DNA from: Bacillota bacterium
GTDB taxonomy: Bacteria > Bacillota > Sulfobacillia > JAJYWN01 > JAJZPE01
DNA length: 64,000 nucleotides
Assembly: GCA_021787335.1 (NCBI GenBank)
Contig: JAJYMC010000003.1
Location: forward strand, 1-64,000
Direction of reading: 5' to 3'
The notes beneath the pieces are model-generated. The model was given only the letters and a program-made list of their open reading frames with translations. It was not told the origin of the DNA and made no database searches. A program made the translations under genes and the position numbers. Numbering within the stretch: the first letter of the stretch is position 1; each line of letters begins with the position of its first letter. Shown here piece after piece: positions 1-64,000 of the stretch.

Positions 1-578
1 CCGCGCCAGAGGTGGCGGCGACCGCGCCGAAGACCGCCGTGCTCGAACCGCCGGCCGGGGCCGTCGCGGCGAAGCCGGCCGACGGCGAGTCGTTCGAGGG
101 ACTTCTCGACCAGACGTTCCCGTCGGGACCCGGACCGCTCTTCACCATCCAGTCCGGCCGGGCGCGGCCGAAGCCTCCGCCGGAGCGGGCGCCGGACTTC
201 CCGTCGGCGGCCGCCGAGGCCGGCGCGCCTCCGCCCGATGACGAAGCCCTCATTCTACGGCGGACGTTGCGTTCCGGTCAGGTCGTCCATTACCCGGGGC
301 ATGTCACCATCCTCGGCGACGTCAACCCGGGCGGCGAGGTCATCGCCGGCGGCGACATCGTCGTCCTGGGCGTCCTGCGGGGCGTGGCCCACGCCGGAGC
401 CGGGGGGAACGATCAGGCGGTGGTGGCCGCCTTCAGGCTCCGGCCGACCCAACTGAGGATCGGGAACCACATCGCCCGGGCGCCGGACGAGGAGACCGGC
501 GGCCCGGAGGCGCCCGAAATAGCCAAGGTGCGCAACGGCGTAGTGGTCATCGAGCCATACCACGGACTTGGTGAATAG
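1..578 (+). CDS. minC: Septum site-determining protein MinC (5'-truncated by window edge)
   Basis: This is the C-terminal part of the division inhibitor MinC, which MinD recruits to the membrane to block FtsZ rings at the poles. The C-terminal beta-helix domain is clear over the last ~100 residues (motifs VHYPGHVTILGDVNPGGEV, AGGDIVVLGVLRGVAHAG, FRLRPTQLRIG). The frame stays open to base 3, and a possible GTG at 12 lies in a low-complexity Ala/Pro linker, so the true start and the N-terminal FtsZ-inhibiting domain almost certainly lie upstream of the window. It sits 12 bp before minD, so the two are probably co-transcribed. The identity rests on the C-domain motifs and the neighbour. Confidence 0.9.
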   Translation, partial: APEVAATAPKTAVLEPPAGAVAAKPADGESFEGLLDQTFPSGPGPLFTIQSGRARPKPPPERAPDFPSAAAEAGAPPPDDEALILRRTLRSGQVVHYPGHVTILGDVNPGGEVIAGGDIVVLGVLRGVAHAGAGGNDQAVVAAFRLRPTQLRIGNHIARAPDEETGGPEAPEIAKVRNGVVVIEPYHGLGE

Positions 579-590
579 GGGGTAAAGAGC

Positions 591-1385
591 TTGGGAGAGG
601 TCATCGTCGTGACGTCCGGTAAGGGTGGGGTCGGCAAGACGACCACCGCCGCCAACCTTGGCGCGGGCCTGGCTATGCTCGGCAAGAAAGTGGCCCTGGT
701 GGACGCGGACATCGGTCTGCGCAACCTGGACCTAGCCCTCGGTCTCGAGAACCGCATCGTCTACGACGTCGTCGATGTCGTCGAGGGCTATTGCCGGCTG
801 AAGCAAGCCCTCATCAAGGACAAGCGGTTCGAGGGCATGCAGCTCCTGCCGGCGGCCCAGACCAAGGATAAGAGCTCCGTCAGTCCGGACCAGATGCGCA
901 AGATCTGCAACGAGCTCCGGCGCGACTTCGACATGGTCATCATCGACTCCCCGGCAGGGATCGAGCAGGGGTTCCGTAACGCCGTGGCCGGGGCGCAACA
1001 GGCGGTCATCGTCACGACGCCGGAAATCGCCGCCGTCCGCGACGCCGACCGGGTCATCGGCCTGCTCGAAGCGGCCGGCTTCAAGCACCCGTACCTCATC
1101 ATCAACCGCATCCGTCCGGGGATGGTCCGTCGCGGCGACATGATGGACATCGATGACATCATCGATATCCTGGCCGTGGACCTCCTGGGCATCGTCCCCG
1201 AGGACGAGTCGGCCATCTCGTGCGGCAACAGGGGCGAGCCGATCATCGCCAGCCGGACCTCGCGGGCGGCCGAGGCCTACCGCAACATGGCCCGCCGGCT
1301 GTGCGGCGAGGAAGTGCCGCTGATGGACCTGGAGGCTGGGACCAATCTTGTCTCCGCCCTGAGGAAATTCATCGGCGGGCGATGA
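591..1385 (+). CDS. minD: Septum site-determining protein MinD
   Basis: Membrane-associated ATPase of the Min system; it recruits MinC and is stimulated by MinE. 264 aa, normal length. A deviant Walker A motif (KGGVGKTT, residues ~11-18) is followed by VDADIGLRNLDLALG and IIDSPAGIEQG (Walker B region). The C-terminal residues SALRKFIGGR match the amphipathic membrane-targeting helix of MinD. The start is TTG at 591 (MGEVIVVTSGKGG), which is where MinD homologues begin. It lies between minC and a minE-like gene, a standard minCDE order. Confidence 0.96.
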   Translation: MGEVIVVTSGKGGVGKTTTAANLGAGLAMLGKKVALVDADIGLRNLDLALGLENRIVYDVVDVVEGYCRLKQALIKDKRFEGMQLLPAAQTKDKSSVSPDQMRKICNELRRDFDMVIIDSPAGIEQGFRNAVAGAQQAVIVTTPEIAAVRDADRVIGLLEAAGFKHPYLIINRIRPGMVRRGDMMDIDDIIDILAVDLLGIVPEDESAISCGNRGEPIIASRTSRAAEAYRNMARRLCGEEVPLMDLEAGTNLVSALRKFIGGR

Positions 1386-1406
1386 CGAAAGACAGGGGGG
1401 CTTGGC

Positions 1407-1643
1407 ATGTTCGAGTTCCTCCACGCCCGCCGGACCACCGAGACCAAGACCTCGGGCCAGTTCGCCATCGATCGGCTGCGCTGGGTCCTGGCTCATGATC
1501 GGGCGGAGTGTTGGGGTGACCGGGCGGTCCGGCTGGCCAAGAAATCGGCCGGCGGCAAGGAACCGCCGATGTCGACCGGCGTAAGAAAAGTCGCGCCGGT
1601 GACGCACAAGACGGAAGGTAAAGGAGAGGCAAAAACAGAATAA
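1407..1643 (+). CDS. minE: MinE-like cell division topological specificity factor with aberrant C-terminus
   Basis: 78 aa. ATG at 1407 is preceded by a G-rich SD (gacagggggg). The first ~36 residues fit the MinE anti-MinCD region: a FEFL membrane-targeting start, then AIDRLRWVLAHDRAE, which mirrors the family pattern of AKxRLxLVLxHDRA. The following topological-specificity domain (usually LKEDILxVIxKYVEID) is not recognisable here; the tail is Lys/Pro/Thr-rich. In another frame around 1541-1600 the codons read EIGRRQGTADVDRRKK, faintly like the expected IxxYVEID segment. This could mean a frameshift near 1510-1540, a diverged MinE, or a sequencing error. Position directly after minD supports the MinE call. 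Confidence 0.65.
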   Translation: MFEFLHARRTTETKTSGQFAIDRLRWVLAHDRAECWGDRAVRLAKKSAGGKEPPMSTGVRKVAPVTHKTEGKGEAKTE

Positions 1644-1679
1644 GACAAGGTTACATGTGAGTTTAGGAGCGTCCTTCCA

Positions 1680-2828
1680 ATGTTCGAACGCCGACTCTGG
1701 CGCAACCTGGATTACCCATTGCTCTTGGCCGTTCTGGCCCTGATGGCCTTCGGCATTGTCATCATCGGCAGCGCCACGCGCTCCGGCGACGTCTCGGCCG
1801 CCTCGCTGAGTTTCGTCAAGCGCCAGATCCTCTGGGATGCCCTCGGGCTGGTGACCATCTTCATCGTCCTGCTCTTCGACTACGGGTTCGTCGTCCGCCT
1901 GACCAACGTGCTTTACGCGGCCAATCTCCTCGGCCTGCTGCTGGTGTTGGTCAAGGGGCGGACGGTCCTGGGCGGGCAGCGGTGGATCGCCATGGGGCCC
2001 TTCCAGTTGCAGCCGTCGGAGATCGGCAAGGTGCTCCTCATCATCACCCTGGCCGCTTTCCTGAAGCGGCGCGAGGGCAAGCTATCGCGGCCACGTGACC
2101 TCGTGCCGGCCTTCCTCTATGTCGCCGTACCGATGGTCCTCATCCTGCGCCAGCCCGACCTCGGCACGTCGCTGGTCTTCGTGGCCATCCTCTTCGGCAT
2201 GCTCTACATGGCCGGGGCCCGGGGCCACCATCTGGCGGTCGTCGCCGGGACCGGCCTGACTGTTGTCGTCGCCATCCTCGTCCTGCACTTTCAGTACGCC
2301 GTCGACCTGCCGCTGGTCAAGCACTTCTTCAAGGATTACATGATGAAGCGGCTCGTCGTCTTCGTCGACCCGCAGATCGACCCGCTCAACGCGGGGTACC
2401 ACATCATCCAGTCAAAGATCGCCGTGGGTTCCGGCGGGCTCATCGGGAAGGGCCTCTTCGGCGGCACCCAGAACCAGCTCAACTTCCTGCCGGAGCAGCA
2501 TACCGACTTCATCTTCGCCGTGGTCGGGGAGGAACTGGGCTTCCTCGGGGCCATCGCCCTCCTCGGGCTGTACTTCTTCATCATCTTCCGCGGCCTGCAG
2601 ATCATGGCCAACGCCAAGGACACGCACGGGGTCCTCTTATCCGCCGGCGTGCTCTCGATGCTGACCTTTCACGTCCTCGTCAACGTCGGGATGGTCGCCG
2701 GGATCATGCCGGTGACCGGCATCCCGCTCCCCTTCATGAGCTACGGCGGCAGCTCACTGCTGGCCAACGCAGCGGCCGTCGGGGTGCTCCTCAACGTGGG
2801 CATGCGAAGGCAGAAGATCCTGTTCTGA
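1680..2828 (+). CDS. rodA: Rod shape-determining protein RodA (SEDS peptidoglycan polymerase)
   Basis: SEDS-family glycosyltransferase that polymerises lipid II for lateral wall growth with a class B PBP. 382 aa with about ten hydrophobic segments. Family signatures are visible: KGRTVLGGQRWI, FQLQPSEIGKVLLI, RQPDLGTSLVF, HTDFIFAVVGEELGFLGA and the C-terminal GIPLPFMSYGGSSLLAN. RodA is preferred over FtsW because of the minCDE context and the short N-terminus. It starts at ATG 1680, 36 bp after the minE-like gene, and ends ahead of an intrinsic terminator, so it probably closes the min operon. Confidence 0.93.
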   Translation: MFERRLWRNLDYPLLLAVLALMAFGIVIIGSATRSGDVSAASLSFVKRQILWDALGLVTIFIVLLFDYGFVVRLTNVLYAANLLGLLLVLVKGRTVLGGQRWIAMGPFQLQPSEIGKVLLIITLAAFLKRREGKLSRPRDLVPAFLYVAVPMVLILRQPDLGTSLVFVAILFGMLYMAGARGHHLAVVAGTGLTVVVAILVLHFQYAVDLPLVKHFFKDYMMKRLVVFVDPQIDPLNAGYHIIQSKIAVGSGGLIGKGLFGGTQNQLNFLPEQHTDFIFAVVGEELGFLGAIALLGLYFFIIFRGLQIMANAKDTHGVLLSAGVLSMLTFHVLVNVGMVAGIMPVTGIPLPFMSYGGSSLLANAAAVGVLLNVGMRRQKILF

Positions 2829-2873
2829 CGGGGGAAGTCCAGGAACCGGACAGAAGCCCAGAAGATACCAATC

Positions 2874-2909
2874 GAGCCCGAATCCCTATAGTGGGGATCG
2901 GGCTCTTTT
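2874..2909 (+). terminator. Intrinsic terminator after rodA
   Basis: Inverted repeat gagcccgaatccc / ggggatcgggctc (one bulged base) followed by ctttta, 45 bp downstream of the rodA stop. It closes the min-rodA operon and also separates it from the convergent small zinc-ribbon gene. Confidence 0.85.
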
Positions 2910-2937
2910 AATCCTCGCGGGCCTATGGAGCCGTGGT

Positions 2938-3045
2938 TCAGCTCTTCTTGACGAAGGTGTCCTTGCCTGAGCACTGGGGGCACTTCTTGGGCTTGCAGCG
3001 CCCTTCCTTCTCGTAGCCACAGTCCTTACACTTCCAAACGGCCAT
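2938..3045 (-). CDS. RCKP-type rubredoxin-like zinc-ribbon mini-protein
   Basis: A 35-aa protein that begins MAVWKCKDCGYEKEGRCKP and ends KKCPQCSGKDTFVKKS. Two CxxC knuckles (CKDC and CPQC) plus the RCKP motif match the small rubredoxin-like domain proteins common in anaerobic bacteria. It probably binds one Zn or Fe atom; the physiological partner is unknown. A purine-rich SD (aaaggggggacc) lies 8-9 bases before the ATG. It is encoded convergently to rodA. Confidence is high for the gene and moderate for metal identity. Confidence 0.85.
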   Translation of the reverse strand: MAVWKCKDCGYEKEGRCKPKKCPQCSGKDTFVKKS

Positions 3046-3279
3046 CTCGCTGGTCCCCCCTTTCGACGATGACTTGGACGCTTGACCATATTTCGTGCTT
3101 AGAAAGGCATTCCCTGCATAGGGCCCATATGTGTTTACGGAATTCTTGCAATGTGGTCATCAGCCAAGCTTCGAGAGGATTCGCGGGGCCCGATGACGAA
3201 CCATTAGGCCACCATTCAGGGCCTTCCGATTGGTACCAGGGAGGGTCCAGGACTCATATCTAGGGAGGGGGTTTGATCC

Positions 3280-4689
3280 ATGCGGAAGTGGCTTGCCGTG
3301 GCCCTGGCGCTGGTTATCGCGCTGGGCGTGGCGGTCGTCCCGGCCGGCCGGGCTTCGGCCACCGCGACCTACAACTTCACAGTGGTCTTCAAGTCGGCGA
3401 CGCTGCCGGCCAACGCGGCCGACGTCGTCACGGCGGCCGGCGGGACGGTCCTGCTGAGCGTCCCCGAAGTCGGGGTGCTCGAGGTCAGCGGGCCCGCCAG
3501 CCTGCTCAACACCCTGGGCGCGAACACCGCGGTCCAAGCGGTCAGCCCGATCCTGGTCCAGAACCTCGAGCCGTTCCGGGTCGTCGAGCAGCCGACCGCG
3601 GACCTTGATGTCAACCTGGCCAAGGCCGACCTCTACAACGCCTATCAGTGGGACATCAAGCAGGTCACCAAGGACGGGGCCAGCTGGGGCATCAGCGAAG
3701 GCAGCCACAACACCGTGGTCGGCATCGTTGACACCGGCGTCAACCCGAACCACTCGGCCCTGAAGGCCAACTTCCTGGGCGGCCGGAACTTCGTCCCGGC
3801 GAACGCCAACGACGACCCGACCGAGACCGGTGACCCCAATGACTACGTCGACCGCCATGGTCACGGCAGCCATGTCGCTGGCACCATCGCCGGTAACGGC
3901 CGCATCCTCGGCGTCGGGCCGAGCCTTGGCTTCCGCTCCTACCGCGTCTTCGGCGCGAGCGGCGGGGCCCCGACTGACTGGATCGTCGCCGCCATCGTCG
4001 CAGCCACCAACGATAAGGTCAATGTCATCTCGATGAGCATCGGCGGCTATGACGGGATCGCCCCATACACCTGGACTGACCCGGCGACCGGGACGGTCTA
4101 CAAGGGCCAGGACGTCGCCGACTTCCTCGCCTGGCGGCGGGCTATCCAGTACGCCACCCAGAACGGCGTGGTCGTCATCGCGGCGGCCGGCAACGAGGCC
4201 ACCAACACGGCCAACCCGACCGCGGTCACCGCTTACCTGAACGCCGAATACGGCCCGTACGGCTACAACTTCATCGGCGCCTCCCGCGAGGTCCCGGGCA
4301 CCACTCCGGGCGTCGTGACCGTCTCGGCCACCGGCCCCGACTATAGCCTCGCCAGCTACAGCAACTACGGTCCGGGCGCCATCGACGTCTCGGCCCCCGG
4401 CGGGGACTTCAAGAACTACCCGAACCCGGGTTGGTACACCGACATGTGCCTCTCCGCTTACAAGACCTCAGGTTACGTCTGGATGGCCGGCACCTCGATG
4501 GCCACCCCGAAGGCTTCGGCCGTCGCCGCCCTGATCATCGATCGGGCCAAGGCCAACGGCCAGACCCTCACCCCGTCCCAGGTCGTGACCAAGCTCCAGC
4601 AGACCACGACCGACCTCGGCAAGCCGGGCTACGACGGGTCCTTCGGCTACGGCCAGGTCAACGCGTACAGCGCTCTCGGCGGGAAATAG
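3280..4689 (+). CDS. Secreted subtilisin-like S8 serine protease
   Basis: 469 aa. The signal peptide is typical (MRKWL, a hydrophobic run, then GRASA with probable cleavage near residue 27). Residues ~30-95 form an inhibitor_I9-like propeptide. The catalytic triad is intact: Asp151 in VGIVDTGVNPNHS, His195 in DRHGHGSHVAGT, and Ser406 in MAGTSMATPKAS; the oxyanion Asn is in VIAAAGNEA. Expected to be exported and self-processed. The SD is strong (agggaggggg before ATG 3280). It stands alone with its own terminator. Adjacent peptidase and permease genes suggest extracellular protein use. Confidence 0.95.
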   Translation: MRKWLAVALALVIALGVAVVPAGRASATATYNFTVVFKSATLPANAADVVTAAGGTVLLSVPEVGVLEVSGPASLLNTLGANTAVQAVSPILVQNLEPFRVVEQPTADLDVNLAKADLYNAYQWDIKQVTKDGASWGISEGSHNTVVGIVDTGVNPNHSALKANFLGGRNFVPANANDDPTETGDPNDYVDRHGHGSHVAGTIAGNGRILGVGPSLGFRSYRVFGASGGAPTDWIVAAIVAATNDKVNVISMSIGGYDGIAPYTWTDPATGTVYKGQDVADFLAWRRAIQYATQNGVVVIAAAGNEATNTANPTAVTAYLNAEYGPYGYNFIGASREVPGTTPGVVTVSATGPDYSLASYSNYGPGAIDVSAPGGDFKNYPNPGWYTDMCLSAYKTSGYVWMAGTSMATPKASAVAALIIDRAKANGQTLTPSQVVTKLQQTTTDLGKPGYDGSFGYGQVNAYSALGGK

Positions 4690-4717
4690 CTCTCGCTGAA
4701 GCGACCCGATTGACAGA

Positions 4718-4747
4718 GGAACCCCCGGCAGCGGGGGTTCCTTTTTT
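4718..4747 (+). terminator. Intrinsic terminator after subtilase
   Basis: Perfect 9-bp stem ggaaccccc / gggggttcc followed by six T residues, 28 bp after the protease stop codon. Confidence 0.95.
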
Positions 4748-4883
4748 CGCCCATCGAGCAGCGGCGGATTGCGGTCGGGGGCCTCGTGTCGCGTCGCCGC
4801 TTCGGGCCCGGAATAGCCCCCTCCTCTCGGCGGCAGGCTAACTCTCTGAAGCGTGGATTGACACGCCGCAAGGGGGCCGGTCG

Positions 4884-6401
4884 ATGCCGCTCAAGAAGGG
4901 CCTGAACTCGCGACAGCTGGCGATGATCTCGATCGGCGGGGTCATCGGCGTAGGCATGTTCCTCGGCAGCGCCACCGCCGTGTCCCTGGCGGGTCCGGGG
5001 GTCATCGCCGCCTACGCCCTGGGCGGGGTGATCATGCTCCTCGTGATGATGGCCCTGGCCGAGATGTCCGTGGCCGAGCCGTCGCCAGGCTCGTTCCGCC
5101 TATACGCCGCCAAGTACCTCCACCCTTATGCCGGGTTCCTCACCGGCTGGGTCTACTGGCTGGCCTGGGTGGCCATCATGTCGGCCGAGATCGTCGCCGT
5201 CACCACCTACATGGACTTCTGGGTGCCGCACCGCTACAGCTGGATCTTCGGGATCGTCTTCGCCATGCTGATGACCATGGTCAACCTGAGGTCGGTCGCG
5301 TCCTTCGGCGAGTTCGAGTTCTGGTTCTCGATGGTCAAGGTCGTGGCCATCGTCGCCTTCATCGGGCTCGGCGCGGCCTTCATCCTCGGGGTCTTCCCCC
5401 GGGTCCACATCGGGACGGCGAACTACCTCGGCCAGGGCGGCTTCTTCCCGAAGGGCCTCACCGGGATCCTCCTGGCCATGGTCATGGTCATGTTCGCCTA
5501 TGGCGGCACGGAGGTCATCGGCGTGGCCGCCGGCGAGTCGACCAACCCGCGGCGCGACGTGCCCAGGGCACTTAACGGCATCGTCCTCCGGACCCTGATC
5601 CTCTACATCGGCTCCATCGCCGTGCTGGTCGGGGTCATCCCCTGGAGCCAGGTCGGGCTTCGCGGGAGCCCGTTCGTGCTGGTCTACGAGATGCTCGGGA
5701 TCGCCGGGGCGGCCAACGTGATGAACTTCGTGGTCATCACGGCCGCCCTGTCGAGCATGAACTCCGGCCTCTACACCAGCTCGCGCATCCTTTACAACCT
5801 GGCCGAACAGGGGGACGCGCCGCGCCTCCTGTCCGTGCTCAACCAGCGCAAGGTCCCGGCCAACGCGGTCGTCCTCAGCACGCTCACGCTCTATGCGGCC
5901 GTCTTCGTCTACTACGTCTCCCCGCGGACGGCCTTCCTGTACATCACGGCCATGTCGTCCTTCGGGGTCATGTTCACCTGGCTGATGATCGCCCTGACCC
6001 ACCTGTACTTCCGCCCCAAGGCGACGGCCGCCGGGATGCCCTTGTCCTATCGCATACCGGGCTACCCCTATACGACATGGGCGGCCATCGTCTCGATGGC
6101 CGCCATCATCCTGGCGATCTACTTCGTTCCCGGGCAGCGGATCGGGTTCGTCTCCGGGGTCTCGGTGGTCATCGCCGTCAGCGCGTATTACTGGCTCATG
6201 GTCGCCCCGGCGAGGCGGCGGGCCGCGGCCGAAGAGGCCCCCCGCGAGGGCGCGCGACCCGCGCCCGGCCTGGACCTGGCGGGCTTTTTCGGGCTCTGGC
6301 CCAAGGGGGTCAGGGCGCACGGCTCGGAAGAGCCTGATGACTCAACCGCGCGGGGCGAGGACGTCGATGACCGCCAGGGCCAGTCGGGCCGCCCTGACTA
6401 A
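4884..6401 (+). CDS. APC-superfamily amino acid permease
   Basis: 505 aa, about twelve transmembrane segments. The N-terminus LNSRQLAMISIGGVIGVGMF carries the unwound TM1 glycine motif of amino acid permeases, and AYGGTEVIGVAAGES is the conserved TM6 region. It closest resembles the AAT/GabP-type subgroup (NSGLYTSSRILYNLAEQGDAP). The substrate is not readable from sequence. The SD aaggggg lies 7 bases before ATG 4884. The C-terminal ~65 residues are a charged hydrophilic tail whose last 60 bases overlap the convergent M20 peptidase gene. Probably imports amino acids freed by neighbouring peptidases. Confidence 0.9.
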   Translation: MPLKKGLNSRQLAMISIGGVIGVGMFLGSATAVSLAGPGVIAAYALGGVIMLLVMMALAEMSVAEPSPGSFRLYAAKYLHPYAGFLTGWVYWLAWVAIMSAEIVAVTTYMDFWVPHRYSWIFGIVFAMLMTMVNLRSVASFGEFEFWFSMVKVVAIVAFIGLGAAFILGVFPRVHIGTANYLGQGGFFPKGLTGILLAMVMVMFAYGGTEVIGVAAGESTNPRRDVPRALNGIVLRTLILYIGSIAVLVGVIPWSQVGLRGSPFVLVYEMLGIAGAANVMNFVVITAALSSMNSGLYTSSRILYNLAEQGDAPRLLSVLNQRKVPANAVVLSTLTLYAAVFVYYVSPRTAFLYITAMSSFGVMFTWLMIALTHLYFRPKATAAGMPLSYRIPGYPYTTWAAIVSMAAIILAIYFVPGQRIGFVSGVSVVIAVSAYYWLMVAPARRRAAAEEAPREGARPAPGLDLAGFFGLWPKGVRAHGSEEPDDSTARGEDVDDRQGQSGRPD

Positions 6402-7514
6402 CTGCTCGACGGGAATGGTCTCGCGTGAGGTGTGGTCGTCGGCATAGCCGGCGCCAAGGTTGACCGCCGGCAGGCCCCGCATGTTGAAGATGTTGGCGTC
6501 ACTGCCGCCACCACGCGGGCTCAGCCGCGATTCCAGACTGAGCCGCCGGACGGCCTCCATGGCGACGCGGACGACCTCGTCCTTCTCGGTCAGCTTGAAG
6601 CCTCTGTAGGCTTCATCTTTCTTTATCTCGACCCGCGCCCCCGCCGACTTGGCCTGCTCGTGAAAGGCCCCCTCGACCTGCGCCACCAGACGGTCGAGGG
6701 TGGCCTTGTTGCGGCTGCGCGTCTCCATCTCGATCTCGGTATGCTCCGGGACGATGTTGGTGGCCACGCCGCCGCGGATGACCCCGAAGTTCAGCGTGGT
6801 CTCCGGGTCCAGGCGGCCCGTGGGCAGCGCGGCCATGGCCTTGGCGGAGACGTGGATGGCGTTGATCCCCTTCTCGGGCTCGACCCCGGCGTGGGCGGTC
6901 TTGCCGGTGACCGTGATGGTCAGGTCGACCTCGGTCGGGGTGTCGACGATGATCGTGCCGACCTCGCTCCCGCTGTCGAAGACGAAGGCGAGGTCGCCGG
7001 CCAGCGAGTCTTTGTCCGCGCCGCGTGCCCCGAAGAGGCCGATCTCCTCGCCGACGGTGAAGAGGATGCCGACGTCGCCATGGGGCCGGCCGGTCTCCTT
7101 GATGACCGTGAGGGCCTCCAGGATGGCCGCCACCCCGGCCTTATCGTCAGCCGCCAGGATGTTCTTGCCGTCGCTGTGGATGACCCCGTCGCGGATCTGC
7201 GGCTCCAGGCCCGGGGCGGCCCGGACCGTGTCCATGTGGGCGCAGAGGAGCGGCGTATGTCCCTTGGCCGCGCTTCCTCCGGCACCCCCGGCCGCGCCGG
7301 TGCCCTTGAGGGTGGCGTGCAGGTTCCCGGCCTCGCCGCCGAAGGTCGACCCGGCGTCGTCCTGCCGCACTTCCAGGCCGCGCTGCCGCAACTGGGCCTG
7401 GAGGTACTCGGCCACGCGCTTTTCCTCCTTCGACGGGCTGTCGATCTTCACCAGCCCGATGAATGACTCGATCAAGCGTTTCTCGTTCACGTCGCCCGCC
7501 TTGCCATTGCCCAT
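6342..7514 (-). CDS. M20-family metallopeptidase, PepT-like
   Basis: 390 aa. Zinc-binding segments of the M20 family are present in order: LLCAHMDTV, ILAADDKAGVAAILEAL (bridging Asp), FTVGEEIGLFGA (catalytic Glu pair), VFDSGSEVG, and near the C-terminus YADDHTSRE (final His). The pattern matches the PepT-like aminotripeptidase group often annotated in Bacillota. Cytoplasmic, no signal peptide. The 3' end overlaps the permease gene tail-to-tail by 60 bp. A short Gly/Ala-rich linker (GTGAAGGAGGSAAKG) interrupts the first metal-binding region. The exact peptide substrate is unknown. Confidence 0.88.
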   Translation of the reverse strand: MGNGKAGDVNEKRLIESFIGLVKIDSPSKEEKRVAEYLQAQLRQRGLEVRQDDAGSTFGGEAGNLHATLKGTGAAGGAGGSAAKGHTPLLCAHMDTVRAAPGLEPQIRDGVIHSDGKNILAADDKAGVAAILEALTVIKETGRPHGDVGILFTVGEEIGLFGARGADKDSLAGDLAFVFDSGSEVGTIIVDTPTEVDLTITVTGKTAHAGVEPEKGINAIHVSAKAMAALPTGRLDPETTLNFGVIRGGVATNIVPEHTEIEMETRSRNKATLDRLVAQVEGAFHEQAKSAGARVEIKKDEAYRGFKLTEKDEVVRVAMEAVRRLSLESRLSPRGGGSDANIFNMRGLPAVNLGAGYADDHTSRETIPVEQLVRAARLALAVIDVLAPRG

Positions 7515-7601
7515 CGGGACGCCCCCTTCAGTTCCGCCGTCGCTCGGCGGCCCATGAGCAAGCTTGCCACGCGCCGCCGGAATGATTCGCCGGCCAATGG
7601 A

Positions 7602-7630
7602 GAAGACCGGCCCTCGATGGACCGGTCTTC
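7602..7630 (-). terminator. Hairpin downstream of M1 aminopeptidase gene
   Basis: Perfect 9-bp inverted repeat gaagaccgg / ccggtcttc with an 11-base loop, between the M1 peptidase stop (7681) and the start of the M20 gene (7514). The T tract is weak on either strand, so it may be a poor terminator or an mRNA-stabilising hairpin. Confidence 0.45.
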
Positions 7631-7680
7631 GTTGTTCACCAGGTGAGGGTCAGGACCGGCCGCCGCGCCGGGCCGCCGCG

Positions 7681-9201
7681 TCACCGCGGCAACTGTCCGT
7701 CAGGCCGGTGGAGCCAGAGGTCGAACAGATCCGATAGGTCGCGCCCGGCGGCCGCCGCGGCCTCGTCCCGGATGGTCTTCTCGGTCACGTAACCGTCGGC
7801 GTGCCTTGTCGCCAGGTCGTGCAGGAAGGCGAAGAAGACCTTGTCGCCCATGGTCTCGCGGAGGGCCTGGAGGAACAGGGCCCCGCGGCCGTAGGTCATC
7901 ATCTTGTACTCTTCCTCGGTGGCGAAGGCCGTCACCGGCTTGGCCACGGATGACTCAGGATAGGCCGCCCGGCGCGAGCGGTAGAGGGTGAAGGCCCCGG
8001 CGTTCAGGACGGACCGGCCGGCGGCCGGGCCGTATTCTTTCTCGAAGTAAAGGGCCGTCGCGTAGTTGGCCAGCGATTCATCGATCCACGGCTCCAGCAG
8101 CTGGTCGCTGCCGACCTGGTTGTACCACCACTGGTGGGCGACCTCGTGGGCGATCACCGACTCGACCCCGCTCCCCTGCTCGTACTGAGCCGAGGAGATG
8201 AGGATGAAGCCCGGGAACTCGACCCCCTTGAAGTCGGTGATCGGCGCCTCGACGATGACGAAGCCCGGCCCGGGATAGGGGCCGAACAGCTCGGAGTAGG
8301 TGTCGATGGCCTTGCGGGCGGCGGCCAGGGCGCCCCGGGCGGCGGGCTCGTGTCCCGCCAGATACAGGGCGGCCAGCGTCGGCCGGGCTTGGCCGACCTC
8401 GGCCACCGCTCCGTGCTCGTTGGTCAGGACGAGGGCGAATTCGCGGACCGGCCCGGCCTCGAAGGCCAGGGTCTGCGCCGAACCCTCGGTCGCGACGACC
8501 CGGCCGCGGTCACCATACGGGGCGTAGGCGTTGAGGCCGGCCGGGGTCGTCAGCCGGACCTTGTAGGTGGCGGTCGCCAGGAACGAATAGTCGCCGAAGG
8601 CGGCGGCCGGCTCGCCGGTGTGCCACCCCTCACCGTCGAAGACGTCGAGGCTGGGATACCAGTCGTTGATCAGCCAGAGTCCGCCGCCATCGGAGATGCC
8701 CTGGCGGCGAGGGCCCTGGGCGAGGAAGGTCGAGTACTTGAGGACGGCGGTGACCTGGGCCCCGGGGGCCACCTGGCCCTTCAGTGGGATGGTGTAGGTC
8801 AGGCCGTCGCGGGCCGCGTCCCTGCCTGCCTGGGCCCCGTCCAGCTTCTCGAGGGTCACCGTCTGGACGCCCCGGGGCAGATGGAAAACAAGGCGGTCGA
8901 GGTCGACCGTCGAGTCGTTGGTGTAGGTCACCGTCACCTGGCCGGCGACGACCTGGTCGACGCCGAGGACGGCGTCGATGACATAGCCGTCATCCGCGCC
9001 CTGGCGCCCGTGACCTTCGGCCCGGGCCGGCTGAGGCAGCCGGGCCACGGCCTTGGAAGCCACGGCCAGATAGCCGGCCGTGGACCGGGCCAGTTCGGGC
9101 TGGAGTACGGCCAGGGCGGCGCCCCCGAAGGCGGCGCCGGCCAGCGCGGCCAGGGCCAGGGAAAGGACCAGGATCACTTGCAGAACGCGTCCGAGGCGCA
9201 T
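7681..9201 (-). CDS. Membrane-anchored M1-family aminopeptidase
   Basis: 506 aa. The N-terminal hydrophobic segment (ILVLSLALAALAGAAFGG) acts as a signal anchor. The zinc site VIAHEVAHQWW (HExxH) is followed by WIDESLANYATALYFEKEYG, which supplies the third ligand Glu (HExxH-x18-E). The usual GxMEN exopeptidase loop reads GVEFPGF here, so specificity may differ from classical aminopeptidase N. The N-terminal beta domain is present but the C-terminal helical domain is short (M1 enzymes often reach 850 aa). Likely acts outside the membrane on peptides. Confidence 0.9.
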   Translation of the reverse strand: MRLGRVLQVILVLSLALAALAGAAFGGAALAVLQPELARSTAGYLAVASKAVARLPQPARAEGHGRQGADDGYVIDAVLGVDQVVAGQVTVTYTNDSTVDLDRLVFHLPRGVQTVTLEKLDGAQAGRDAARDGLTYTIPLKGQVAPGAQVTAVLKYSTFLAQGPRRQGISDGGGLWLINDWYPSLDVFDGEGWHTGEPAAAFGDYSFLATATYKVRLTTPAGLNAYAPYGDRGRVVATEGSAQTLAFEAGPVREFALVLTNEHGAVAEVGQARPTLAALYLAGHEPAARGALAAARKAIDTYSELFGPYPGPGFVIVEAPITDFKGVEFPGFILISSAQYEQGSGVESVIAHEVAHQWWYNQVGSDQLLEPWIDESLANYATALYFEKEYGPAAGRSVLNAGAFTLYRSRRAAYPESSVAKPVTAFATEEEYKMMTYGRGALFLQALRETMGDKVFFAFLHDLATRHADGYVTEKTIRDEAAAAAGRDLSDLFDLWLHRPDGQLPR

Positions 9202-9382
9202 TGCAACCCTCCACAGATTGCCTGACGTGGACAGACGCCTATCCGCCCTTGGAATCGGCTCCCCGGAACGGCCGGTTAACGTTAGCTAAACCCAGGAAAG
9301 AGCGCGTCCGGCGGTCTAAAAAGCGGGACGGGCCAATATAAATGGTCCAGGTCACCCCGCGTGGCGATTGGAGGCGACTGGT
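9202..9382. other. Divergent intergenic region between M1 peptidase and spoIVFA-like gene
   Basis: 181 bp that must hold the promoters of both flanking genes. An AT-rich block at ~9336-9346 (caatataaatg) is flanked by ggnCCA / TGGtCC half-sites, so it may be a promoter or operator for the plus-strand sporulation pair. No convincing housekeeping -35/-10 pair was found, which would suit a sporulation sigma factor, but the sequence does not prove this. Confidence 0.3.
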
Positions 9383-10138
9383 ATGCGCTGGCAGCGGATG
9401 AGGCGCCGGATGCGGACCCGAATCCGCGACCTGAGGGTGGGCGGGGCCTTCCGGTCGTGGAGGGCCCGGCTGCCGGAGGCCCGCTGGGCCCGTCAGACCC
9501 TTGTTTGCCTGGCCATCCTCGCCGTGGTCCTGGCCGGGAAGTCGCTGGAGGGTTACCGTCCGATGGCCGTGGCCATGAACGCCGTGCGTTACACGATCAG
9601 CGCCGACTACGATTTCAAGAACGCCTGGGCCAAGCTGCCGTCGCTGCAGACCGTGGCCGGGCAACGGCTGAACGATGCCCTGACCCCCTGGGTCGATAAG
9701 GTCCGGTCGTTCCTCCACCTCGACACCGGGCCGCGGCCGGAGGACCACCAGATGGCCCTGCCGGTTAAGGGCGTCATCACCTCGCGCTTCGGGACCCGCA
9801 CGAACAACGGCAAGACCGAGAACCACGCCGGCCTGGACATCGCCGCCCCGACCGGGACCGACATCGTGGCCGCCCTGGGCGGCCAGGTCAGCCGGGTGGG
9901 GGTGATGGGGGACTACGGGCTGGTCGTCGTCATCGACCACGGCGAGGGCCTCGAGACCCTCTACGGCCACTGTTCTGAGGTCCTGGTCCAGGAGAAGCAG
10001 CAGGTCCTTCAGGGCCAGGTGATCGGCAAGGTCGGGCAGACGGGGGACGCCGATGGGCCCCACACTCACTTCGAGATCAGGCTCAACGGCCACGCCGTCG
10101 ACCCGGCTCCCTGGCTGGTCATGGACACGGGCGGTTAG
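9383..10138 (+). CDS. spoIVFA: M23-family metallopeptidase, SpoIVFA-like
   Basis: 251 aa. A basic N-terminus and one transmembrane segment (TLVCLAILAVVLAGKSL) precede an extracytoplasmic LytM/M23 domain over the last ~120 residues. Zinc ligands are intact: NHAGLDIAAP (HxxxD), LYGHCS and HTHFEIR (HxH). In Bacillus, SpoIVFA tethers and regulates the SpoIVFB protease in the forespore membrane. That role is inferred here from the adjacent SpoIVFB-like gene 26 bp downstream. ATG 9383 is chosen because ggagg lies 8 bases upstream; an upstream TTG at 9368 has no SD. It could alternatively be a SpoIIQ-type or generic M23 protein. Confidence 0.8.
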   Translation: MRWQRMRRRMRTRIRDLRVGGAFRSWRARLPEARWARQTLVCLAILAVVLAGKSLEGYRPMAVAMNAVRYTISADYDFKNAWAKLPSLQTVAGQRLNDALTPWVDKVRSFLHLDTGPRPEDHQMALPVKGVITSRFGTRTNNGKTENHAGLDIAAPTGTDIVAALGGQVSRVGVMGDYGLVVVIDHGEGLETLYGHCSEVLVQEKQQVLQGQVIGKVGQTGDADGPHTHFEIRLNGHAVDPAPWLVMDTGG

Positions 10139-10164
10139 GCCGCCTGGCGGGCGACCAAGACCGG

Positions 10165-11061
10165 ATGAGGCTTTTCAACCTCCTGGGCACCTCCGTCGGA
10201 GCGCACCCGCTGCTCCTTGGCTTGTTATTGCTGACGGCCTTGGCCGGGCGTCCCCGGGAGGCCTTCATCGCGTTTGGCAGCCTCCTTGCTCATGAGGTCG
10301 GCCATCTGGTCGCCGCCAGAGCCGTCAAGCTGGAGGTCCAGAGGGTCGTCCTGTGGCCCTTCGGTGGCGTCGCCTACAGCGACGGGCCGGCCCCCGAGCC
10401 CTTCGCCGAGGGGCTCCTGGCCTTCGCCGGGCCGCTGGCCAACCTCGCCCTCCTGGCCCTGGGCGGGCTCGTCGCGTCGGCCGGTCTGCTGCGCCCGGAC
10501 CTCCATCAGTTCTTCGTCCAGGTCAATCTGGGCATGGCGGCGGTCAACCTGGTCCCGGCCCTACCCCTCGACGGGGGGCGAGTGGGCCGGGCCTTGCTGT
10601 CCTCGCGCCTCGGTCACCGCGCCGCCACCGCCGTCTTCCACCGTCTGGGAACAGCCGTCGGGGCCGGCCTCATCATCGCGGGCGGTCTGGCCATGGCCGC
10701 CGGACGCCCGTTGATCGGGGTCCTCGCCGCCGGTTTCTTCATCCTGGCCGCCGTCGTCCTCGAGCGGGAGGCCGCACCCTATCGCACCTTCGGCCAGTTG
10801 CTCAGGCGGCGTCGCGAGCTCAGGGATGGCGCCGTCCTGCGCGGGCAGGTCCTCACGGCGGTGGGCGGGACCACCGTGGGGGAGGTCCTCAGGGCCTTCG
10901 AGCCGCACGCCTTCCAGTTCATCGTCGTCCTCGAACCCGTACGGCTACGGCGTTTGGGCGTCCTCACCGAGGCACAGCTCCTGGAGGCCCTGGAACTGAG
11001 CGGGCCGAAAACCCCCCTGGACTCGCTGCTCGACCCGTCTGCCGATGGCAAGGACGGGTGA
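10165..11061 (+). CDS. spoIVFB: M50-family intramembrane metalloprotease, SpoIVFB-like
   Basis: 298 aa site-2-protease homologue. The HEVGH zinc motif lies near residues 43-47 inside a hydrophobic segment, and the second motif NLVPALPLDGGR (Asp ligand) is near residue 137. SpoIVFB cleaves pro-sigma-K in the mother cell during sporulation. Hydrophobic segments alternate over residues 10-200. The C-terminal ~100 residues are soluble and could be a degenerate CBS-like regulatory region. Gene pairing with the M23 membrane protein upstream is the typical spoIVFA-spoIVFB arrangement. Confidence 0.87.
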   Translation: MRLFNLLGTSVGAHPLLLGLLLLTALAGRPREAFIAFGSLLAHEVGHLVAARAVKLEVQRVVLWPFGGVAYSDGPAPEPFAEGLLAFAGPLANLALLALGGLVASAGLLRPDLHQFFVQVNLGMAAVNLVPALPLDGGRVGRALLSSRLGHRAATAVFHRLGTAVGAGLIIAGGLAMAAGRPLIGVLAAGFFILAAVVLEREAAPYRTFGQLLRRRRELRDGAVLRGQVLTAVGGTTVGEVLRAFEPHAFQFIVVLEPVRLRRLGVLTEAQLLEALELSGPKTPLDSLLDPSADGKDG

Positions 11062-11067
11062 ACTTGG

Positions 11068-11074
11068 TTATAAT
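11068..11074 (+). promoter_or_regulatory. Extended -10 element immediately before TIGR03960 gene (possible leaderless start)
   Basis: TTATAAT ends 8 bases before ATG 11083, in the 21-bp gap after the spoIVFB-like gene. No SD is visible. If this -10 is used, transcription would start at or within 1-3 bases of the start codon. The candidate -35 (tggcaa, 11046-11051) is poor. Confidence 0.45.
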
Positions 11075-11082
11075 AGACCTAT

Positions 11083-13032
11083 ATGGCACCCTTTGAACGC
11101 ATCCTGAGCCAGGTGACGAAACCCGCCCGGTACACCGGGGGTGAGTGGAACGAGGTCAGGAAGGACCACGACGCCGTCGAGGTCCTTTTCGCCTTGGCCT
11201 TCCCCGACGTCTATGAGATCGGCATGTCCCATCTCGGGCTGCGCCTGCTCTACCATGAGCTGAACCGGCGGCCGGACACCGCCGCCGAACGCGTCTTCTC
11301 GCCCTGGGTGGACATGGAGAAGACGATGCGCCAGGAGGGGCTGCCCCTCTTCGCCCTGGAGTCGCGGACGCCCGTCGGCGAGTTCGACTTCGTCGGCGTG
11401 ACCCTGCAGTACGAGATGAGCTTCACCAACATCCTCAACCTGCTGGACCTGTCCGGTATCCCGCTCTTGGCCGCCGAGCGCGGGCCCGACGACCCGTTCG
11501 TCGTCGCCGGCGGGCCGTGCGCTTTCAATCCCGAGCCCGTGGCCGACTTCTTCGATCTCGTCGTCCTGGGCGAGGGCGAGGAGGTCATCCACGACCTCGT
11601 CCAGGCCTACCTGGAGTGGCGCGGGCCCAGGCGCGACGGCGGCCGCCGGGCGCGGCGGGCGCGCGGGGCTGGGGCGGACGGGGCGGGCGCGGCCAAGGAT
11701 GGTCGGGAGGGTTTCCTCCTCCGGGCGGCGGCCATCCCCGGCGTCTATGTCCCGGCCTTCTACGACATCACCTACCGACCCGACGGGTGCCTCGAGAGCA
11801 TCCGGCCGAACCGGCCCGGCGTGCCCGAGGTGGTCCATAAGCGAGTTGTCCGAAATCTGGACACCCTCGACTACCCGACCGACCCCATCGTGCCGTTCCT
11901 GGATATCGTCCATGACCGGATCATGGTCGAGGTCTTCCGTGGCTGCACCCGGGGGTGTCGCTTTTGTCAGGCCGGGGTCATCTACCGCCCGGTCCGGGAG
12001 CGTTCATCGAAGAAAGTCAAAGGGCTGGCCGCGGACCTTGTCCGAAAGACCGGATACAATGAGATATCATTGACCTCGCTCAGCAGCGGGGATTACAGTA
12101 CCATCGCCGGCACGCTGCGCGACCTCATCGCCGAGCACGGCCCGGCCGGGGTCGGCGTGTCGCTGCCGTCACTGCGGGTCGACTCCTTCGACGTGGCCCT
12201 GGCGGAGGAGGTCCAGAAGGTTCGGAAGACCGGTCTGACCTTCGCTCCTGAGGCCGGGACGCAACGCCTGCGGGACGTCATCAACAAGAACGTCACCGAA
12301 GAGGACCTCATGCGGACGGCCCGGGCCGCCTTCAACTCCGGTTGGAACGCCCTCAAGCTGTATTTCATGATCGGACTGCCGACCGAGACCGACGAGGACG
12401 TCCTGGGCATCGTCGACCTGGCCGAGAAGATAGGCCGGGTCTACGCCGAGGCCGGGCAGCACCGCGGGCCCCGAGGGAACCGGCGGCCCCTCCGCCTGAC
12501 CGTCAGCACCTCGTCGTTCGTCCCCAAGGCCCACACCCCGTTCCAGTGGGAACCTCAGACCCCGTTGGAAGGTCTAAGGCAAAAGCAGGACCTGCTCCGC
12601 CACCGTCTGCCGCGGCGACTGGCCGAGTACAACTGGCACGACGCCGAACTCAGCTTCATCGAAGGGGTCTTCGCCCGGGGCGACCGCCGGCTGGGCCGGG
12701 CCCTTCTCGAGGCGCACCGGCGAGGCTGCCACTTCGACGCCTGGTCGGACCAGTTCAAGTTCGGCGCCTGGATGGAGTCCTTCGCCGCGGCGGGTCTCGA
12801 CCCGGCCTTCTACGCCAACCGCCCGCGCGCGTATGACGAGGTCCTCCCGTGGGACCACCTCAGCTCGGGGGTCGCCCGTGAGTTCCTCATCGAGGAACAC
12901 CGCAAGGCGATGGCCGGCGAGACCACGACCGACTGCCGCGCCGAGGGCTGCACCCTGTGCGAGGTCTGCCCGACCCTCGACGTCGACCTGGACCTGAAGG
13001 GCGGTGGCGACGCCGTTGCGGATCAGGGCTGA
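11083..13032 (+). CDS. TIGR03960-family B12-binding-domain radical SAM protein
   Basis: 649 aa. The N-terminal B12-binding-like region begins ILSQVTKPARYTGGEWNEV and contains FPDVYEIGMSHLGLRLLY. The radical SAM core has the cluster motif CTRGCRFCQAG (CxxxCxxC) near residue 287, followed by SLTSLSSGDY. The C-terminus is Cys-rich (CRAEGCTLCEVCPT). In Bacillota this protein is co-encoded, sometimes fused, with the TIGR03936 protein that follows; their reaction is not established. A low-complexity Arg/Gly/Ala insertion lies near residues 182-206. The stop codon overlaps the next gene by 29 bp. Confidence 0.93.
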   Translation: MAPFERILSQVTKPARYTGGEWNEVRKDHDAVEVLFALAFPDVYEIGMSHLGLRLLYHELNRRPDTAAERVFSPWVDMEKTMRQEGLPLFALESRTPVGEFDFVGVTLQYEMSFTNILNLLDLSGIPLLAAERGPDDPFVVAGGPCAFNPEPVADFFDLVVLGEGEEVIHDLVQAYLEWRGPRRDGGRRARRARGAGADGAGAAKDGREGFLLRAAAIPGVYVPAFYDITYRPDGCLESIRPNRPGVPEVVHKRVVRNLDTLDYPTDPIVPFLDIVHDRIMVEVFRGCTRGCRFCQAGVIYRPVRERSSKKVKGLAADLVRKTGYNEISLTSLSSGDYSTIAGTLRDLIAEHGPAGVGVSLPSLRVDSFDVALAEEVQKVRKTGLTFAPEAGTQRLRDVINKNVTEEDLMRTARAAFNSGWNALKLYFMIGLPTETDEDVLGIVDLAEKIGRVYAEAGQHRGPRGNRRPLRLTVSTSSFVPKAHTPFQWEPQTPLEGLRQKQDLLRHRLPRRLAEYNWHDAELSFIEGVFARGDRRLGRALLEAHRRGCHFDAWSDQFKFGAWMESFAAAGLDPAFYANRPRAYDEVLPWDHLSSGVAREFLIEEHRKAMAGETTTDCRAEGCTLCEVCPTLDVDLDLKGGGDAVADQG

Positions 13033-13699
13033 GTTCACCAAGGGCGATGGCGCCCGTTACGTGTCCCACCTGGACCTCATCCGGACGTGGGAGCGGGCCA
13101 TGCGCCGCGCCGGCCTGCCGGTGGCCATGTCCCAGGGGTTCAACCCCCACCCGAAGATGGCTCCGACCTCCAGCCTGCCCGTCGGCCAGACGAGCCGGTC
13201 GGAGGTCATCGAAGTCACCCTCACCGAGCCGGTCGACCCGGCCGAGTTCACCCGCCGGGTCAACGCGGCCATGCCTGGGGGCCTCCGTGTGACGCGGGCC
13301 AAGGAGGTCTCGGACGAGGCCGCCAGCCCGGCCTCGGTCGTCTCCGGGGCCATGTACGAGGCCAGGCCCGTGGAGGGTTCGGTCGAGCACGCCGGCGCCG
13401 ACCCGGGGTCCGTCGCCGGCGCCGTGCGGCGCTTCCTGGACGCCGGCGAGGTCGTCGTGACCAGGAAGTCCGACAAGGGCGAGCGGCGGGTCGACCTGCG
13501 GCCCCTCGTCCACGACCTGAGCTTCGAGGGCGGCGTCCTGCGGATGACCCTGGCCGCCGGCCGTGAGGGCACGGCCCGTCCGGCCGACCTCCTGACCGCC
13601 CTCGGCTTCGATCCCGCGGATTGGACGGTCGAGCGGACCGGCCTGTACCGGGCCGACGGCCCCGACCCCACCAAATGGACTGCCGCGTGGGACCTCTAG
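13004..13699 (+). CDS. TIGR03936-family radical SAM-associated protein (DUF2344)
   Basis: 231 aa. The conserved start RIRAEFTKGDGARYVSHLDLIR and AMSQGFNPHPKM are the signature of the DUF2344/TIGR03936 family, which accompanies TIGR03960 radical SAM proteins. Function is unknown; a role in tRNA or rRNA modification is often guessed from gene context. It starts at GTG 13004 or TTG 13016 inside the end of the preceding gene, indicating translational coupling. Downstream lies rng, a conserved arrangement. Confidence 0.9.
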   Translation: MATPLRIRAEFTKGDGARYVSHLDLIRTWERAMRRAGLPVAMSQGFNPHPKMAPTSSLPVGQTSRSEVIEVTLTEPVDPAEFTRRVNAAMPGGLRVTRAKEVSDEAASPASVVSGAMYEARPVEGSVEHAGADPGSVAGAVRRFLDAGEVVVTRKSDKGERRVDLRPLVHDLSFEGGVLRMTLAAGREGTARPADLLTALGFDPADWTVERTGLYRADGPDPTKWTAAWDL

Positions 13700-13739
13700 T
13701 CCCACTGGCGATAGATTTCCCGGCGAGGAGTGTCCGGAC

Positions 13740-15434
13740 ATGCGCAAAGAGATCGTGGTTAACGTCGACCATGACGAAACCAGAGTGGCCGTCCTCGAAG
13801 AGGGCGTGCTCGTCGAGCTTTACATCGAAAGGACCAGCAACCAGCGGGTCGTAGGGGCCATCTACAAGGGCAGGGTCGACAACGTGCTGCCGGGGATGGA
13901 GGCGGCCTTCGTCGACGTCGGCTTGGACCGCAACGCCTTCCTGTACGTGGCCGACGCCATCCCGGCCCGCGAGGGCGATGAGGACGAGGCCGAGGTCGAA
14001 GCCCCCAGAGGGGCGTCGATCAAGGACCTCCTGAAGGTCGGCCAGGAACTGGTCCTTCAGGTCACCAAGGAACCCATCGGGACCAAGGGGGCGCGGGTCT
14101 CCAGCCACATCACCCTCCCCGGCCGCTACCTGGTCCTCATGCCGACGGTCGATTACATCGGCATCTCCCGGCGGATCGGCGACGAAGGCGAGCGGTCGCG
14201 GCTCAGGGCCCTGGCCGAGAAGATAAAGCCGGCCGGCATGGGCCTCATCGTCCGGACCGTCGCCGAGGGTCACGAAGAACAGGACCTGGCGGCCGACGTC
14301 AAGTTCCTTGTCCGCCTGTGGAACAAGATCCTCAGCCGGGCCAGGACGACCAACGCCCCGGCCCTCCTCCATCGCGACCTGGGGCTGGTCTTCCGGGTCG
14401 TCCGCGATGTCCTCGGGCCGGACACCGAACGCCTGGTGGTCGACTCACGGCACGAGCAAGAGCGCATCCTCGACCTCCTCGATGACATCTCCCCGGACCT
14501 CAAGGACCGGGTGACCCTCTTCGATAGCCACGACCGATCTGTCTTCGAGCTTTACGGCATCGAGACGGAGATCGAGAAGGCCCTGCGAAAACGGGTCTGG
14601 CTCAGGAGCGGCGGCTACCTGGTCATCGACCAGGCCGAGGCCCTGACGGTCATCGACGTCAACACCGGCAAATACGTCGGCAGTACCAACCTGGCCGACA
14701 CGGTCCTCCGGACCAACCTCGAAGCCGCCCGCGAGATTGCCCGCCAGCTCCGGCTGCGGGACATCGGCGGGATCATCATCGTCGACTTCATCGACATGGA
14801 AGTGGCCGACCACCGCCAGAAGGTCCTGGCGGCTCTGAACGAGGCCCTCAAGGACGACCGGACGAAGACCAACGTCCTCGGCATCACCCAGCTCGGGTTG
14901 GTCGAGATGACCCGCAAGAAGGTCACCTACGGGCTCGACGACGTCCTTCAGAAGCTCTGCCCGTACTGCGAAGGCAAGGGCAAGATCCTCTCCGAAGAGA
15001 CGATGGCCGCCAAGGTGCGCCGGGAGATCCGCGAGATCCTCCGGCACACCGACAACGAGGCCATCCTGGTCGAGGTCCATCCGTCGGTGGCCGCGCTGCT
15101 CATCGGGGCCGGTGGGGTGAACCTCAAGGAGCTCGAGAAGAACACCGGGAAGTCGGTCTACGTCAAGGGTTCGGCCGAATGCCACCCCGAGGAGATGAAG
15201 ATCCGCGGCCTCGGGACCCGCGAAGAGGTCGAGACCAAGGCCCTGCCCGTTCGCCAGGGCCAGACGGTCGAGGTCAAGATCGAGGAACCGCACGTCTCGA
15301 ACCTGTGGGATGGCATCGCCCGCATGGACGGTTACGTCATCGACGTCGAGGGGGCCGGCAAGCGGGTCGGCGAGAAGGTCAAGGTCGAGATAACGAAGGT
15401 CTACCGCACCTATGCCAAGGCGCGCGTGGTCTGA
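13740..15434 (+). CDS. rng: Ribonuclease E/G family endoribonuclease
   Basis: 564 aa. An S1-like domain (IYKGRVDNVLPGMEAAFVDVG) starts near residue 40. The catalytic DNase I-like core includes LTVIDVNTGKYVGSTNLADTVLRTNLEAAREIARQ, where the Asp residues bind Mg2+. The zinc-link CPYCEGKGK follows. The last ~65 residues (LPVRQGQTVEVKIEEPH to the end) look like a TRAM domain, as in clostridial RNase G. It processes rRNA and mRNA. Spacing to the TIGR03936 gene is 40 bp. ATG 13740 is preceded by gaggagtg. Confidence 0.95.
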   Translation: MRKEIVVNVDHDETRVAVLEEGVLVELYIERTSNQRVVGAIYKGRVDNVLPGMEAAFVDVGLDRNAFLYVADAIPAREGDEDEAEVEAPRGASIKDLLKVGQELVLQVTKEPIGTKGARVSSHITLPGRYLVLMPTVDYIGISRRIGDEGERSRLRALAEKIKPAGMGLIVRTVAEGHEEQDLAADVKFLVRLWNKILSRARTTNAPALLHRDLGLVFRVVRDVLGPDTERLVVDSRHEQERILDLLDDISPDLKDRVTLFDSHDRSVFELYGIETEIEKALRKRVWLRSGGYLVIDQAEALTVIDVNTGKYVGSTNLADTVLRTNLEAAREIARQLRLRDIGGIIIVDFIDMEVADHRQKVLAALNEALKDDRTKTNVLGITQLGLVEMTRKKVTYGLDDVLQKLCPYCEGKGKILSEETMAAKVRREIREILRHTDNEAILVEVHPSVAALLIGAGGVNLKELEKNTGKSVYVKGSAECHPEEMKIRGLGTREEVETKALPVRQGQTVEVKIEEPHVSNLWDGIARMDGYVIDVEGAGKRVGEKVKVEITKVYRTYAKARVV

Positions 15435-15494
15435 ACCGGTCGCTCATGAACCGGTCGCGTGGGCCGCGGCGACCGCCTTTGAACGGCGCTTTTG

Positions 15495-15524
15495 TTGACG
15501 CAAGGGCCGGTATCGTGCTAAAAT
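15495..15524 (+). promoter_or_regulatory. Sigma-A promoter of rplU-prp-rpmA
   Basis: TTGACG (15495-15500), 18-bp spacer, TAAAAT (15519-15524), in the rng-rplU gap. It would give a ~130-nt leader ahead of rplU. Confidence 0.8.
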
Positions 15525-15530
15525 AAAAGT

Positions 15531-15666
15531 CTGTAATCGGCTTTTTTCGATAAGCCCCACGAAGCCGGTGAAACCGCCCGAAGTGGGTCAATGAAAAACG
15601 GCGCCGGCCCGGATGGGGCCAGGCCGTACCCGTCCTTCGGCGAGTCTAAGAGCAGGGGGTTTTTCC
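15531..15666 (+). promoter_or_regulatory. Long rplU 5' leader, candidate ribosomal protein L21 leader element
   Basis: About 136 nt between the promoter and the L21 start codon. It can pair internally (for example gccccac / gtggg at 15553-15588) and is GC-rich near the SD (cagggggtttttcc). Bacillota rplU operons carry an autoregulatory L21 leader; the position fits, but I could not match the conserved core by eye. Confidence 0.4.
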
Positions 15667-16146
15667 ATGTACGCGATCGTCAAGACCGGTGGCAAGCAGT
15701 ATCGTCTGGCCGAGGGCGGCCAGGTCCGCGTCGAGAAGCTCGAAGCCGAGGTCGGCTCCGAGGTCATCCTCGACCAGGTCCTGATGGTGACCAAGGACGA
15801 CGGCGACACCATCTTCGGGACCCCGACCATCCCTGACGCCAGGGTCGTCGCCCGCGTCCTCGAGCACGGCAAGGCCGACAAGATCCTCGTCTTCAAGTAC
15901 AAGTCCAAGGTCAACTACCGGCGCCGCTATGGGCACCGGCAGCCCTATACGGAAGTCAAGGTCGAGAAGATAGAGCTGGGCGTGGCCCCGGCGGCTGCGC
16001 CGAAGCCGCGCAAAACCACCAAGAAGGAAGCGACGCCCGAGGGCGAGGCTGAGCAGGCCCCGGTTGAGCAGGCCCCGGCTGAAAAAGCCCCGGCCAAGAA
16101 GCGGGCCGCCGCCAAGCCCAAGGCCAAAGAAGCCGGGGAAGAGTAA
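15667..16146 (+). CDS. rplU: 50S ribosomal protein L21 with long C-terminal extension
   Basis: 159 aa; bacterial L21 is usually ~103. The canonical domain runs from [18 protein letters not shown] to VKVEKIEL (residues ~1-103), with [20 protein letters not shown] as the rRNA-binding loop. The final ~53 residues are an Ala/Lys/Glu/Pro-rich tail of unknown role, probably exposed. ATG 15667 is the family start and has the SD aggggg; an earlier in-frame ATG at 15613 would add unrelated sequence. First gene of the L21-Prp-L27 operon. Confidence 0.95.
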
Positions 16147-16176
16147 GTCAAACCGGCCGATTGAGAGTGATTTAGC

Positions 16177-16512
16177 GTGATCACCGTCCGGGTGACCCGT
16201 CGCGAAGGGCAGATCATGGCCTTTCAAATCGAGGGCCACTCCGGCTACGCCGAGGCGGGCTCCGATGTCATCTGCTCGGCCGTTTCGGCCCTCAGTCAAG
16301 GGGCCGTCGTCGGCCTCGAGCGGGTCGTCGGCTTGACCCCGGTGTACACGGTCCATGACGGATGGCTGAACCTGAGCCGGCTGTCCAGACGGCAGCTCAC
16401 GGTGGACCAGCGGCGGGGGGCCCAGACGGTCCTCGAGACCATGGTCGTCGCCTTGAAACAGGTGGCCCAGGACCATCCCAGAAATGTGGTTGTTGTCGAC
16501 CAGACGACTTAG
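16177..16512 (+). CDS. prp: Ribosomal-processing cysteine protease Prp
   Basis: 111 aa, YsxB/Prp family. GHSGYAEAGSDVICSAVSAL holds the catalytic His (in GHSGYA) and Cys (in DVICSAVS). Prp removes the N-terminal extension of ribosomal protein L27 in Bacillota and relatives. The next gene, rpmA, encodes an L27 with exactly such an extension, so enzyme and substrate are adjacent. It starts GTG at 16177 after gattgagagtg, within the rplU operon. Confidence 0.93.
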   Translation: MITVRVTRREGQIMAFQIEGHSGYAEAGSDVICSAVSALSQGAVVGLERVVGLTPVYTVHDGWLNLSRLSRRQLTVDQRRGAQTVLETMVVALKQVAQDHPRNVVVVDQTT

Positions 16513-16521
16513 GTTTATAAT
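16493..16521 (+). promoter_or_regulatory. Internal promoter for rpmA
   Basis: TTGTCG (16493-16498), 17-bp spacer, perfect TATAAT (16516-16521), overlapping the end of prp and 33 bp before rpmA. It could raise L27 output relative to Prp. Confidence 0.6.
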
Positions 16522-16553
16522 TAGAACGTTGACTTCGATTGGAGGTGCGAATC

Positions 16554-16841
16554 ATGCTCAAGCACATCAACCTGCAGCTGTTCGCCCACAAGAAGGGCGT
16601 CGGCAGTTCGCGTAACGGTCGTGACAGCACTTCTCAGCGGCTCGGCATCAAGAGCCACGACGGCCAGGTCGTCACCGCCGGCAGCATCATCATGCGGCAG
16701 CGCGGCACGCGGTTCCACGCCGGCCGGAACGTCGGCATCGGCCGCGACGACACGCTCTTCGCTCTCGTCGACGGCACGGTCGATTTCGACCAGCGCGGCG
16801 GGCGCAAGATGGTCTCGGTCATGCCCGTCAGCGGCAACTGA
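16554..16841 (+). CDS. rpmA: 50S ribosomal protein L27 with Prp-cleaved N-terminal extension
   Basis: 95 aa. The N-terminus [20 protein letters not shown] contains the Prp site: cleavage after Phe10 exposes AHKKGVGS, the mature L27 end that reaches the peptidyl transferase centre. The rest is canonical ([28 protein letters not shown]). ATG 16554 is chosen because ggaggtg lies 8 bases upstream. An intrinsic terminator follows, ending the operon. Confidence 0.97.
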
Positions 16842-16865
16842 AGTACAGTCCGCGCAAGAACGTCA

Positions 16866-16903
16866 AGGCCCGGGGAGAGAACTCCCCGGGCCTTTCTTTT
16901 TTT
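16866..16903 (+). terminator. Intrinsic terminator after rpmA
   Basis: Perfect 12-bp stem aggcccggggag / ctccccgggcct with an agaa tetraloop and a long T tract (tttctttttttg). Confidence 0.97.
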
Positions 16904-16908
16904 GTCAG

Positions 16909-17105
16909 TCAGGGGTTGAGGGGAAGGCTCAGGCGGAAGGTGCTCCCCCGACCGGGGACGCTCTCGACCCAGATTCGCCCATGGTGGGCCTCGATGATCT
17001 CTTTGGCGATGGCCAGACCCAGGCCGTGACCATTTGGCGTTAGCCTGACGCGGCTTGGAGCCTCGGTAGAACCGATCGAAGACGTGAGGTTGCTCCGTGA
17101 GCCCA
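16909..17105 (-). pseudogene. Histidine kinase HATPase remnant (frameshifted, 3' end only)
   Basis: The minus strand encodes the end of a sensor kinase ATP-binding domain. An F-box-like [18 protein letters not shown] lies in one frame (about 17040-17103), and the G2 box [12 protein letters not shown] followed by [20 protein letters not shown] lies in a second frame (16909-17050). A one-base shift near 17035-17050 separates them. No dimerisation domain, H/N box or start remains upstream, because Spo0B coding sequence begins there on the other strand. It is a relic, not a functional gene. Confidence 0.75.
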
Positions 17106-17197
17106 CCACCCAGGCCCCCGGACAGGAAAAACCAGGCCGGGCAGAGAACAGCTTCCTTCACAACGGCGATTCCAACCCGCCCACGGAGAGCGACACT

Positions 17198-17878
17198 GTG
17201 AACCCCACCGACGCCTCGACCGGCTGGTCGAACCCCTTCTTCATCGTCCTCGGCCTGGTGGCCCTCGGCCTCGTCGTCGGCTTTGCCGTCGGCCTCAACG
17301 TCGCCGAATGGCGGGCGAAGGCCGGGCGGTCCAAGGGCGTGTGGCCCAAGGCTGACGAGACCATGCGCGACGTCGAGCGCCGGTCGGTCGCCCTTCTGCG
17401 CAGCCGGAGTCACGCCTTCCTCAACCACCTCCAGGTGATCTCCGGCTGGCTGCAGCTCGGCAACGTCGAGCGGGCGACCAACTACATCGACCGTGTGCTG
17501 CGGGACATGGAGGAGGAAGGCCGCTTCATCCGCGCCGCCGACCCGGCGCTGGTCGCTTTCCTGCTGGCCAAGGCCGAGCAGGCCAGGAGCCGCGGGGTCG
17601 ACCTGACCACCTCGGTGGATTCGCCGCTGGCGGCGGCTGAAGAGGTCGCCGCGGGCATCGCCCCGGCCTTCGACGGCGTCATTGACCAGCTCATTGCGGC
17701 CTCGCCGCGTTCCGGGGCGCACCTGCGACTCGAACTCAGCGGCGGCGGAGGGGCCTACCATCTGACCATCGAGGCCACCGAGGAGGCCGACGCCTGGCTG
17801 TCCGGCGCCCTGACGGGGGCGGAGGCCCGCCGCGAGGCCCCCGGACGCTGGGTCGTCAGCTGGCCGGAAGGCCGATGA
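17198..17878 (+). CDS. Spo0B-like sporulation phosphotransferase with membrane segment
   Basis: 226 aa. A hydrophobic segment ([20 protein letters not shown]) is followed by a Spo0B alpha-helical dimerisation domain: [21 protein letters not shown], where the His of HAFLNHLQ corresponds to the phospho-accepting site. The C-terminal half is a degenerate HATPase-like domain without ATP-binding boxes, as in Spo0B. Bacillus Spo0B is soluble, so the membrane segment is unusual; a diverged sensor kinase is the alternative. The rpmA-spo0B-obg order is conserved. GTG 17198 is preferred (ggagag 10 bases upstream); the frame stays open to 17084. Confidence 0.78.
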
Positions 17879-17976
17879 TATTGTCGCGCTCAGGCGAAAG
17901 AATAAGTAGCGCCCGGACCGGTGGGGCCGCGGCGGTGATGGCCGCGCGGCCAATCGGCCGGTCGGGAGGGCGGTGA

Positions 17977-19278
<1,302 letters not shown>

Positions 19279-19422
19279 GGGACCGGCGGCCGGTGCCGCC
19301 AGGAAACCATTTACATAAGGCCGCAAGCCGGGGCGGAAGCCCGATTTTGGCCGTCCCGACTGGGCTTAGGCAGGAAAAACGGGTTCCGCGTAGTATAGTG
19401 TCAGTGACTGGAGTGGTCCTAA

Positions 19423-20052
19423 TTGGCGGCAGAGGAACCCGCCCAGGTCAGCCGCATCGGGGTGATGGGCGGGACTTTTGACCCCATCCACCTCGGACAT
19501 CTCATCGCCGCTGAATCGGTTCGTGACGGTTTTCACCTTCACCGAGTCCTGTTCGTCCCGGCCGGCACGCCGCCGCACAAGACCGAGAGGCGGGTCGCCC
19601 CGGCCGAGCACCGTCTGGCCATGGTCCGGCTGGCCGTCGCCGGTAACCCCGGCTTCGAGGTCAGCACCATCGAGACCGACCGTCCCGGCGCCTCGTACAC
19701 TGTCGACACGGTCCGCTCCTTGAGACGGGAGATGCCCCCGCAGACGAAGCTCTACTTCATCACCGGGGCCGATGCCGTCCTCGAGATCCTGACCTGGAAG
19801 GATCCCTTTGAGATCTTCCGCCACTGTGACCTGGTGGCTGTGACCCGGCCCGGTTATGACGCCGCCGCCCTCGACCGCATGGTCGGGACGCTGGCCGGCT
19901 CCGGCGGGGCCGTGCATCGCCTGGTCATCCCGGAAGTGTCCATCTCTTCCAGCGAGGTCAGGGAAAGAGTCAGGGAGGGTCGCTCGATAAGGTATCTTGT
20001 GCCGGACGCGGTAGGGGAGTACATCTGGAGGACCGGCCTGTATCAGGACTAG
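19423..20052 (+). CDS. nadD: Nicotinate-nucleotide adenylyltransferase
   Basis: 209 aa; makes deamido-NAD from nicotinate mononucleotide and ATP. GVMGGTFDPIHLGHL carries the GxFDPxHxGH nucleotidyltransferase motif, PPHKTE the substrate loop, and VSISSSEVRERVREGRSIRYLVP the C-terminal ISSTxxR motif. The start is TTG 19423 with ggagtggt upstream. The usual downstream yqeK is missing; an RRM gene follows instead. Confidence 0.95.
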   Translation: MAAEEPAQVSRIGVMGGTFDPIHLGHLIAAESVRDGFHLHRVLFVPAGTPPHKTERRVAPAEHRLAMVRLAVAGNPGFEVSTIETDRPGASYTVDTVRSLRREMPPQTKLYFITGADAVLEILTWKDPFEIFRHCDLVAVTRPGYDAAALDRMVGTLAGSGGAVHRLVIPEVSISSSEVRERVREGRSIRYLVPDAVGEYIWRTGLYQD

Positions 20053-20110
20053 CCCGGAAAGGCCCAACGAACACAAAGAGGCCGCCCGGACTGGACGAGG
20101 AGGTGAGACA

Positions 20111-20368
20111 TTGGCCAAGACCCTGTACGTCGGTAACCTGCCTTGGACCACGACCGAGGAGGAACTGTCCCAGGCCTTCGGTGCGCACGCGCAAGTGCTG
20201 AGCTGCCGGATCATCACGGACCGTGAGACGGGCCGGTCCCGCGGCTTCGGCTTCGTGGAAGTCGAGGACGACGGCGCCGAGAAGGCCGTTACCGCGATGA
20301 ACGGCACCCAGTTGAGCGGCCGCGATCTGGTCGTCAACGAAGCCCGGCCCCGTCAGCCGAAGTACTGA
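20111..20368 (+). CDS. RRM-type RNA-binding protein
   Basis: 85 aa single RNA recognition motif. RNP2 (LYVGNL) lies at residues 5-10 and RNP1 (RGFGFVEV) near residue 44. Short glycine-poor bacterial RRM proteins like this occur in cyanobacteria and some Bacillota and may act as RNA chaperones. The start is TTG 20111 with a strong SD (gaggaggtgag). It probably shares a transcript with nadD. Confidence 0.9.
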   Translation: MAKTLYVGNLPWTTTEEELSQAFGAHAQVLSCRIITDRETGRSRGFGFVEVEDDGAEKAVTAMNGTQLSGRDLVVNEARPRQPKY

Positions 20369-20637
20369 CCCGCGAACCACCCTGAAGACGCAGAGACCGC
20401 GGTCTTAGGACCGCGCCCCCTACGCAAAACTGAATCGTCTATTTGACGAACGCCTCTAAACGCTCCGGTCCCGGTTGGATCGCCGACCTGGTTATCAGCT
20501 TTGGAGGCTTTATTGTGCCCGTCGCCAGCCTCGGGACGCTTCGCGTCATGTCCACGCGGCTTTTTTGTTACCCTGGAACTCATCGGCGGCCAATGCGTCT
20601 AACTGGTATGGCAATCGGCCAAGCACAGTTATTGGCA
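20369..20637 (+). other. Structured intergenic region between RRM gene and LCP gene
   Basis: No gene was found. Visible structures are: a hairpin cgcggtc-ttag-gaccgcg (20398-20415); gaggct / agcctc (20504-20509 with 20527-20532); and two mutually exclusive hairpins, gacgc/gcgtc (20535-20547) and cgcgt/acgcg (20542-20558), the latter followed by gc and six T residues (20561-20566). This resembles a terminator or attenuator. I could not match it to a known riboswitch class. Confidence 0.45.
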
Positions 20638-20667
20638 TTGAAACAGGAACCACCTTTTTGATATAGT
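20638..20667 (+). promoter_or_regulatory. Promoter of LCP-rsfS genes
   Basis: TTGAAA (20638-20643), 18-bp spacer, TATAGT (20662-20667), 84 bp upstream of the LCP start codon. Confidence 0.65.
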
Positions 20668-20750
20668 AGATACGCGGCGACAGGATTGTCGCTTGTCGTT
20701 TTTGAGACGAGCGGATTACGATGTCTCATCTCCACAGCGGAGGCTCTGAT

Positions 20751-22142
20751 ATGTCCCATGGTGACCTTCCTCCGGCACCGAGCGAATGGTCCCGCCAACC
20801 GCTCGGTCCCCGGCAAACGAAAAAGCGTCTGAGAATGCGGTGGGGACGCCTGGCCCTCCTCGGGCTGGCTGTCCTGCTCATCTTTGCGCTCGTCGTCAGC
20901 GGCAGCCTCTACGCCTTCATGCGCGGCATCCATACCGACCTGACCAGCCTGATCGGCTCGAAGAAGGACATGCCGGCGCCGGCACCGGGCCAGCCCATCA
21001 ACATCCTCGTCCTCGGCCTGGATGAGGCTCAAGACACCACGGGTTACGGCGTGCAACAAGACCTACGCTTCGCCCAGCCCGGACTGGCGCGGCGGACCGA
21101 TACCATGATTCTCTTCAGTTTCAACCCCGAAGAACACTCCCTCAGCATGGTCTCCATCCCGCGGGACAGCGAGGTCGTCATCCCGGGGTTCGAGAAGGAA
21201 GGCATCCAGAAGATAAACGCCGCCCATGCCTATGGTGACGCGCAGGCCGCCACGTTGGCGGCGAAGCAGAAGCTCAAATCCTTCCCCAACTCCATGGGCC
21301 CGGAGCTGGCCATGGACGTCGTCTCGAAGCTCCTCGGCGTGCCCGTCAACTACTACGTGCGGACCGACGTCACCGGCTTCGTCAAGCTGGTCGACATCCT
21401 CGGCGGCGTGGAGATGGACGTGCCCCAGGACATGAACTACGACGACCCCTATCAGAACCTGCACATCCACCTGAAGAAGGGACCCCAGTTCCTGAACGGC
21501 GAGAAGGCCATGGAACTGGTTCGGTTCAGGAAGTACGAAGACGGCGACATCAGCCGGGTCAAGGTGCAGCAGGAGTTCTTCAAGGCGGTCATGAAGAAGG
21601 CCCTGTCCGTCGGGGCGCTCTTCAAGATCCCGTCCTTGGCCGCCGCGGCCTCGAAGTACATCGACACCAACCTGACCCCGTCGCAGATGCTCAGCCTGGG
21701 CACGCAAGCGCTGAGGCTGAACCCGGACCGTGTCAAGTCCGGCACCCTGCCGGTCGGGGCCTATGAGATGATCCGCGGCGAGTCCTTCGTCAAGCTGGAC
21801 ATGGCCGGCGTCCAGAAGATGGTCGACGAGCTGATTCGGGGCATCGACCGCGTCGCCAACGCCAAGATCAAGGTCCAGGTCCTCAACGGCAGCGGGGTCA
21901 GCGGCAAAGCCTCGACCCTGGCCGACCAGCTGCGTGACCTGGGGTTCAGCGTGGCCTCCGTGGGCACCGCCGAAAAGGGCAGCTATCCGGTGACCCAGGT
22001 GATCGGCCTGGACGGCGAGGCCAGCCTGCAGACGGTCGGCAAGGCCGTCACCAATCTGGTCCCGACGGCCAAGTACTATCGCCGGACGACAAAAGACCCT
22101 CAATACAGCGTGACCATCATCGTCGGCAAAGACTATCGGTGA
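20751..22142 (+). CDS. LCP (LytR-CpsA-Psr) family cell-envelope protein
   Basis: 463 aa. One N-terminal transmembrane segment (LALLGLAVLLIFALVVSGSLY) leads to an extracellular LCP domain with RTDTMILFSFNPEEHSLSMVSIPRD, the conserved Arg/Asp pyrophosphate site, and later LVRFRKYEDGDISR. The C-terminus (IKVQVLNGSGVSGKASTLADQL to the end) is a LytR_C domain. LCP enzymes attach anionic polymers to peptidoglycan. ATG 20751 is chosen because ggagg lies 7 bases upstream; an in-frame ATG at 20721 lacks a good SD. It is followed by rsfS. Confidence 0.93.
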   Translation: MSHGDLPPAPSEWSRQPLGPRQTKKRLRMRWGRLALLGLAVLLIFALVVSGSLYAFMRGIHTDLTSLIGSKKDMPAPAPGQPINILVLGLDEAQDTTGYGVQQDLRFAQPGLARRTDTMILFSFNPEEHSLSMVSIPRDSEVVIPGFEKEGIQKINAAHAYGDAQAATLAAKQKLKSFPNSMGPELAMDVVSKLLGVPVNYYVRTDVTGFVKLVDILGGVEMDVPQDMNYDDPYQNLHIHLKKGPQFLNGEKAMELVRFRKYEDGDISRVKVQQEFFKAVMKKALSVGALFKIPSLAAAASKYIDTNLTPSQMLSLGTQALRLNPDRVKSGTLPVGAYEMIRGESFVKLDMAGVQKMVDELIRGIDRVANAKIKVQVLNGSGVSGKASTLADQLRDLGFSVASVGTAEKGSYPVTQVIGLDGEASLQTVGKAVTNLVPTAKYYRRTTKDPQYSVTIIVGKDYR

Positions 22143-22173
22143 TAGAATAAGACATACGCAAGGAGGCGGATAA

Positions 22174-22542
22174 ATGGGCAGAAGCGCGGCGGAACTGGCT
22201 CGGTTGGCGGCTGAAGGCCTCGACGACCGGAAGGGGCGGCGCATCGTCGCCCTCGACCTCACCGATCTGACCCTGGTCACCGATTACTTCGTCATTTGCA
22301 GCGGCACCTCTCACACGCACATGCAGGGCTTGGCCGACCGGGTTGAAGAGAAGCTCGAGCTGGAAGGTGTCCGGCTTTTGCACCGTGAGGGTACCGATAA
22401 GGCCGGCTGGGTGCTCCTCGATTACGGCGACATCGTCGTGCACATCTTCGACGAAGATAGCCGCGAGTTCTACAACCTCGAGCGCCTGTGGGGCGACGCC
22501 AAAACGGTTGAAATGCTCGTCGCGCAGGCCGCCAGCCGATAG
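22174..22542 (+). CDS. rsfS: Ribosomal silencing factor RsfS
   Basis: 122 aa. It binds L14 and blocks subunit joining during starvation. Family motifs: DLTDLTLVTDYFVICSGTSHTHMQGLADRVEEKL, GWVLLDYGDIVVHIFDEDSREFYNLERLWGDA. ATG 22174 follows aaggaggcgg. The leuS promoter starts 18 bp after its stop codon. Confidence 0.97.
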   Translation: MGRSAAELARLAAEGLDDRKGRRIVALDLTDLTLVTDYFVICSGTSHTHMQGLADRVEEKLELEGVRLLHREGTDKAGWVLLDYGDIVVHIFDEDSREFYNLERLWGDAKTVEMLVAQAASR

Positions 22543-22560
22543 ACGGCGTCCCGTCTCAAC

Positions 22561-22589
22561 TTGACAATGCTCGTTACGGCGTCTATAAT
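22561..22589 (+). promoter_or_regulatory. Consensus sigma-A promoter of leuS T-box leader
   Basis: Perfect TTGACA (22561-22566), 17-bp spacer, perfect TATAAT (22584-22589). Transcription would start near 22596 and cover the T-box, the embedded tRNA-Ala and leuS. Confidence 0.92.
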
Positions 22590-22811
22590 GTCTTTTGTAA
22601 CGTCGCGGCGGATTCAACCGCCGCTTTGAAAAACTCAAGTTCAAGGCAAAGATCGGGAGCACCGTCAAGCGCACCCGACCCGAAGAGAGCCGGCGCATTG
22701 TGCGAGCCGGTGGCGGGTGCGGACGGGACTCGCCCGGGAGCCGTGCCGGTGAAGCCAGTAACCGGCACCGCCAGGCCAGCGTTAATGGGCCGACCAAGCG
22801 GATAGAGATTT

Positions 22812-22884
22812 GGGGCTGTAGCTCAGTTGGGAGAGCGCGTGAATGGCATTCACGAGGTCGTGGGTTCGATCCCCATCGGCTCCA
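22812..22884 (+). tRNA. tRNA-Ala (GGC anticodon) embedded in the T-box leader
   Basis: 73 nt cloverleaf: acceptor ggggctg / cggctcc including the G3:U70 alanine identity pair; D-arm gctc / gagc; anticodon arm cgtga / tcacg with loop ATGGCAT (anticodon GGC at 22845-22847, reads GCC); T-arm gtggg / cccat with loop TTCGATC; discriminator A. CCA is not encoded (acaaa follows), so CCA addition is needed. No own promoter is seen; the leuS leader promoter at 22561 probably transcribes it. Confidence 0.96.
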
Positions 22885-22919
22885 CAAATTTTATCAAGTA
22901 GGGTGGTACCACGGGAGAA

Positions 22920-22962
22920 GCCTCTCGTCCCTGACCGGGACGAGGGGCTATTCGTTTATTTT
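22920..22962 (+). terminator. T-box regulated terminator before leuS
   Basis: Stem gcctctcgtccc / gggacgaggggc (22920-22948) followed by tattcgtttatttt. It is the terminator alternative to the antiterminator formed with the T-box at 22900. Confidence 0.88.
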
Positions 22963-22975
22963 CGGAGGCAGAGGC

Positions 22976-25489
22976 ATGGAAGAACGTTACGACTTCAAAG
23001 CCGTCGAGCAAAAATGGCGGCAGGCGTGGGACGAGGAGGGCATCTACCACGTCAGGGCGGACGAGACGAAGCCCAAGTATTACGCCCTGGAGATGTTCCC
23101 GTACCCGTCGGGCGACCTCCACATGGGGCATGTCCGCAACTACACCATCGGGGACGTCATCGCCCGGTTCAAGCGGATGAACGGGTTCAACGTCCTGCAC
23201 CCCATCGGCTATGACGCCTTCGGGCTGCCCTCCGAGAACGCGGCCATCAAACGTGGCATCCCACCGGCGGAGTGGACCTACAAGAACATCGCCACCATGC
23301 ACGAGCAGTTCAAGCAACTCGGCATCAGCTACGACTTCGACCGCGAGGTGGCGACCTGCCACCCCGGTTACTACAAATGGACCGAGTGGCTCTTCCTGCA
23401 GCTCTACAAACGCGGCCTGGCCTACAAGAAGAAGGCCGCCGTCAACTGGTGCCCGTCCTGCGCCACCGTCCTCGCCAATGAGCAGGTCATCAACGGCGGC
23501 CACTGCTGGCGTTGCGACTCGCTGGTCACCAAGAAAGAGATCGAGCAGTGGTTTTTCAAGATCACCGACTACGCCGACCGTCTGCTGGCCGACCTGTCGC
23601 TGCTGTCGGGCTGGCCGGAGCGCGTCCGGACCATGCAGGAGAACTGGATCGGCCGCTCCGAAGGGGTCGAGCTGACCTTCCACGTGGAGAAGACGGGTGA
23701 CCCCATCCCGGTCTTCACGACCCGGCATGACACCATCTACGGGGTCACCTACGTCGTCCTGGCCCCGGAGCACCCGCTGGTCGCCAAGCTGACCCGGGGG
23801 ACCGAGTATGAGGCGGCGGTCAAGGCCTTCGTCGAGAAGGCCCGGAAGATGAGCGAGATCGACCGGACCTCTACCGAGACCGAGAAGGAAGGCCTGTTCA
23901 TCGGGGCCCGGGCGGTCAACCCGCTGTCCGGCGAGACCGTGCCCATCTGGATCGCCAACTACGTCCTGATGGACTATGGGACCGGCGCGGTCATGGGCGT
24001 CCCGGCCCACGACCAGCGCGACTTCGAGTTCATCAAGAAGTTCGGACTGCCCCTGCGGGTGGTCATCCAGCCGGAGGGCGAGAAGCTCGACGAAGCGACG
24101 ATGACCGAAGGCTACGGGGGGCCCGGGAATATGGTCGCCTCGGGGCCGTACGACGGCCTGGGCAACGAGGTGGGCAAGACCCGCATCGCCGACTTCGTCG
24201 AGGCCAAGGGGCTGGGCAAGCGGCGGGTCAACTACCACCTGCGCGACTGGCTCATCTCGCGGCAGCGCTATTGGGGCGCCCCGATCCCCGTCATCTACTG
24301 CGAGAAGTGCGGCGTCGTCCCCGTGCCGGAGAAGGACCTGCCGGTCCTGCTGCCCGACGACGTGGTCTTCACCGGCGCGGGCCAGTCGCCCCTGGCCGGC
24401 TCGAAGAAGTTCGTCGAGACCACCTGTCCTACGTGCGGCGGCCCGGCCCGGCGCGAGACCGATACGATGGACACCTTCGTCTGCTCGTCGTGGTACTATC
24501 TGCGCTACGCCTCGGCCCGCAACGAGGATGTCCCCTTCGATCCGAAGGAAGCGGCCCACTGGATGCCCGTCGACCAGTACACCGGCGGCATCGAGCACGC
24601 CGTCCTGCACCTGCTGTATTCGCGGTTCATCACCAAGGTGCTGCACGACGCCGGGCTCCTGGACGAGGTCGAGCCCTTCCGCAACCTCCTGACCCAGGGG
24701 ATGGTCCTCAAGGACGGGGCGGCCATGTCCAAATCCAGGGGGAACATTGTCAGCCCGCTGGAGATCATCGGCAAGTACGGGGCCGATACGGCCCGCTTGT
24801 TCATCCTCTTCGCCGCGCCGCCCGAGAAGGAGCTGGAGTGGAGCGACCGCGGGGTCGAGGGTGCCTTCCGGTTCATCAACCGGGTCTGGCGCCTGGTGGC
24901 CACCAACGCCGAGTCGCTCAGGGCCTTCGGGAACGGCGGGCGTCAGGCGGCGGCCGCCCGGACCAGCGGCGCCGCGCTCGGCTCGGCCGAGCGTGAGCTG
25001 CGGCGGGTCACTCACGTGACCATCAAGCGGGCCACCGAGGACATCGAGGAACGCTTCAACTTCAACACGGCCATCAGCGCCTTCATGGAGCTGGTCAACG
25101 CCCTCTACAAGTACAAGGAAGAGGTGCCGGAGGCCCAGCAGAACGCGGCCATGGTCGCCGAGGTCGTCGAAAAGCTGGTCCTGCTGCTCGCCCCCTTCGC
25201 GCCGTTCCTGGCCGAGGAGCTGTGGACGATGATGGGCCGCCAGGGCAGCGTCCACCTGCAGTCCTGGCCGATCTACGACCCGCGGGCCCTGAAGGTCGAC
25301 AAGGCCGAGATCGTCATCCAGGTCAACGGGAAGATCCGCGACCGGCTCAGCGTGCCGTCGGGCCTGTCCGAGGAGATGTTCCGCGAGCTCATCCTGAAGC
25401 ACCGCCGGGTCCAGGAACTGGTCCGCGGGAAGCAGGTCGTCAAGGTCATCGCCGTGCCCGACCGGTTGGCCAACATCGTGGTGAAGTAG
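22976..25489 (+). CDS. leuS: Leucyl-tRNA synthetase
   Basis: 837 aa class I synthetase. The HIGH motif appears in [19 protein letters not shown] near residue 42. The CP1 editing domain is present ([19 protein letters not shown] and the [15 protein letters not shown] pocket). The KMSKS motif is [13 protein letters not shown]. The C-terminal domain ends in [18 protein letters not shown] 22976 has the SD ggaggcagag; the frame is open further upstream into the T-box but that is not coding. Expression should respond to uncharged tRNA-Leu through the T-box (specifier CTC). Confidence 0.98.
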
Positions 25490-25610
25490 GGCCTGGCCGG
25501 CGCCGCGGCGGCGCACCGCGCGAGCGACGCGCCGGCACCGCGCGAGCGAAGCACCGGCCCCGCGAGAAATCGTTCGACTCGAAGAGGAATCGACGGATGG
25601 CAATCGAAAG

Positions 25611-25639
25611 CCCCTCCCCCAACGCGGGGGAGGGGTTTT
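25611..25639 (+). terminator. Terminator-like hairpin whose 3' arm serves as comEA SD
   Basis: Perfect 10-bp stem cccctccccc / gggggagggg with an aacg loop, followed by TTTTT (25635-25639). The comEA start codon GTG is at 25643, so the 3' arm GGAGGGG is also the only SD for comEA. Confidence 0.8.
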
Positions 25640-25642
25640 TCT

Positions 25643-26446
25643 GTGTCCTGGTCAGCGCGGTCGGCCGGCCGTCCGACCGAGGCGCCCGGCCTGACCCGGG
25701 CCGAGTTTGCTGCCCTGGCCCTGGTCGTGGCCCTCGGCATGGCCTGGGGCGGGCTGCTCGTCTGGCGGCACTATGCCGGCGCGAGGGCGGCGGCGGGTGG
25801 GCTCGGGCTCACGGCCAGGGGCGAGCCTGGGTCGAGGCCGACGGGTGGGGCATCGGACTCAGGGGGGCCGGTCGGTGAAGGGCTGGCCGGCGATGGGGAA
25901 GGCGGCGGAGGGCGTGACGGCGAGGCCCCGCCGCTCATCGTCGTCCATGTCGCCGGCGCGGTGAAGGAGCCGGGGGTCTACAAACTGCCGCAGGGGACCC
26001 GCGTCGTCGACGCGGTGACCGCCGCCGGCGGGGTCACCGCCGAGGCCGCCGCCGACTGGCTCAACCTGGCGGCCAAGGTCGTCGACGGGGAGAAGGTCTA
26101 CGTGCCGAACAAGAAAGAGGTCGCCGCGGCCCGTGGGGCGGGGGCGGCGACCGGACGTGGGGGCACGGGGGCAGGCGGCGCGGGGGGCGTGGGCGGCTCA
26201 GGGGGCTCCGGGGGCGGCGTTCTCGCCCCGCCGGGCGTTGGGCTCGCCGGCGGCAAGGTCAACCTCAACCTGGCCGACCAGGCGGCCCTGGAGACCCTGC
26301 CGGGCATCGGTCCGGCCCTCTCCCAGCGCATCCTGGCCTATCGGAACAGCCATGGCTCCTTTCAGAGCATCGAAGAACTCAGGAACGTCTCCGGCATCGG
26401 CGAGCGCAAGTTCGCCGAGATCAAGGACCTGGTGACGGCGCCGTGA
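25643..26446 (+). CDS. comEA: ComEA-like competence DNA receptor
   Basis: 267 aa. An N-terminal transmembrane segment (FAALALVVALGMAWGGLLVW), a flexible Gly-rich linker, then an SLBB domain (VHVAGAVKEPGVYKLPQGT through VYVPNKKEV). After a second Gly-rich linker, a helix-hairpin-helix pair follows: LNLADQAALETLPGIGPALS and IEELRNVSGIGERKFAEIK. ComEA binds incoming DNA outside the membrane and passes it to ComEC. The start GTG 25643 gives the only full-length product with an SD. Its 3' end is duplicated at 28057. Confidence 0.92.
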   Translation: MSWSARSAGRPTEAPGLTRAEFAALALVVALGMAWGGLLVWRHYAGARAAAGGLGLTARGEPGSRPTGGASDSGGPVGEGLAGDGEGGGGRDGEAPPLIVVHVAGAVKEPGVYKLPQGTRVVDAVTAAGGVTAEAAADWLNLAAKVVDGEKVYVPNKKEVAAARGAGAATGRGGTGAGGAGGVGGSGGSGGGVLAPPGVGLAGGKVNLNLADQAALETLPGIGPALSQRILAYRNSHGSFQSIEELRNVSGIGERKFAEIKDLVTAP

Positions 26447-26523
26447 CGAATCGGCTTCGGCCGGTCAACCCACACTACCGAAAAGCGCCGCATACGGGGA
26501 ATGCCCATGCGCTTGGAGCTAGG
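26363..26523 (+). repeat. 161-bp direct repeat, copy 1 (comEA 3' end to uvsE start)
   Basis: Begins cagagcatcgaagaactc and ends gagctagg. It is collinear with 28057-28217 with five mismatches and no gaps (about 97% identity). It contains the last 28 comEA codons, the intergenic spacer and the first codons of a uvsE-type gene (MRLELG). Confidence 0.93.
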
Positions 26524-26869
26524 GGTCAACGCGAGGGCTCCGGGCTACGACTCCCCTCTCCGTGGCATTGGGGCGGTTGGCATCAGGGGAGCCCACCCCA
26601 CGAGCGCGCGCAGGGAGGGCTGGTGAAATAGGGAACAGCCATTCGGGAGGGCGTGCAGTGGGCGGCTTCGGCCGGGCGGAGTCGGGCTCGGGGGCGACGT
26701 TGGCCCCCCAAAGCTGAAGGCAACCGCTCAGCGTGGGTTCAGGAAGTCCGCGCTCCAACATGCAGCCCAACAGGGCTAACAGCTTGGCAGGAGATTACCG
26801 ATTTATGGAGAAGAAGGGGTTTGCCGGCTGGCCTTGCCAAGCTGGTCAATTCGTTGGAGGTGGAGGGTC
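26447..26869. other. Gene-free stretch at the left of the island
   Basis: After the repeat ends at 26523 I see no supportable gene for ~340 bp. GC remains high to about 26760, then drops. Short frames exist but lack SD sequences and family motifs. It may be remnant flanking DNA of the inserted segment. Confidence 0.5.
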
Positions 26870-27169
26870 ATGGGCAAGACCGGAAGTAGCAGAAAGGCCA
26901 GCCCCGACGAGGTGGTTAGGCAATTCCTTCATGATCCCTCATCCCCGGTTCTTTTCTGCGATGTCATGCGGGCGGCTGTCCTCGACGAGGGGATACTTCT
27001 TACGCTCTACCAAACGAATGTCGACCTTACTGGCAAGTCGGCCGTTTCTAGGCCGATCACCACAGTCATGCTTACGTGGGGACACGTTAAGAGAACAGCC
27101 GAATTTCTCAATGGATTCTTGGAGAAGTGGGAAGCGAGGAACGTGACCTTGAAGGAGAAATCGGAATGA
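26870..27169 (+). CDS. Hypothetical protein, possibly DUF3467-like
   Basis: 99 aa beginning MGKTGSSRKASPDEVVRQFL. Strong SD (ggaggtggaggg) before ATG 26870. The pattern of a beta-strand-rich start (SPVLFCDVMRAAVLDEGILLTL), SRPITTVMLTWGHVKRTAEFL, then a helix with KWE recalls DUF3467 proteins, but the match is by eye and weak. No membrane segment. Its stop overlaps the next start (ATGA), so the two are translated together. Base composition marks it as part of the acquired island. Confidence 0.6.
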   Translation: MGKTGSSRKASPDEVVRQFLHDPSSPVLFCDVMRAAVLDEGILLTLYQTNVDLTGKSAVSRPITTVMLTWGHVKRTAEFLNGFLEKWEARNVTLKEKSE

Positions 27170-27672
27170 GAGACATACTAGACCTTGGTACCGCCCGGGA
27201 CCATGAGGGCGTCTTTCAATTTTCTCTTGGTACGGAGACCCCAATAAGAAAGGACGCCTTTGCGTTTGCTCAACACGTAAGCACTGGCTCCCGCTGGTAT
27301 GTCGTGAAGCGGGGTGGGGTCGCATCCGCTGCTACTTACGAGATTCCCGCATATGCTTTAGGCAGAGGAGTGTTAGGGGGTGGCGCAGCCATGTCCTCTG
27401 AAACTCAGCCATCTGTAACGAAAATGGTAAAGTCGTTAAGCCAAGACGAGCTTCGCGAGATGGCTGAAGAGATCTTTGTCGCTGCGCGTCAGGCGCTTGC
27501 CAACAAGACCGAACGGTCGTTTTTTGCTCTTGACCGTGTCTTGAAGGATTGGCAGTACACTGCTTTGATCAGATTGAACCCAGCCTTCGAAGGACAACTG
27601 GTCAAGATTGAGGAAGAGATTGACAAGGACCCGGCCCCCGGCACTGAATGGAGGAAGTTGCTGGGGAGGTAG
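27166..27672 (+). CDS. Hypothetical protein; C-terminal half a likely antitoxin
   Basis: 168 aa from ATG 27166 (SD aaggag), overlapping the previous stop by ATGA. The first ~75 residues are unrecognised. The remainder (MSSETQPSVTKMVKSLSQDE to WRKLLGR) is helical and acidic, like the partner of a RelE toxin. An internal ATG at 27391 could give a separate 93-aa antitoxin, but its SD is weak. The RelE-type toxin gene starts 5 bp after the stop. The antitoxin role is inferred only from position and size. Confidence 0.6.
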   Translation: MRDILDLGTARDHEGVFQFSLGTETPIRKDAFAFAQHVSTGSRWYVVKRGGVASAATYEIPAYALGRGVLGGGAAMSSETQPSVTKMVKSLSQDELREMAEEIFVAARQALANKTERSFFALDRVLKDWQYTALIRLNPAFEGQLVKIEEEIDKDPAPGTEWRKLLGR

Positions 27673-27677
27673 ACCGG

Positions 27678-27950
27678 GTGTATCGCATTTTGCCAATTAA
27701 GTCGGCGGTCAAACGTCAAATAGAGAAACTGCCCTCGGCACACAAAGAGAGACTGGCTGGCGCATTTGAGGACATAGAGCGTAATCCTCGACACCATCAA
27801 TCGGGTTGGATTGGTAAACTGAAAGGACGTAAGTGGCGGGGCACCTGGCATTACGAGCTGGCCTACCATTATAGGATCCACTACAAGATTGACGAAACGG
27901 ACAAGACCGTCAAGATAACCTATGTGGGTCCGCACCCCACAAGCTATTAG
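27678..27950 (+). CDS. RelE/ParE-family toxin
   Basis: 90 aa. MYRILPIKSAVKRQIEKLPSA is the typical RelE beta-helix start, followed by DIERNPRHHQSGWIGKLKG, TWHYELAYHYRIHYKIDETD and KITYVGPHP, matching the RelE fold order (GKLKG..WRxRxGxYRIxYxID). Basic and compact. Start GTG 27678 with SD ggggaggt, 5 bp after the putative antitoxin gene. Expected to be an mRNA interferase or gyrase toxin; which one cannot be told from sequence. Confidence 0.83.
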   Translation: MYRILPIKSAVKRQIEKLPSAHKERLAGAFEDIERNPRHHQSGWIGKLKGRKWRGTWHYELAYHYRIHYKIDETDKTVKITYVGPHPTSY

Positions 27951-27989
27951 GCCTTTGCTCATGCTCGGCAACGATTATGTTTCGTAGGA

Positions 27990-28022
27990 GAAAGGGCAGC
28001 CCATCAAGGGCTGTCCTTTCTT
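27990..28022 (+). terminator. Terminator of the toxin operon
   Basis: 13-bp stem gaaagggcagccc / gggctgtcctttc (one G-T pair) with an atcaa loop, then ttg. It lies 40 bp after the toxin stop. Confidence 0.75.
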
Positions 28023-28044
28023 GCAGGATAGCAGGAAAGCGCGT

Positions 28045-28140
28045 ATGCCAAACATCCAGAGCATCGAAGAACTCAGGAACGTCTCCGGCATCGGCGAGCG
28101 CAAGTTCGCCGAGATCAAGGACCTCGTGACGGCGCCGTGA
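28045..28140 (+). pseudogene. Duplicated comEA 3' fragment
   Basis: 31 codons starting ATG 28045 (MPNIQ) that continue in frame into the duplicated last 28 codons of comEA (SIEELRNVSGIGERKFAEIK...). It encodes only the second helix-hairpin-helix. No SD is evident. It is a by-product of the 161-bp duplication. Confidence 0.8.
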
Positions 28141-28217
28141 CGAACCGGCTTCGGCCGGTCAACCCACACTACCGAAAAGCGCCGCATACGGGGAATGATC
28201 ATGCGCCTGGAGCTAGG
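28057..28217 (+). repeat. 161-bp direct repeat, copy 2
   Basis: Collinear with 26363-26523; differences are single bases in ctcgtgacg, gaaccgg, atgatc (two) and cctgg. This copy leads into the longer uvsE reading frame, whereas copy 1 is joined to intact comEA. Confidence 0.93.
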
Positions 28218-28899
28218 CTTCGTCTCGATCTGCCTGTCCGAAGAGAAGTGTTCACCCGCCGGGACCCTCACGGTGACGGCAGCCGGCTGCCTCCCGCCGG
28301 CCGGTTCTTCTATACCGGCTATCGGCCTCACTCATCCCCCTGGCGATCCACCCTTTCACCGAAGGGTTGGCCTGGTGGGCTTGACTGGGCCAAAGACGTT
28401 TGTCTGGGCCCGCGAGTACATGGCCTACCACGAGCGCCTCTTCGCCCTCCTCGACCTGGCCGACGAAACCCGGGTGATCATGCACCTTGGCGGCGGAAAA
28501 AACGACAAAGGGTGGTCCCTGAGGACCGCCCGTGAGAATCTCGATGAACTTAGTGATTGGGCTCGCTCACGACTCGTCCTCGAGAACGATGATCGGACCT
28601 TCACGGCCGAGGACGTTCTCTCGGTCGCCGTTGAGGCTGGCATCCCGGTGGTCTTCGATTGGCACCATCACCTGGCCACCGGTGGCACGGCCGCGCCCGA
28701 AGACCTTGTCCCGCTGCTCAAGCGCTGCTTCGCGACGTGGAAAGATAGGCCACCCAAGGTCTACCTGTCCAGCCCGCAGGGCGCCGGCGACCGGGCCCAT
28801 GCGGACGCCGTCGACCCGGCCTTCATCCAACCGTTCGGTGGCTCCCGCCCTAGTCCGCGTCCCCCTCCGACTCATACTGGTCGCGCAGCTGAGCGATGA
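28195..28899 (+). pseudogene. uvsE: Decayed UV damage endonuclease (UvsE/UvdE) gene
   Basis: 234 codons. The N-terminus RLELGFVSICLSEEKCSPAG and the later blocks AYHERLFALLDLADETRVIMHLGGG, RLVLENDDRTFTAEDVL and IPVVFDWHHHLATG are clear UvsE motifs. The segment between residues ~28 and ~70 is unrelated low-complexity sequence. About 100 residues of the TIM barrel, including metal-binding His residues in the MHPDQF region, are missing. The C-terminus is also cut where it runs 50 bp into convergent acs. Probably non-functional. Confidence 0.78.
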
Positions 28900-30823
28900 C
28901 CGTCGGGTCGGCCAGGGTGGTCGTGTCGCCGAGGGCCCGCCCCTCGGCGATGTCCCTCAGGAGCCGGCGCATGATCTTGGCGCTGCGCGTCTTGGGCAGT
29001 TCGGCGGTGAAGAAGATGTCGTCCGGCCGGGCGATGGCCCCGATCTTCTTGGCCACGTGCTGCTTCAGTTCTTCCTTGAGGGCCTCGCTCATCTGGGCGC
29101 CCTCCTTGAGGGTCACGAAGGCCGAGATGGCCTGGCCCTTGACGTCGTGCGTTTTGCCGATGACCGCCGCTTCGGCCACGCTCGGGTGGTCGACCAGCGC
29201 GCTCTCCACCTCGTAGGTCGAGATGCGGTGCCCGGCCACATTCATAACGTCGTCGACCCGGCCCATCAGCCACAGGTAACCATCGTTGTCGACCTTGGCC
29301 CCGTCGCCGGTCAGGTACTTGCCCGGGTAGCGCGACCAGTACTGACGGACGAAGCGCTCCGGGTCGCCGTAGATGGTCCGGAGCATGGCCGGCCACGGCT
29401 TGGTGAGCACCAGGTTGCCGCCCGCCCCCGGACCCACACTGTTCCCGTCCTCGTCGAGGATGTCGACCTGGACCCCGGGGAAGGGCCGCGTGGCCGAGCC
29501 GGGCTTCGTCGCGGTCAGCCCGGGCAGCGGCGAGATGAGAATCATCCCGGTCTCCGTCTGCCACCAGGTGTCGACGATGGGGCACTGGGTGTGCCCGACG
29601 TTCTCGTGGTACCACATCCAGGCCTCGGGGTTGATCGGCTCGCCGACCGTGCCCAGGAGGCGCAGGCTGCTCAGGTCGTGCTGGGCCGGCCACTCGGTGC
29701 CCCAACGCATCATCGAGCGGATGGCCGTAGGCGCCGTGTAAAAGACGTTCACCCCGTACTTCTCGACGATCCCCCACATGCGACCGCGGTCGGGGAAATC
29801 GGGGGTGCCTTCGTACATGAGGGTCGTCGCCCCGTTGGCCAGCGGTCCGTAGACGATGTAGGAATGGCCGGTGACCCAGCCGATATCGGCGGTGCACCAG
29901 TAGACGTCGTCCTCTTTGAGGTCGAAGATGTAGCGGTGGGTGGTCGACGTCCCGACCAGGTACCCGCCGGTCGTGTGGACGACGCCCTTGGGCTTGCCGG
30001 TGGTCCCGCTGGTGTAGAGGATGAACAGCGTGTCTTCGGCTTCCATCGGTTCGGCCGCGCATTCGACCGGGGCGTCGGCGATGATGCCGTCCCACCAAAC
30101 GTCGCGCCCGGCGACCATCGGGACGGGCGCCCGCCCGCTCCGGCCGACCCGGTTGACGACGACCACCTTCTCGATCGAGGGGGTTTCCTTCAAAGCCTCG
30201 TCGGCGTTGGCCTTCAATGGGACGACGTTGCCGCGCCGCCAGGCGCCGTCGGCCGTCACGAGCACCTTGGCCTGCGCGTCGTTGATCCGGTCGCGCAGGG
30301 CCTCGGCTGAGAAACCGCCGAAGACGACGCTGTGCAGGGCGCCGATCTTCGCGCAGGCCAGCATGGCGATGGCCAACTCAGGCACCATTCCGAGGTAGAT
30401 GGCGACGCGGTCGCCCTTCTTGACCCCGAGGGACTTGAGGGCGTTGGCGAAGCGGTTGACCTCGCGCTGGAGCATACCGTAGGTGAGCAGCCGCGCGTCA
30501 CCCGGCTCGCCCTCCCAGATGATGGCCACCTTGTTGCGGCGGAGCGAGGCCGCGTGACGGTCGACGCAATTGTAGGCGGCGTTGAGCTGGCCGCCGTTGA
30601 ACCACTTGACCCACGGCGAGTTCCACTCGAGGACTTCGTCCCAGCGCTTGAACCAGTCGAGCCGGAGGGCCTCCTCGGCCCAGAAACCGGTCAGGTCCGC
30701 GTCGGCCTTCTGGTAGATCGCCGGATCACCGGCGTTGGCGCCGTGCCGGAACTTCTCGGACGGCGCGAAGAGCCGGGTCTCGTTCAACAGGGCCTCGAGT
30801 TTCTCTTGCCGGACCGCCATCAT
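28850..30823 (-). CDS. acs: Acetyl-CoA synthetase (AMP-forming)
   Basis: 657 aa. Activates acetate via acetyl-AMP. Signature motifs: [20 protein letters not shown] (P-loop), [27 protein letters not shown], and [12 protein letters not shown] with the catalytic, acetylation-prone Lys. N-terminal ACAS_N is present ([20 protein letters not shown]). Start ATG 30823 is chosen for the SD gggaggtagag; the frame extends 43 codons further without an SD. The 3' end overlaps the uvsE relic by 50 bp. Length matches the family (~650). Confidence 0.97.
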
Positions 30824-30978
30824 CTCTACCTCCCGAAAGGTCTCAAGGTCAAGGCGTTCAATGGTTTGCCCGGGCGCAACTTCGCTCCGGGTGTAAGACC
30901 ATAACTTCGCTGCTGGTGGGGCGAATCCTGTCCAAAGAGACGGTCGAGTCACAATTTTGGCTTAATTAGTCCACGACT

Positions 30979-31008
30979 ATCATATTAAGCTGCAACCCCT
31001 GTCGTGAA
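30979..31008 (-). promoter_or_regulatory. Candidate acs promoter
   Basis: On the minus strand: TTCACG (31008-31003), 18-bp spacer, TATGAT (30984-30979), about 155 bp before the acs start codon. Confidence 0.5.
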
Positions 31009-31072
31009 CGATTTCGGCGGGGGCCGTGAGGCGGTCGGTGCGGCGCCCTGTCAGGGGCGGCGGACACGCAAA

Positions 31073-31096
31073 GGAGGCGACCGATGGGTCGCCTCC
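31073..31096 (-). terminator. Hairpin downstream of DUF401 gene
   Basis: Perfect 10-bp stem ggaggcgacc / ggtcgcctcc, 66 bp after the DUF401 stop; followed on the minus strand by only three T residues. Confidence 0.6.
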
Positions 31097-31161
31097 CGGT
31101 GGTGCGGAGGGCGCGTGAGAAGGTGTCCGTTCGCAGCCTTTGGCCCAGGCCGGGTCAGAAA

Positions 31162-32402
31162 TCAGCGAGCGACGAAGTAGACGCCGACCATCGTGACGAA
31201 GATGGCCGCCAGCGGGATGACATAGTAGCGATAGACCTTGGCCACGTTGGCCTGAAAGTACTGGACCGTGAAGACCTGGCACAGGTGCAGCGGGGAGACC
31301 ATATAGGACATGTAGCTGCTGACATAGATGAGCATGGCGTAAAGGGCGCGGGAGGCGCCGGCCGGGACGATGCTCAGGAGGATGGGGTAGGTCAGGGCGA
31401 TGGTCGTAGCCTGGGAGGCGGAAGCCATCCCGATGACCGCCGGCAGGGCGATGCACAGGACGGCGAGGGGCACGCCGGCCCGCGTGAGGTTGCTGATGAG
31501 GATCGGGAAGAGGGTGATGCCGTTGACCGTCCAGCGGAAGAGCATCACCCCGACCATGCCCCGACCATGGCCCACTGGATCCCGCGGATGGGAAGGTCCC
31601 AGCGGAACTTGGGGTGCCGGCGCCCGAGGGCCATGCCCAGGACGACGCCGACGGCCAGGCCGACGTAGAGCGGCGGCTTGACGACGCCGACGAAGGGCAC
31701 CGGCAGCCCGATGCCCAGGAGGACGGCCACCAGCAAAGGCGCCCCATTGACCAGGACGTCCCGGAGGTCCGCCCAGAAGCGAAAGACCTTCCCGCCGTTG
31801 GCCTCGCGCGGCATCCGCCCGAAGAAGTACAGGTAGCCGGCGACTATGCCGGCCACCGTCATCGGCCACTGGACCTTGATGATCTCGGTGATGTCCAGCT
31901 CGGCGATGCGCACCGCCAGCATCAGGCTGGTGCTGAAGGGAAAGACGAAGACCCAGGTGTGCCGGAAGAGGATGTTGATGGCCGCCTTGCGGTCGGGGTC
32001 GAGGTCGAGGCGGTCACCGAGAGAATCGACCAACGGCGCGGAGAGCATCGCCCCACCGAAGACCGGCAGGCAGCCGATGACGCCAGGGACCGCCACCAGG
32101 GCGGCCTTGGTGCTCCGAAGCAGCCGCGCCACGGCGTTCGACATGTTCTCCAAGAGGCCGAGGTCCTCCATCACCCGGCCGAGGGCGGTGATGAGGGCGA
32201 TGATCACGGCGAACTCGATGGTGTCGTGGTCGGTCAGGGCCTTGTAGAAGGTGACGAGAATGCGGTATGGTTCCTCGAAGCCACCGGCGAAGATCCCGAG
32301 CACGGTGGAGCTGTACAACATGATCAGGCCGAGCTGCACTTTGCGGCCGACCAACCAGAAGATGAGGGCGAAAGCGACCAAGACTCCGATGATCTCTCGC
32401 AC
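31162..32402 (-). pseudogene. DUF401-family membrane protein, frameshifted by 11-bp duplication
   Basis: Two overlapping minus-strand frames together encode one ~409-aa, roughly ten-helix membrane protein of the DUF401/citrate-transporter-like type. The first part is MREIIGVLVAFALIFWLVGR through RGIQWAMVG; the second is VMLFRWTVNGITLFPILISN through FVTMVGVYFVAR. The frame breaks at an exact 11-bp tandem duplication (31548-31569). Removing one copy joins the frames as AMVGVMLF. Substrate unknown. It may be a recent inactivation, a phase-variable switch, or an assembly error. Confidence 0.82.
31548..31569. repeat. 11-bp tandem duplication causing the DUF401 frameshift
   Basis: ccccgaccatg at 31548-31558 is repeated at 31559-31569 with no spacer. 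11 is not a multiple of three, so the reading frame changes at this point. Confidence 0.95.
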
Positions 32403-32479
32403 GCCGGTTGGTTCTCCGTCCTTTCACCGTTGACGGGACAACATTCTATCCGTACCAGAAATAATCCTGCTCCGGCAGG

Positions 32480-33181
32480 TTATGGCAGGGACGCCGGTGC
32501 TTTCACGACCGGTCGTCGGGAGAACCTAACCTCGAGGTGAGTCGGATGGGCAAACGGCGACAGAAGCGCAGGAATGACGAGTATCAGCGCGAACCGGAAG
32601 AGGCCCTGGGCTACGCGATAAACAACGCCACCCCCGGCAGCCTGGCCATCGCCGAGTTCGAGGCGGCCACCGCGCGGGCGGCGCAAGAGCCCGCCAGCGA
32701 AGTTTCCCCCGAAGCCGCCGAGGTCGGCGGGGCCGCGGACAAAGAGCCGAAAGAATGAGCAACCCCCCGGCCCGGCCGGGGGGTTCCTGTCATTTCTTAT
32801 TCTCCGCTTTCCGGTCATCCTTGACCAGGGCCAGGATGTCCGAACGGCTGAGGATGAGATGGTCCTCACCATCGACCTTGACCTCCTGGCCGCCGAACTT
32901 GGCGTACAGGACGATGTCACCCTGCTTGACGAGCTTCTTGAGCTCCTCGTCGGTGCACCAAGGGCCCTGGCGAGCCGGGGCCGGTCGAAGCCGACGATGA
33001 TCGTACCGTTGACGTCGATGACCGGTACCCCTTGTTGCCCCGTCTTACGGGTCAGCTCCTTCGCCCAGGCGGGGTTCTTCGCCACGTCGAGTTCCCGGAA
33101 CGGGACCTTCCGTTCCTTCATGTACCGCTTGGCCGCCGTGCAGTGCGGTCACGTCGGGGTGGTATAGATGGTTACCGCCAA
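32480..33181 (-). CDS. Uxx-star glutaredoxin-like protein, in-frame UGA (probable selenoprotein), lost stop
   Basis: From TTG 33181 (SD aaggaggt, 6 bases upstream) the frame reads [10 protein letters not shown], then TGA (33149-33151), then [20 protein letters not shown]. In this glutaredoxin/NrdH-like family the first active-site residue is Cys or selenocysteine (C/U-x-x-C), and TGA falls exactly there. Thioredoxin-fold landmarks [12 protein letters not shown] and [11 protein letters not shown] complete the domain by 32957. No stop follows; the frame runs out of phase through GroES and antisense sequence to 32480, so the 3' end looks rearranged. A CsoR-like operator and promoter precede it. 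Confidence 0.72.
32546..32758 (+). CDS. Small hypothetical protein
   Basis: 70 aa starting [20 protein letters not shown], very basic at first and then acidic/Ala-rich. SD gaggtgagtcgg before ATG 32546, and a hairpin terminator follows directly. No domain or membrane segment is recognised. It lies antisense to the read-through tail of the glutaredoxin frame. Coding is plausible from start, SD and terminator only. Confidence 0.55.
   Translation: MGKRRQKRRNDEYQREPEEALGYAINNATPGSLAIAEFEAATARAAQEPASEVSPEAAEVGGAADKEPKE
32761..32785 (+). terminator. Hairpin between small gene and GroES remnant
   Basis: Perfect inverted repeat aaccccccggcc / ggccggggggtt; the T tract is weak (cctgtcatttctt). It can serve both converging genes. 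Confidence 0.65.
32790..32948 (-). pseudogene. groES: GroES C-terminal remnant
   Basis: 52 codons plus stop reading [40 protein letters not shown] and a Lys-rich end. This is the second half of a 10-kDa co-chaperonin (GDxVLYAKxxGxEVKVDGExxLIL). The N-terminal half and start codon are gone; the upstream sequence is the glutaredoxin gene in another frame. It points to a deletion that fused two neighbouring genes out of phase. Confidence 0.8.
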
Positions 33182-33241
33182 GAGCCTACCTCCTTCGGAC
33201 GTTTTGTCCCGGTCGCAATCCATGGGAATCCGGCCGTTCGC

Positions 33242-33263
33242 CATATACCCCACGGGGTATATG
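33242..33263. promoter_or_regulatory. CsoR/CstR-type operator palindrome
   Basis: Perfect inverted repeat catatacccc / ggggtatatg with a 2-bp centre. The ATACCCC-GGGGTAT pattern is the hallmark of CsoR-family (copper, persulfide or formaldehyde sensing) operators. It lies 11 bp downstream of the minus-strand -10 element, where a repressor would block the glutaredoxin promoter. Confidence 0.75.
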
Positions 33264-33274
33264 TTCTAAACTGG

Positions 33275-33302
33275 ATTATACCACGGTGCTTGCGACAGTC
33301 AA
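33275..33302 (-). promoter_or_regulatory. Promoter of glutaredoxin-like selenoprotein gene
   Basis: On the minus strand: TTGACT (33302-33297), 16-bp spacer, perfect TATAAT (33280-33275), giving a ~90-nt leader with the CsoR-like palindrome around the transcription start. Confidence 0.85.
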
Positions 33303-33427
33303 GAGCCTGCTACGACCGGTAGCGATGGTGAGAAATCCGACCACGCCCCCCGTGACCCACGGCATCGCCGGGGGTCTCATTTTTCTTTGCGGTCCGGCGC
33401 AAGGATTATGGTCGAACCCGCCGAAAG

Positions 33428-33454
33428 CCCCTCCCCCGTCCGCGATGGGAGGGG
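33428..33454 (+). promoter_or_regulatory. Hairpin sequestering the comEC SD
   Basis: Stem cccctccc / gggagggg (33428-33435 with 33447-33454). The 3' arm GGAGGGG lies 6 bases before the GTG start of comEC at 33461. It mirrors the hairpin before comEA (same gaaagcccctcccc lead-in), but without the T tract. Confidence 0.65.
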
Positions 33455-33460
33455 TGACCG

Positions 33461-35992
33461 GTGCCGCGATGGTCTTCGCGCCCGCTGGTCTGGGTGGCCG
33501 TGGCCTACGCCTCGGGTATCGTGGCCGGCCCGATCGTGGCCGTGCCGCTCGGGCTGGCGGCGGGCGTGGGGGCGCTGCGGCGCGGCGTCTGGTTCAGGGC
33601 CGCCGGCTCGACGGCGCGGGATTGGGGCGCGGCTGTCTGCCTAGGCGCGGCCCTGGCCGGGTGGCTCAATGCCGCGGCCACCAAAGCGGTCGGCCGCGGG
33701 ACCTTCGGCGATTGGGTCTCCGGTCAGCTCGCCGCCCAGGTAGAAGCGGCGTCGACAGCCGCAACGACGGCGTCCGCCGCCCCGACCGAAGAGTTCTCGC
33801 GCTGGACTCGCCTTGGCGGCCGGGTCGCCGGGGAGCCCGAGGAGTCCGGCCGAGACCTTCACTACCCGGTCCGGGTGACCTCGGTTGAAACGGTCTCCGG
33901 CCGGCTCAGGCTGGATGGCCTGGTGGTGGTCCGCGAAAAGGTGGGGAATGGCCCGCCGGCCTTTGGTCAGGAAGTCTTCGTCGAGGGTAACCTGACCGTC
34001 CCCCGCGGCCCGGGCAACCCCGGTGAGTTCGACTATCGCGCCTACCTGGAACGGCGCGGGGTCGCCGCCCTGCTCGAAGCTTACCGGCGAGAGGAGACCG
34101 GGCGGTCTGCCGTGCTCTCGCCGACCGGCCTCGCCCTGGCCCTGCGACGACGCCTGGGGGCCGCGGTCGGAACCCACCTGCCGCCGACCGAGGCCGCTCT
34201 CCTCGAGGGCGTCGTCTTCGGCGGAAGCCGCGGGCTGCCGCCGGAGGTCGAGAAAGCGTTCAGAGACGCCGGGGTCTTCCACGTCCTGGCCGTCTCCGGT
34301 TCGAACGTGGCCTTCGTCGCCGGGGCCGCGCTGTGGCTCGCCCGCCGCCTCCGGGCGAGGCCGCAGCGAGCCGCCGTGGCAGCCATCTTCGCGGTCTGGT
34401 TCTACGCCCTGATGACCGGGGCCGGAGCCTCGGTGGTTCGAGCGTCGGTGATGGCCACGGTCGTCCTCTTCGGTCGGGTCATCGGCCGCCCGGCCGACGC
34501 CGCCAACAGCCTGGCTGTGGCCGCGCTGATCATCCTCGGCCGCGTGCCCCTGGCCATCCACGAGGCGGGGTTCCAGCTCTCCTTCGGGGCCACGGCGGGA
34601 CTCCTGATGTTCGCCCGTGGCCCGGACCGCTTCGGTCTCCGCACGACCGGCAGCGCCCAGATGGCCCTGATGCCCCTGACCCTCGGGCTGTTCGGCCAGG
34701 CCCCGTGCACCGCCCTGATCAGCAACGTCGTCGTCATCCCGGTGGCCGGCTTGCTGGTCCTGGCCGGTGGGGCCGCCTCACTGCTGACGACCCTCCTGGC
34801 CGGCCTCCCGGCCGTTCTCACGGCCTCCGCGGCCACGGCCATGGGCCGGCTCATCTTCCTGCCAAGCCGCCTCGGGCTCTGGTTGATGCTCCACACGGTG
34901 GCCGTGGCGTCGTCGCTGCCATGGGCCTACGTCAACGGACCGGCCCCGCCGGCCGCGCTGTCCGTCGCCTACTACGCCGCCCTGGTGTGGCTGGCCGCCC
35001 GCCTCCGTGCCCGCGAACCTGGAGGCGGTCGCGCCCTGACCCTGGCCGCGGGCTTCCTCGTCATCAACCTCGGGGCCGCGCTGTTCGTCTGGCCGCGGCT
35101 TTTGCCGCCGACCCGCCTGGAGGTCACCTTCCTCGACGTCGGCCAGGGCGACTGTACGGTCATCCGCCTGCCGGGCGGGCGCACCATCGTCATCGACGCG
35201 GGCAACCGGTCGCCGTCGCCGCCCGCCGTGGGCCGCCCCTCGGCCGCTGCGGCGATGGAAGACGTCCCACTGAGCCCGGCCTACGACGCGGGCGAGCGTG
35301 TGGTCTTGCCCTACCTGCGCAGGCGTGGGGTCTCGCGGATCGACCTCCTGGTCATCACCCACGCCCATGACGACCATGCGGGTGGGGCCCGCGCCCTGAT
35401 CGAGGGCGTCCCCGTGAGCGCCGTCGTCGAAGGGCCGGCCGCTTACGCCTCTCCGACCCTCGAGGACGCCCGGCAGGCGGCCGAGCGCCTGCGGGTCCAG
35501 CGCCTGCGCGCGGCCCTCGGCTGGCGATGGACGCTGGGGCCCGGCCTGCTTCTCGAGGTCGAGAGCCCGGCCGACCCAGGCCTGTCCGGCACTCACTCGG
35601 ACGTCAACAACTCCTCGCTGGTACTGCGGCTGACCTACGGCTCGGTCAGCTTCCTCCTCATGGGCGACCTCGAGGACGAAGGCGAGGCCCTCCTCCTGGC
35701 CCGCGGCCGCGCCGGCGCCACGGTCTTGAAGGTCGCCCACCACGGCAGCCAGTACTCCACCGACGCCGACTTCCTGGCCGCCGTCGCCCCGCGCTACGCG
35801 GTCATCTCGGTCGGCAAGAACAGCTTCGGCCACCCATCCCCGGAGACCGTGGCCCGGTTGGCCGCGGCGGGCGCCATCATCCTTCGCACGGACCGCGACG
35901 GGGCCGTGACCTTCGTCACCGATGGCCATCATCTGGTCGTCCGCGCCTTTCGGAGGTTTTTCCCCCGCGGGGGTCGAAACAACAGCCCATGA
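33461..35992 (+). CDS. comEC: ComEC/Rec2 DNA internalisation channel
   Basis: 843 aa. DNA-uptake membrane channel of the competence system. An N-terminal DUF4131-like/OB region is followed by the competence domain with many helices (VFHVLAVSGSNVAFVAGAAL; MTGAGASVVRASVMATVVLF). A C-terminal metallo-beta-lactamase domain follows (FLDVGQGDCTVIRLPGGRT, ITHAHDDHAGG, VAHHGSQYSTD), thought to degrade the non-entering strand. Start GTG 33461 has the SD inside a hairpin. Its stop overlaps the holA start (ATGA). comEA lies 7 kb upstream, separated by inserted genes. Confidence 0.95.
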   Translation: MPRWSSRPLVWVAVAYASGIVAGPIVAVPLGLAAGVGALRRGVWFRAAGSTARDWGAAVCLGAALAGWLNAAATKAVGRGTFGDWVSGQLAAQVEAASTAATTASAAPTEEFSRWTRLGGRVAGEPEESGRDLHYPVRVTSVETVSGRLRLDGLVVVREKVGNGPPAFGQEVFVEGNLTVPRGPGNPGEFDYRAYLERRGVAALLEAYRREETGRSAVLSPTGLALALRRRLGAAVGTHLPPTEAALLEGVVFGGSRGLPPEVEKAFRDAGVFHVLAVSGSNVAFVAGAALWLARRLRARPQRAAVAAIFAVWFYALMTGAGASVVRASVMATVVLFGRVIGRPADAANSLAVAALIILGRVPLAIHEAGFQLSFGATAGLLMFARGPDRFGLRTTGSAQMALMPLTLGLFGQAPCTALISNVVVIPVAGLLVLAGGAASLLTTLLAGLPAVLTASAATAMGRLIFLPSRLGLWLMLHTVAVASSLPWAYVNGPAPPAALSVAYYAALVWLAARLRAREPGGGRALTLAAGFLVINLGAALFVWPRLLPPTRLEVTFLDVGQGDCTVIRLPGGRTIVIDAGNRSPSPPAVGRPSAAAAMEDVPLSPAYDAGERVVLPYLRRRGVSRIDLLVITHAHDDHAGGARALIEGVPVSAVVEGPAAYASPTLEDARQAAERLRVQRLRAALGWRWTLGPGLLLEVESPADPGLSGTHSDVNNSSLVLRLTYGSVSFLLMGDLEDEGEALLLARGRAGATVLKVAHHGSQYSTDADFLAAVAPRYAVISVGKNSFGHPSPETVARLAAAGAIILRTDRDGAVTFVTDGHHLVVRAFRRFFPRGGRNNSP

Positions 35993-37107
35993 GTCAGCTC
36001 AAGGCCGAAGAGGCCCTGCAGGAGTTCGAGCGCGGGCAGTTCCGCCCGGTCTACCTACTCTACGGAGAGGAAGCCTTCCTCTTCGACGAGTTCGTCGGCC
36101 TGGCCAAGCGGAAGTTGACACCGCCCGGGCTCGAGGATTTCAACTTCAACAAGTTCGACGGGGCCGCCGCGGACGCGCGGGATATCGCCGCCGCCGCCCA
36201 GACCCTGCCGTTCATGGCCGACAAACGCCTCGTCATCGTGGCCGAGGCCCGTTTCTTCCGTCCAGGCCGGCGGAAGGACGAGGCTGCGTCCGCCGACGGT
36301 GACGGCGAAGACGGGGGCGGGCGCGGCTCAGCCGACGCGGCCGCCGACGATGCCGGCGAGGGCAGCGGGGAACCGGCCCTCCTCGAATACCTGGCCAACC
36401 CGTCCCCGACAACCTGTCTCATCTTCACCCAGACCAGCGACCGCGAACGCCACCTGGCCGACCCGGACCGGCGCCGCAAGGTCACGAAGGCCGTCGAGAA
36501 GGCCGGGGCTCTGGTCCAGTGCGCCAGGCTCAAGGACTGGCAGGCCGCCCGCTGGGCCGCCGACCGGGCCAAGGCCGTCGGCAAGAAGCTCGACCAGAAC
36601 GCGGCCCTCGAACTGGTCCACACGGTCGGCGAAGACCTCCGGACGGTCGCCTCGGAACTCGTGAAGCTCATGACCTATGCCGGTGACAGCCCGGCGGTCA
36701 CGACCGCCGACATCGCCGCCATCGCCTCGCCCACGGCCGAACGCCGGGTGTGGGACCTCCTCGACGCCCTTGGCTACCGGCGGCGCGGGGAGGCCCTGGA
36801 GCTGCTCCGGGCCCTCTATCGCCAGGGGGTCTATCCGCTGGCGGTGATGGGCCTTATCACGGTCCAGTTGCGCCGCCTGCTGAAGACCCGCGCCCTGATC
36901 GACGCGGGGAAGGACCCGTCCGCGGTGGCCGCGGCCATGGGGCTGCAGCCGTTCCTGGCCACCCGCCTCATCGAGCAGGCCGGCGGCTTCACCACGGCCG
37001 GGCTGACGGCCGCTCTGGCGCGTGTCTTCGAGACCGACCTGCGGATAAAGACGACTGAGATCGACCCGGCCATGGCCGTCGAGCTACTCCTCCTGGAGCT
37101 GGTCTGA
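35989..37107 (+). CDS. holA: DNA polymerase III subunit delta
   Basis: 372 aa clamp-loader subunit. The N-terminal motif RPVYLLYGEEAFLFDEFV is the family start, TLPFMADKRLVIVAEA and NPSPTTCLIFTQT follow, and the C-terminal helical region includes VWDLLDALGYRRRGEALELL. A Gly/Asp/Ala-rich insertion (~35 residues, near residue 100) is not usual. It is coupled to comEC by an ATGA overlap, the standard comEC-holA-rpsT order. Confidence 0.94.
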   Translation: MSQLKAEEALQEFERGQFRPVYLLYGEEAFLFDEFVGLAKRKLTPPGLEDFNFNKFDGAAADARDIAAAAQTLPFMADKRLVIVAEARFFRPGRRKDEAASADGDGEDGGGRGSADAAADDAGEGSGEPALLEYLANPSPTTCLIFTQTSDRERHLADPDRRRKVTKAVEKAGALVQCARLKDWQAARWAADRAKAVGKKLDQNAALELVHTVGEDLRTVASELVKLMTYAGDSPAVTTADIAAIASPTAERRVWDLLDALGYRRRGEALELLRALYRQGVYPLAVMGLITVQLRRLLKTRALIDAGKDPSAVAAAMGLQPFLATRLIEQAGGFTTAGLTAALARVFETDLRIKTTEIDPAMAVELLLLELV

Positions 37108-37165
37108 GGCGAGACGGAGCCGGCGACGGGAGCGGTCCCGCCAAAAGGGCAGGTCTTGGACAGGA

Positions 37166-37195
37166 AAGCCCCGGGGTTGGTATCCCCCGGGGCTT
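37166..37195. terminator. Bidirectional terminator between holA and rpsT
   Basis: 11-bp stem aagccccgggg / ccccggggctt between converging holA and rpsT; T tracts are short on both strands (ttcgttcg and tttcctgt). Confidence 0.75.
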
Positions 37196-37237
37196 CGTTC
37201 GTCGTGCGACAGTGAGCGAGATGCGGGCTGCCCGGCT

Positions 37238-37603
37238 TCAGGGCGCGGCGACTTTCTCTTCCTGGACCTTGGTTTCCACCGGCGGCTCGGGTGTGGGAGC
37301 CGTCTTCTTGCGCGCGCGGGTGGCCCGTTTGGGCTTGGCCTTGGTCAATGGGACCAGGGCCTTGGCCAACCGCGACTTGTGCCTGGCGCCGGCGTTCTTG
37401 TGCAGGACCCCCTGACCGACCGCGCTGTCCACCGCACTCTGCGTCTGGAGCAGCAGCGTCTGGGCCTTGGGCAGGTCCTTCTGGTCCACGGCCGCCTGAT
37501 ACTGGCGGACGAGACCACGAAGCCGGCTACGGACGTCTACATTGCTGGTGTTCTTCTTCCTCGATGTCCGGGCTCTCTTGGCCGCTGACTTGATGTTGGC
37601 CAA
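37238..37603 (-). CDS. rpsT: 30S ribosomal protein S20 with C-terminal extension
   Basis: 121 aa; S20 is usually ~88. MANIKSAAKRARTSRKKNTS is the canonical start, and HKNAGARHKSRLAKAL is the conserved 16S contact. The last ~32 residues are a Lys/Ala/Pro/Glu tail similar in composition to that of L21 in this window. Minus strand, monocistronic, between comEC-holA and a holin-like gene; a typical place in Bacillota. Confidence 0.96.
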   Translation of the reverse strand: MANIKSAAKRARTSRKKNTSNVDVRSRLRGLVRQYQAAVDQKDLPKAQTLLLQTQSAVDSAVGQGVLHKNAGARHKSRLAKALVPLTKAKPKRATRARKKTAPTPEPPVETKVQEEKVAAP

Positions 37604-37766
37604 ATCCTTTCACCCCCTTACTTCCAAGATTTTACCATGACGAGCGGTTCGGACGCAAGTTTGGCGACCTCGCCCGCCTTCGACCCCGATGTATAACGCC
37701 AGCCCATCGAGGATAGCCTAGGGCTGGAAAAGCATTACTGCCAGTCCAGCCTTGAGGGGGTGAACA

Positions 37767-38099
37767 TTGGTGCTTGGAGCGATTGTGCGCTTCGTCGTCT
37801 CGGCTTTAGTCCTTCTGTTCGTGCAGTACATAGTCCCCGGGTTCAGGATCGCCGGGTTCTGGAACGCGCTGCTGGCCGCCTTGGTGATCGCGGCCGTCGG
37901 GTGGGTCATCGAGGCCATCCTCGGCCGTCGTGTCTCCCCGCAGGGCCGGGGCCTGGTCGGCTTCGTGGTCTCGGCCGTGGTCATCTACCTGGCCCAGTTC
38001 CTGGTCCCGACGATGCGCGTGACCATCATCGGCGCGCTGTTGGCAGCGCTGGTCATAGGCGTCATCGACGCCCTGGTGCCCACCGAACTCAGGGGCTGA
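37767..38099 (+). CDS. Phage holin superfamily IV-like (YvlD-type) membrane protein
   Basis: 110 aa, four hydrophobic segments (FVVSALVLLFVQYIVPGF, ALLAALVIAAVGWVIEAIL, LVGFVVSAVVIYLAQFLVP, TIIGALLAALVIGVIDAL). The IVPGFRIAGFWNALLAAL pattern is typical of the small four-helix phage_holin_4_2 family, which is widespread on bacterial chromosomes and of unclear role. Start TTG 37767 with SD agggggt. Own terminator downstream. No other phage gene is nearby. Confidence 0.85.
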   Translation: MVLGAIVRFVVSALVLLFVQYIVPGFRIAGFWNALLAALVIAAVGWVIEAILGRRVSPQGRGLVGFVVSAVVIYLAQFLVPTMRVTIIGALLAALVIGVIDALVPTELRG

Positions 38100-38120
38100 C
38101 GACCATCGCGACGTCTCTTA

Positions 38121-38164
38121 GACCCCGGCGCCCGGGCCATCGCCCGGCGTCCGGGGTCTTTCGT
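38121..38164 (+). terminator. Intrinsic terminator after holin-like gene
   Basis: Long stem gaccccggcgcccggg / cccggcgtccggggtc followed by tttcgtt, 22 bp after the stop. Confidence 0.88.
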
Positions 38165-38294
38165 TGTCGCGACGCCGGCGCGGTGGGCCGTCCCATAAGG
38201 TCATATTCGCTTGTCTCCCTCATAGGATAGGCTACATGGGGTTGACCCCGCGGATTTGGCGCCGGTCGGAACCCAACGGTGGCGGTTCCACCGC

Positions 38295-38421
38295 AGACGA
38301 ACGCCTGCCGGCAGCGGTAGTTGGTGCTGTTCCAAAGCGCGGCCGTACGATCAGCCACGGCGGCGAGGGTCCTGGCTTGTCCTTTTGTCGGCAGAAGGAG
38401 GAGAACATGTGTTCGCTTCAT
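38295..38421 (-). pseudogene. TnpB (IS605 OrfB) N-terminal remnant
   Basis: ATG 38421 reads MKRTHVLLLLPTKGQARTLA then AVADRTAALWNSTNYRCRQAF, the usual TnpB beginning (basic start, L-P-T-K-x-Q, then A..W N). Homology stops after ~42 codons. A TATAAT (38433-38428) lies 6 bp upstream. The region 38165-38454 otherwise contains no gene. A second TnpB relic lies at 55183. Confidence 0.65.
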
Positions 38422-38454
38422 GGGTTCATTATACCACAAAACTGGAAATAGGGA

Positions 38455-39801
38455 ATGCCTCCCTTCCTCCCCGGAATGAAGCTTAGGGGTTCCGGGCGGC
38501 AGATCCCTAGTGTGAGGGTCCCCGGGCTTGGCCGAATCCACCCCGGGCTGCTCTTGCTCTACATCGCGATCTGTCTGGCCACGGTCGGGCTCGTCATTGA
38601 TGGCCCGAGGCTCATGGCCAGCTTGGCGCCGCACGCCGCGGACAGCCCGGTGGGCCAGGTCGGCCTGCACGGCGCGCCCGTCCGAGACGCGGCGACCGGC
38701 GATGAGGCCGTGCCGGCGATGGCCCCCGCCAAGGTCAGCTCGGACGCCGCCCCGACCTCCATCACCACCGCCGCCCCGGCCGGTGATCAGAGCGCGACTT
38801 CAGACGCGGCCGACAGTCCCTGGCACAAGCTTCAGAAGCAGGTCTTCAAAGAGATCATCGACAACACGATCCCGCTCATCGGCCTCGAACAGTCGGGCCG
38901 GCCGACGAGCGAACGCGACCTTCTGGAACAGGCGGCAGGCTACTTCTTGGGCTTCCAGCCGACCGACCCGCTATCGCTCCTGCGGGCCGGCCTGCCCCTG
39001 CTTGAGCAGGTCGAACTGGCCACGGGCGACGGGGATGACGGCTCCACCCCGGTCGTCGAGCCGGCGACGCCGTCCACTCCGTCCACCCCGTCGCAGCCCC
39101 AGACTCCGCCGGCGATGGGGACCGACCCGCTCGTCCTCGGGGCGAAGATCGAGGTGGCCATCTACAGCACGCACTCCTCGGAGGCCTTTTTGCCCGATCT
39201 GGTCGCTTCGGGACACCCCTATCAACCCAACGTCTACACGAGCGACGTCCAACTGAACATCATTCGGGTCGGCGAGGAACTGGCCCGCGAGCTGTATTCG
39301 CGCTACGGGCTGGGGACCGTGCAGATAAGGACCCTCCATGACGCCGAGGGTTACCTGGGGGCCTACACGCGCTCGCAAACCACCGTCCAGAACCTCCTCA
39401 AGGCCTACCCGAACCTGCGCCTGATCATCGACCTCCACCGTGATTCCTCGGCCCGCAAGGACACGGTGCTGAAGGTGGACGGCAAGGACGTGGCCAGGGT
39501 CATGCTCATCATCGGCACCGGCGGGCGTCTGCGCCAGCCCAACTGGCAGAAGAACTACGCCGTGGCCAAGAGCCTCGTGGCCGAGATCGAGCGGCTCTAC
39601 CCCGGGCTCTCGCGGGGGGTCGTGACCAAGGCCGACCGGTACAACCAGCACCTCTCGACCAACGCCATCCTCATCGAGCTGGGTGGCCTCGAGAACTCCC
39701 TCGAAGAGGAGCTGCGGACGGCCAGGATGCTGGCCAAGGCCATCTCCGGCATGCTCAACGGCGCCGGCGCCCAGACCGCCGAGACCAAAGGCGGGCCCTG
39801 A
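38455..39801 (+). CDS. spoIIP: Stage II sporulation protein P
   Basis: 448 aa. Membrane-anchored amidase of the engulfment DMP complex. TM segment near residues 30-50 (LLLLYIAICLATVGLVI), a Pro/Thr linker, then the SpoIIP amidase domain: VAIYSTHSSEAFLP (zinc His and Glu), LRLIIDLHRDSSARKDTVLK (second His) and STNAILIELGGLENS (catalytic Glu). Start ATG 38455 has a modest SD (ggaaataggga); an alternative is ATG 38476. Downstream lepA/hemW neighbours are as in many sporeformers. Confidence 0.93.
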   Translation: MPPFLPGMKLRGSGRQIPSVRVPGLGRIHPGLLLLYIAICLATVGLVIDGPRLMASLAPHAADSPVGQVGLHGAPVRDAATGDEAVPAMAPAKVSSDAAPTSITTAAPAGDQSATSDAADSPWHKLQKQVFKEIIDNTIPLIGLEQSGRPTSERDLLEQAAGYFLGFQPTDPLSLLRAGLPLLEQVELATGDGDDGSTPVVEPATPSTPSTPSQPQTPPAMGTDPLVLGAKIEVAIYSTHSSEAFLPDLVASGHPYQPNVYTSDVQLNIIRVGEELARELYSRYGLGTVQIRTLHDAEGYLGAYTRSQTTVQNLLKAYPNLRLIIDLHRDSSARKDTVLKVDGKDVARVMLIIGTGGRLRQPNWQKNYAVAKSLVAEIERLYPGLSRGVVTKADRYNQHLSTNAILIELGGLENSLEEELRTARMLAKAISGMLNGAGAQTAETKGGP

Positions 39802-39842
39802 CCCGCATTAAACCGGTCGGGAATTGGAACTTTATCCCTAGT

Positions 39843-40316
39843 ATGCCCGACCGTACCAAGTCCGCCCTCATCCTGCTGGCCGCGGTGCTCCTGCTGCAAG
39901 CCGGCCTGGCCACCGCCGAGGACGGTGTGGCCGCCCTGACCGGCCGCCGCCCCGCGGTGCGAGCCTTCAGCTTCTCCCGGCCCGCGCCGGGGCAGTACTC
40001 GCTGTCCCTCTATGGCCGCGATTATCGCTGGTCCGAGCGGCTGACCCTGTTGGAGTTCGTGGCCGGCCCGAGCGAACGCCCGGGGCTGGCTCTCTTCATT
40101 CCGGGCCGGACACCTGACGCCGCGAAGGACCCGCGGCTCATCACCGGGCGCGTCTCTCTTGGGTCGGTCGAGGCCTGGCGCGATGCCGTCGCCCGCCTGC
40201 TCGACGCCATGCGCCGCCTGATTCATGGCGGGCCGCGGACGGACGAGCTTTTGCCCTCGCCAAGCCCCGGCTCACCAGGCCCCGGCCTTGCTAGGGTTTC
40301 CGGCCGCGGTGTATAA
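39843..40316 (+). CDS. Hypothetical exported protein between spoIIP and lepA
   Basis: 157 aa with an N-terminal signal-like segment (SALILLAAVLLLQAGLATAE). The following FSFSRPAPGQYSLSLYGRDY and SLGSVEAWRDAVARLLDAM regions are not recognised. No convincing SD lies before ATG 39843. Unknown small proteins often occupy this slot between spoIIP and lepA in Clostridia. Its last codons overlap the lepA promoter. Confidence 0.65.
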   Translation: MPDRTKSALILLAAVLLLQAGLATAEDGVAALTGRRPAVRAFSFSRPAPGQYSLSLYGRDYRWSERLTLLEFVAGPSERPGLALFIPGRTPDAAKDPRLITGRVSLGSVEAWRDAVARLLDAMRRLIHGGPRTDELLPSPSPGSPGPGLARVSGRGV

Positions 40317-40317
40317 T
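40288..40317 (+). promoter_or_regulatory. lepA promoter
   Basis: TTGCTA (40288-40293), 18-bp spacer, perfect TATAAT (40312-40317), 43 bp before the lepA start. Confidence 0.7.
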
Positions 40318-40360
40318 CTAGCTGTATCTCGTCCAATCCCGCCAGAAAGGGATTTTCTTT

Positions 40361-42175
40361 ATGCCCGCTGACCGACCGGTTGCTCAAGACCACCTCAGGA
40401 ATTTCTGCATCATCGCCCACATCGACCACGGCAAGTCGACCCTGGCCGACCGGATCCTCGACTTGACCGGGGCCATCGCCGCTCGGGACATGCAGGACCA
40501 GGTCCTCGACCAGATGGACCTGGAGCGCGAGCGTGGCATCACCATCAAGGCGACGGCCGTCAACCTCGCCTACCGCGCGCGCGATGGGCAGGAGTATGTC
40601 CTCAACCTCATCGACACCCCGGGCCACGTCGACTTCTCGTACGAGGTCTCGCGCAGCCTTGCCGCCTGCGAGGGGGCGCTCCTCATCGTCGACGCCACCC
40701 AGGGCATCGAGGCCCAGACCCTGGCCAACGCCTATCTGGCCATGGAACACGACCTCGTCCTCATCCCGGTCATCAACAAGATCGACCTGCCCAGCGCCGA
40801 TGTGGACCGCGTCAAGGCGCAGATCCGCGATGTCCTCGGCCTCGACCCGGACGGCGTCATCAGCGTCTCGGCCAAGGAGGGCGTCGGCATCGACGAGGTC
40901 CTCGAGGCCGTCGTCAAGCGCATCCCGCCGCCGTCCGGCGACCCGGGCGCGCCGCTCCAGGCCCTCATCTTCGACTCCCACTACGACTCCTACAAGGGCG
41001 CCATCAGCTACGTCCGCGTCTTCAGCGGGAGTGTCAGGAAGGGCGTCCGCATCCGGATGATGGCCACCGGCAAGGACTTCGAGGTCACCGAGGTCGGCGT
41101 CTTCAGGCCGGCCCTGACCCAGATCGACGATCTGCCCACGGGCGACGTCGGTTACATCGCCGCCGGGGTCAAGAACGTCCGCGACACGCGGGTCGGCGAC
41201 ACCATCACGACCGCCGAGCGCCCGGCCGCGGCGCCCGTGCCGGGCTACCGCAAGGCCACCCCGATGGTCTACTGCGGCCTCTACCCGGTCGAGCCGACCG
41301 ACTACGAGCCCCTCCGCGAGGCCCTCGAGAAGTTGCAGCTGAACGACGCGGCCTTCGTCTATGAGCCCGAGACCTCGGCCGCCCTCGGCTTCGGCTTCCG
41401 CGGCGGCTTCCTCGGGCTGCTCCACATGGAGATTGTCCAGGAGCGTCTGGAGCGCGAATACGATTTGGACCTGGTGACGACCGCGCCCAACGTGGTCTAC
41501 CGCGTCATCCTGACCGATGGGTCGGTCCAGATGATCGACAACCCGGTGGACATGCCCACCCCCGACCGCATCGCCGAGATCCAGGAGCCCTTCGTCAAGG
41601 CCAGCCTGATCACCCCCAACGACTACCTCGGCCCGCTGATGGACCTGTGCCGCGACCGCCGGGGCATCTTCGTGACCATGGAGTACCTCGATACCACCCG
41701 GGTCGAGCTCATCTACGAGCTGCCCCTCGGGGAGATCATGTTCGACTTCTTCGACCAGCTGAAGTCGCGCAGCCGCGGCTACGCCTCGCTGGACTACGAC
41801 TTCCTGGCCTACCGCGCCGGCGACCTCGTGCGCATGGACCTCCTCATCAACGAAGAGCCGGTCGACGCCCTGTCGGTGGTCGTCCACCGGGAGAAGATGC
41901 TGCCCCGGGCGCGGGCCCTGACCGAGAAGCTCAAGGAGGTCATCCCCAGGCACCTCTTCGAGATCCCGGTGCAGGCGGCCATCGGCCGGACCATCGTCGC
42001 CAGAGAGACGGTCAAGGCCCTCCGCAAGGACGTCCTCGCCAAGTGCTACGGCGGCGACATCACCCGCAAGCGGAAACTCCTCGAGAAGCAGAAGAAAGGC
42101 AAGAAGCGGATGAAGCGGGTCGGCCAGGTCGACCTGCCGCAGGAGGCCTTCATGGCCGTCCTGACCATCGAATGA
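40361..42175 (+). CDS. lepA: Elongation factor 4 (LepA)
   Basis: 604 aa translational GTPase that back-translocates stalled ribosomes and assists 30S assembly. G1 AHIDHGKST, switch region [10 protein letters not shown]3 DTPGHVDF, G4 NKIDLPSAD. The LepA-specific C-terminal domain includes [20 protein letters not shown] and [18 protein letters not shown] 40361 follows agaaaggg. Its stop overlaps the hemW start (ATGA). Confidence 0.98.
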
Positions 42176-43377
42176 ACGGGGGCGGGCCCGCCGCCGACCG
42201 CAGGAAGCCGGCCGGGCTCTATGTCCACGTCCCCTTTTGTCTGCGAAAGTGCAACTACTGCGACTTCATCTCGCTGCCCATCGGGCGGGGCGGAGCGGCC
42301 GGTGAGGCCGCGGGAGCCGGCGCGGCGGGGCTCATTCGACCCTATCTCGCGGCCGTCCGCCGCGAGGCCGACCGGCGCGCCCCGGAGATCGCCGGCCGGA
42401 CCATCGAGGGGGTCTACTTCGGCGGCGGCACGCCGACGACCCTCGACCCGCGCGACCTGGCCGGCCTTCTGGAGCACGTGTCGGCGCGCTACGCGGTCGA
42501 CCCGCGGGCCGAGGTGACCATCGAGGCCAACCCCGGCACGGTCGACGTCGCCCGCCTGAAGGACCTTCGGGCGGCCGGCTTCAACCGCCTGAGCCTTGGG
42601 GCGCAGGCTTTCCAGGACCCCCTGCTGGCCCGCCTGGGGCGGGCCCATGACGCCGCGGCCATCGGGGCCGCCGTGGCCGCCGCCCGGGCGGCGGGTTTCA
42701 CCGACCTCAACCTCGACCTCATCTACGGCCTGCCCGGTCAGACCGCCGCCGACTGGCGCGCGACCCTGCGGGCCGCTATCGCCCTTGGCCCGGAGCACAT
42801 CGCGGCCTATGCCCTGAAGGTGGAGCCGGGGACGCCGTTCCATCGCGACCAGGCGACCGGCCGCCTCGACCTGCCGGGCGAGGACGCCGAAGCGGCCATG
42901 TATGAAGAAGCCCGCGAGACCTTGGCTCTCGCGGGCTACGAGCAATACGAGCTATCCAACTGGGCGCGGCCCGGGCATCGCTCCCGGCACAACCTTCTCT
43001 ACTGGCACAACCGCGATTACGCCGGACTCGGCGCGGCCGCCTGGTCCCACCTGGGGGCGCGCCGCTGGGGGAACGTCCGCGACGTCGCGGAGTACGTCCG
43101 CCTCGTCGAGGCCGGGGCCGACCCGGTCGGCGAGTCCGAAGAGCCGGACCCGCGCCGGGCCGCCGGGGAAACCGCCTTCCTGGCCCTTCGCCTCCTCGAC
43201 GGGCTCTCCCTGACCGAGTTCGCCGCGGAGCACGGCCGAAGCCTCGAGGAACTGTTCCCCGGGGCTATCGGCCGGGTCACGACGTCGGGCCTGGCCGCCC
43301 TGGAAGGCGACCGGCTGCGCCTCACCGGGCGCGGGCTGCTCCTGGCGAACCGGGTCTTTCAGGAGTTCGTCGACTGA
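42172..43377 (+). CDS. hemW: HemW-like radical SAM protein
   Basis: 401 aa. [17 protein letters not shown] holds the CxxxCxxC cluster motif, with a conserved aromatic and extra Cys as in HemW, then [11 protein letters not shown] and [12 protein letters not shown]. HemW is a heme chaperone related to HemN but lacking coproporphyrinogen oxidase activity. A Gly/Ala-rich insertion follows the cluster motif. Start ATG 42172 overlaps the lepA stop; lepA-hemW-hrcA is a conserved series, here interrupted by 6 kb of accessory genes. Confidence 0.94.
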
Positions 43378-43865
43378 CGGCTGAGCCTTCTGTTCGCGGC
43401 GTTGCCATGGACGTAGATGGCGGCCCCCAGAAGAACGAGGCCGAAGTCAATCACCAGCGACACGGCGGTGGAGCTGTAAAGGCCCAGTCCGACCATCGGC
43501 GACCCTTTGAACAACAGGGGCAGGTCCGGAACCCGGTTCGGCCACATGGGATGGGTGATGAAGTCCAGCACCCAGTGGCTGAAGACCAAGCCGCCGATGA
43601 CCACCCCGGTCCGGTTTCGGCGATAGATCCGCGCCGCCAACAGGCCGGCCAACACCGACCAGACCACCGACATGAACAGACCGTGCGACCAAGGCGCCGG
43701 ACCGGGATTCGGAAAGGCACCGCTGGGTTTGTCGATGCCCGTCAGGGCGAAGACGCCCCACAGGATATCCGAAGCCTCCACGGCCAGCAGCATGGCGCCG
43801 ATGGGTACTTCCGGAGCCACTCGTTTGGCCGCGAGGCCGACTCCGATGTGTCCTAGAGCAGCCAT
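43359..43865 (-). CDS. DUF457/YdjM-like membrane protein (metal-dependent hydrolase type)
   Basis: 168 aa with about four hydrophobic helices. The residues GHIGVGLAAKR, WSHGLFMSVVWS and FSHWVLDFITHPMW (conserved His/Asp) match membrane-bound hydrolase-like DUF457 proteins. Strong SD (gggaggag) before ATG 43865. Last gene of a three-gene minus-strand cluster; its 3' end overlaps hemW by 19 bp tail-to-tail. Activity unproven for this family. Confidence 0.75.
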   Translation of the reverse strand: MAALGHIGVGLAAKRVAPEVPIGAMLLAVEASDILWGVFALTGIDKPSGAFPNPGPAPWSHGLFMSVVWSVLAGLLAARIYRRNRTGVVIGGLVFSHWVLDFITHPMWPNRVPDLPLLFKGSPMVGLGLYSSTAVSLVIDFGLVLLGAAIYVHGNAANRRLSRQSTNS

Positions 43866-43883
43866 TGATAGTTCTCCTCCCTG

Positions 43884-44018
43884 TCAGCGGCGGTCCACCG
43901 GGCCGACGGATGGCCGCTCGATATCCGACGCCAATCCAACCAGCAGGCCGATCAGGCCGGTCAAGGCCCCGAGCACTGAGGCGACCACTCTCGTGGCGCT
44001 TGAGCGATGTCTGGTCAT
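43884..44018 (-). CDS. 44-aa single-pass membrane mini-protein
   Basis: MTRHRSSATRVVASVLGALT continues GLIGLLVGLASDIE and ends SVGPVDRR. One hydrophobic helix preceded by basic residues. Its ATG (44018) overlaps the stop of the upstream gene (ATGA), and it ends 18 bp before the next start, so it fits the operon exactly. No family is recognised. Existence rests on the tight coupling and the helix. Confidence 0.6.
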   Translation of the reverse strand: MTRHRSSATRVVASVLGALTGLIGLLVGLASDIERPSVGPVDRR

Positions 44019-44245
44019 TCATCCACCCTCCTCACCGACAGGAGCGTCAAGTTCAGACGGCACACCGTGTTCAGCAGTCCGACAAGGGCCGATTGATCGG
44101 GGACTGAGCCTGTCAACACGGTTTCGCCAGACGCCGTTTCGCTCGTCCTGCCCGTCGCCGCTCCCGACACCGCGCAGGCGAACCCGTCGAACCAATCCGC
44201 CCAGTCCTTTGGAAGGCGCCCCGCCAGCCGGATTTCGTAGCGCAT
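44015..44245 (-). CDS. Conserved small hypothetical protein
   Basis: 76 aa: MRYEIRLAGRLPKDWADWFD, GETVLTGSVPDQSALVGLLN and LNLTLLSVRRVDE. The same layout (YEIRxxGxLxxxWxxWFxG ... TVLTGxxxDQAALxGLLxxxxxLxLxLLSV) is common in unrelated bacteria, usually near transporters or membrane genes; role unknown. No membrane segment. First gene of the cluster with 43884 and 43359, 10 bp after 44256. Confidence 0.78.
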   Translation of the reverse strand: MRYEIRLAGRLPKDWADWFDGFACAVSGAATGRTSETASGETVLTGSVPDQSALVGLLNTVCRLNLTLLSVRRVDE

Positions 44246-44255
44246 GGCGTCGGGC

Positions 44256-44633
44256 CTAGCGCAGGGCGGAGCGCAGCGCCGCCAAGACCACTTGCGCCCC
44301 CATAAGAGCGCCGAGAAGCAGCGTGGCGGCCCGGTCCGTGGCGATGAACGGCACCTTGGCGCGGAAGAGGACGGCGGCGATCACGAGCAGGTTGGCCACG
44401 CCGATGACGATGCCCGTCACGGTGAAGGGGTTGAGCCAGCCGTGGGGGTAGGAGTTCTGCGGATTCCTGAAGATCAACTGACAAAGGACCCAGCCCATCG
44501 CGGCCAAGGTGAAGAAAGCGGCGCGGCCGTTGCCGATGACCGGAATCTGGATTCCCATACCGACGGCGGCCACCAGCAATGCCGACACGACGATCACAAG
44601 AACGGATGCTCCACTCTGTCCATAAGCACTCAT
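44256..44633 (-). CDS. Hypothetical four-helix membrane protein
   Basis: 125 aa; hydrophobic segments VLVIVVSALLVAAVGMG, AAFFTLAAMGWVLCQLIF, VTGIVIGVANLLVIAAVLF and LLLGALMGAQVVLAAL. ATG 44633 has the SD gggagg. It heads the minus-strand operon 44256-44015-43884-43359. No family recognised. A perfect palindrome at 44698 lies 65 bp upstream. Confidence 0.72.
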   Translation of the reverse strand: MSAYGQSGASVLVIVVSALLVAAVGMGIQIPVIGNGRAAFFTLAAMGWVLCQLIFRNPQNSYPHGWLNPFTVTGIVIGVANLLVIAAVLFRAKVPFIATDRAATLLLGALMGAQVVLAALRSALR

Positions 44634-44697
44634 AATTTCTTCAGCCTCCCTTTCAGAATCTCAGTCCCAATTCTGGGGCTAAACCGGGGAGGCTGAC

Positions 44698-44717
44698 AAT
44701 CAATCTAAAGATTGATT
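44698..44717. promoter_or_regulatory. Operator-like palindrome upstream of the membrane-gene operon
   Basis: Inverted repeat aatcaatct / agattgatt with a 2-bp centre, AT-rich in a GC-rich genome, in the gap between the LAL regulator stop and the membrane operon. It is more likely a protein-binding site than a terminator, because no T tract follows. Confidence 0.5.
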
Positions 44718-44763
44718 TCCGGGTTTAGATTCGTCCAGCCCTCGTGGGCCCGGCCGAGCCGGC

Positions 44764-47208
44764 TCACTTCAGTAAGCCGAGGTCCCGCGCCCGCGCCGCC
44801 GCGCCGGTGCGACTCTGGGCCCCCAGCTTGCGAAAGATGTTATGGACGTGGGTCTTTACCGTGCCGAGAGCGACCACCAGTGTGCCGGCGATTTCCTGAT
44901 TGGAGCAGCCCTTGGCCAGCAGGGCCAGGATTTCCAGTTCACGTGGGCTCAGGGGCTCGGGGAGCGGTCCGGCGAAGGGCGAGAGCCGCGTCGGCGCTGC
45001 CGGTCGGGTCAGGCCGAGGATCTCCTCCAACCGCCCCAGCCGGCCCGCCGCTTCGGCCGCCGCGGCCAGACGCGCCGCCAAGGCTTTGCCTTCAGCCTGG
45101 CGGCCCGTGGCCAACAGCACTCTGGTCAGGGTGATATGATCGGCCTCCCGCCGGAAGGTGAGGGGGTCCTGGGCGGACAGCCCGCTGTCCCGCGCCCAGC
45201 GCTCCGCCACCGCCACATCGCCCAATGCCAGCCAGGCCTGCACCCGCAGGGCGGCCCGGTCACTCACGAGGTCATGTGGAAGCATGCGGCCGCGGATGGC
45301 CGCTTCTTCCTCATCCAGCAACTTCAACGCGCCGGCGGCGTCACCCTTGGCGAAGAGCACCCGGGCCAGGGACTGGCCGGCCAGGGCGATCCCGTTCGGG
45401 ATGGGCCAGGCCGAGTTCAGCCGGACGCCTTCCCGGGCCTGCTCTTCGGCGCCCTTGAGGTCGCCCTGGAGGCGGAGAGCATCGGCCAGGGCCGCGGGCA
45501 CGTTCCCGCCGATGTAGAAGCGGGTGGCCCCCCGCGCCTGAATGATGGAAAGGTAGTGACGGCATAGGTCCGCCGCCTCCGCCACGCGCCCCTGGATGAA
45601 GCGTATCCGGGCCAGGCGCGAGACGGAGATGGGGATGGCGTTGGTCGTGTTGCTGGCCACCTCCCGCTCGGCGGCCCTGAGCAACATGGCGGCGGCGTCC
45701 TCGAGTCGCTCGTTCATCTGGAGGACATAGGCCAGGATGACGTCGGCGCTGCCCCGCATGGCCACGCTTTCCTCGGGGATGTAACCGGGCGCTTCGAGGA
45801 CCGCGTCGCCCATGGTGTAGGGTCGCCCGGTTAATTCGGCGATGTAAGCCCGCATGACGGCCAGGAAGGACCGGATGTCCGCCGGCACCGACGGGAGGCG
45901 TTCGGTCGCGTCGACCAGGGCCAGGGACTCGTCCAGCTTCCCGGTGATGCAGTTCAGCCAGGCCTGGTACATGCAGAAGACCGGGCGCCGCCCAGTGACC
46001 TCGGGCGGGAGCTTCATGATTAGATCGAGGAACATCGAGTGGGCCAGGGCCCACCAGTTTCCGGCGTGCTTCTCGACCAGATCGGCGGCGCGCTCGAAGT
46101 CCCCGCCAGCCACGCTGTGCCCCGCCGCCTCCAGGGTGAGGCCGTTGGCTGAAAGCCAGTCGGACGCCCGGGCGTGCAGGGCCGGGACCAGGTCGGGTTC
46201 CATTTGAAGCAGACGGGTACGGAGCAGATCGCCGAAGAGGTGATGGAAGCGGAACCAGCGCCGCTCGGGATCGAGGGGCACGAGGAAGAGGCCCTTCCGC
46301 TCGACCTGTTCGAGGAGGGAGCGGCTCTCGGGGTCGCCGGTCACCGCTTCGCAGAGCGGGGCAGTGAGTCGGTCCAGGACCGACGAATGGAGCAGGAAGC
46401 GGCGCAAGGGCTCGGGCTGCGCGCTAACGACCTCTTCGGCCAGGTAGTCGGCGATATACCGGTTCTCGCCTGTGAATGCCATGATGAAGCCGTGGTGGTC
46501 CGGGTGGCCCTCGAGGGAGATGGCCGCCATCTGCAGGGCCGCGATCCAGCCTTCGGTCCGCTGTTCCAGGATGGCGACGTCACCAGGGGGGAGGTCCAGA
46601 CCCATCGCTCGATTGAGGAATTCCGTCGCCTCGTCCCGCGTGAAGCGCAGGTCGGCCGCCCGTAGCTCGGACATCTCTCCGTTGGCGCGCAATCGGGCCA
46701 AAGGCCAGGGCGGGTCGGAACGGGTCAGGATGACCAGACGCAGCCCGAGCGGCAGGTGCTCCACAAGGTAGCCCACGGTGCCGTGGATGGCGGCCGACTC
46801 GATGACGTGGTAGTCGTCCAGAACGAGGGCGACTCCTTTAGCCGCGCCCTCCAGCCCGTTGATCAGCGGTGCCAGCAACGACTCGGGTGGCGCTCCGGTA
46901 TCGAGTTCGTCGGGCAGGGCGGTGAACCCGGGCAGAGTGCGCAGGGCGGCCAGGACATAGGCCCAGAAGCGTCCAGGGTCGTTGTCGCCGCGGTCCAACG
47001 ACAGCCAGGCCAACGGATGAGACCGGCCTCCGACGGTCGCCCGCCACTCGCTGACGAGAGTGGTCTTGCCGAACCCGGCCGGCGCGGAAACCAGGGTGAG
47101 TGGGCGATTCAGCCCCTCCGCCAGCCGAGCGGTCAGGCGAGGTCGGCGGACGAGATTCGGCCGGGCGGGGGGCAGGTATAGCTTGGTCATCAAGAGCGGG
47201 GAGGGCAC
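44764..47208 (-). CDS. LAL-type (MalT-like) LuxR family transcriptional activator
   Basis: 814 aa. The start region reads LLMTKLYLPPARPNLVRRPR, the family hallmark, followed by Walker A SAPAGFGKTTLV and LVLDDYHVI (Walker B). A long TPR-like alpha-helical middle leads to a C-terminal LuxR HTH: LSPRELEILALLAKGCSNQE and ALGTVKTHVHNIFRKL. These STAND ATPases bind an effector and activate transcription. GTG 47208 is chosen (SD aagggggt); ATG 47190 is the alternative. Likely targets are the adjacent membrane operon or the divergent fic gene (inference). Confidence 0.92.
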   Translation of the reverse strand: MPSPLLMTKLYLPPARPNLVRRPRLTARLAEGLNRPLTLVSAPAGFGKTTLVSEWRATVGGRSHPLAWLSLDRGDNDPGRFWAYVLAALRTLPGFTALPDELDTGAPPESLLAPLINGLEGAAKGVALVLDDYHVIESAAIHGTVGYLVEHLPLGLRLVILTRSDPPWPLARLRANGEMSELRAADLRFTRDEATEFLNRAMGLDLPPGDVAILEQRTEGWIAALQMAAISLEGHPDHHGFIMAFTGENRYIADYLAEEVVSAQPEPLRRFLLHSSVLDRLTAPLCEAVTGDPESRSLLEQVERKGLFLVPLDPERRWFRFHHLFGDLLRTRLLQMEPDLVPALHARASDWLSANGLTLEAAGHSVAGGDFERAADLVEKHAGNWWALAHSMFLDLIMKLPPEVTGRRPVFCMYQAWLNCITGKLDESLALVDATERLPSVPADIRSFLAVMRAYIAELTGRPYTMGDAVLEAPGYIPEESVAMRGSADVILAYVLQMNERLEDAAAMLLRAAEREVASNTTNAIPISVSRLARIRFIQGRVAEAADLCRHYLSIIQARGATRFYIGGNVPAALADALRLQGDLKGAEEQAREGVRLNSAWPIPNGIALAGQSLARVLFAKGDAAGALKLLDEEEAAIRGRMLPHDLVSDRAALRVQAWLALGDVAVAERWARDSGLSAQDPLTFRREADHITLTRVLLATGRQAEGKALAARLAAAAEAAGRLGRLEEILGLTRPAAPTRLSPFAGPLPEPLSPRELEILALLAKGCSNQEIAGTLVVALGTVKTHVHNIFRKLGAQSRTGAAARARDLGLLK

Positions 47209-47488
47209 GGAAATCACCCCCTTGGCAGGCCAGGTCACTGGAGTCGCCATCCTGTTGTCGGGGAATACGCCAGGGGAAGCCGTCGTTCCTCTGTCGGGAT
47301 GACGGGCCCGACGGTCTACGGTGTAGAAGCGTCCGTTTTCGGTTGACGGGAATGGTAACGGAAGGAACTGCCTTCCGGAGAAAGAAAACACCACCGCGTG
47401 CTCCGATTCCTGGTTCACGACGGTCAGGGCACCCAATTGGCCATGATGGTCAGACAGTTGCCGTGCGCGAAAACGGAGGTGGGACGCG

Positions 47489-48586
47489 ATGGCAGACGTC
47501 TTTTGTCCCAGATTCACCATCACCAACCGCATCACCGCCGGGTTGACCCGCATTGAACGGGCGCGGGGGTTCTTGGAGGCCGCCACCTTGTCCGAGGCGT
47601 GGGTGCGTGAGATGGGCCGTCGCGCCTTGATCTTGGAAGCTCACCACACCACGCACATCGAGGGAACACGTCTGACCCTTGAACAGGCGAAGTCTCTGCT
47701 GGGCGGGGACACGGTGCCCGAAGCCGACCCCGATGACGTGCGGGAACTCCTGAACTACCGGAAAGCTTTCGATTTCGTTTCGGGCTATTTGGAGACGGGC
47801 GGACCCATAACCGAGGGACTGATCAGGGAAATGCACCGGCGGCTGGTCGAAGGTGTACGGGGGGAAGCGGTGGCTCCCGGCGAGTACCGCAGAATCCAGA
47901 ACTACGGCGTGAATACGGTCACCGACGAGACGGTCTACACCCCCCCACCGGCGTATGACGTTCCAATCATGATGTCGGAACTGGTGGCATGGCTCAACCG
48001 CGAACGGGAAGTCCATCCCGTCTTGATGAGTGGCATCGCCCAGTTTGGGTTGGTGCACATCCACCCATTCCTGGACGGCAACGGCCGCACTTCGCGGCTA
48101 CTCTCGACCCTTTGTCTCTATCAGGCCGGGTATGACTTCAAGCGCCTGTTCACAATCAGTGAGTACTACGATCGTAACCGGCCGGCCTTCTACCGGGCCA
48201 TTCAGAGCGTCCGAGAGATGGGCATGGACATGACCGGGTGGCTCGAATACTTTGTTGAGGGGTTGGCTGCCCAATTGGCCGAGGTGAGAGAACGCGGGGA
48301 GCGGGCCATCTCCCGCGATGTGCTGGTCAAGGAATACACCCTCTCGGAGCGCCAGGCGAAAGCCATCGGACACATTCTGGAGCTTGGCGGTCTAACCATT
48401 CAGGACTTCGAGCACCTGTGTCCAGAGGTCAACCGCCGATCTCTGCAGCGGGACCTCAAAGCCATGGCCGACAAGGGGGTGATACTCGAAAAAGCCACGG
48501 GCCCGACAGATCCGTCCAAACGTTATGTGCTGGCGAATGGCACTCTGGGACACCCGGCGGCGGTAGACCCCGATGCCAAGCTGTGA
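47489..48586 (+). CDS. Fic-family AMP transferase-like protein
   Basis: 365 aa. The active-site motif [16 protein letters not shown] (HPFxxGNGRxxR) lies near residue 190. An N-terminal inhibitory-type helix motif HIEGTRLT ([S/T]xxxE) lies near residue 58, so this is a self-inhibited class II-type Fic. The C-terminal ~100 residues form a winged-helix-like domain ([33 protein letters not shown]). ATG 47489 has SD ggaggtggga. The target protein is unknown. Divergent from the LAL regulator. Confidence 0.92.
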
Positions 48587-48661
48587 CAAGCTGTGACATA
48601 GAGCTGTGACATGGATTGTTAGTGCCAACGCACCGTGAGCGCTGAGCGGTTCCGGAAAGGA

Positions 48662-49345
48662 ATGAACCGGTTGGACAAGCCGAAGGTCTGGGTCGCCTGG
48701 AGCAGCGGAAAGGATAGCGCATGGGCCCTCCACCGGGCGCGCCTCAGCGGAGACGTGGACATAGTCGGCCTGCTCTCGACGGTCACGGCACCCTATGACC
48801 GGGTGTCCATGCACGGCGTCCGGGTGAGCGTCCTCGAGGAGCAGGCCAGAGCGGCCGGCCTGCCCCTGCACAAGGTCTTCATCCCCGCCCCGTGTCCCAA
48901 CGAGGTCTACGAAGCGGCCATGCGGTCGGCCATGGAGGAGGCCCGGGGGGAGGGCGTCTCGGGCGTCGTCTTCGGCGACCTCTTTCTGGCCGACGTTCGG
49001 GCCTATCGCCAGGCCCAGCTGGCCAAGGTCGGGATGTCGGCCCACTTCCCGCTCTGGGGTCTGAATCCGGCCTCGCTGGCCGAGGAGATGATCGCCGGCG
49101 GCCTTGGGGCCTTCGTGGTCTGTCTGGACCCACGGAAGACGCCGCGAGCTCTCGCCGGGCACGCCTTCGACCATGACTTCCTGGCCTCCCTGCCCCCCGG
49201 CGTCGACCCCTGCGGTGAGAACGGCGAGTTTCACACCTGCGTCCACGCGGGCCCGATGTTCTCAAGGCCGGTACCCGTCCGGGTGGGGGAAACGGTGGAG
49301 CGCGAAGGTTTCATCTTCATCGACGTGCTCCTCGACCGAGGTTGA
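48662..49345 (+). CDS. PP-loop ATP pyrophosphatase, Dph6-like
   Basis: 227 aa. WVAWSSGKDSAWAL is the SGGxDS-type PP-loop, and MHGVRVSVLEEQARAAGLPL, VVFGDLFLADVRAYRQAQL and GENGEFHTCVHAGPMF are the signature blocks of the Dph6/MJ0570 family. In eukaryotes and archaea members amidate diphthine; bacterial members act on unknown substrates. Start ATG 48662 is adjacent to ggaaagga; TTG 48671 is better spaced; both are possible. It precedes the hrcA promoter. Confidence 0.85.
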   Translation: MNRLDKPKVWVAWSSGKDSAWALHRARLSGDVDIVGLLSTVTAPYDRVSMHGVRVSVLEEQARAAGLPLHKVFIPAPCPNEVYEAAMRSAMEEARGEGVSGVVFGDLFLADVRAYRQAQLAKVGMSAHFPLWGLNPASLAEEMIAGGLGAFVVCLDPRKTPRALAGHAFDHDFLASLPPGVDPCGENGEFHTCVHAGPMFSRPVPVRVGETVEREGFIFIDVLLDRG

Positions 49346-49395
49346 CGCCGCGGGCCCGCGACGCCAGCCTGGGCGCGCGCCCGGTCGGCCGTTCC

Positions 49396-49424
49396 TTGAC
49401 ACGGTTTCCCGGCAATGCTATGTT
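49396..49424 (+). promoter_or_regulatory. hrcA operon promoter
   Basis: Perfect TTGACA (49396-49401), 17-bp spacer, TATGTT (49419-49424), directly upstream of the CIRCE element. Confidence 0.8.
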
Positions 49425-49435
49425 CTATCTTAGGA

Positions 49436-49462
49436 TTGGCACTCGCAAGGCGAGAGTGCTAG
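49436..49462 (+). promoter_or_regulatory. CIRCE operator (HrcA binding site)
   Basis: TTGGCACTC, 9-bp spacer, GAGTGCTAG. It matches the CIRCE consensus (TTAGCACTC-N9-GAGTGCTAA) with two changes, one per arm. It covers the transcription start of the hrcA-chaperonin operon, so HrcA autoregulates and represses the chaperone genes. Confidence 0.96.
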
Positions 49463-49552
49463 AGTTGTGAATCGTCCGGCGAATCGCCAAACGCAGACCC
49501 GGCAAGGGTTTACGGCCAGAACGGCTGACCCCATCTCACGGGAGGGAAGAGG

Positions 49553-50599
49553 ATGTCGGACCACACGCATGATCCGGATTCCCGAAAGTTCGCCATCCTC
49601 ATCGCCGTCGTCGACGATTACATCCAGACCGGCGAGCCCGTGGGTTCGCTGGCTCTGTTGGCCCGGCACGACCTGGGGGTCAGCCCGGCCACCATCCGCA
49701 ACGAGATGGCCGAGCTCGAGAACCTGGGCTATCTGCAACAGCCGCACACCTCGGCCGGCCGCGTTCCGTCCGCCAAGGGCTATCGGCTCTACGTCGATTC
49801 CATTTCCGAGCCGACCGGCCTCGAGGACGTCGAGGCCCGCTGGATCCGCGAGGCCTACGATGCCCAGCGCGACGCGACCACGCTCATCCAGCAGACGGCC
49901 CGGCTGGTCTCGGAGGCTACCAGCTATACGGCCATGGTCCTCGGGCCGCGTTACGCCAAGGCCGTCTTCCGCGACCTGAAGTTCCTGCGGCTCCCCGGCG
50001 GTCGCCTGCTGATGGTCCTGACCACCGATGTCGGCCTCCTCGAGCACCGGGTCATCGACCTGCCCGACGGCCTGACCGACGAGGACCTGGCCGAGGTCTC
50101 GCGCAACCTGAACCAGAGCCTGCGCGGGCTCATCCTCGGCAAGCTGACCCGCGGCTACGTCCGCACGTTGGGCACCGGCTCGGCCGCGCAGCGCTGGCTC
50201 GTCGGCGCCATCTTCGACGCCCTCGGGGGGACCGGGCAGGCCGACGCCGACGACAAGGTCTACCTCGGCGGCACGGCCAACATCCTGAGCCAGCCTGACT
50301 TCGGCGACCTCGACGTGGTCCGCGACCTCCTGGGCTTTCTCGAGCGCGACCGGCTCGTGTCGGAGTTGCTCAGCCGGCCGCCGGCCGGCCACGTCCAGGT
50401 GTTCATCGGCGCGGAGAACCCCTATCAGGAACTGCAGAGCTGCAGCCTGGTCATGGCCGCCTTCGGGGCCGGCGAGCGGGTCATGGGCACCGTCGGTGTC
50501 CTCGGACCGACCCGCATGCGCTACGGCCACGTGATGTCCGTCGTCAGTTACGTCTCCGGGCAGTTGACCAACGTCCTCACCCGCCAGATGCGGCGGTGA
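49553..50599 (+). CDS. hrcA: Heat-inducible transcriptional repressor HrcA
   Basis: 348 aa. The N-terminal winged helix includes ILIAVVDDYIQTGEPVGS and GVSPATIRNEMAELENLGYL, followed by QQPHTSAGRVPSAKGYRLYV. The central GAF-like domain and C-terminal YGHVMSVVSYVSGQLTNVL complete the family. ATG 49553 with SD gagggaagagg. It binds the CIRCE element upstream; activity normally depends on the chaperonin, here the unusual group III type. Confidence 0.97.
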   Translation: MSDHTHDPDSRKFAILIAVVDDYIQTGEPVGSLALLARHDLGVSPATIRNEMAELENLGYLQQPHTSAGRVPSAKGYRLYVDSISEPTGLEDVEARWIREAYDAQRDATTLIQQTARLVSEATSYTAMVLGPRYAKAVFRDLKFLRLPGGRLLMVLTTDVGLLEHRVIDLPDGLTDEDLAEVSRNLNQSLRGLILGKLTRGYVRTLGTGSAAQRWLVGAIFDALGGTGQADADDKVYLGGTANILSQPDFGDLDVVRDLLGFLERDRLVSELLSRPPAGHVQVFIGAENPYQELQSCSLVMAAFGAGERVMGTVGVLGPTRMRYGHVMSVVSYVSGQLTNVLTRQMRR

Positions 50600-50627
50600 C
50601 ACGGGCGCGAACCAAGGAGGGCCCTGA

Positions 50628-52220
50628 TTGTCCAACGTCAAGCAGGTCTCCAGCGGCTCCGAAGTCGACGAGCGACTGGCCGCGCTATTGACCAACGCCA
50701 ACGCCGTACGGGCCATCGCCTCGGCCGTCGAGGGCACCATCGGGCCCAAGGGGCTCGACACGATGCTCGTCGACCGCTTCGGCGAAGTCGTCATCACCAA
50801 CGACGGCATCACCATCCTGACCCGCATGGAGGTCAACCACCCGGCCGCCCGGATGGTCATCAACACCGCCAAGGCCCAGGAGGAAGAGGTGGGCGACGGC
50901 ACGACCACGGCCACCATCATGGCCGGGGCCCTCCTCGGCGAGGGCGTCAACCAGGTCGCCCGCGGCGTCCCGGTGACCCGGGTCATCGAGGGCATCCGCT
51001 ACGGCGTCCGCCTGGCCATCGACCTCATCAAGGAGAAGGCCATCAAGGTCGCGGGCCTCGACGACCAACTCCTGCGCCGGGTGGCGCTGATCGCCGGCCG
51101 CGAGCACGAGGACATCGCCGACCTCGTCGTCGGCGCGGCCCGGATGATCGGGCCCGAGAAGCTCCTCGAAGCTCACTTCAAGCTGGCCGACACGGTCATC
51201 TCCGAGGAGGGCGCCGAGAACGAGGTCTTCCTCGGGGTCATCGTCGACAAGGAACGGCTCAACAAGCAGATGCCGCGGGAGGTCCGCGAGGCCCGCGTCC
51301 TCATCATCGACGACGCCCTGGAGCCCGAGGAACTCGAGGACGAGGCCCTCTCGACCGAAGCCGGTTTCGCCCGTTACATGGAGCTCCAGGAGGAGTTCAA
51401 GAAGAACCTCCGCAAGCTGGTAGAGCTCGGGGTCAACGTGGTCCTCGTCGACCGCGGGGTCGACGACCTGGCTGAAGAGGTCCTGACCGACGCCGGCGTC
51501 CTCGTCCTGAGCCGGGTCTCCTCGCGCGAGCTGCGCAAGGCGGCCGAGCACACCGGGGCCCGGACGATCAAGCGGACGGCCCTTCGCAAGGAACCCGACG
51601 ACATCGCCCGGTACCTCGGCCGGGCCGAGCGGGTCTACGAAGATGAGAAGCTCGAGCAGACCCGTCTGGTCGGGGGCGGCGGGAAGCCGATGGCCACCAT
51701 CCTGGTGGGCGCGGCCACCGAGGAGGTCGTCGGCGAACGCGAGCGCATCGCCAAAGACGCCGCTTCGGCGGTGCAGGTGGCCTTCAGGGCCGGGGTCGTC
51801 CCCGGGGGCGGCGCTATCGAGCTGGCCGTCGGCCGTGAGCTGGCCAAGCGCCGCGACGGGGCCAAGGGGATGAGCGTCTACGGTGTCGACTGCGTCGTCG
51901 AGGCCCTGAAGAAGCCGCTGGCCCAGATCGTCGGCAACGCCGGCTTCAACCCGCTGGAGAAGGTCGGCGACGTCATCGCCGCCCAGACCCGGCGGAAGCG
52001 CGACTCGCTGGCCGTCAACTGCGACAGCGGGGACATCGCCGACATGCTCGAACTGGGCGTGGTCGATCCGGCCCTGGTGAAGATCCATGCCCTGCGGGCC
52101 GCCGGGGAGATCGCCGAGGCCATCCTCCGCATCGACACCATCATCAAGATGAAAGAGCAGAAGGACCAGGCCGCGGCGGGCTCATCGGGCACGAGCGAGG
52201 ATTTCTCGAAGAGCTTCTAG
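50628..52220 (+). CDS. Group III (archaeal-like) chaperonin, TCP-1/cpn60 family
   Basis: 530 aa. Thermosome-like rather than GroEL-like: NANAVRAIASAVEGTIGPKG, MLVDRFGEVVITNDGITIL, VGDGTTTATIMAGALLGEG (catalytic GDGTT) and VPGGGAIELAVGRELAKRR. Group III chaperonins occur in a few Bacillota such as Carboxydothermus, sit in the dnaK locus and need no GroES because a built-in lid closes the cage. Start TTG 50628 has SD aaggaggg, 28 bp after hrcA. The C-terminus is Gly/Ser-rich (AAAGSSGTSEDFSKSF) rather than the GGM repeat of GroEL. Confidence 0.93.
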   Translation: MSNVKQVSSGSEVDERLAALLTNANAVRAIASAVEGTIGPKGLDTMLVDRFGEVVITNDGITILTRMEVNHPAARMVINTAKAQEEEVGDGTTTATIMAGALLGEGVNQVARGVPVTRVIEGIRYGVRLAIDLIKEKAIKVAGLDDQLLRRVALIAGREHEDIADLVVGAARMIGPEKLLEAHFKLADTVISEEGAENEVFLGVIVDKERLNKQMPREVREARVLIIDDALEPEELEDEALSTEAGFARYMELQEEFKKNLRKLVELGVNVVLVDRGVDDLAEEVLTDAGVLVLSRVSSRELRKAAEHTGARTIKRTALRKEPDDIARYLGRAERVYEDEKLEQTRLVGGGGKPMATILVGAATEEVVGERERIAKDAASAVQVAFRAGVVPGGGAIELAVGRELAKRRDGAKGMSVYGVDCVVEALKKPLAQIVGNAGFNPLEKVGDVIAAQTRRKRDSLAVNCDSGDIADMLELGVVDPALVKIHALRAAGEIAEAILRIDTIIKMKEQKDQAAAGSSGTSEDFSKSF

Positions 52221-52278
52221 CGCCGGCCGCGACAGGCGCGGGCGCGAAGGCGCCGCGCGATAGCGGGAGGTCTTGAGC

Positions 52279-52551
52279 GTGAGCGAGAGTGCGGGCGGGA
52301 GCCGTTCCGGCGGACCGAGCCCTCAGGCGGTCGCCGCCTACCTGGCCGACGAGTTCCGGGACCGCGAGGGCATCGACCTGCGCCGCGACGAGCGGGCCTG
52401 GGCCCAGCTGCAGCAGGCGGCCCGACGGGTCATCGCTGACCTCGACCGTCGCCCGGTGACCAACGTCAATCTTCCGTGCATAACCTCCGACGCCGCCGGG
52501 CCGCGGCACCTCGACGTCACCGTGACCCGGGGGATCCTGGCCGGGCTCTGA
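52279..52551 (+). CDS. DnaK-like fragment (Hsp70 nucleotide-binding-domain helical segment)
   Basis: 90 aa. After a Ser/Gly-rich start, AAYLADEFRDREGIDLRRDE, NVNLPCITSDAAGPRHLDVT and VTRGILAGL follow DnaK residues of roughly 210-290 (YLADEF..GIDLxxD..A...L..AAE.....L....xxINLPxITxxAxGPKHLxxxLTR). The phosphate loops, GGEDFD and the peptide-binding domain are all absent. It has a proper SD (gggagg) and GTG start. Either a dnaK remnant or a standalone domain. The site is where grpE-dnaK would be expected. Confidence 0.75.
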   Translation: MSESAGGSRSGGPSPQAVAAYLADEFRDREGIDLRRDERAWAQLQQAARRVIADLDRRPVTNVNLPCITSDAAGPRHLDVTVTRGILAGL

Positions 52552-52610
52552 CCCGCCAGGTTACCGCATCCTCAATCCGCGTGTGCTTCGTCAAAGGAGT
52601 CGCGCCCCCT

Positions 52611-52712
52611 GGTGACGACTCCGCCCGTTAAGACAGGCGGCTTCTCGGATCACCTGCGGTGCCCTAGCCCTTCCGCATCCCCGAAGGCTCCGTCCGAGCC
52701 CGAAGTTGTTCG
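52611..52712 (-). ncRNA. Candidate omega/reRNA region at the tnpB 3' end
   Basis: The ~100 bp after the tnpB stop, on the same strand, ends in a GC-rich hairpin at the element's right end. In TnpB systems the guide scaffold RNA is transcribed from exactly this location and its guide is the flanking sequence. Presence is inferred from position and hairpin only. Confidence 0.4.
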
Positions 52713-53798
52713 CTAAGCTATCCCCCGGCGCAGGATGTTGATCGCGGCGTTCACGTCCCGATGAAGTGAAGTTCCGCACTTCAGGCACCTGTGCCATCTC
52801 TGCGACAAGGACTTCTTGACGACACAGCCGCAACCGCTGCAGGCCTGTGATGTGTTCCGCGGGTCAACCCGGACAACCTGACGCCCAGCCTCTACCGCTT
52901 TGGCCTTCAGGATGTTGAGAAAGAGGTCCCAACCCGCATCGCTGATGCATCCTGCCAGACGGTGGTTCTTGAGCATGTTCCCTACCTTCAGATCCTCCAC
53001 GGCGATGAGCCCGTATCTATCGACCAATGACCGAGCAACCTTATGGGCCGTATCCTTCCGCCGACTGGCAATATGCAGGTGCGCCTTGGCAAGCTGTTGG
53101 ACGGCTTTCTTACGGCGATTGGAGCCCTTCCTCCGGCGTGATACTTGCCGCTGCAATCGCTTTAGGTTTCGTTCCGCCTTGCGCAGATGCTTGGATGCCG
53201 GGAAGAACTCACCATCGCTGGTGATAGCGAAGGATTCAAGCCCCAAGTCCACACCACAAACATTGTCTGATGGCGGCAGGACAACGGGTTCAACTTCGCA
53301 GGAGAATGAGGCGTACCAGCCATCGGCCAGTTTCCGAACCGTAACCGTCTTGATCTTGCCTTCCGGCGAGCGGTGTAGTTTGATCCTCAGCTTTCCAGCG
53401 TTCTGGATGTACAGGCGTCCATCTTTGAGGCCACACCCGTCACCGTAGGACGGGAACGTGATCGAGTGGTAGCGGCCCTTGCCCTTGAAGCGAGGATAGC
53501 CCGGCTTCTCACCTGCTTTCACCCGGCGGAAGAACGCTTGGAACGCTTTGTCCAAGCGGCGAAGCACATCCTGAGTGGCAGAGAAGTTTACCTTGGCCAG
53601 GTAGGAATTCCGCCTCCGTTGTTCCTTGAGCGTATTGGCTTGGTCGTAGTAGTTCAGGGACTTACCTTCGTTCTGGTAGGCATCCCGGCGTTCGGCCAGA
53701 GAGCGGTTATACAGGTGGCGACAGGTCTCCAGCATCTCGGTTAGCGTCATCTCCTGGGCCTTGGTCGGGTACAGACGGTACTGAAAGGCTTTGAGCAC
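52713..53798 (-). CDS. tnpB: TnpB RNA-guided endonuclease (IS605 OrfB)
   Basis: 361 aa from GTG 53798 (LKAFQYRLYPTKAQEMTL); a longer frame begins at 53846. RuvC residues are intact: Asp in NVCGVDLGLESFAIT, Glu in LIAVEDLKVGNML, Asp in HRDVNAAINILRR. The zinc ribbon CSGCGCVVKKSLSQRWHRC plus LKCG is complete. TnpB is the ancestor of Cas12 and cuts DNA guided by RNA from the element's right end. It lies antisense within the heat-shock locus, between the DnaK fragment and dnaJ. Confidence 0.93.
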   Translation of the reverse strand: MLKAFQYRLYPTKAQEMTLTEMLETCRHLYNRSLAERRDAYQNEGKSLNYYDQANTLKEQRRRNSYLAKVNFSATQDVLRRLDKAFQAFFRRVKAGEKPGYPRFKGKGRYHSITFPSYGDGCGLKDGRLYIQNAGKLRIKLHRSPEGKIKTVTVRKLADGWYASFSCEVEPVVLPPSDNVCGVDLGLESFAITSDGEFFPASKHLRKAERNLKRLQRQVSRRRKGSNRRKKAVQQLAKAHLHIASRRKDTAHKVARSLVDRYGLIAVEDLKVGNMLKNHRLAGCISDAGWDLFLNILKAKAVEAGRQVVRVDPRNTSQACSGCGCVVKKSLSQRWHRCLKCGTSLHRDVNAAINILRRGIA

Positions 53799-53981
53799 CC
53801 CGCTCACCGCCCTTTCTGGGACTCGATGTAAGGCGAACCGCTTCATCCGTGGCAGCGCTTACCAACCACAACCAGCAGAACTGGTGTTCGCAGTCCATAA
53901 CTGTCTGGCAGCATCATGCTGAGAGGAGGGAGGGGCGTATTCCTCCGCCGTTTCAAAGCGGCGGTTCCTGCGCCTGGATTC

Positions 53982-55118
53982 ATGACCGACAAACGAGACT
54001 ATTACGAAGTCCTGGGGGTCGGACGGTCGACCGGTCAGGATGACATCAAGCGCGCCTACCGTCAACTCGCCAGGCAGCACCACCCCGACGCCAACCCGGG
54101 CGACCCCTCGGCCGGAGAGCGTTTCAAGGAGATCAACGAGGCCTACGAGGTCCTCAGCGACCCTGACAAACGCGCCCGTTACGACCAGTTCGGCCACGCC
54201 GGACTGGGCCGCGGGGTCAACGGGGCCGGCCCCGGGGCGGACTTCGGCCCCTTCGGCGACCTCGGCGGCATCTTCGACGCCTTCTTCGGCGGCGGCCGTC
54301 CGGGCGGTCGGCGCGGCCCCGAGCCGGGGGCCGACCTGCGTTACGACATGGAGCTGTCCCTCGAGGAAGCGGCCAGCGGGGTGACCCGTGAGATCCAGTT
54401 CAACCGCTGGGACTCCTGCCCCATCTGCGGCGGCAGCGGCGCCAAGCCGGGGACCAAGCCGGTGACCTGCCCCAAGTGCCACGGCACGGGCGAGATCCGC
54501 TTCAGTCAGAGCGGCTTCTTCGGCCAGTTCATCAACGTCCGCCCCTGCGACCGCTGCGGCGGCACGGGCCGCATCGTCGAGACGCCCTGCCCGGACTGCA
54601 AGGGGAAGGGCCGCGTCTACCGGCCTCGGAAGCTCGAGGTCAAGCTGCCGCCGGGGGTCGATGACGGTTCGCGGCTGCGGCTCCAGGGCGAGGGCGAGGG
54701 TGGCCCGAACGGCGGTCCCGCCGGTGACCTCTACGTCATCGTCAGCGTCAAGCCGCACCCGGTCTTCAAACGCGACGGGACGGAGATCTACTGCGACGTG
54801 CCGATCAATTTCGTCCAGGCCGCCCTGGGGGCGGAGATCGAAGTGCCGACTCTCGACGGCCCGTCCAACCTGAAGATCCCCGAAGGGACCCAGACCGACA
54901 CCGTCTTCCGCCTGAAGGGCAAGGGCATGCCCAGCCTGCGCGGCTACGGCCGCGGCGACGAGCACGTCCGGGTGGTTGTCCAGACGCCCAAGCGCCTCAC
55001 GGCCGAGCAGCGCCGGGCGCTCCTTGATTTCGCCAAGGCGAGCGGCGAAGAGGCTCGCGGGACGCACCCCGGTGGGGCGGCCGCGGCCTGGTACAAGCGA
55101 AGGGGGACGGCCAATTGA
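53982..55118 (+). CDS. dnaJ: Chaperone DnaJ
   Basis: 378 aa. J domain residues 1-70 ([23 protein letters not shown] in [10 protein letters not shown]), a G/F region, then four CxxCxGxG zinc repeats ([32 protein letters not shown]) and the C-terminal substrate-binding domain. Intact type I DnaJ. No good SD is seen before ATG 53982; the upstream 130 bp look like insertion-element sequence, so expression signals may have been replaced. Its stop codon lies at the border of a second IS605-like relic. Confidence 0.96.
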
Positions 55119-55182
55119 CATCCTCCCACCCCTGAAGGGGCGGGATTCCCGAAGGGAAGTTACCAGGTTGCCCGGTCGGGAT

Positions 55183-55575
55183 TTACTTCTTGGTGGCCTT
55201 GACCCGCTCCCGGATGCCGTGTGGTTCCTCCAGGGCGATAGCCGAGTTCACCACCTTCTGTGCTCCTCGGATGATGGTCCGCGAGATCTTATGATTCACG
55301 TCTTTCATCCAGCGATGTTCCTTGTCTTGATCCCGCTTGATGATGTGCGGTTTCTTGGCGCACGACAGAGAGTAGCGGCGGTTGAAGAACCGATTCCGCT
55401 TTGCTTGGACAGCACGGCCGGAGAGGAAACGATTTGCCTTTCCGTCAGTAGTGGAGACAACAGCAAGGTTCGCGACTCCCAGGTCAATACCGACTATGTT
55501 GGTTCCGGCGGGTTCGAGCATTTCCTCCCGCGCGGGCAAGAGCAGATACCACACCAACCATGCTCCTGTTTCCAT
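55183..55575 (-). pseudogene. TnpB internal remnant
   Basis: 130 codons. GTNIVGIDLGVANLAVVSTT is the first RuvC block, followed by RNRFFNRRYSLSCAKKPHII and WMKDVNHKISRTIIRGAQKV. The N-terminal domain, the catalytic Glu block (IAxEDL) and zinc ribbon are missing, so it is non-functional. It ends with TAA 37 bp before the right-end hairpin. It is probably the same IS family as the N-terminal relic at 38295, and different from the intact tnpB at 52713. Confidence 0.78.
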
Positions 55576-55603
55576 TATACACCAGCGAACATGTGTTCGT
55601 CAA
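55574..55603 (-). promoter_or_regulatory. Promoter with embedded LexA-type (SOS) box
   Basis: On the minus strand: TTGACG (55603-55598), 18-bp spacer, TATAAT (55579-55574). Overlapping it, 55586-55599 reads CGAAC-ATGT-GTTCG, an exact fit to the Bacillota LexA consensus CGAAC-N4-GTTCG. It faces the TnpB relic; prmA begins ~65 bp away on the other strand. Confidence 0.65.
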
Positions 55604-55664
55604 TAAGGAGGGAGGCGCCAGTCCTTCCAGGGCTAGAGCCTTTGGGCTTCCTGGCGGCGATTTT

Positions 55665-56684
55665 GTGAAATGGGCCGAAGTTCGCGTCCGCGTGGCCGCC
55701 GAGGCGGTTGAGGCCGTGTCCAACGAATTGATCGAGGAGGGGGCCGGTGGCGTTGCCATCCAGGACCCGTCCCTTGTTGAGCTGGTCAAGAAGGGCCTGA
55801 TCTGGGACGAGGTGATGGGGGGGCTGCCCTCAGGTCAGGGTCCGGGCCCGGCCTCGGCTCCGGCCTCGGAGGTAACCGTCGTGGCCCATTTCCCGGCCAC
55901 CGAGCGCCTCGGGCCGCGGCTCGAACGGCTCGGCCGGCACCTCCGCGACCTGCGGGCCTCCGGCCTCGACCCCGGCCCGGCCGAGGTGTCCACGACCGAG
56001 GTCGACGACCGGGATTGGGTGGATGCCTGGAAAGCCTACTTCAAGCCGCGCCGCCTGGGGCGTCGGATGGTCATCCGACCGACCTGGGAAGAATACGAGT
56101 CCGGCCCGGACGACCTGGTCATCGTCCTCGACCCGGGGATGGCCTTCGGCACGGGCACGCACGCCACGACCGCCGGCTGTCTCCTGTTCCTTGAGGAGGT
56201 CATGGCCGGCGGGGAGCGGGTCATCGACGTCGGGACCGGGTCAGGGGTACTCGCCGTGGCCGCCGCCAAGCTCGGCGCGGCCACCGTGGCGGCCGTGGAC
56301 CTCGACGAGGCTTCCATCATCGCCGCCAAGGCCAACGTCCTGGAGAACGGCGTGGCCGACCGGGTATCGGTGGCCATGGGCGACGCGGGGGTCTTCCTCG
56401 ACGGGTTCGCTTCCGGCGCGACCGACCTTGTCGTCGCCAACCTGGTGGCCGGGCTGCTGGTCCGCTTCGCCGGGGGGGTCGCCCGGGGCCTGCGGCCGGG
56501 CGGCCTGGTCATCGGCTCGGGCATCGTCAACACGCGACTGGATGAGGTCGTCCGGGCCTTCGCCGAGGCCGGGCTGACCGTGGTCGACCGCAAGGACGAG
56601 GGCGATTGGGTGACCATCCTCGCGGCCAAGGGGTCGCGGGCAAAGGCCGACTCCGGGGCTAAGGGGGTGGGCGGCCATGCATAG
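55665..56684 (+). CDS. prmA: Ribosomal protein L11 methyltransferase PrmA
   Basis: 339 aa. The N-terminal substrate domain starts KWAEVRVRVAAEAVEAVSNE; the methyltransferase domain has LDPGMAFGTGTHATTAGCL, VIDVGTGSGVLAVAAAKLGA (SAM motif I) and LVVANLVAGLL (NLxA motif IV). A Gly/Pro/Ala insertion near residue 50 is unusual. GTG 55665 is chosen because it gives the family N-terminus; the frame extends upstream into IS relic sequence. It overlaps rsmE by 8 bp. Confidence 0.93.
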   Translation: MKWAEVRVRVAAEAVEAVSNELIEEGAGGVAIQDPSLVELVKKGLIWDEVMGGLPSGQGPGPASAPASEVTVVAHFPATERLGPRLERLGRHLRDLRASGLDPGPAEVSTTEVDDRDWVDAWKAYFKPRRLGRRMVIRPTWEEYESGPDDLVIVLDPGMAFGTGTHATTAGCLLFLEEVMAGGERVIDVGTGSGVLAVAAAKLGAATVAAVDLDEASIIAAKANVLENGVADRVSVAMGDAGVFLDGFASGATDLVVANLVAGLLVRFAGGVARGLRPGGLVIGSGIVNTRLDEVVRAFAEAGLTVVDRKDEGDWVTILAAKGSRAKADSGAKGVGGHA

Positions 56685-57498
56685 GTTCTTCGTCGACGCC
56701 GGGGCGGTCGATGCCGTCCGCGGGATCGTCAGCTTCGGCCCCGAGCAGGTCCGCCAGATGAGCCGGGTGTTGCGCCTGCGCCCGGACGAGACGGTCATCG
56801 CCGTGGTCCCCGCCGGGCCGGGGGAAGCCGGGCGTGAGTTCGTCGCCCGCCCGGACGGGACGGTCGTCGCCGAACGGCCGGGCCAGGCGCTCGCGCCCGT
56901 GGCTATGACCCTCTTCCAGGGGCTGCCCAAGGGGGACAAGTTTGAACTCATCCTCCAGAAAGCGACGGAGCTCGGGGCCTCGGCGGTCGTGCCGGTCCTG
57001 ACCGAGCGGACCGTGGCCAGACCGCGCCCCGAACAGGTGGCGGGGAAGCTGGCCCGATGGCGTGCCGTTGCCCGCGAGGCGGCCGAGCAATGCGGCCGAT
57101 CCGACCTGCCCGACGTCGGCGCCCCGGTGGATTGGACCGCCGCCTGCGCCGCCGCGTCCGCGGTCGATCTGGCCCTGGTGCCGTGGGAGAACGAGACGGC
57201 CGGCGGTCTCAAGGACGCCGTCCGTTCGGCCACCGACGCGGCCGCCGCACACAGGGGGGCCGGCGCTCACGGCGCGGCCGCCGCCCCCGCCGCCCGCCTT
57301 CGCGTGGCCGTGTTCATCGGGCCCGAGGGCGGCCTGTCATCGCGCGAGGTCGAGGAGGCTCAAAGATCAGGCGTGCGCCCGGTCGGCCTCGGCCCGCGCA
57401 TCTTGCGCACCGAGACGGCGGCCGTCGCCGCCCTGACCATGGTCCTCTATGAACTCGGCGATCTCGGTCGCCCGAGGAGCGTTGACGATGAGCGATGA
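56677..57498 (+). CDS. rsmE: 16S rRNA (uracil1498-N3)-methyltransferase RsmE
   Basis: 273 aa. PUA-like N-terminus (MSRVLRLRPDETVIAVVPAG) and a SPOUT knot: LFQGLPKGDKFELILQKATE, FIGPEGGLSSREVEEAQ and LGPRILRTETAAVAAL, where the trefoil-knot SAM site lies. A low-complexity Ala insertion near residue 195 lengthens it slightly. It overlaps prmA upstream and mtaB downstream (11 bp), so the three genes form a compact operon. Confidence 0.96.
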   Translation: MHRFFVDAGAVDAVRGIVSFGPEQVRQMSRVLRLRPDETVIAVVPAGPGEAGREFVARPDGTVVAERPGQALAPVAMTLFQGLPKGDKFELILQKATELGASAVVPVLTERTVARPRPEQVAGKLARWRAVAREAAEQCGRSDLPDVGAPVDWTAACAAASAVDLALVPWENETAGGLKDAVRSATDAAAAHRGAGAHGAAAAPAARLRVAVFIGPEGGLSSREVEEAQRSGVRPVGLGPRILRTETAAVAALTMVLYELGDLGRPRSVDDER

Positions 57499-58879
57499 AA
57501 GCGGCCACCGGCCCCGCGTGGCCGTCACCACCCTGGGCTGCAAGGTCAACCAATACGACAGCGAGGCCCTCTTGGGCGCTTTCACCCAGGCGGGCTACGA
57601 CGTCGTCCACTCCCACGAGGACGCCGACGTCTACGTCATCAACACCTGCGTCGTCACCGGCCGGGCGGCGGCCAAGTCGCGTCAGCTGGTCCACCGCGTG
57701 GCCCGCGACCATCCCGGGGCCGTCGTCGCCGTTGCCGGCTGCTACCCGCAGACCGAACGGGCGGAGGTCCTCGATATCCCCGGGGTCGACGTCGTCATCG
57801 GCACCCGCGACCGCGACCACCTGGTTGAACTGGTCGAGCAGGCCCGGGAGAGCCACCTGGCCGCGCACCTGGCCGCGCCGATGACCGGCCTGCGCCTGAC
57901 CCCGCCCGGCTCCGACGGCGAAGCCCGTCCGTGGTCCTACGAGGAACTGCCCATCGCCGAGTTCCACGGGCGGACCCGGGCCACGGTGAAGATCCAGGAA
58001 GGCTGCGAGCAGTTCTGCTCCTACTGCGTCATCCCATACGCCCGCGGACCGGTGCGCAGCCGGCGCCCCGAGGACGTCGTCGCCGAGGTCCGGCGGCTGG
58101 CCGCGGCGGGCTTCAAGGAGGTCGTCCTGACCGGCATCCACCTGGGCGCCTACGGCCGGGACCTGGGCGCCCACGACTCGGACCTTGGCCACGTCGACCT
58201 GGCCGCCGTCGTCGGGCGCCTGGCCGGGCTGCCGGGCCTGGCCCGGGTCAGGCTCAGCTCCATCGAGCCGATGGAGATAACCCCGGCCCTGGTCGACCTG
58301 ATGGTCGGCGGGGTCCTCTGCCGTCACCTCCACGTCCCCCTGCAGAGCGGCTCGGCGCGGACCTTGGCGGCGATGAACCGTCACTACACCCCGGATGACT
58401 ATCGCCGCGTCGTCGACGCCGCCCGCGCGAGGGTCCCGGGCCTGGCCGTCAGCACCGACATCATGGTCGGGTTTCCCGGCGAGACCGAGGCCGACTTCGA
58501 GGACAGCCTGGCCTTCGCCCGGTCGATGGGCTTCTCCCGGCTCCACGTCTTCAAGTACTCGCGGCGGCGCGGGACGCCCGCGGCCACCATGCCCGGCCAG
58601 GTCCCGGCGGTCGCCAAGGCCGCGCGCAGCGTCCGGCTCATCACCCTGGGCGAGGAGATGGGACTGGCCTTCGTCCGCGGGCAACTGGGGATGGCGGCCG
58701 AGGTCCTCGTCGAGGGAGAGGCGGAGAGGGGCGGACTCGAAGGCCTGACCGACAACTACATCCGCGTCCTCCTGGACGGCCCACCCGAGTGGCAGAACGA
58801 ACTGGTGCCGGTCACCCTCGAGGCCGCGACGGCCCCAGGGGAAGCGTCCGGACGGGCGAAAAACATTTCGGAAGTCTAA
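57488..58879 (+). CDS. mtaB: tRNA t6A37 methylthiotransferase MtaB
   Basis: 463 aa. Converts t6A37 to ms2t6A. The UPF0004 domain has VTTLGCKVNQYDSEALLGAF with conserved Cys, TCVVTGRAAAKSR and VAGCYPQTE. The radical SAM cluster is CEQFCSYCVIPYARG (CxxxCxxC); HLHVPLQSGSARTLAAM follows. The C-terminal TRAM domain ends in LVPVTLEAATAPG. ATG 57488 with SD ggagcg. Typical dnaJ-prmA-rsmE-mtaB order. Confidence 0.96.
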   Translation: MSDESGHRPRVAVTTLGCKVNQYDSEALLGAFTQAGYDVVHSHEDADVYVINTCVVTGRAAAKSRQLVHRVARDHPGAVVAVAGCYPQTERAEVLDIPGVDVVIGTRDRDHLVELVEQARESHLAAHLAAPMTGLRLTPPGSDGEARPWSYEELPIAEFHGRTRATVKIQEGCEQFCSYCVIPYARGPVRSRRPEDVVAEVRRLAAAGFKEVVLTGIHLGAYGRDLGAHDSDLGHVDLAAVVGRLAGLPGLARVRLSSIEPMEITPALVDLMVGGVLCRHLHVPLQSGSARTLAAMNRHYTPDDYRRVVDAARARVPGLAVSTDIMVGFPGETEADFEDSLAFARSMGFSRLHVFKYSRRRGTPAATMPGQVPAVAKAARSVRLITLGEEMGLAFVRGQLGMAAEVLVEGEAERGGLEGLTDNYIRVLLDGPPEWQNELVPVTLEAATAPGEASGRAKNISEV

Positions 58880-58941
58880 AATAACGAAAAAGGAAATCGT
58901 CATTGCGGCGAAGACAATCGCCGGTGAACCATCCCCAAATG

Positions 58942-58972
58942 CCTCCGGGTCTACCCGGGGCTTCTTTTTTTG
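58942..58972 (+). terminator. Intrinsic terminator after mtaB
   Basis: Stem cctccgggt / acccggggc with a short ct loop, then ttcttttttt. The rest of the 58880-59118 gap shows no gene. Confidence 0.85.
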
Positions 58973-59118
58973 CCTCTTGCAAGGTTTTAGATGAATTGGT
59001 CTTAAATCCCAGGCCCGAAACGCCGATGTACGTGGTAGAGCCCCCGCACTTGCGGACCAGTCCGCCAAATCTTCAAGCCGAACCCGGCGAGGTCAGACGC
59101 GAGGAAAGGTGAAAGACA

Positions 59119-60954
59119 ATGCTTCGTGCCAAACTTCTCTCCAAGCTGCGAATCAAGGTCGGGACCAGAGTCATGGGTGGATTCGGGTTCATCCTGGCCC
59201 TCATGCTCATCGTCGGGGCCATCGGTCTCTTGATGCTCGGCCGGGTCAACCGGGAGGTGAGCGACCTCAGCGGCGACCTGATGCCGAATGTCCAGCACCT
59301 ATGGCAGATCAAGGCCGACCTGGCCGATCTCAACCGCCTCGACATGGCCTTTTTCCTCGCGACGGACTCCGCCACCAGGGCTCAGCGCTCCGAGGCCATC
59401 AACAAGACGACCGGCGACCTCACCGCCGCCGTGGCCGCGGTGGACAAGTCCATCCCCCAGACCGGTCCTGAGCGGGAGGCCTTCGCAGACCTCAACGGCA
59501 AGGTCTCGGCCTACCTCGCCACCCACGATGCGACGGCCTTCGCCGTGGCCAATCAGGCGACCGAAAAGCTCCTGACCATTTACGACGTCCAGGCGACGGC
59601 CGGCCGCGTGACGGCCGCGCGCCTGTATCGCCAAGCGGTGGCCGTCTCCGTGGCCGCCGGCGTGGCCTGTACCATCATCGGTCTGGTCCTGGCCCTGGTC
59701 ATCGCCAGGGACGTGGAACGGCCGGTGGCCGCGGCCGTCGCCAACGCCCTGCGCCTGGCGGAAGGCGACCTTCAGGTCAAGGAAGTGCGCACCTTCTACA
59801 ACGACGAGCTGGCCGACCTGGCCCAGGCCTTCAACCGGATGGCCGACCACCTGAGGGAGGTCGTCGGCGAGATCGCCAAGGCCGCCAAGGAGGTCGCCAT
59901 CACCGGGGAGGCCCTGTCTTCCTCGAGCACGCAGGTCGGGCAGGCCGTCGGCCAGGTCACCGCGGCCGTCACCGGCATCGCCGGCGGGGCCACCGAGCAG
60001 TCGCGGAACCTGAACGACACGGCGGCCGGGGTCGGTCAGTTGAAGGAGACCATCGACCAGATCGCCAAGGGCGCTCAGGAGCAGGCCCATGCGACCAGCA
60101 ACGCCTCGCTGGATGTCCAGCGCATGGCCGACGCCGTCGAACGAATCCGGTACACCGCCGGCGAACTCGAGCAATCGGCCCGGGCCACCGCCGAGTCGGC
60201 CCAGAGCGGCGGGGAGACCGTCCGGGCGGCCATCGCCGGGATGGAGGAGATCAAACGAGCGGTCTTCGAGACCGCCGAGCGCCTCAAGGAACTGGGCCAG
60301 AGCTCGACCCAGATCGGCCAGATCATCCAGGTCATCGACGAGATCGCCGGGCAGACCAATCTTCTGGCCCTCAACGCGGCCATCGAGGCGGCCCGCGCGG
60401 GAGAGTCCGGCCGCGGCTTCGCCATCGTCGCCGAGGAAGTCCGGAAGCTCGCCGAGCGCTCCTCGCGGGCGACCCGCGAGATCGGCGACCTCATCACCGG
60501 CATGCAGCAGGGCACCAACGGCGCCGTCAAGGCGATGACCGCCGGGACGGCCCAGGTCGAGAAGGGTGTGACCCTCGCCGCCGGAGCCGGGCGGGCTCTG
60601 GACCTCATCTTCTCGACCGTCGACGAGACCGTCTCGCGGATCAAGGGGATCGTCGAGGCCGCCGCCCAGGCCGGCCAGAGCAGCATGGAAGTGGTCAAGT
60701 CGGTCGACCGGGTGGCCTCGGTGGCCGAGGAGAACAGCGCCGCGACCGAGCAGATGGCCGCCTCGGCCAACCAGGCCGCGGACGCGGTGGGCCGGGCTGC
60801 CGCCGTCTCCCAGGAGAACGCGGCGTCCTCCGAACAGGTCTCGGCCGCGACCGAGCAGATGAACGCCTCGATGGAGGAGATCGTGGCTTCGGTCCAGTCC
60901 CTGGCGACCATGGCCGAACGCCTGGAGGGCTTGGTTGGGCGGTTCAAGGTTTGA
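59119..60954 (+). CDS. Methyl-accepting chemotaxis protein
   Basis: 611 aa. TM1 ([19 protein letters not shown]) and TM2 ([20 protein letters not shown], residues ~175-195) enclose a ~150-residue four-helix ligand domain. HAMP ([20 protein letters not shown]) follows, and the signalling tip is the conserved [20 protein letters not shown] then [18 protein letters not shown]. Gln/Glu-rich methylation helices lie on both sides. No che or fla genes are nearby. SD gaggaaaggtg before ATG 59119. Confidence 0.96.
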
Positions 60955-61001
60955 GGGACGGGCGGCCGGCCGCCCGCCTGCTGGACCGCGTCGAAACAGC
61001 G

Positions 61002-61026
61002 GCGCCGAGGCGATAAGCCCCGGCGC
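61002..61026 (+). terminator. Terminator after chemoreceptor gene
   Basis: 10-bp stem gcgccgaggc / gccccggcgc (one mismatch) with a gataa loop, then ttcgtcattcatt; weak T tract. Confidence 0.6.
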
Positions 61027-61062
61027 TTCGTCATTCATTCCTATGGCGAGCCGCAGTGAGGT

Positions 61063-61818
61063 TCAGCCCCGCCGGACCCCCATCGCCTCGAAGTACTCCG
61101 CGGCGACCCTGAAGCCCAGAGACTCCGCCGTGCGGCGCGAGGGGACGTTGCGGTCGACGCACTCGTAGACGGGCTGGCCGCCCTCTTGCAGGATGTGGTT
61201 GGCGCAGGCCGCCACGACGTCGTGACCCAGACCCTGGCCCCGGCGGTCCTCACGGACGTACACGTTGCCGATGGCCCAGTGGCCGTCGAAGAGCGGGAAG
61301 GCCCAGCCGTCGGCGAGCCAGGTCCCGCCGTCGATGACGCCGAAGACCTTCACCCGCAAATCCGGCGAGGACAGGGCGCGGGGCGAGACTTGGCGCTGGG
61401 CCTCAAGGACCGCCAGGTCCCCGGTATCGAACGGACGGGCTGTCCGGACCGGGAACGGCTCGCGGTCGTCACGCGTATAGACTAGCCCCTGATCGCCGCC
61501 GCCGAAGTCAACCATGTCAGCCAGGGCCTGGTGCAGATTCGAGGGCATCACCCACAGGCGCGGCTCGCCGGCCGGCACCTCTGCGGTGAGGGTCATTTGG
61601 GTCCGGCGCTCGCCGGTCGAGAACACGGCGAAGCCGGGCATCCCCGGCCGTGGCGCCGGAATGACGGCCAGCAGGCCGGCTTCCGGTTTTTCATCGTCGA
61701 AGAGGAACTCGGCCCCGGGCATTCGCGTCTTACCCAACAGGTGGACGTTCTCGAGCGGGCGGCGCATCATAGCGGCCATGGCCGCCGGCGGCGGGGACGA
61801 GGAGCGGGTCAGGGGCAT
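61063..61818 (-). CDS. GNAT-family N-acetyltransferase
   Basis: 251 aa. The C-terminal GNAT domain contains AIGNVYVREDRRGQGLGHDV (acetyl-CoA binding RGQGLG, motif A) and VYECVDRNVPSRRTAESLGF (motif B, often used in enzymes of this layout). The N-terminal ~110 residues lack a clear domain. The substrate cannot be told. Start ATG 61818 has SD ggagaggaggt. Monocistronic, minus strand, divergent from ddl. Confidence 0.87.
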   Translation of the reverse strand: MPLTRSSSPPPAAMAAMMRRPLENVHLLGKTRMPGAEFLFDDEKPEAGLLAVIPAPRPGMPGFAVFSTGERRTQMTLTAEVPAGEPRLWVMPSNLHQALADMVDFGGGDQGLVYTRDDREPFPVRTARPFDTGDLAVLEAQRQVSPRALSSPDLRVKVFGVIDGGTWLADGWAFPLFDGHWAIGNVYVREDRRGQGLGHDVVAACANHILQEGGQPVYECVDRNVPSRRTAESLGFRVAAEYFEAMGVRRG

Positions 61819-62005
61819 CCTCGAGACCTCCTCTCCAGAGCCTGGTGCTCGCCCAGATTATAACACCAGCCCGGCCGGTACCACAATCTGCCAACCGGCC
61901 CGGCCGTGCCGCTCTAAAGGGATAAGCTTTTTCCCCGTTGAATAGCCTATTATTGTTTTTCGCGCACCTGGAGAGCCTGTTGCAGGCGCGAATGGGGAGG
62001 TTACC

Positions 62006-63163
62006 TTGTTGAGCCGCAAGATACGCGTCGGGGTCGTTTTCGGAGGCCGTTCGGGGGAGCACGAGGTCTCGCTGATGTCGGCCTCTTCGATCATCAACGC
62101 CATCGACAAAGACCGGTATGAGGTCGTCCCCATCGGGATCACCCGCTCGGGGAAATGGCTCCTGTCCGGCGACCCCTTGAAAGCCCTGAAGTCGGGCATC
62201 GAGGAGGCGACCGGCACGCCGCTGGCCTTCCTCACCGACCCCGACCGACCCGCGCTGGTCAGGCTGTCCGAAGAAGGGACCGCGCTGCCGGCGCCGGTCG
62301 AGGGCGGCAAGGTCGCGCCCGCCGGCGCCCCTCTGGAGACGGTCGACGTGGTCTTCCCCGTCCTGCACGGGACCTACGGCGAGGACGGCACTGTCCAGGG
62401 CCTGCTCGAGCTGGCCAACCTGCCCTATGTCGGGGCCGGCGTCCTGGCCTCGTCGGTCGGTATGGACAAGGCGATGGCCAAGGCCGTCTGGCGTGAACGC
62501 GGCTTGCCCATTGTCGACTATCTTGTCTACCTGCGCCGCGATTGGGAGCAGCGGCCGGACGCGGTGGTCCGGGAGATCGAGGTCAAGTTCGGTTACCCGG
62601 TCTTCATCAAGCCGGCCAACCTCGGCTCCAGCGTCGGCATCAGCAAGGCCCACGACCAGGAGGAGTTGCGCAAGGCGATGGCCCTGGCCGCCCGCTACGA
62701 CCGCCGCATCCTCGCCGAGAAGGCCGTCGACGCCCGCGAGATCGAGTGCAGCGTCCTCGGCAACGACGACCCGGTGGCCTCGGTCCCCGGCGAGGTCGTC
62801 CCGTGCAACGAGTTCTATGACTACAACGCCAAGTACATCGATGACCGCTCGGAGCTGAAGATCCCGGCCGAACTACCGCCGGGCGTGGCCGCCGAGGTCA
62901 GGCGGCTCGCCGTCGAGGCCTTCAAGGCCATCGACGGGGCGGGCATGGCCCGGGCCGACTTCTTCCTCGAACGGGGCACCAACAAGCTGTACATCAACGA
63001 GGTCAACACCATCCCGGGCTTCACCAAGATAAGCATGTACCCGAAGCTCTGGGAGGCCAGCGGCCTGTCCTATACCGACCTCATCAACCGCCTCATCGAG
63101 CTGGCCATTGAGCGGCACGCCGAGAAGAACCGGACCGAGACCATCTACCGCGCGGAGTCCTGA
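62006..63163 (+). CDS. ddl: D-alanine--D-alanine ligase
   Basis: 385 aa ATP-grasp enzyme joining two D-alanines for cell-wall precursor. [20 protein letters not shown] is the N-terminal motif; [20 protein letters not shown] and [16 protein letters not shown] bind ATP and substrate; [20 protein letters not shown] is the C-terminal loop. A ~20-residue insertion ([17 protein letters not shown]) explains the extra length. Start TTG 62006 (or 62009) with SD gggaggtt. sfsA follows after 1 bp. Confidence 0.95.
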
Positions 63164-63164
63164 G

Positions 63165-63890
63165 ATGCGTTTCGAGCCTCCGCTCGTCCCCGGCCGCCTC
63201 GTTGCCCGGCAGAACCGTTTCTCGGCCGCGGTCGAGGTGGACAAGTCGATCGTGATGGCCCACGTGGCCAACTCCGGCCGCCTGCGGGAGCTACTCGTCC
63301 CCGGGGCGGCCGTCTATCTTGAGCCGCGGCCGCGCGAAGGCCGCGTCTGCCCGTACGACCTAGCCCTGGTGGAGCACCAGGGCCGTCTGGTCTCGATCGA
63401 CGCGCGGGTCCCCAACCGGGTCATCGGCGAGGCTCTGGCCCGTGGCGCGCTCGAACCCTTCCGCGAATACCCGCTGGTCTTCGCCGAGCGGCGGTTGGGC
63501 AAGAGCCGCCTTGATTTCGCCCTCGCGACCGCGGCCGCTGAAGATTCGCCGGCGGACGGGGCCGACGCGCGCGCTGCCTGTTTCATCGAGGTCAAGTCGT
63601 GCACCCTGGTCGTCGACGGGGAGGCTCGCTTCCCGGACGCGCCGACGGCCCGCGGGGCCCGGCACCTCGATGAATTGCGCCGTTTGCGGCACCGCGGTGG
63701 CCGCGCCGCGGCCATCTTCTGCGTGCAGCGCGACGACGCCGTCGCCTTCGCCCCCAACGACGCGACCGACCCCGGCTTCGGCCAGGCTCTGCGCCGGGCG
63801 ATGAAGGCCGGGGTCGAGGTCTACGCCTATCGGTGCCGGGTCGGGCTCGACGGGATCGCCATCGAGGGCCAGGTGCCCATCCGCGTCTGA
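63165..63890 (+). CDS. sfsA: SfsA DNA/RNA nuclease homologue
   Basis: 241 aa. RLVARQNRFSAAVEVDKSIV then VMAHVANSGRLRELLVPGA matches the SfsA OB-like start, and CFIEVKSCTLVVDGEARFPD with APTARGARHLDEL is the nuclease-like core. Named for sugar fermentation stimulation in E. coli; later linked to nuclease activity. Ala-rich insertion around residue 125. ATG 63165 begins directly after the ddl stop, so the two are co-translated. Confidence 0.93.
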   Translation: MRFEPPLVPGRLVARQNRFSAAVEVDKSIVMAHVANSGRLRELLVPGAAVYLEPRPREGRVCPYDLALVEHQGRLVSIDARVPNRVIGEALARGALEPFREYPLVFAERRLGKSRLDFALATAAAEDSPADGADARAACFIEVKSCTLVVDGEARFPDAPTARGARHLDELRRLRHRGGRAAAIFCVQRDDAVAFAPNDATDPGFGQALRRAMKAGVEVYAYRCRVGLDGIAIEGQVPIRV

Positions 63891-63940
63891 GCGGCGGCAG
63901 GCCGCCTCGGGCCCACTCGGGCTGGCGGGGCGGGGACTGG

Positions 63941-64000
63941 TCAGGTCCGGTGGATGTCCCACTCGACGTTCATGTTGATGCCGGCGTCCTTCAGCAGGTT
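63941..64000 (-). CDS. 3' end of an unidentified gene (cut by window edge)
   Basis: The last 19 codons and stop on the minus strand read NLLKDAGINMNVEWDIHRT. The sense is protein-like, but too little is present to name a family. The 50 bp before it (63891-63940) show no feature. Confidence 0.4.
   Translation of the reverse strand, partial: NLLKDAGINMNVEWDIHRT

Follow-up and report, generated by a model that had tools for sequence, protein, structure and literature searches.

The open reading frame of 90 codons that follows the chaperonin gene in the window, the 64,000-nucleotide stretch of DNA analysed here, very probably encodes a conserved, selected, stand-alone protein that corresponds to subdomain IIB of DnaK and derives from it (hereinafter mini-DnaK). 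On the grounds of sequence and gene context, we tentatively propose that this protein might be the exapted subdomain IIB of the dnaK that belonged to the hrcA operon of this bacterial class, and could serve as a candidate chaperonin-docking co-chaperone.

The recognition of the reading frame as a fragment of the nucleotide domain of DnaK, made originally from the DNA letters alone, is borne out by a match to positions 214-297 of the Pfam HSP70 profile (E 4.8e-11) and an alignment with residues 233-306 of E. coli DnaK (E about 5e-14). However, the segment, which had been placed before subdomain IIB, is subdomain IIB itself, that is, residues 229-306 in the Hsc70 numbering (PMC2940730). Since the span of mini-DnaK, with helix 8, helix 9 and the beta-hairpin, matches these limits, its ends fall near the boundaries of one structural subdomain. 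The AlphaFold model obtained with 13 homologues shows a pair of long helices together with a hairpin (pLDDT 84.8, pTM 0.73), a Foldseek search aligned it with the IIB portion of DnaK structures to within 0.7-1.0 A over 71-76 residues, and the most diverged copy, that of genome G023, is also confidently predicted to fold (pLDDT 90.3), so that mini-DnaK is homologous to residues 229-306 in both sequence and predicted fold. Being confined to subdomain IIB, it is not an actin-like ATPase domain with the nucleotide-binding residues, and the substrate-binding domain and the lid are missing as well, the frame stopping at the equivalent of residue ~308. With the NCBIfam models of DnaK, the cut-offs of which are 648-1019 bits, mini-DnaK scores 51-57 bits, and neither NCBIfam nor Pfam contains a dedicated model.

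The position of the gene in a chaperone operon and its GTG start with a well-spaced Shine-Dalgarno sequence, both of which had been noted, were confirmed: hrcA and a group III chaperonin gene lie upstream, dnaJ lies downstream, and a CIRCE-like operator stands in front (Table 1). An in-frame TTG at 52273 is just 2 nt away from GGGAGG. The Ser/Gly-rich N-terminus, noticed at the same time, is present in the window's copy but characterizes some lineages only, with 5 of the 13 copies starting at the first helix. Because the CIRCE site puts the operon under HrcA control, mini-DnaK should be co-produced with the chaperonin in heat stress. The closest natural solved structure to this chaperonin is the bacterial archaeal-like chaperonin 5x9u/5x9v and not GroEL; a separate GroEL is encoded in the same genome (G000:C14).

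Table 1. Features of the chaperone operon in the window
Feature	Position	Strand	Remarks
CIRCE-like operator (HrcA site)	49436..49462	+	2 mismatches to TTAGCACTC-N9-GAGTGCTAA; 0 expected in shuffles
hrcA, heat-shock repressor	49553..50599	+	ORF; neighbour kept in the relatives examined
Group III (archaeal-like) chaperonin	50628..52220	+	PDB 5x9u/5x9v match, E 4e-146
Shine-Dalgarno sequence GGGAGG of mini-DnaK	52265..52270	+	8 nt upstream of GTG; same layout in sister species
mini-DnaK, stand-alone DnaK subdomain IIB, 90 aa	52279..52551	+	GTG 52279, stop 52551
Old dnaJ ribosome-binding site (aaaggag), stranded by insertion	52594..52601	+	Identical sequence precedes dnaJ in sister species
tnpB of an IS200/IS605-type element; insertion separates mini-DnaK from dnaJ	52713..53846	-	
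dnaJ	53982..55118	+	Native start at 53982

The tnpB element has cost the window's dnaJ its own ribosome-binding site and its continuity with the operon, and elsewhere in this genome it has three more complete relatives, 77-79% identical in DNA, and one that is broken. At the junction of mini-DnaK and dnaJ it is absent from the other mini-DnaK genomes in which this junction is readable, and the possibility that mini-DnaK is a fragment made by the tnpB insertion was rejected on this ground.

Stand-alone homologues beside group III chaperonins do exist. The protein itself, used as query, already picked up short separate frames in relatives, and with a 13-row profile a separate IIB gene was identified in 13 of the 154 species genomes that represent the window's class; the 13 belong to seven families (f1, f2, f15, f17, f21, f22 and f28). 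The group III chaperonin is encoded in 44 of the 154 genomes, including all 13 carriers of mini-DnaK, and in each of the 13 the mini-DnaK gene is located directly downstream of the chaperonin gene. The next gene is dnaJ in 12 of the carriers (in G018, the contig ends there), and nothing intervenes in 11 of these 12, the exception being the window's genome. In 6 of the 13, the start of mini-DnaK overlaps the end of the chaperonin gene (spacing of -1 to -11 nt); its stop overlaps the dnaJ start, or lies within a few bases of it, in most genomes. Most of the genomes are draft assemblies, probably from metagenomes. Adjacency depends on the contigs, and in G042 and G018 the gene lies close to a contig end. 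Outside the window's class, no mini-DnaK was seen in a sample of 398 genomes of the phylum, and none was found in viral contigs; where a genome gave more than one match (42 genomes), the second falls within a much longer DnaK-like frame. A second lone IIB piece, located near a thiC-like gene and lacking chaperone neighbours (G047, L036 7770-8093, minus strand), has retained the canonical nucleotide residues, in contrast to mini-DnaK, and is probably real debris. In two genomes (L027 2163-3224; L041 7775-8635), inserts of ~1.06 and ~0.86 kb, possibly an intein or intron, interrupt the chaperonin gene itself at one shared residue (about 39/40), and in G018 the chaperonin frame is split near residue 168/169 (L042, about 1385) by a frameshift or an assembly error.

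Mini-DnaK is under purifying selection. In two groups of three genomes, pairwise dN/dS amounted to 0.33, 0.41 and 0.24 (the window's family) and to 0.24, 0.17 and 0.14 (genus g29), that is, 0.14-0.41 overall, with upper bootstrap limits of 0.27-0.75 and no more than 0.25% of the replicates reaching 1; for comparison, HrcA and PrmA in the window's family show 0.26-0.32 and 0.37-0.45, respectively. Thus the substitution pattern is not neutral, and conservation and dN/dS together reject a random remnant. Of the two fates originally envisaged for this gene, a domesticated mini-protein agrees with the same placement in 13 species of seven families, the purifying selection and the predicted folding of the most diverged copy, whereas a decaying gene finds no support as the present state, even though the origin was a reduced dnaK.

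This origin can be traced through three states of the operon. In the full state, the order is hrcA-chaperonin-grpE-dnaK-dnaJ (e.g. G014, G021 and G037, as well as the outgroups G187, G227 and G209); the mini state, found in the 13 carriers, is hrcA-chaperonin-mini-dnaJ; and in the empty state, hrcA-chaperonin-dnaJ, the chaperonin gene and dnaJ are coupled directly, mostly with 0-81 nt between them. In two genera of family f37, a 286-aa nucleotidyltransferase-like reading frame lies between chaperonin and dnaJ (L140, L141). The mini and empty genomes in which a second locus was examined have a different dnaK, mostly beside an hspR-type regulator and grpE, sometimes with cbpA and clpB; in the window's genome this set is found on contig C9 (L025), with an Hsp20-type gene inside the dnaK-grpE-cbpA group (L025 6021-6428, minus strand). 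The existence of full and empty relatives and of the second, HspR-type dnaK in mini and empty genomes suggests that the native dnaK was cut in place to IIB, which was then kept. Accordingly, a full dnaK at this place, which is indeed seen in some relatives and had been thought to speak against domestication, marks the origin of the gene and does not refute its domestication. The simplest reading appears to be that, with the second set present, the native grpE-dnaK became redundant and was afterwards either trimmed to IIB on the spot or lost altogether. With a full HspR-type DnaK on C9, mini-DnaK as the only DnaK of the genome was rejected. Origin from the HspR-type DnaK is less likely, since mini-DnaK is slightly more similar to the native type (43% identity on average and 49% at best for the window's copy) and shares D297 with it.

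In the tree of IIB sequences, the HspR-type DnaKs cluster separately (support 99), and the 13 mini-DnaKs form one group as well, with a support of only 85 and long branches. The carriers are scattered over the tree of operon genes, in which the deep forks are weak and an irreversible scheme needs about two reductions. With such scattering and such forks, a single reduction followed by many losses and more than one reduction are both possible.

The residues that were kept and lost differ between the two faces of the subdomain. Among the nucleotide-contact residues, all invariant in the 58 DnaKs compared, E267 is retained in 2 of the 13 mini-DnaKs and K270 and S274 in none; Q260 and R261 are likewise lost. 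In the hairpin tip (P..GPxHLD), P284 and H295 are present in all 13 copies, and P293, L296 and D297 in 12. When the positions conserved in at least 90% of 37 native-type DnaKs are considered, mini-DnaK has kept 83% of them in the tip (284-297) and 66% in the hairpin, compared with 40% in helix 9 (permutation p 0.04 for the difference between hairpin and helix 9). Hence the face that closes the ATP cleft has been given up and the exposed loop retained. A free IIB that is devoid of the nucleotide residues cannot be an ATPase, and an exposed loop that has been conserved suggests docking to another protein.

The following course of events can be envisaged. Once the HspR-type set had made the native DnaK dispensable, the operon would have lost grpE and the greater part of dnaK, whereas IIB, as the bearer of the protein-docking surface of DnaK, would have been spared. 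The resulting mini-DnaK would be an ATP-independent docking co-chaperone, the conserved hairpin tip of which would bind another member of the chaperone network. The neighbouring group III chaperonin would be the most likely partner, and mini-DnaK would take over the docking that is attributed to full DnaK in intact operons. The strict pairing of the two genes makes the chaperonin the first candidate partner; the absence of mini-DnaK from other chaperonin-bearing genomes, those in the empty state, indicates that the chaperonin can dispense with it. A scan for chaperonin positions that track the presence of mini-DnaK yielded weak candidates only, by exploratory statistics that ignore phylogeny. 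According to published work, the group III chaperonin gene sits in the DnaK operon, prefoldin is missing from bacteria, and DnaK has been proposed, by analogy with the CCT-Hsc70 complex, to bring clients to the chaperonin (PMC5220055, PMC5635000).

The hairpin that mini-DnaK has kept is also the contact surface for GrpE (PMC10825016), which makes GrpE a real alternative partner. Mini-DnaK could offer the IIB hairpin to the GrpE of the HspR-type set and compete with DnaK, so that nucleotide exchange would be tuned or GrpE would be coupled to the chaperonin operon. Subdomain IIB is the binding place of all known nucleotide exchange factors (PMC2940730), and the 276-302 hairpin of DnaK, the tip of which is the best-kept part of mini-DnaK, accounts for much of the affinity for GrpE: deletion of 285-295 weakens binding about 115-fold and Y285R about 30-fold, with no effect of Q260R (PMC10825016). 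However, the position of Y285, occupied by Phe in nearly all DnaKs and by Phe or Cys in mini-DnaKs, is Cys in 6 of the 13 copies, among them that of the window; the parts of the GrpE interface that belong to subdomains IA and IB are absent; and the gene is linked to the chaperonin and never to grpE. Such a regulator appears less likely than docking on the chaperonin, but is its main rival. Much less probable is that mini-DnaK has DnaJ or the HspR-type DnaK itself as its partner, for instance as a decoy of a client or co-chaperone site of DnaK. Descent from DnaK and the adjacency to dnaJ would fit this role, but the known J-domain site on DnaK is located in IIA, IA and the linker, none of which mini-DnaK possesses, and in the window the mini gene is still intact with a transposon gene separating it from dnaJ.

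It also seems improbable that mini-DnaK is a slowly decaying dnaK remnant, kept just as a spacer or translational coupler of chaperonin and dnaJ. The full, mini and empty states among relatives, the overlaps of the frame with its neighbours and the likelihood of several independent losses are what such a remnant would leave, yet the constraint acts at the amino-acid level, residues are retained selectively rather than evenly, the most diverged copy still has a confident predicted fold, and operons in the empty state achieve direct coupling of chaperonin and dnaJ without any mini-DnaK.

Mini-DnaK bears on the question of how group III chaperonins receive their clients, for which DnaK has been proposed, rather vaguely, as the partner on account of the shared operon (PMC5220055, PMC5635000). 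Here, evolution has stripped DnaK to one 80-residue subdomain beside the chaperonin, which suggests that an Hsp70 subdomain can exist as a separate protein. Being small and easily made, this protein renders the DnaK-chaperonin proposal testable, as well as GrpE binding, and Hsp70 and the group III chaperonin may well have in it the link that has been missing between them. A bolder and rather doubtful extension would be that IIB, now a dedicated co-chaperone of the group III chaperonin, is at the same time the part by which Hsp70 contacts group II-like chaperonins.

The open-access literature searched contains no mention of mini-DnaK, an earlier remark being possible in Techtmann and Robb 2010 or Cuellar 2008. 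The Carboxydothermus-type hrcA-grpE-dnaK-dnaJ operon with a group III chaperonin is the same operon with the same chaperonin family, except that it contains grpE-dnaK where the mini-DnaK genomes have the IIB-only gene, which the two papers searched on this operon do not mention (PMC5635000, PMC5220055). With DnaK (Hsp70), mini-DnaK has in common the sequence, the predicted fold and the hairpin tip of IIB; it differs in lacking the rest of Hsp70 and the nucleotide-contact residues and in having its own gene with its own start. Prefoldin, which delivers clients to group II chaperonins in archaea and eukaryotes, resembles mini-DnaK in the supposed role by analogy only, the folds being unrelated. 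Finally, a complex of CCT with the nucleotide domain of Hsc70 was reportedly described by Cuellar in 2008; in that eukaryotic complex, it is a full Hsp70 that is involved, but there, too, a surface of the Hsp70 nucleotide domain docks on a group II-like chaperonin.
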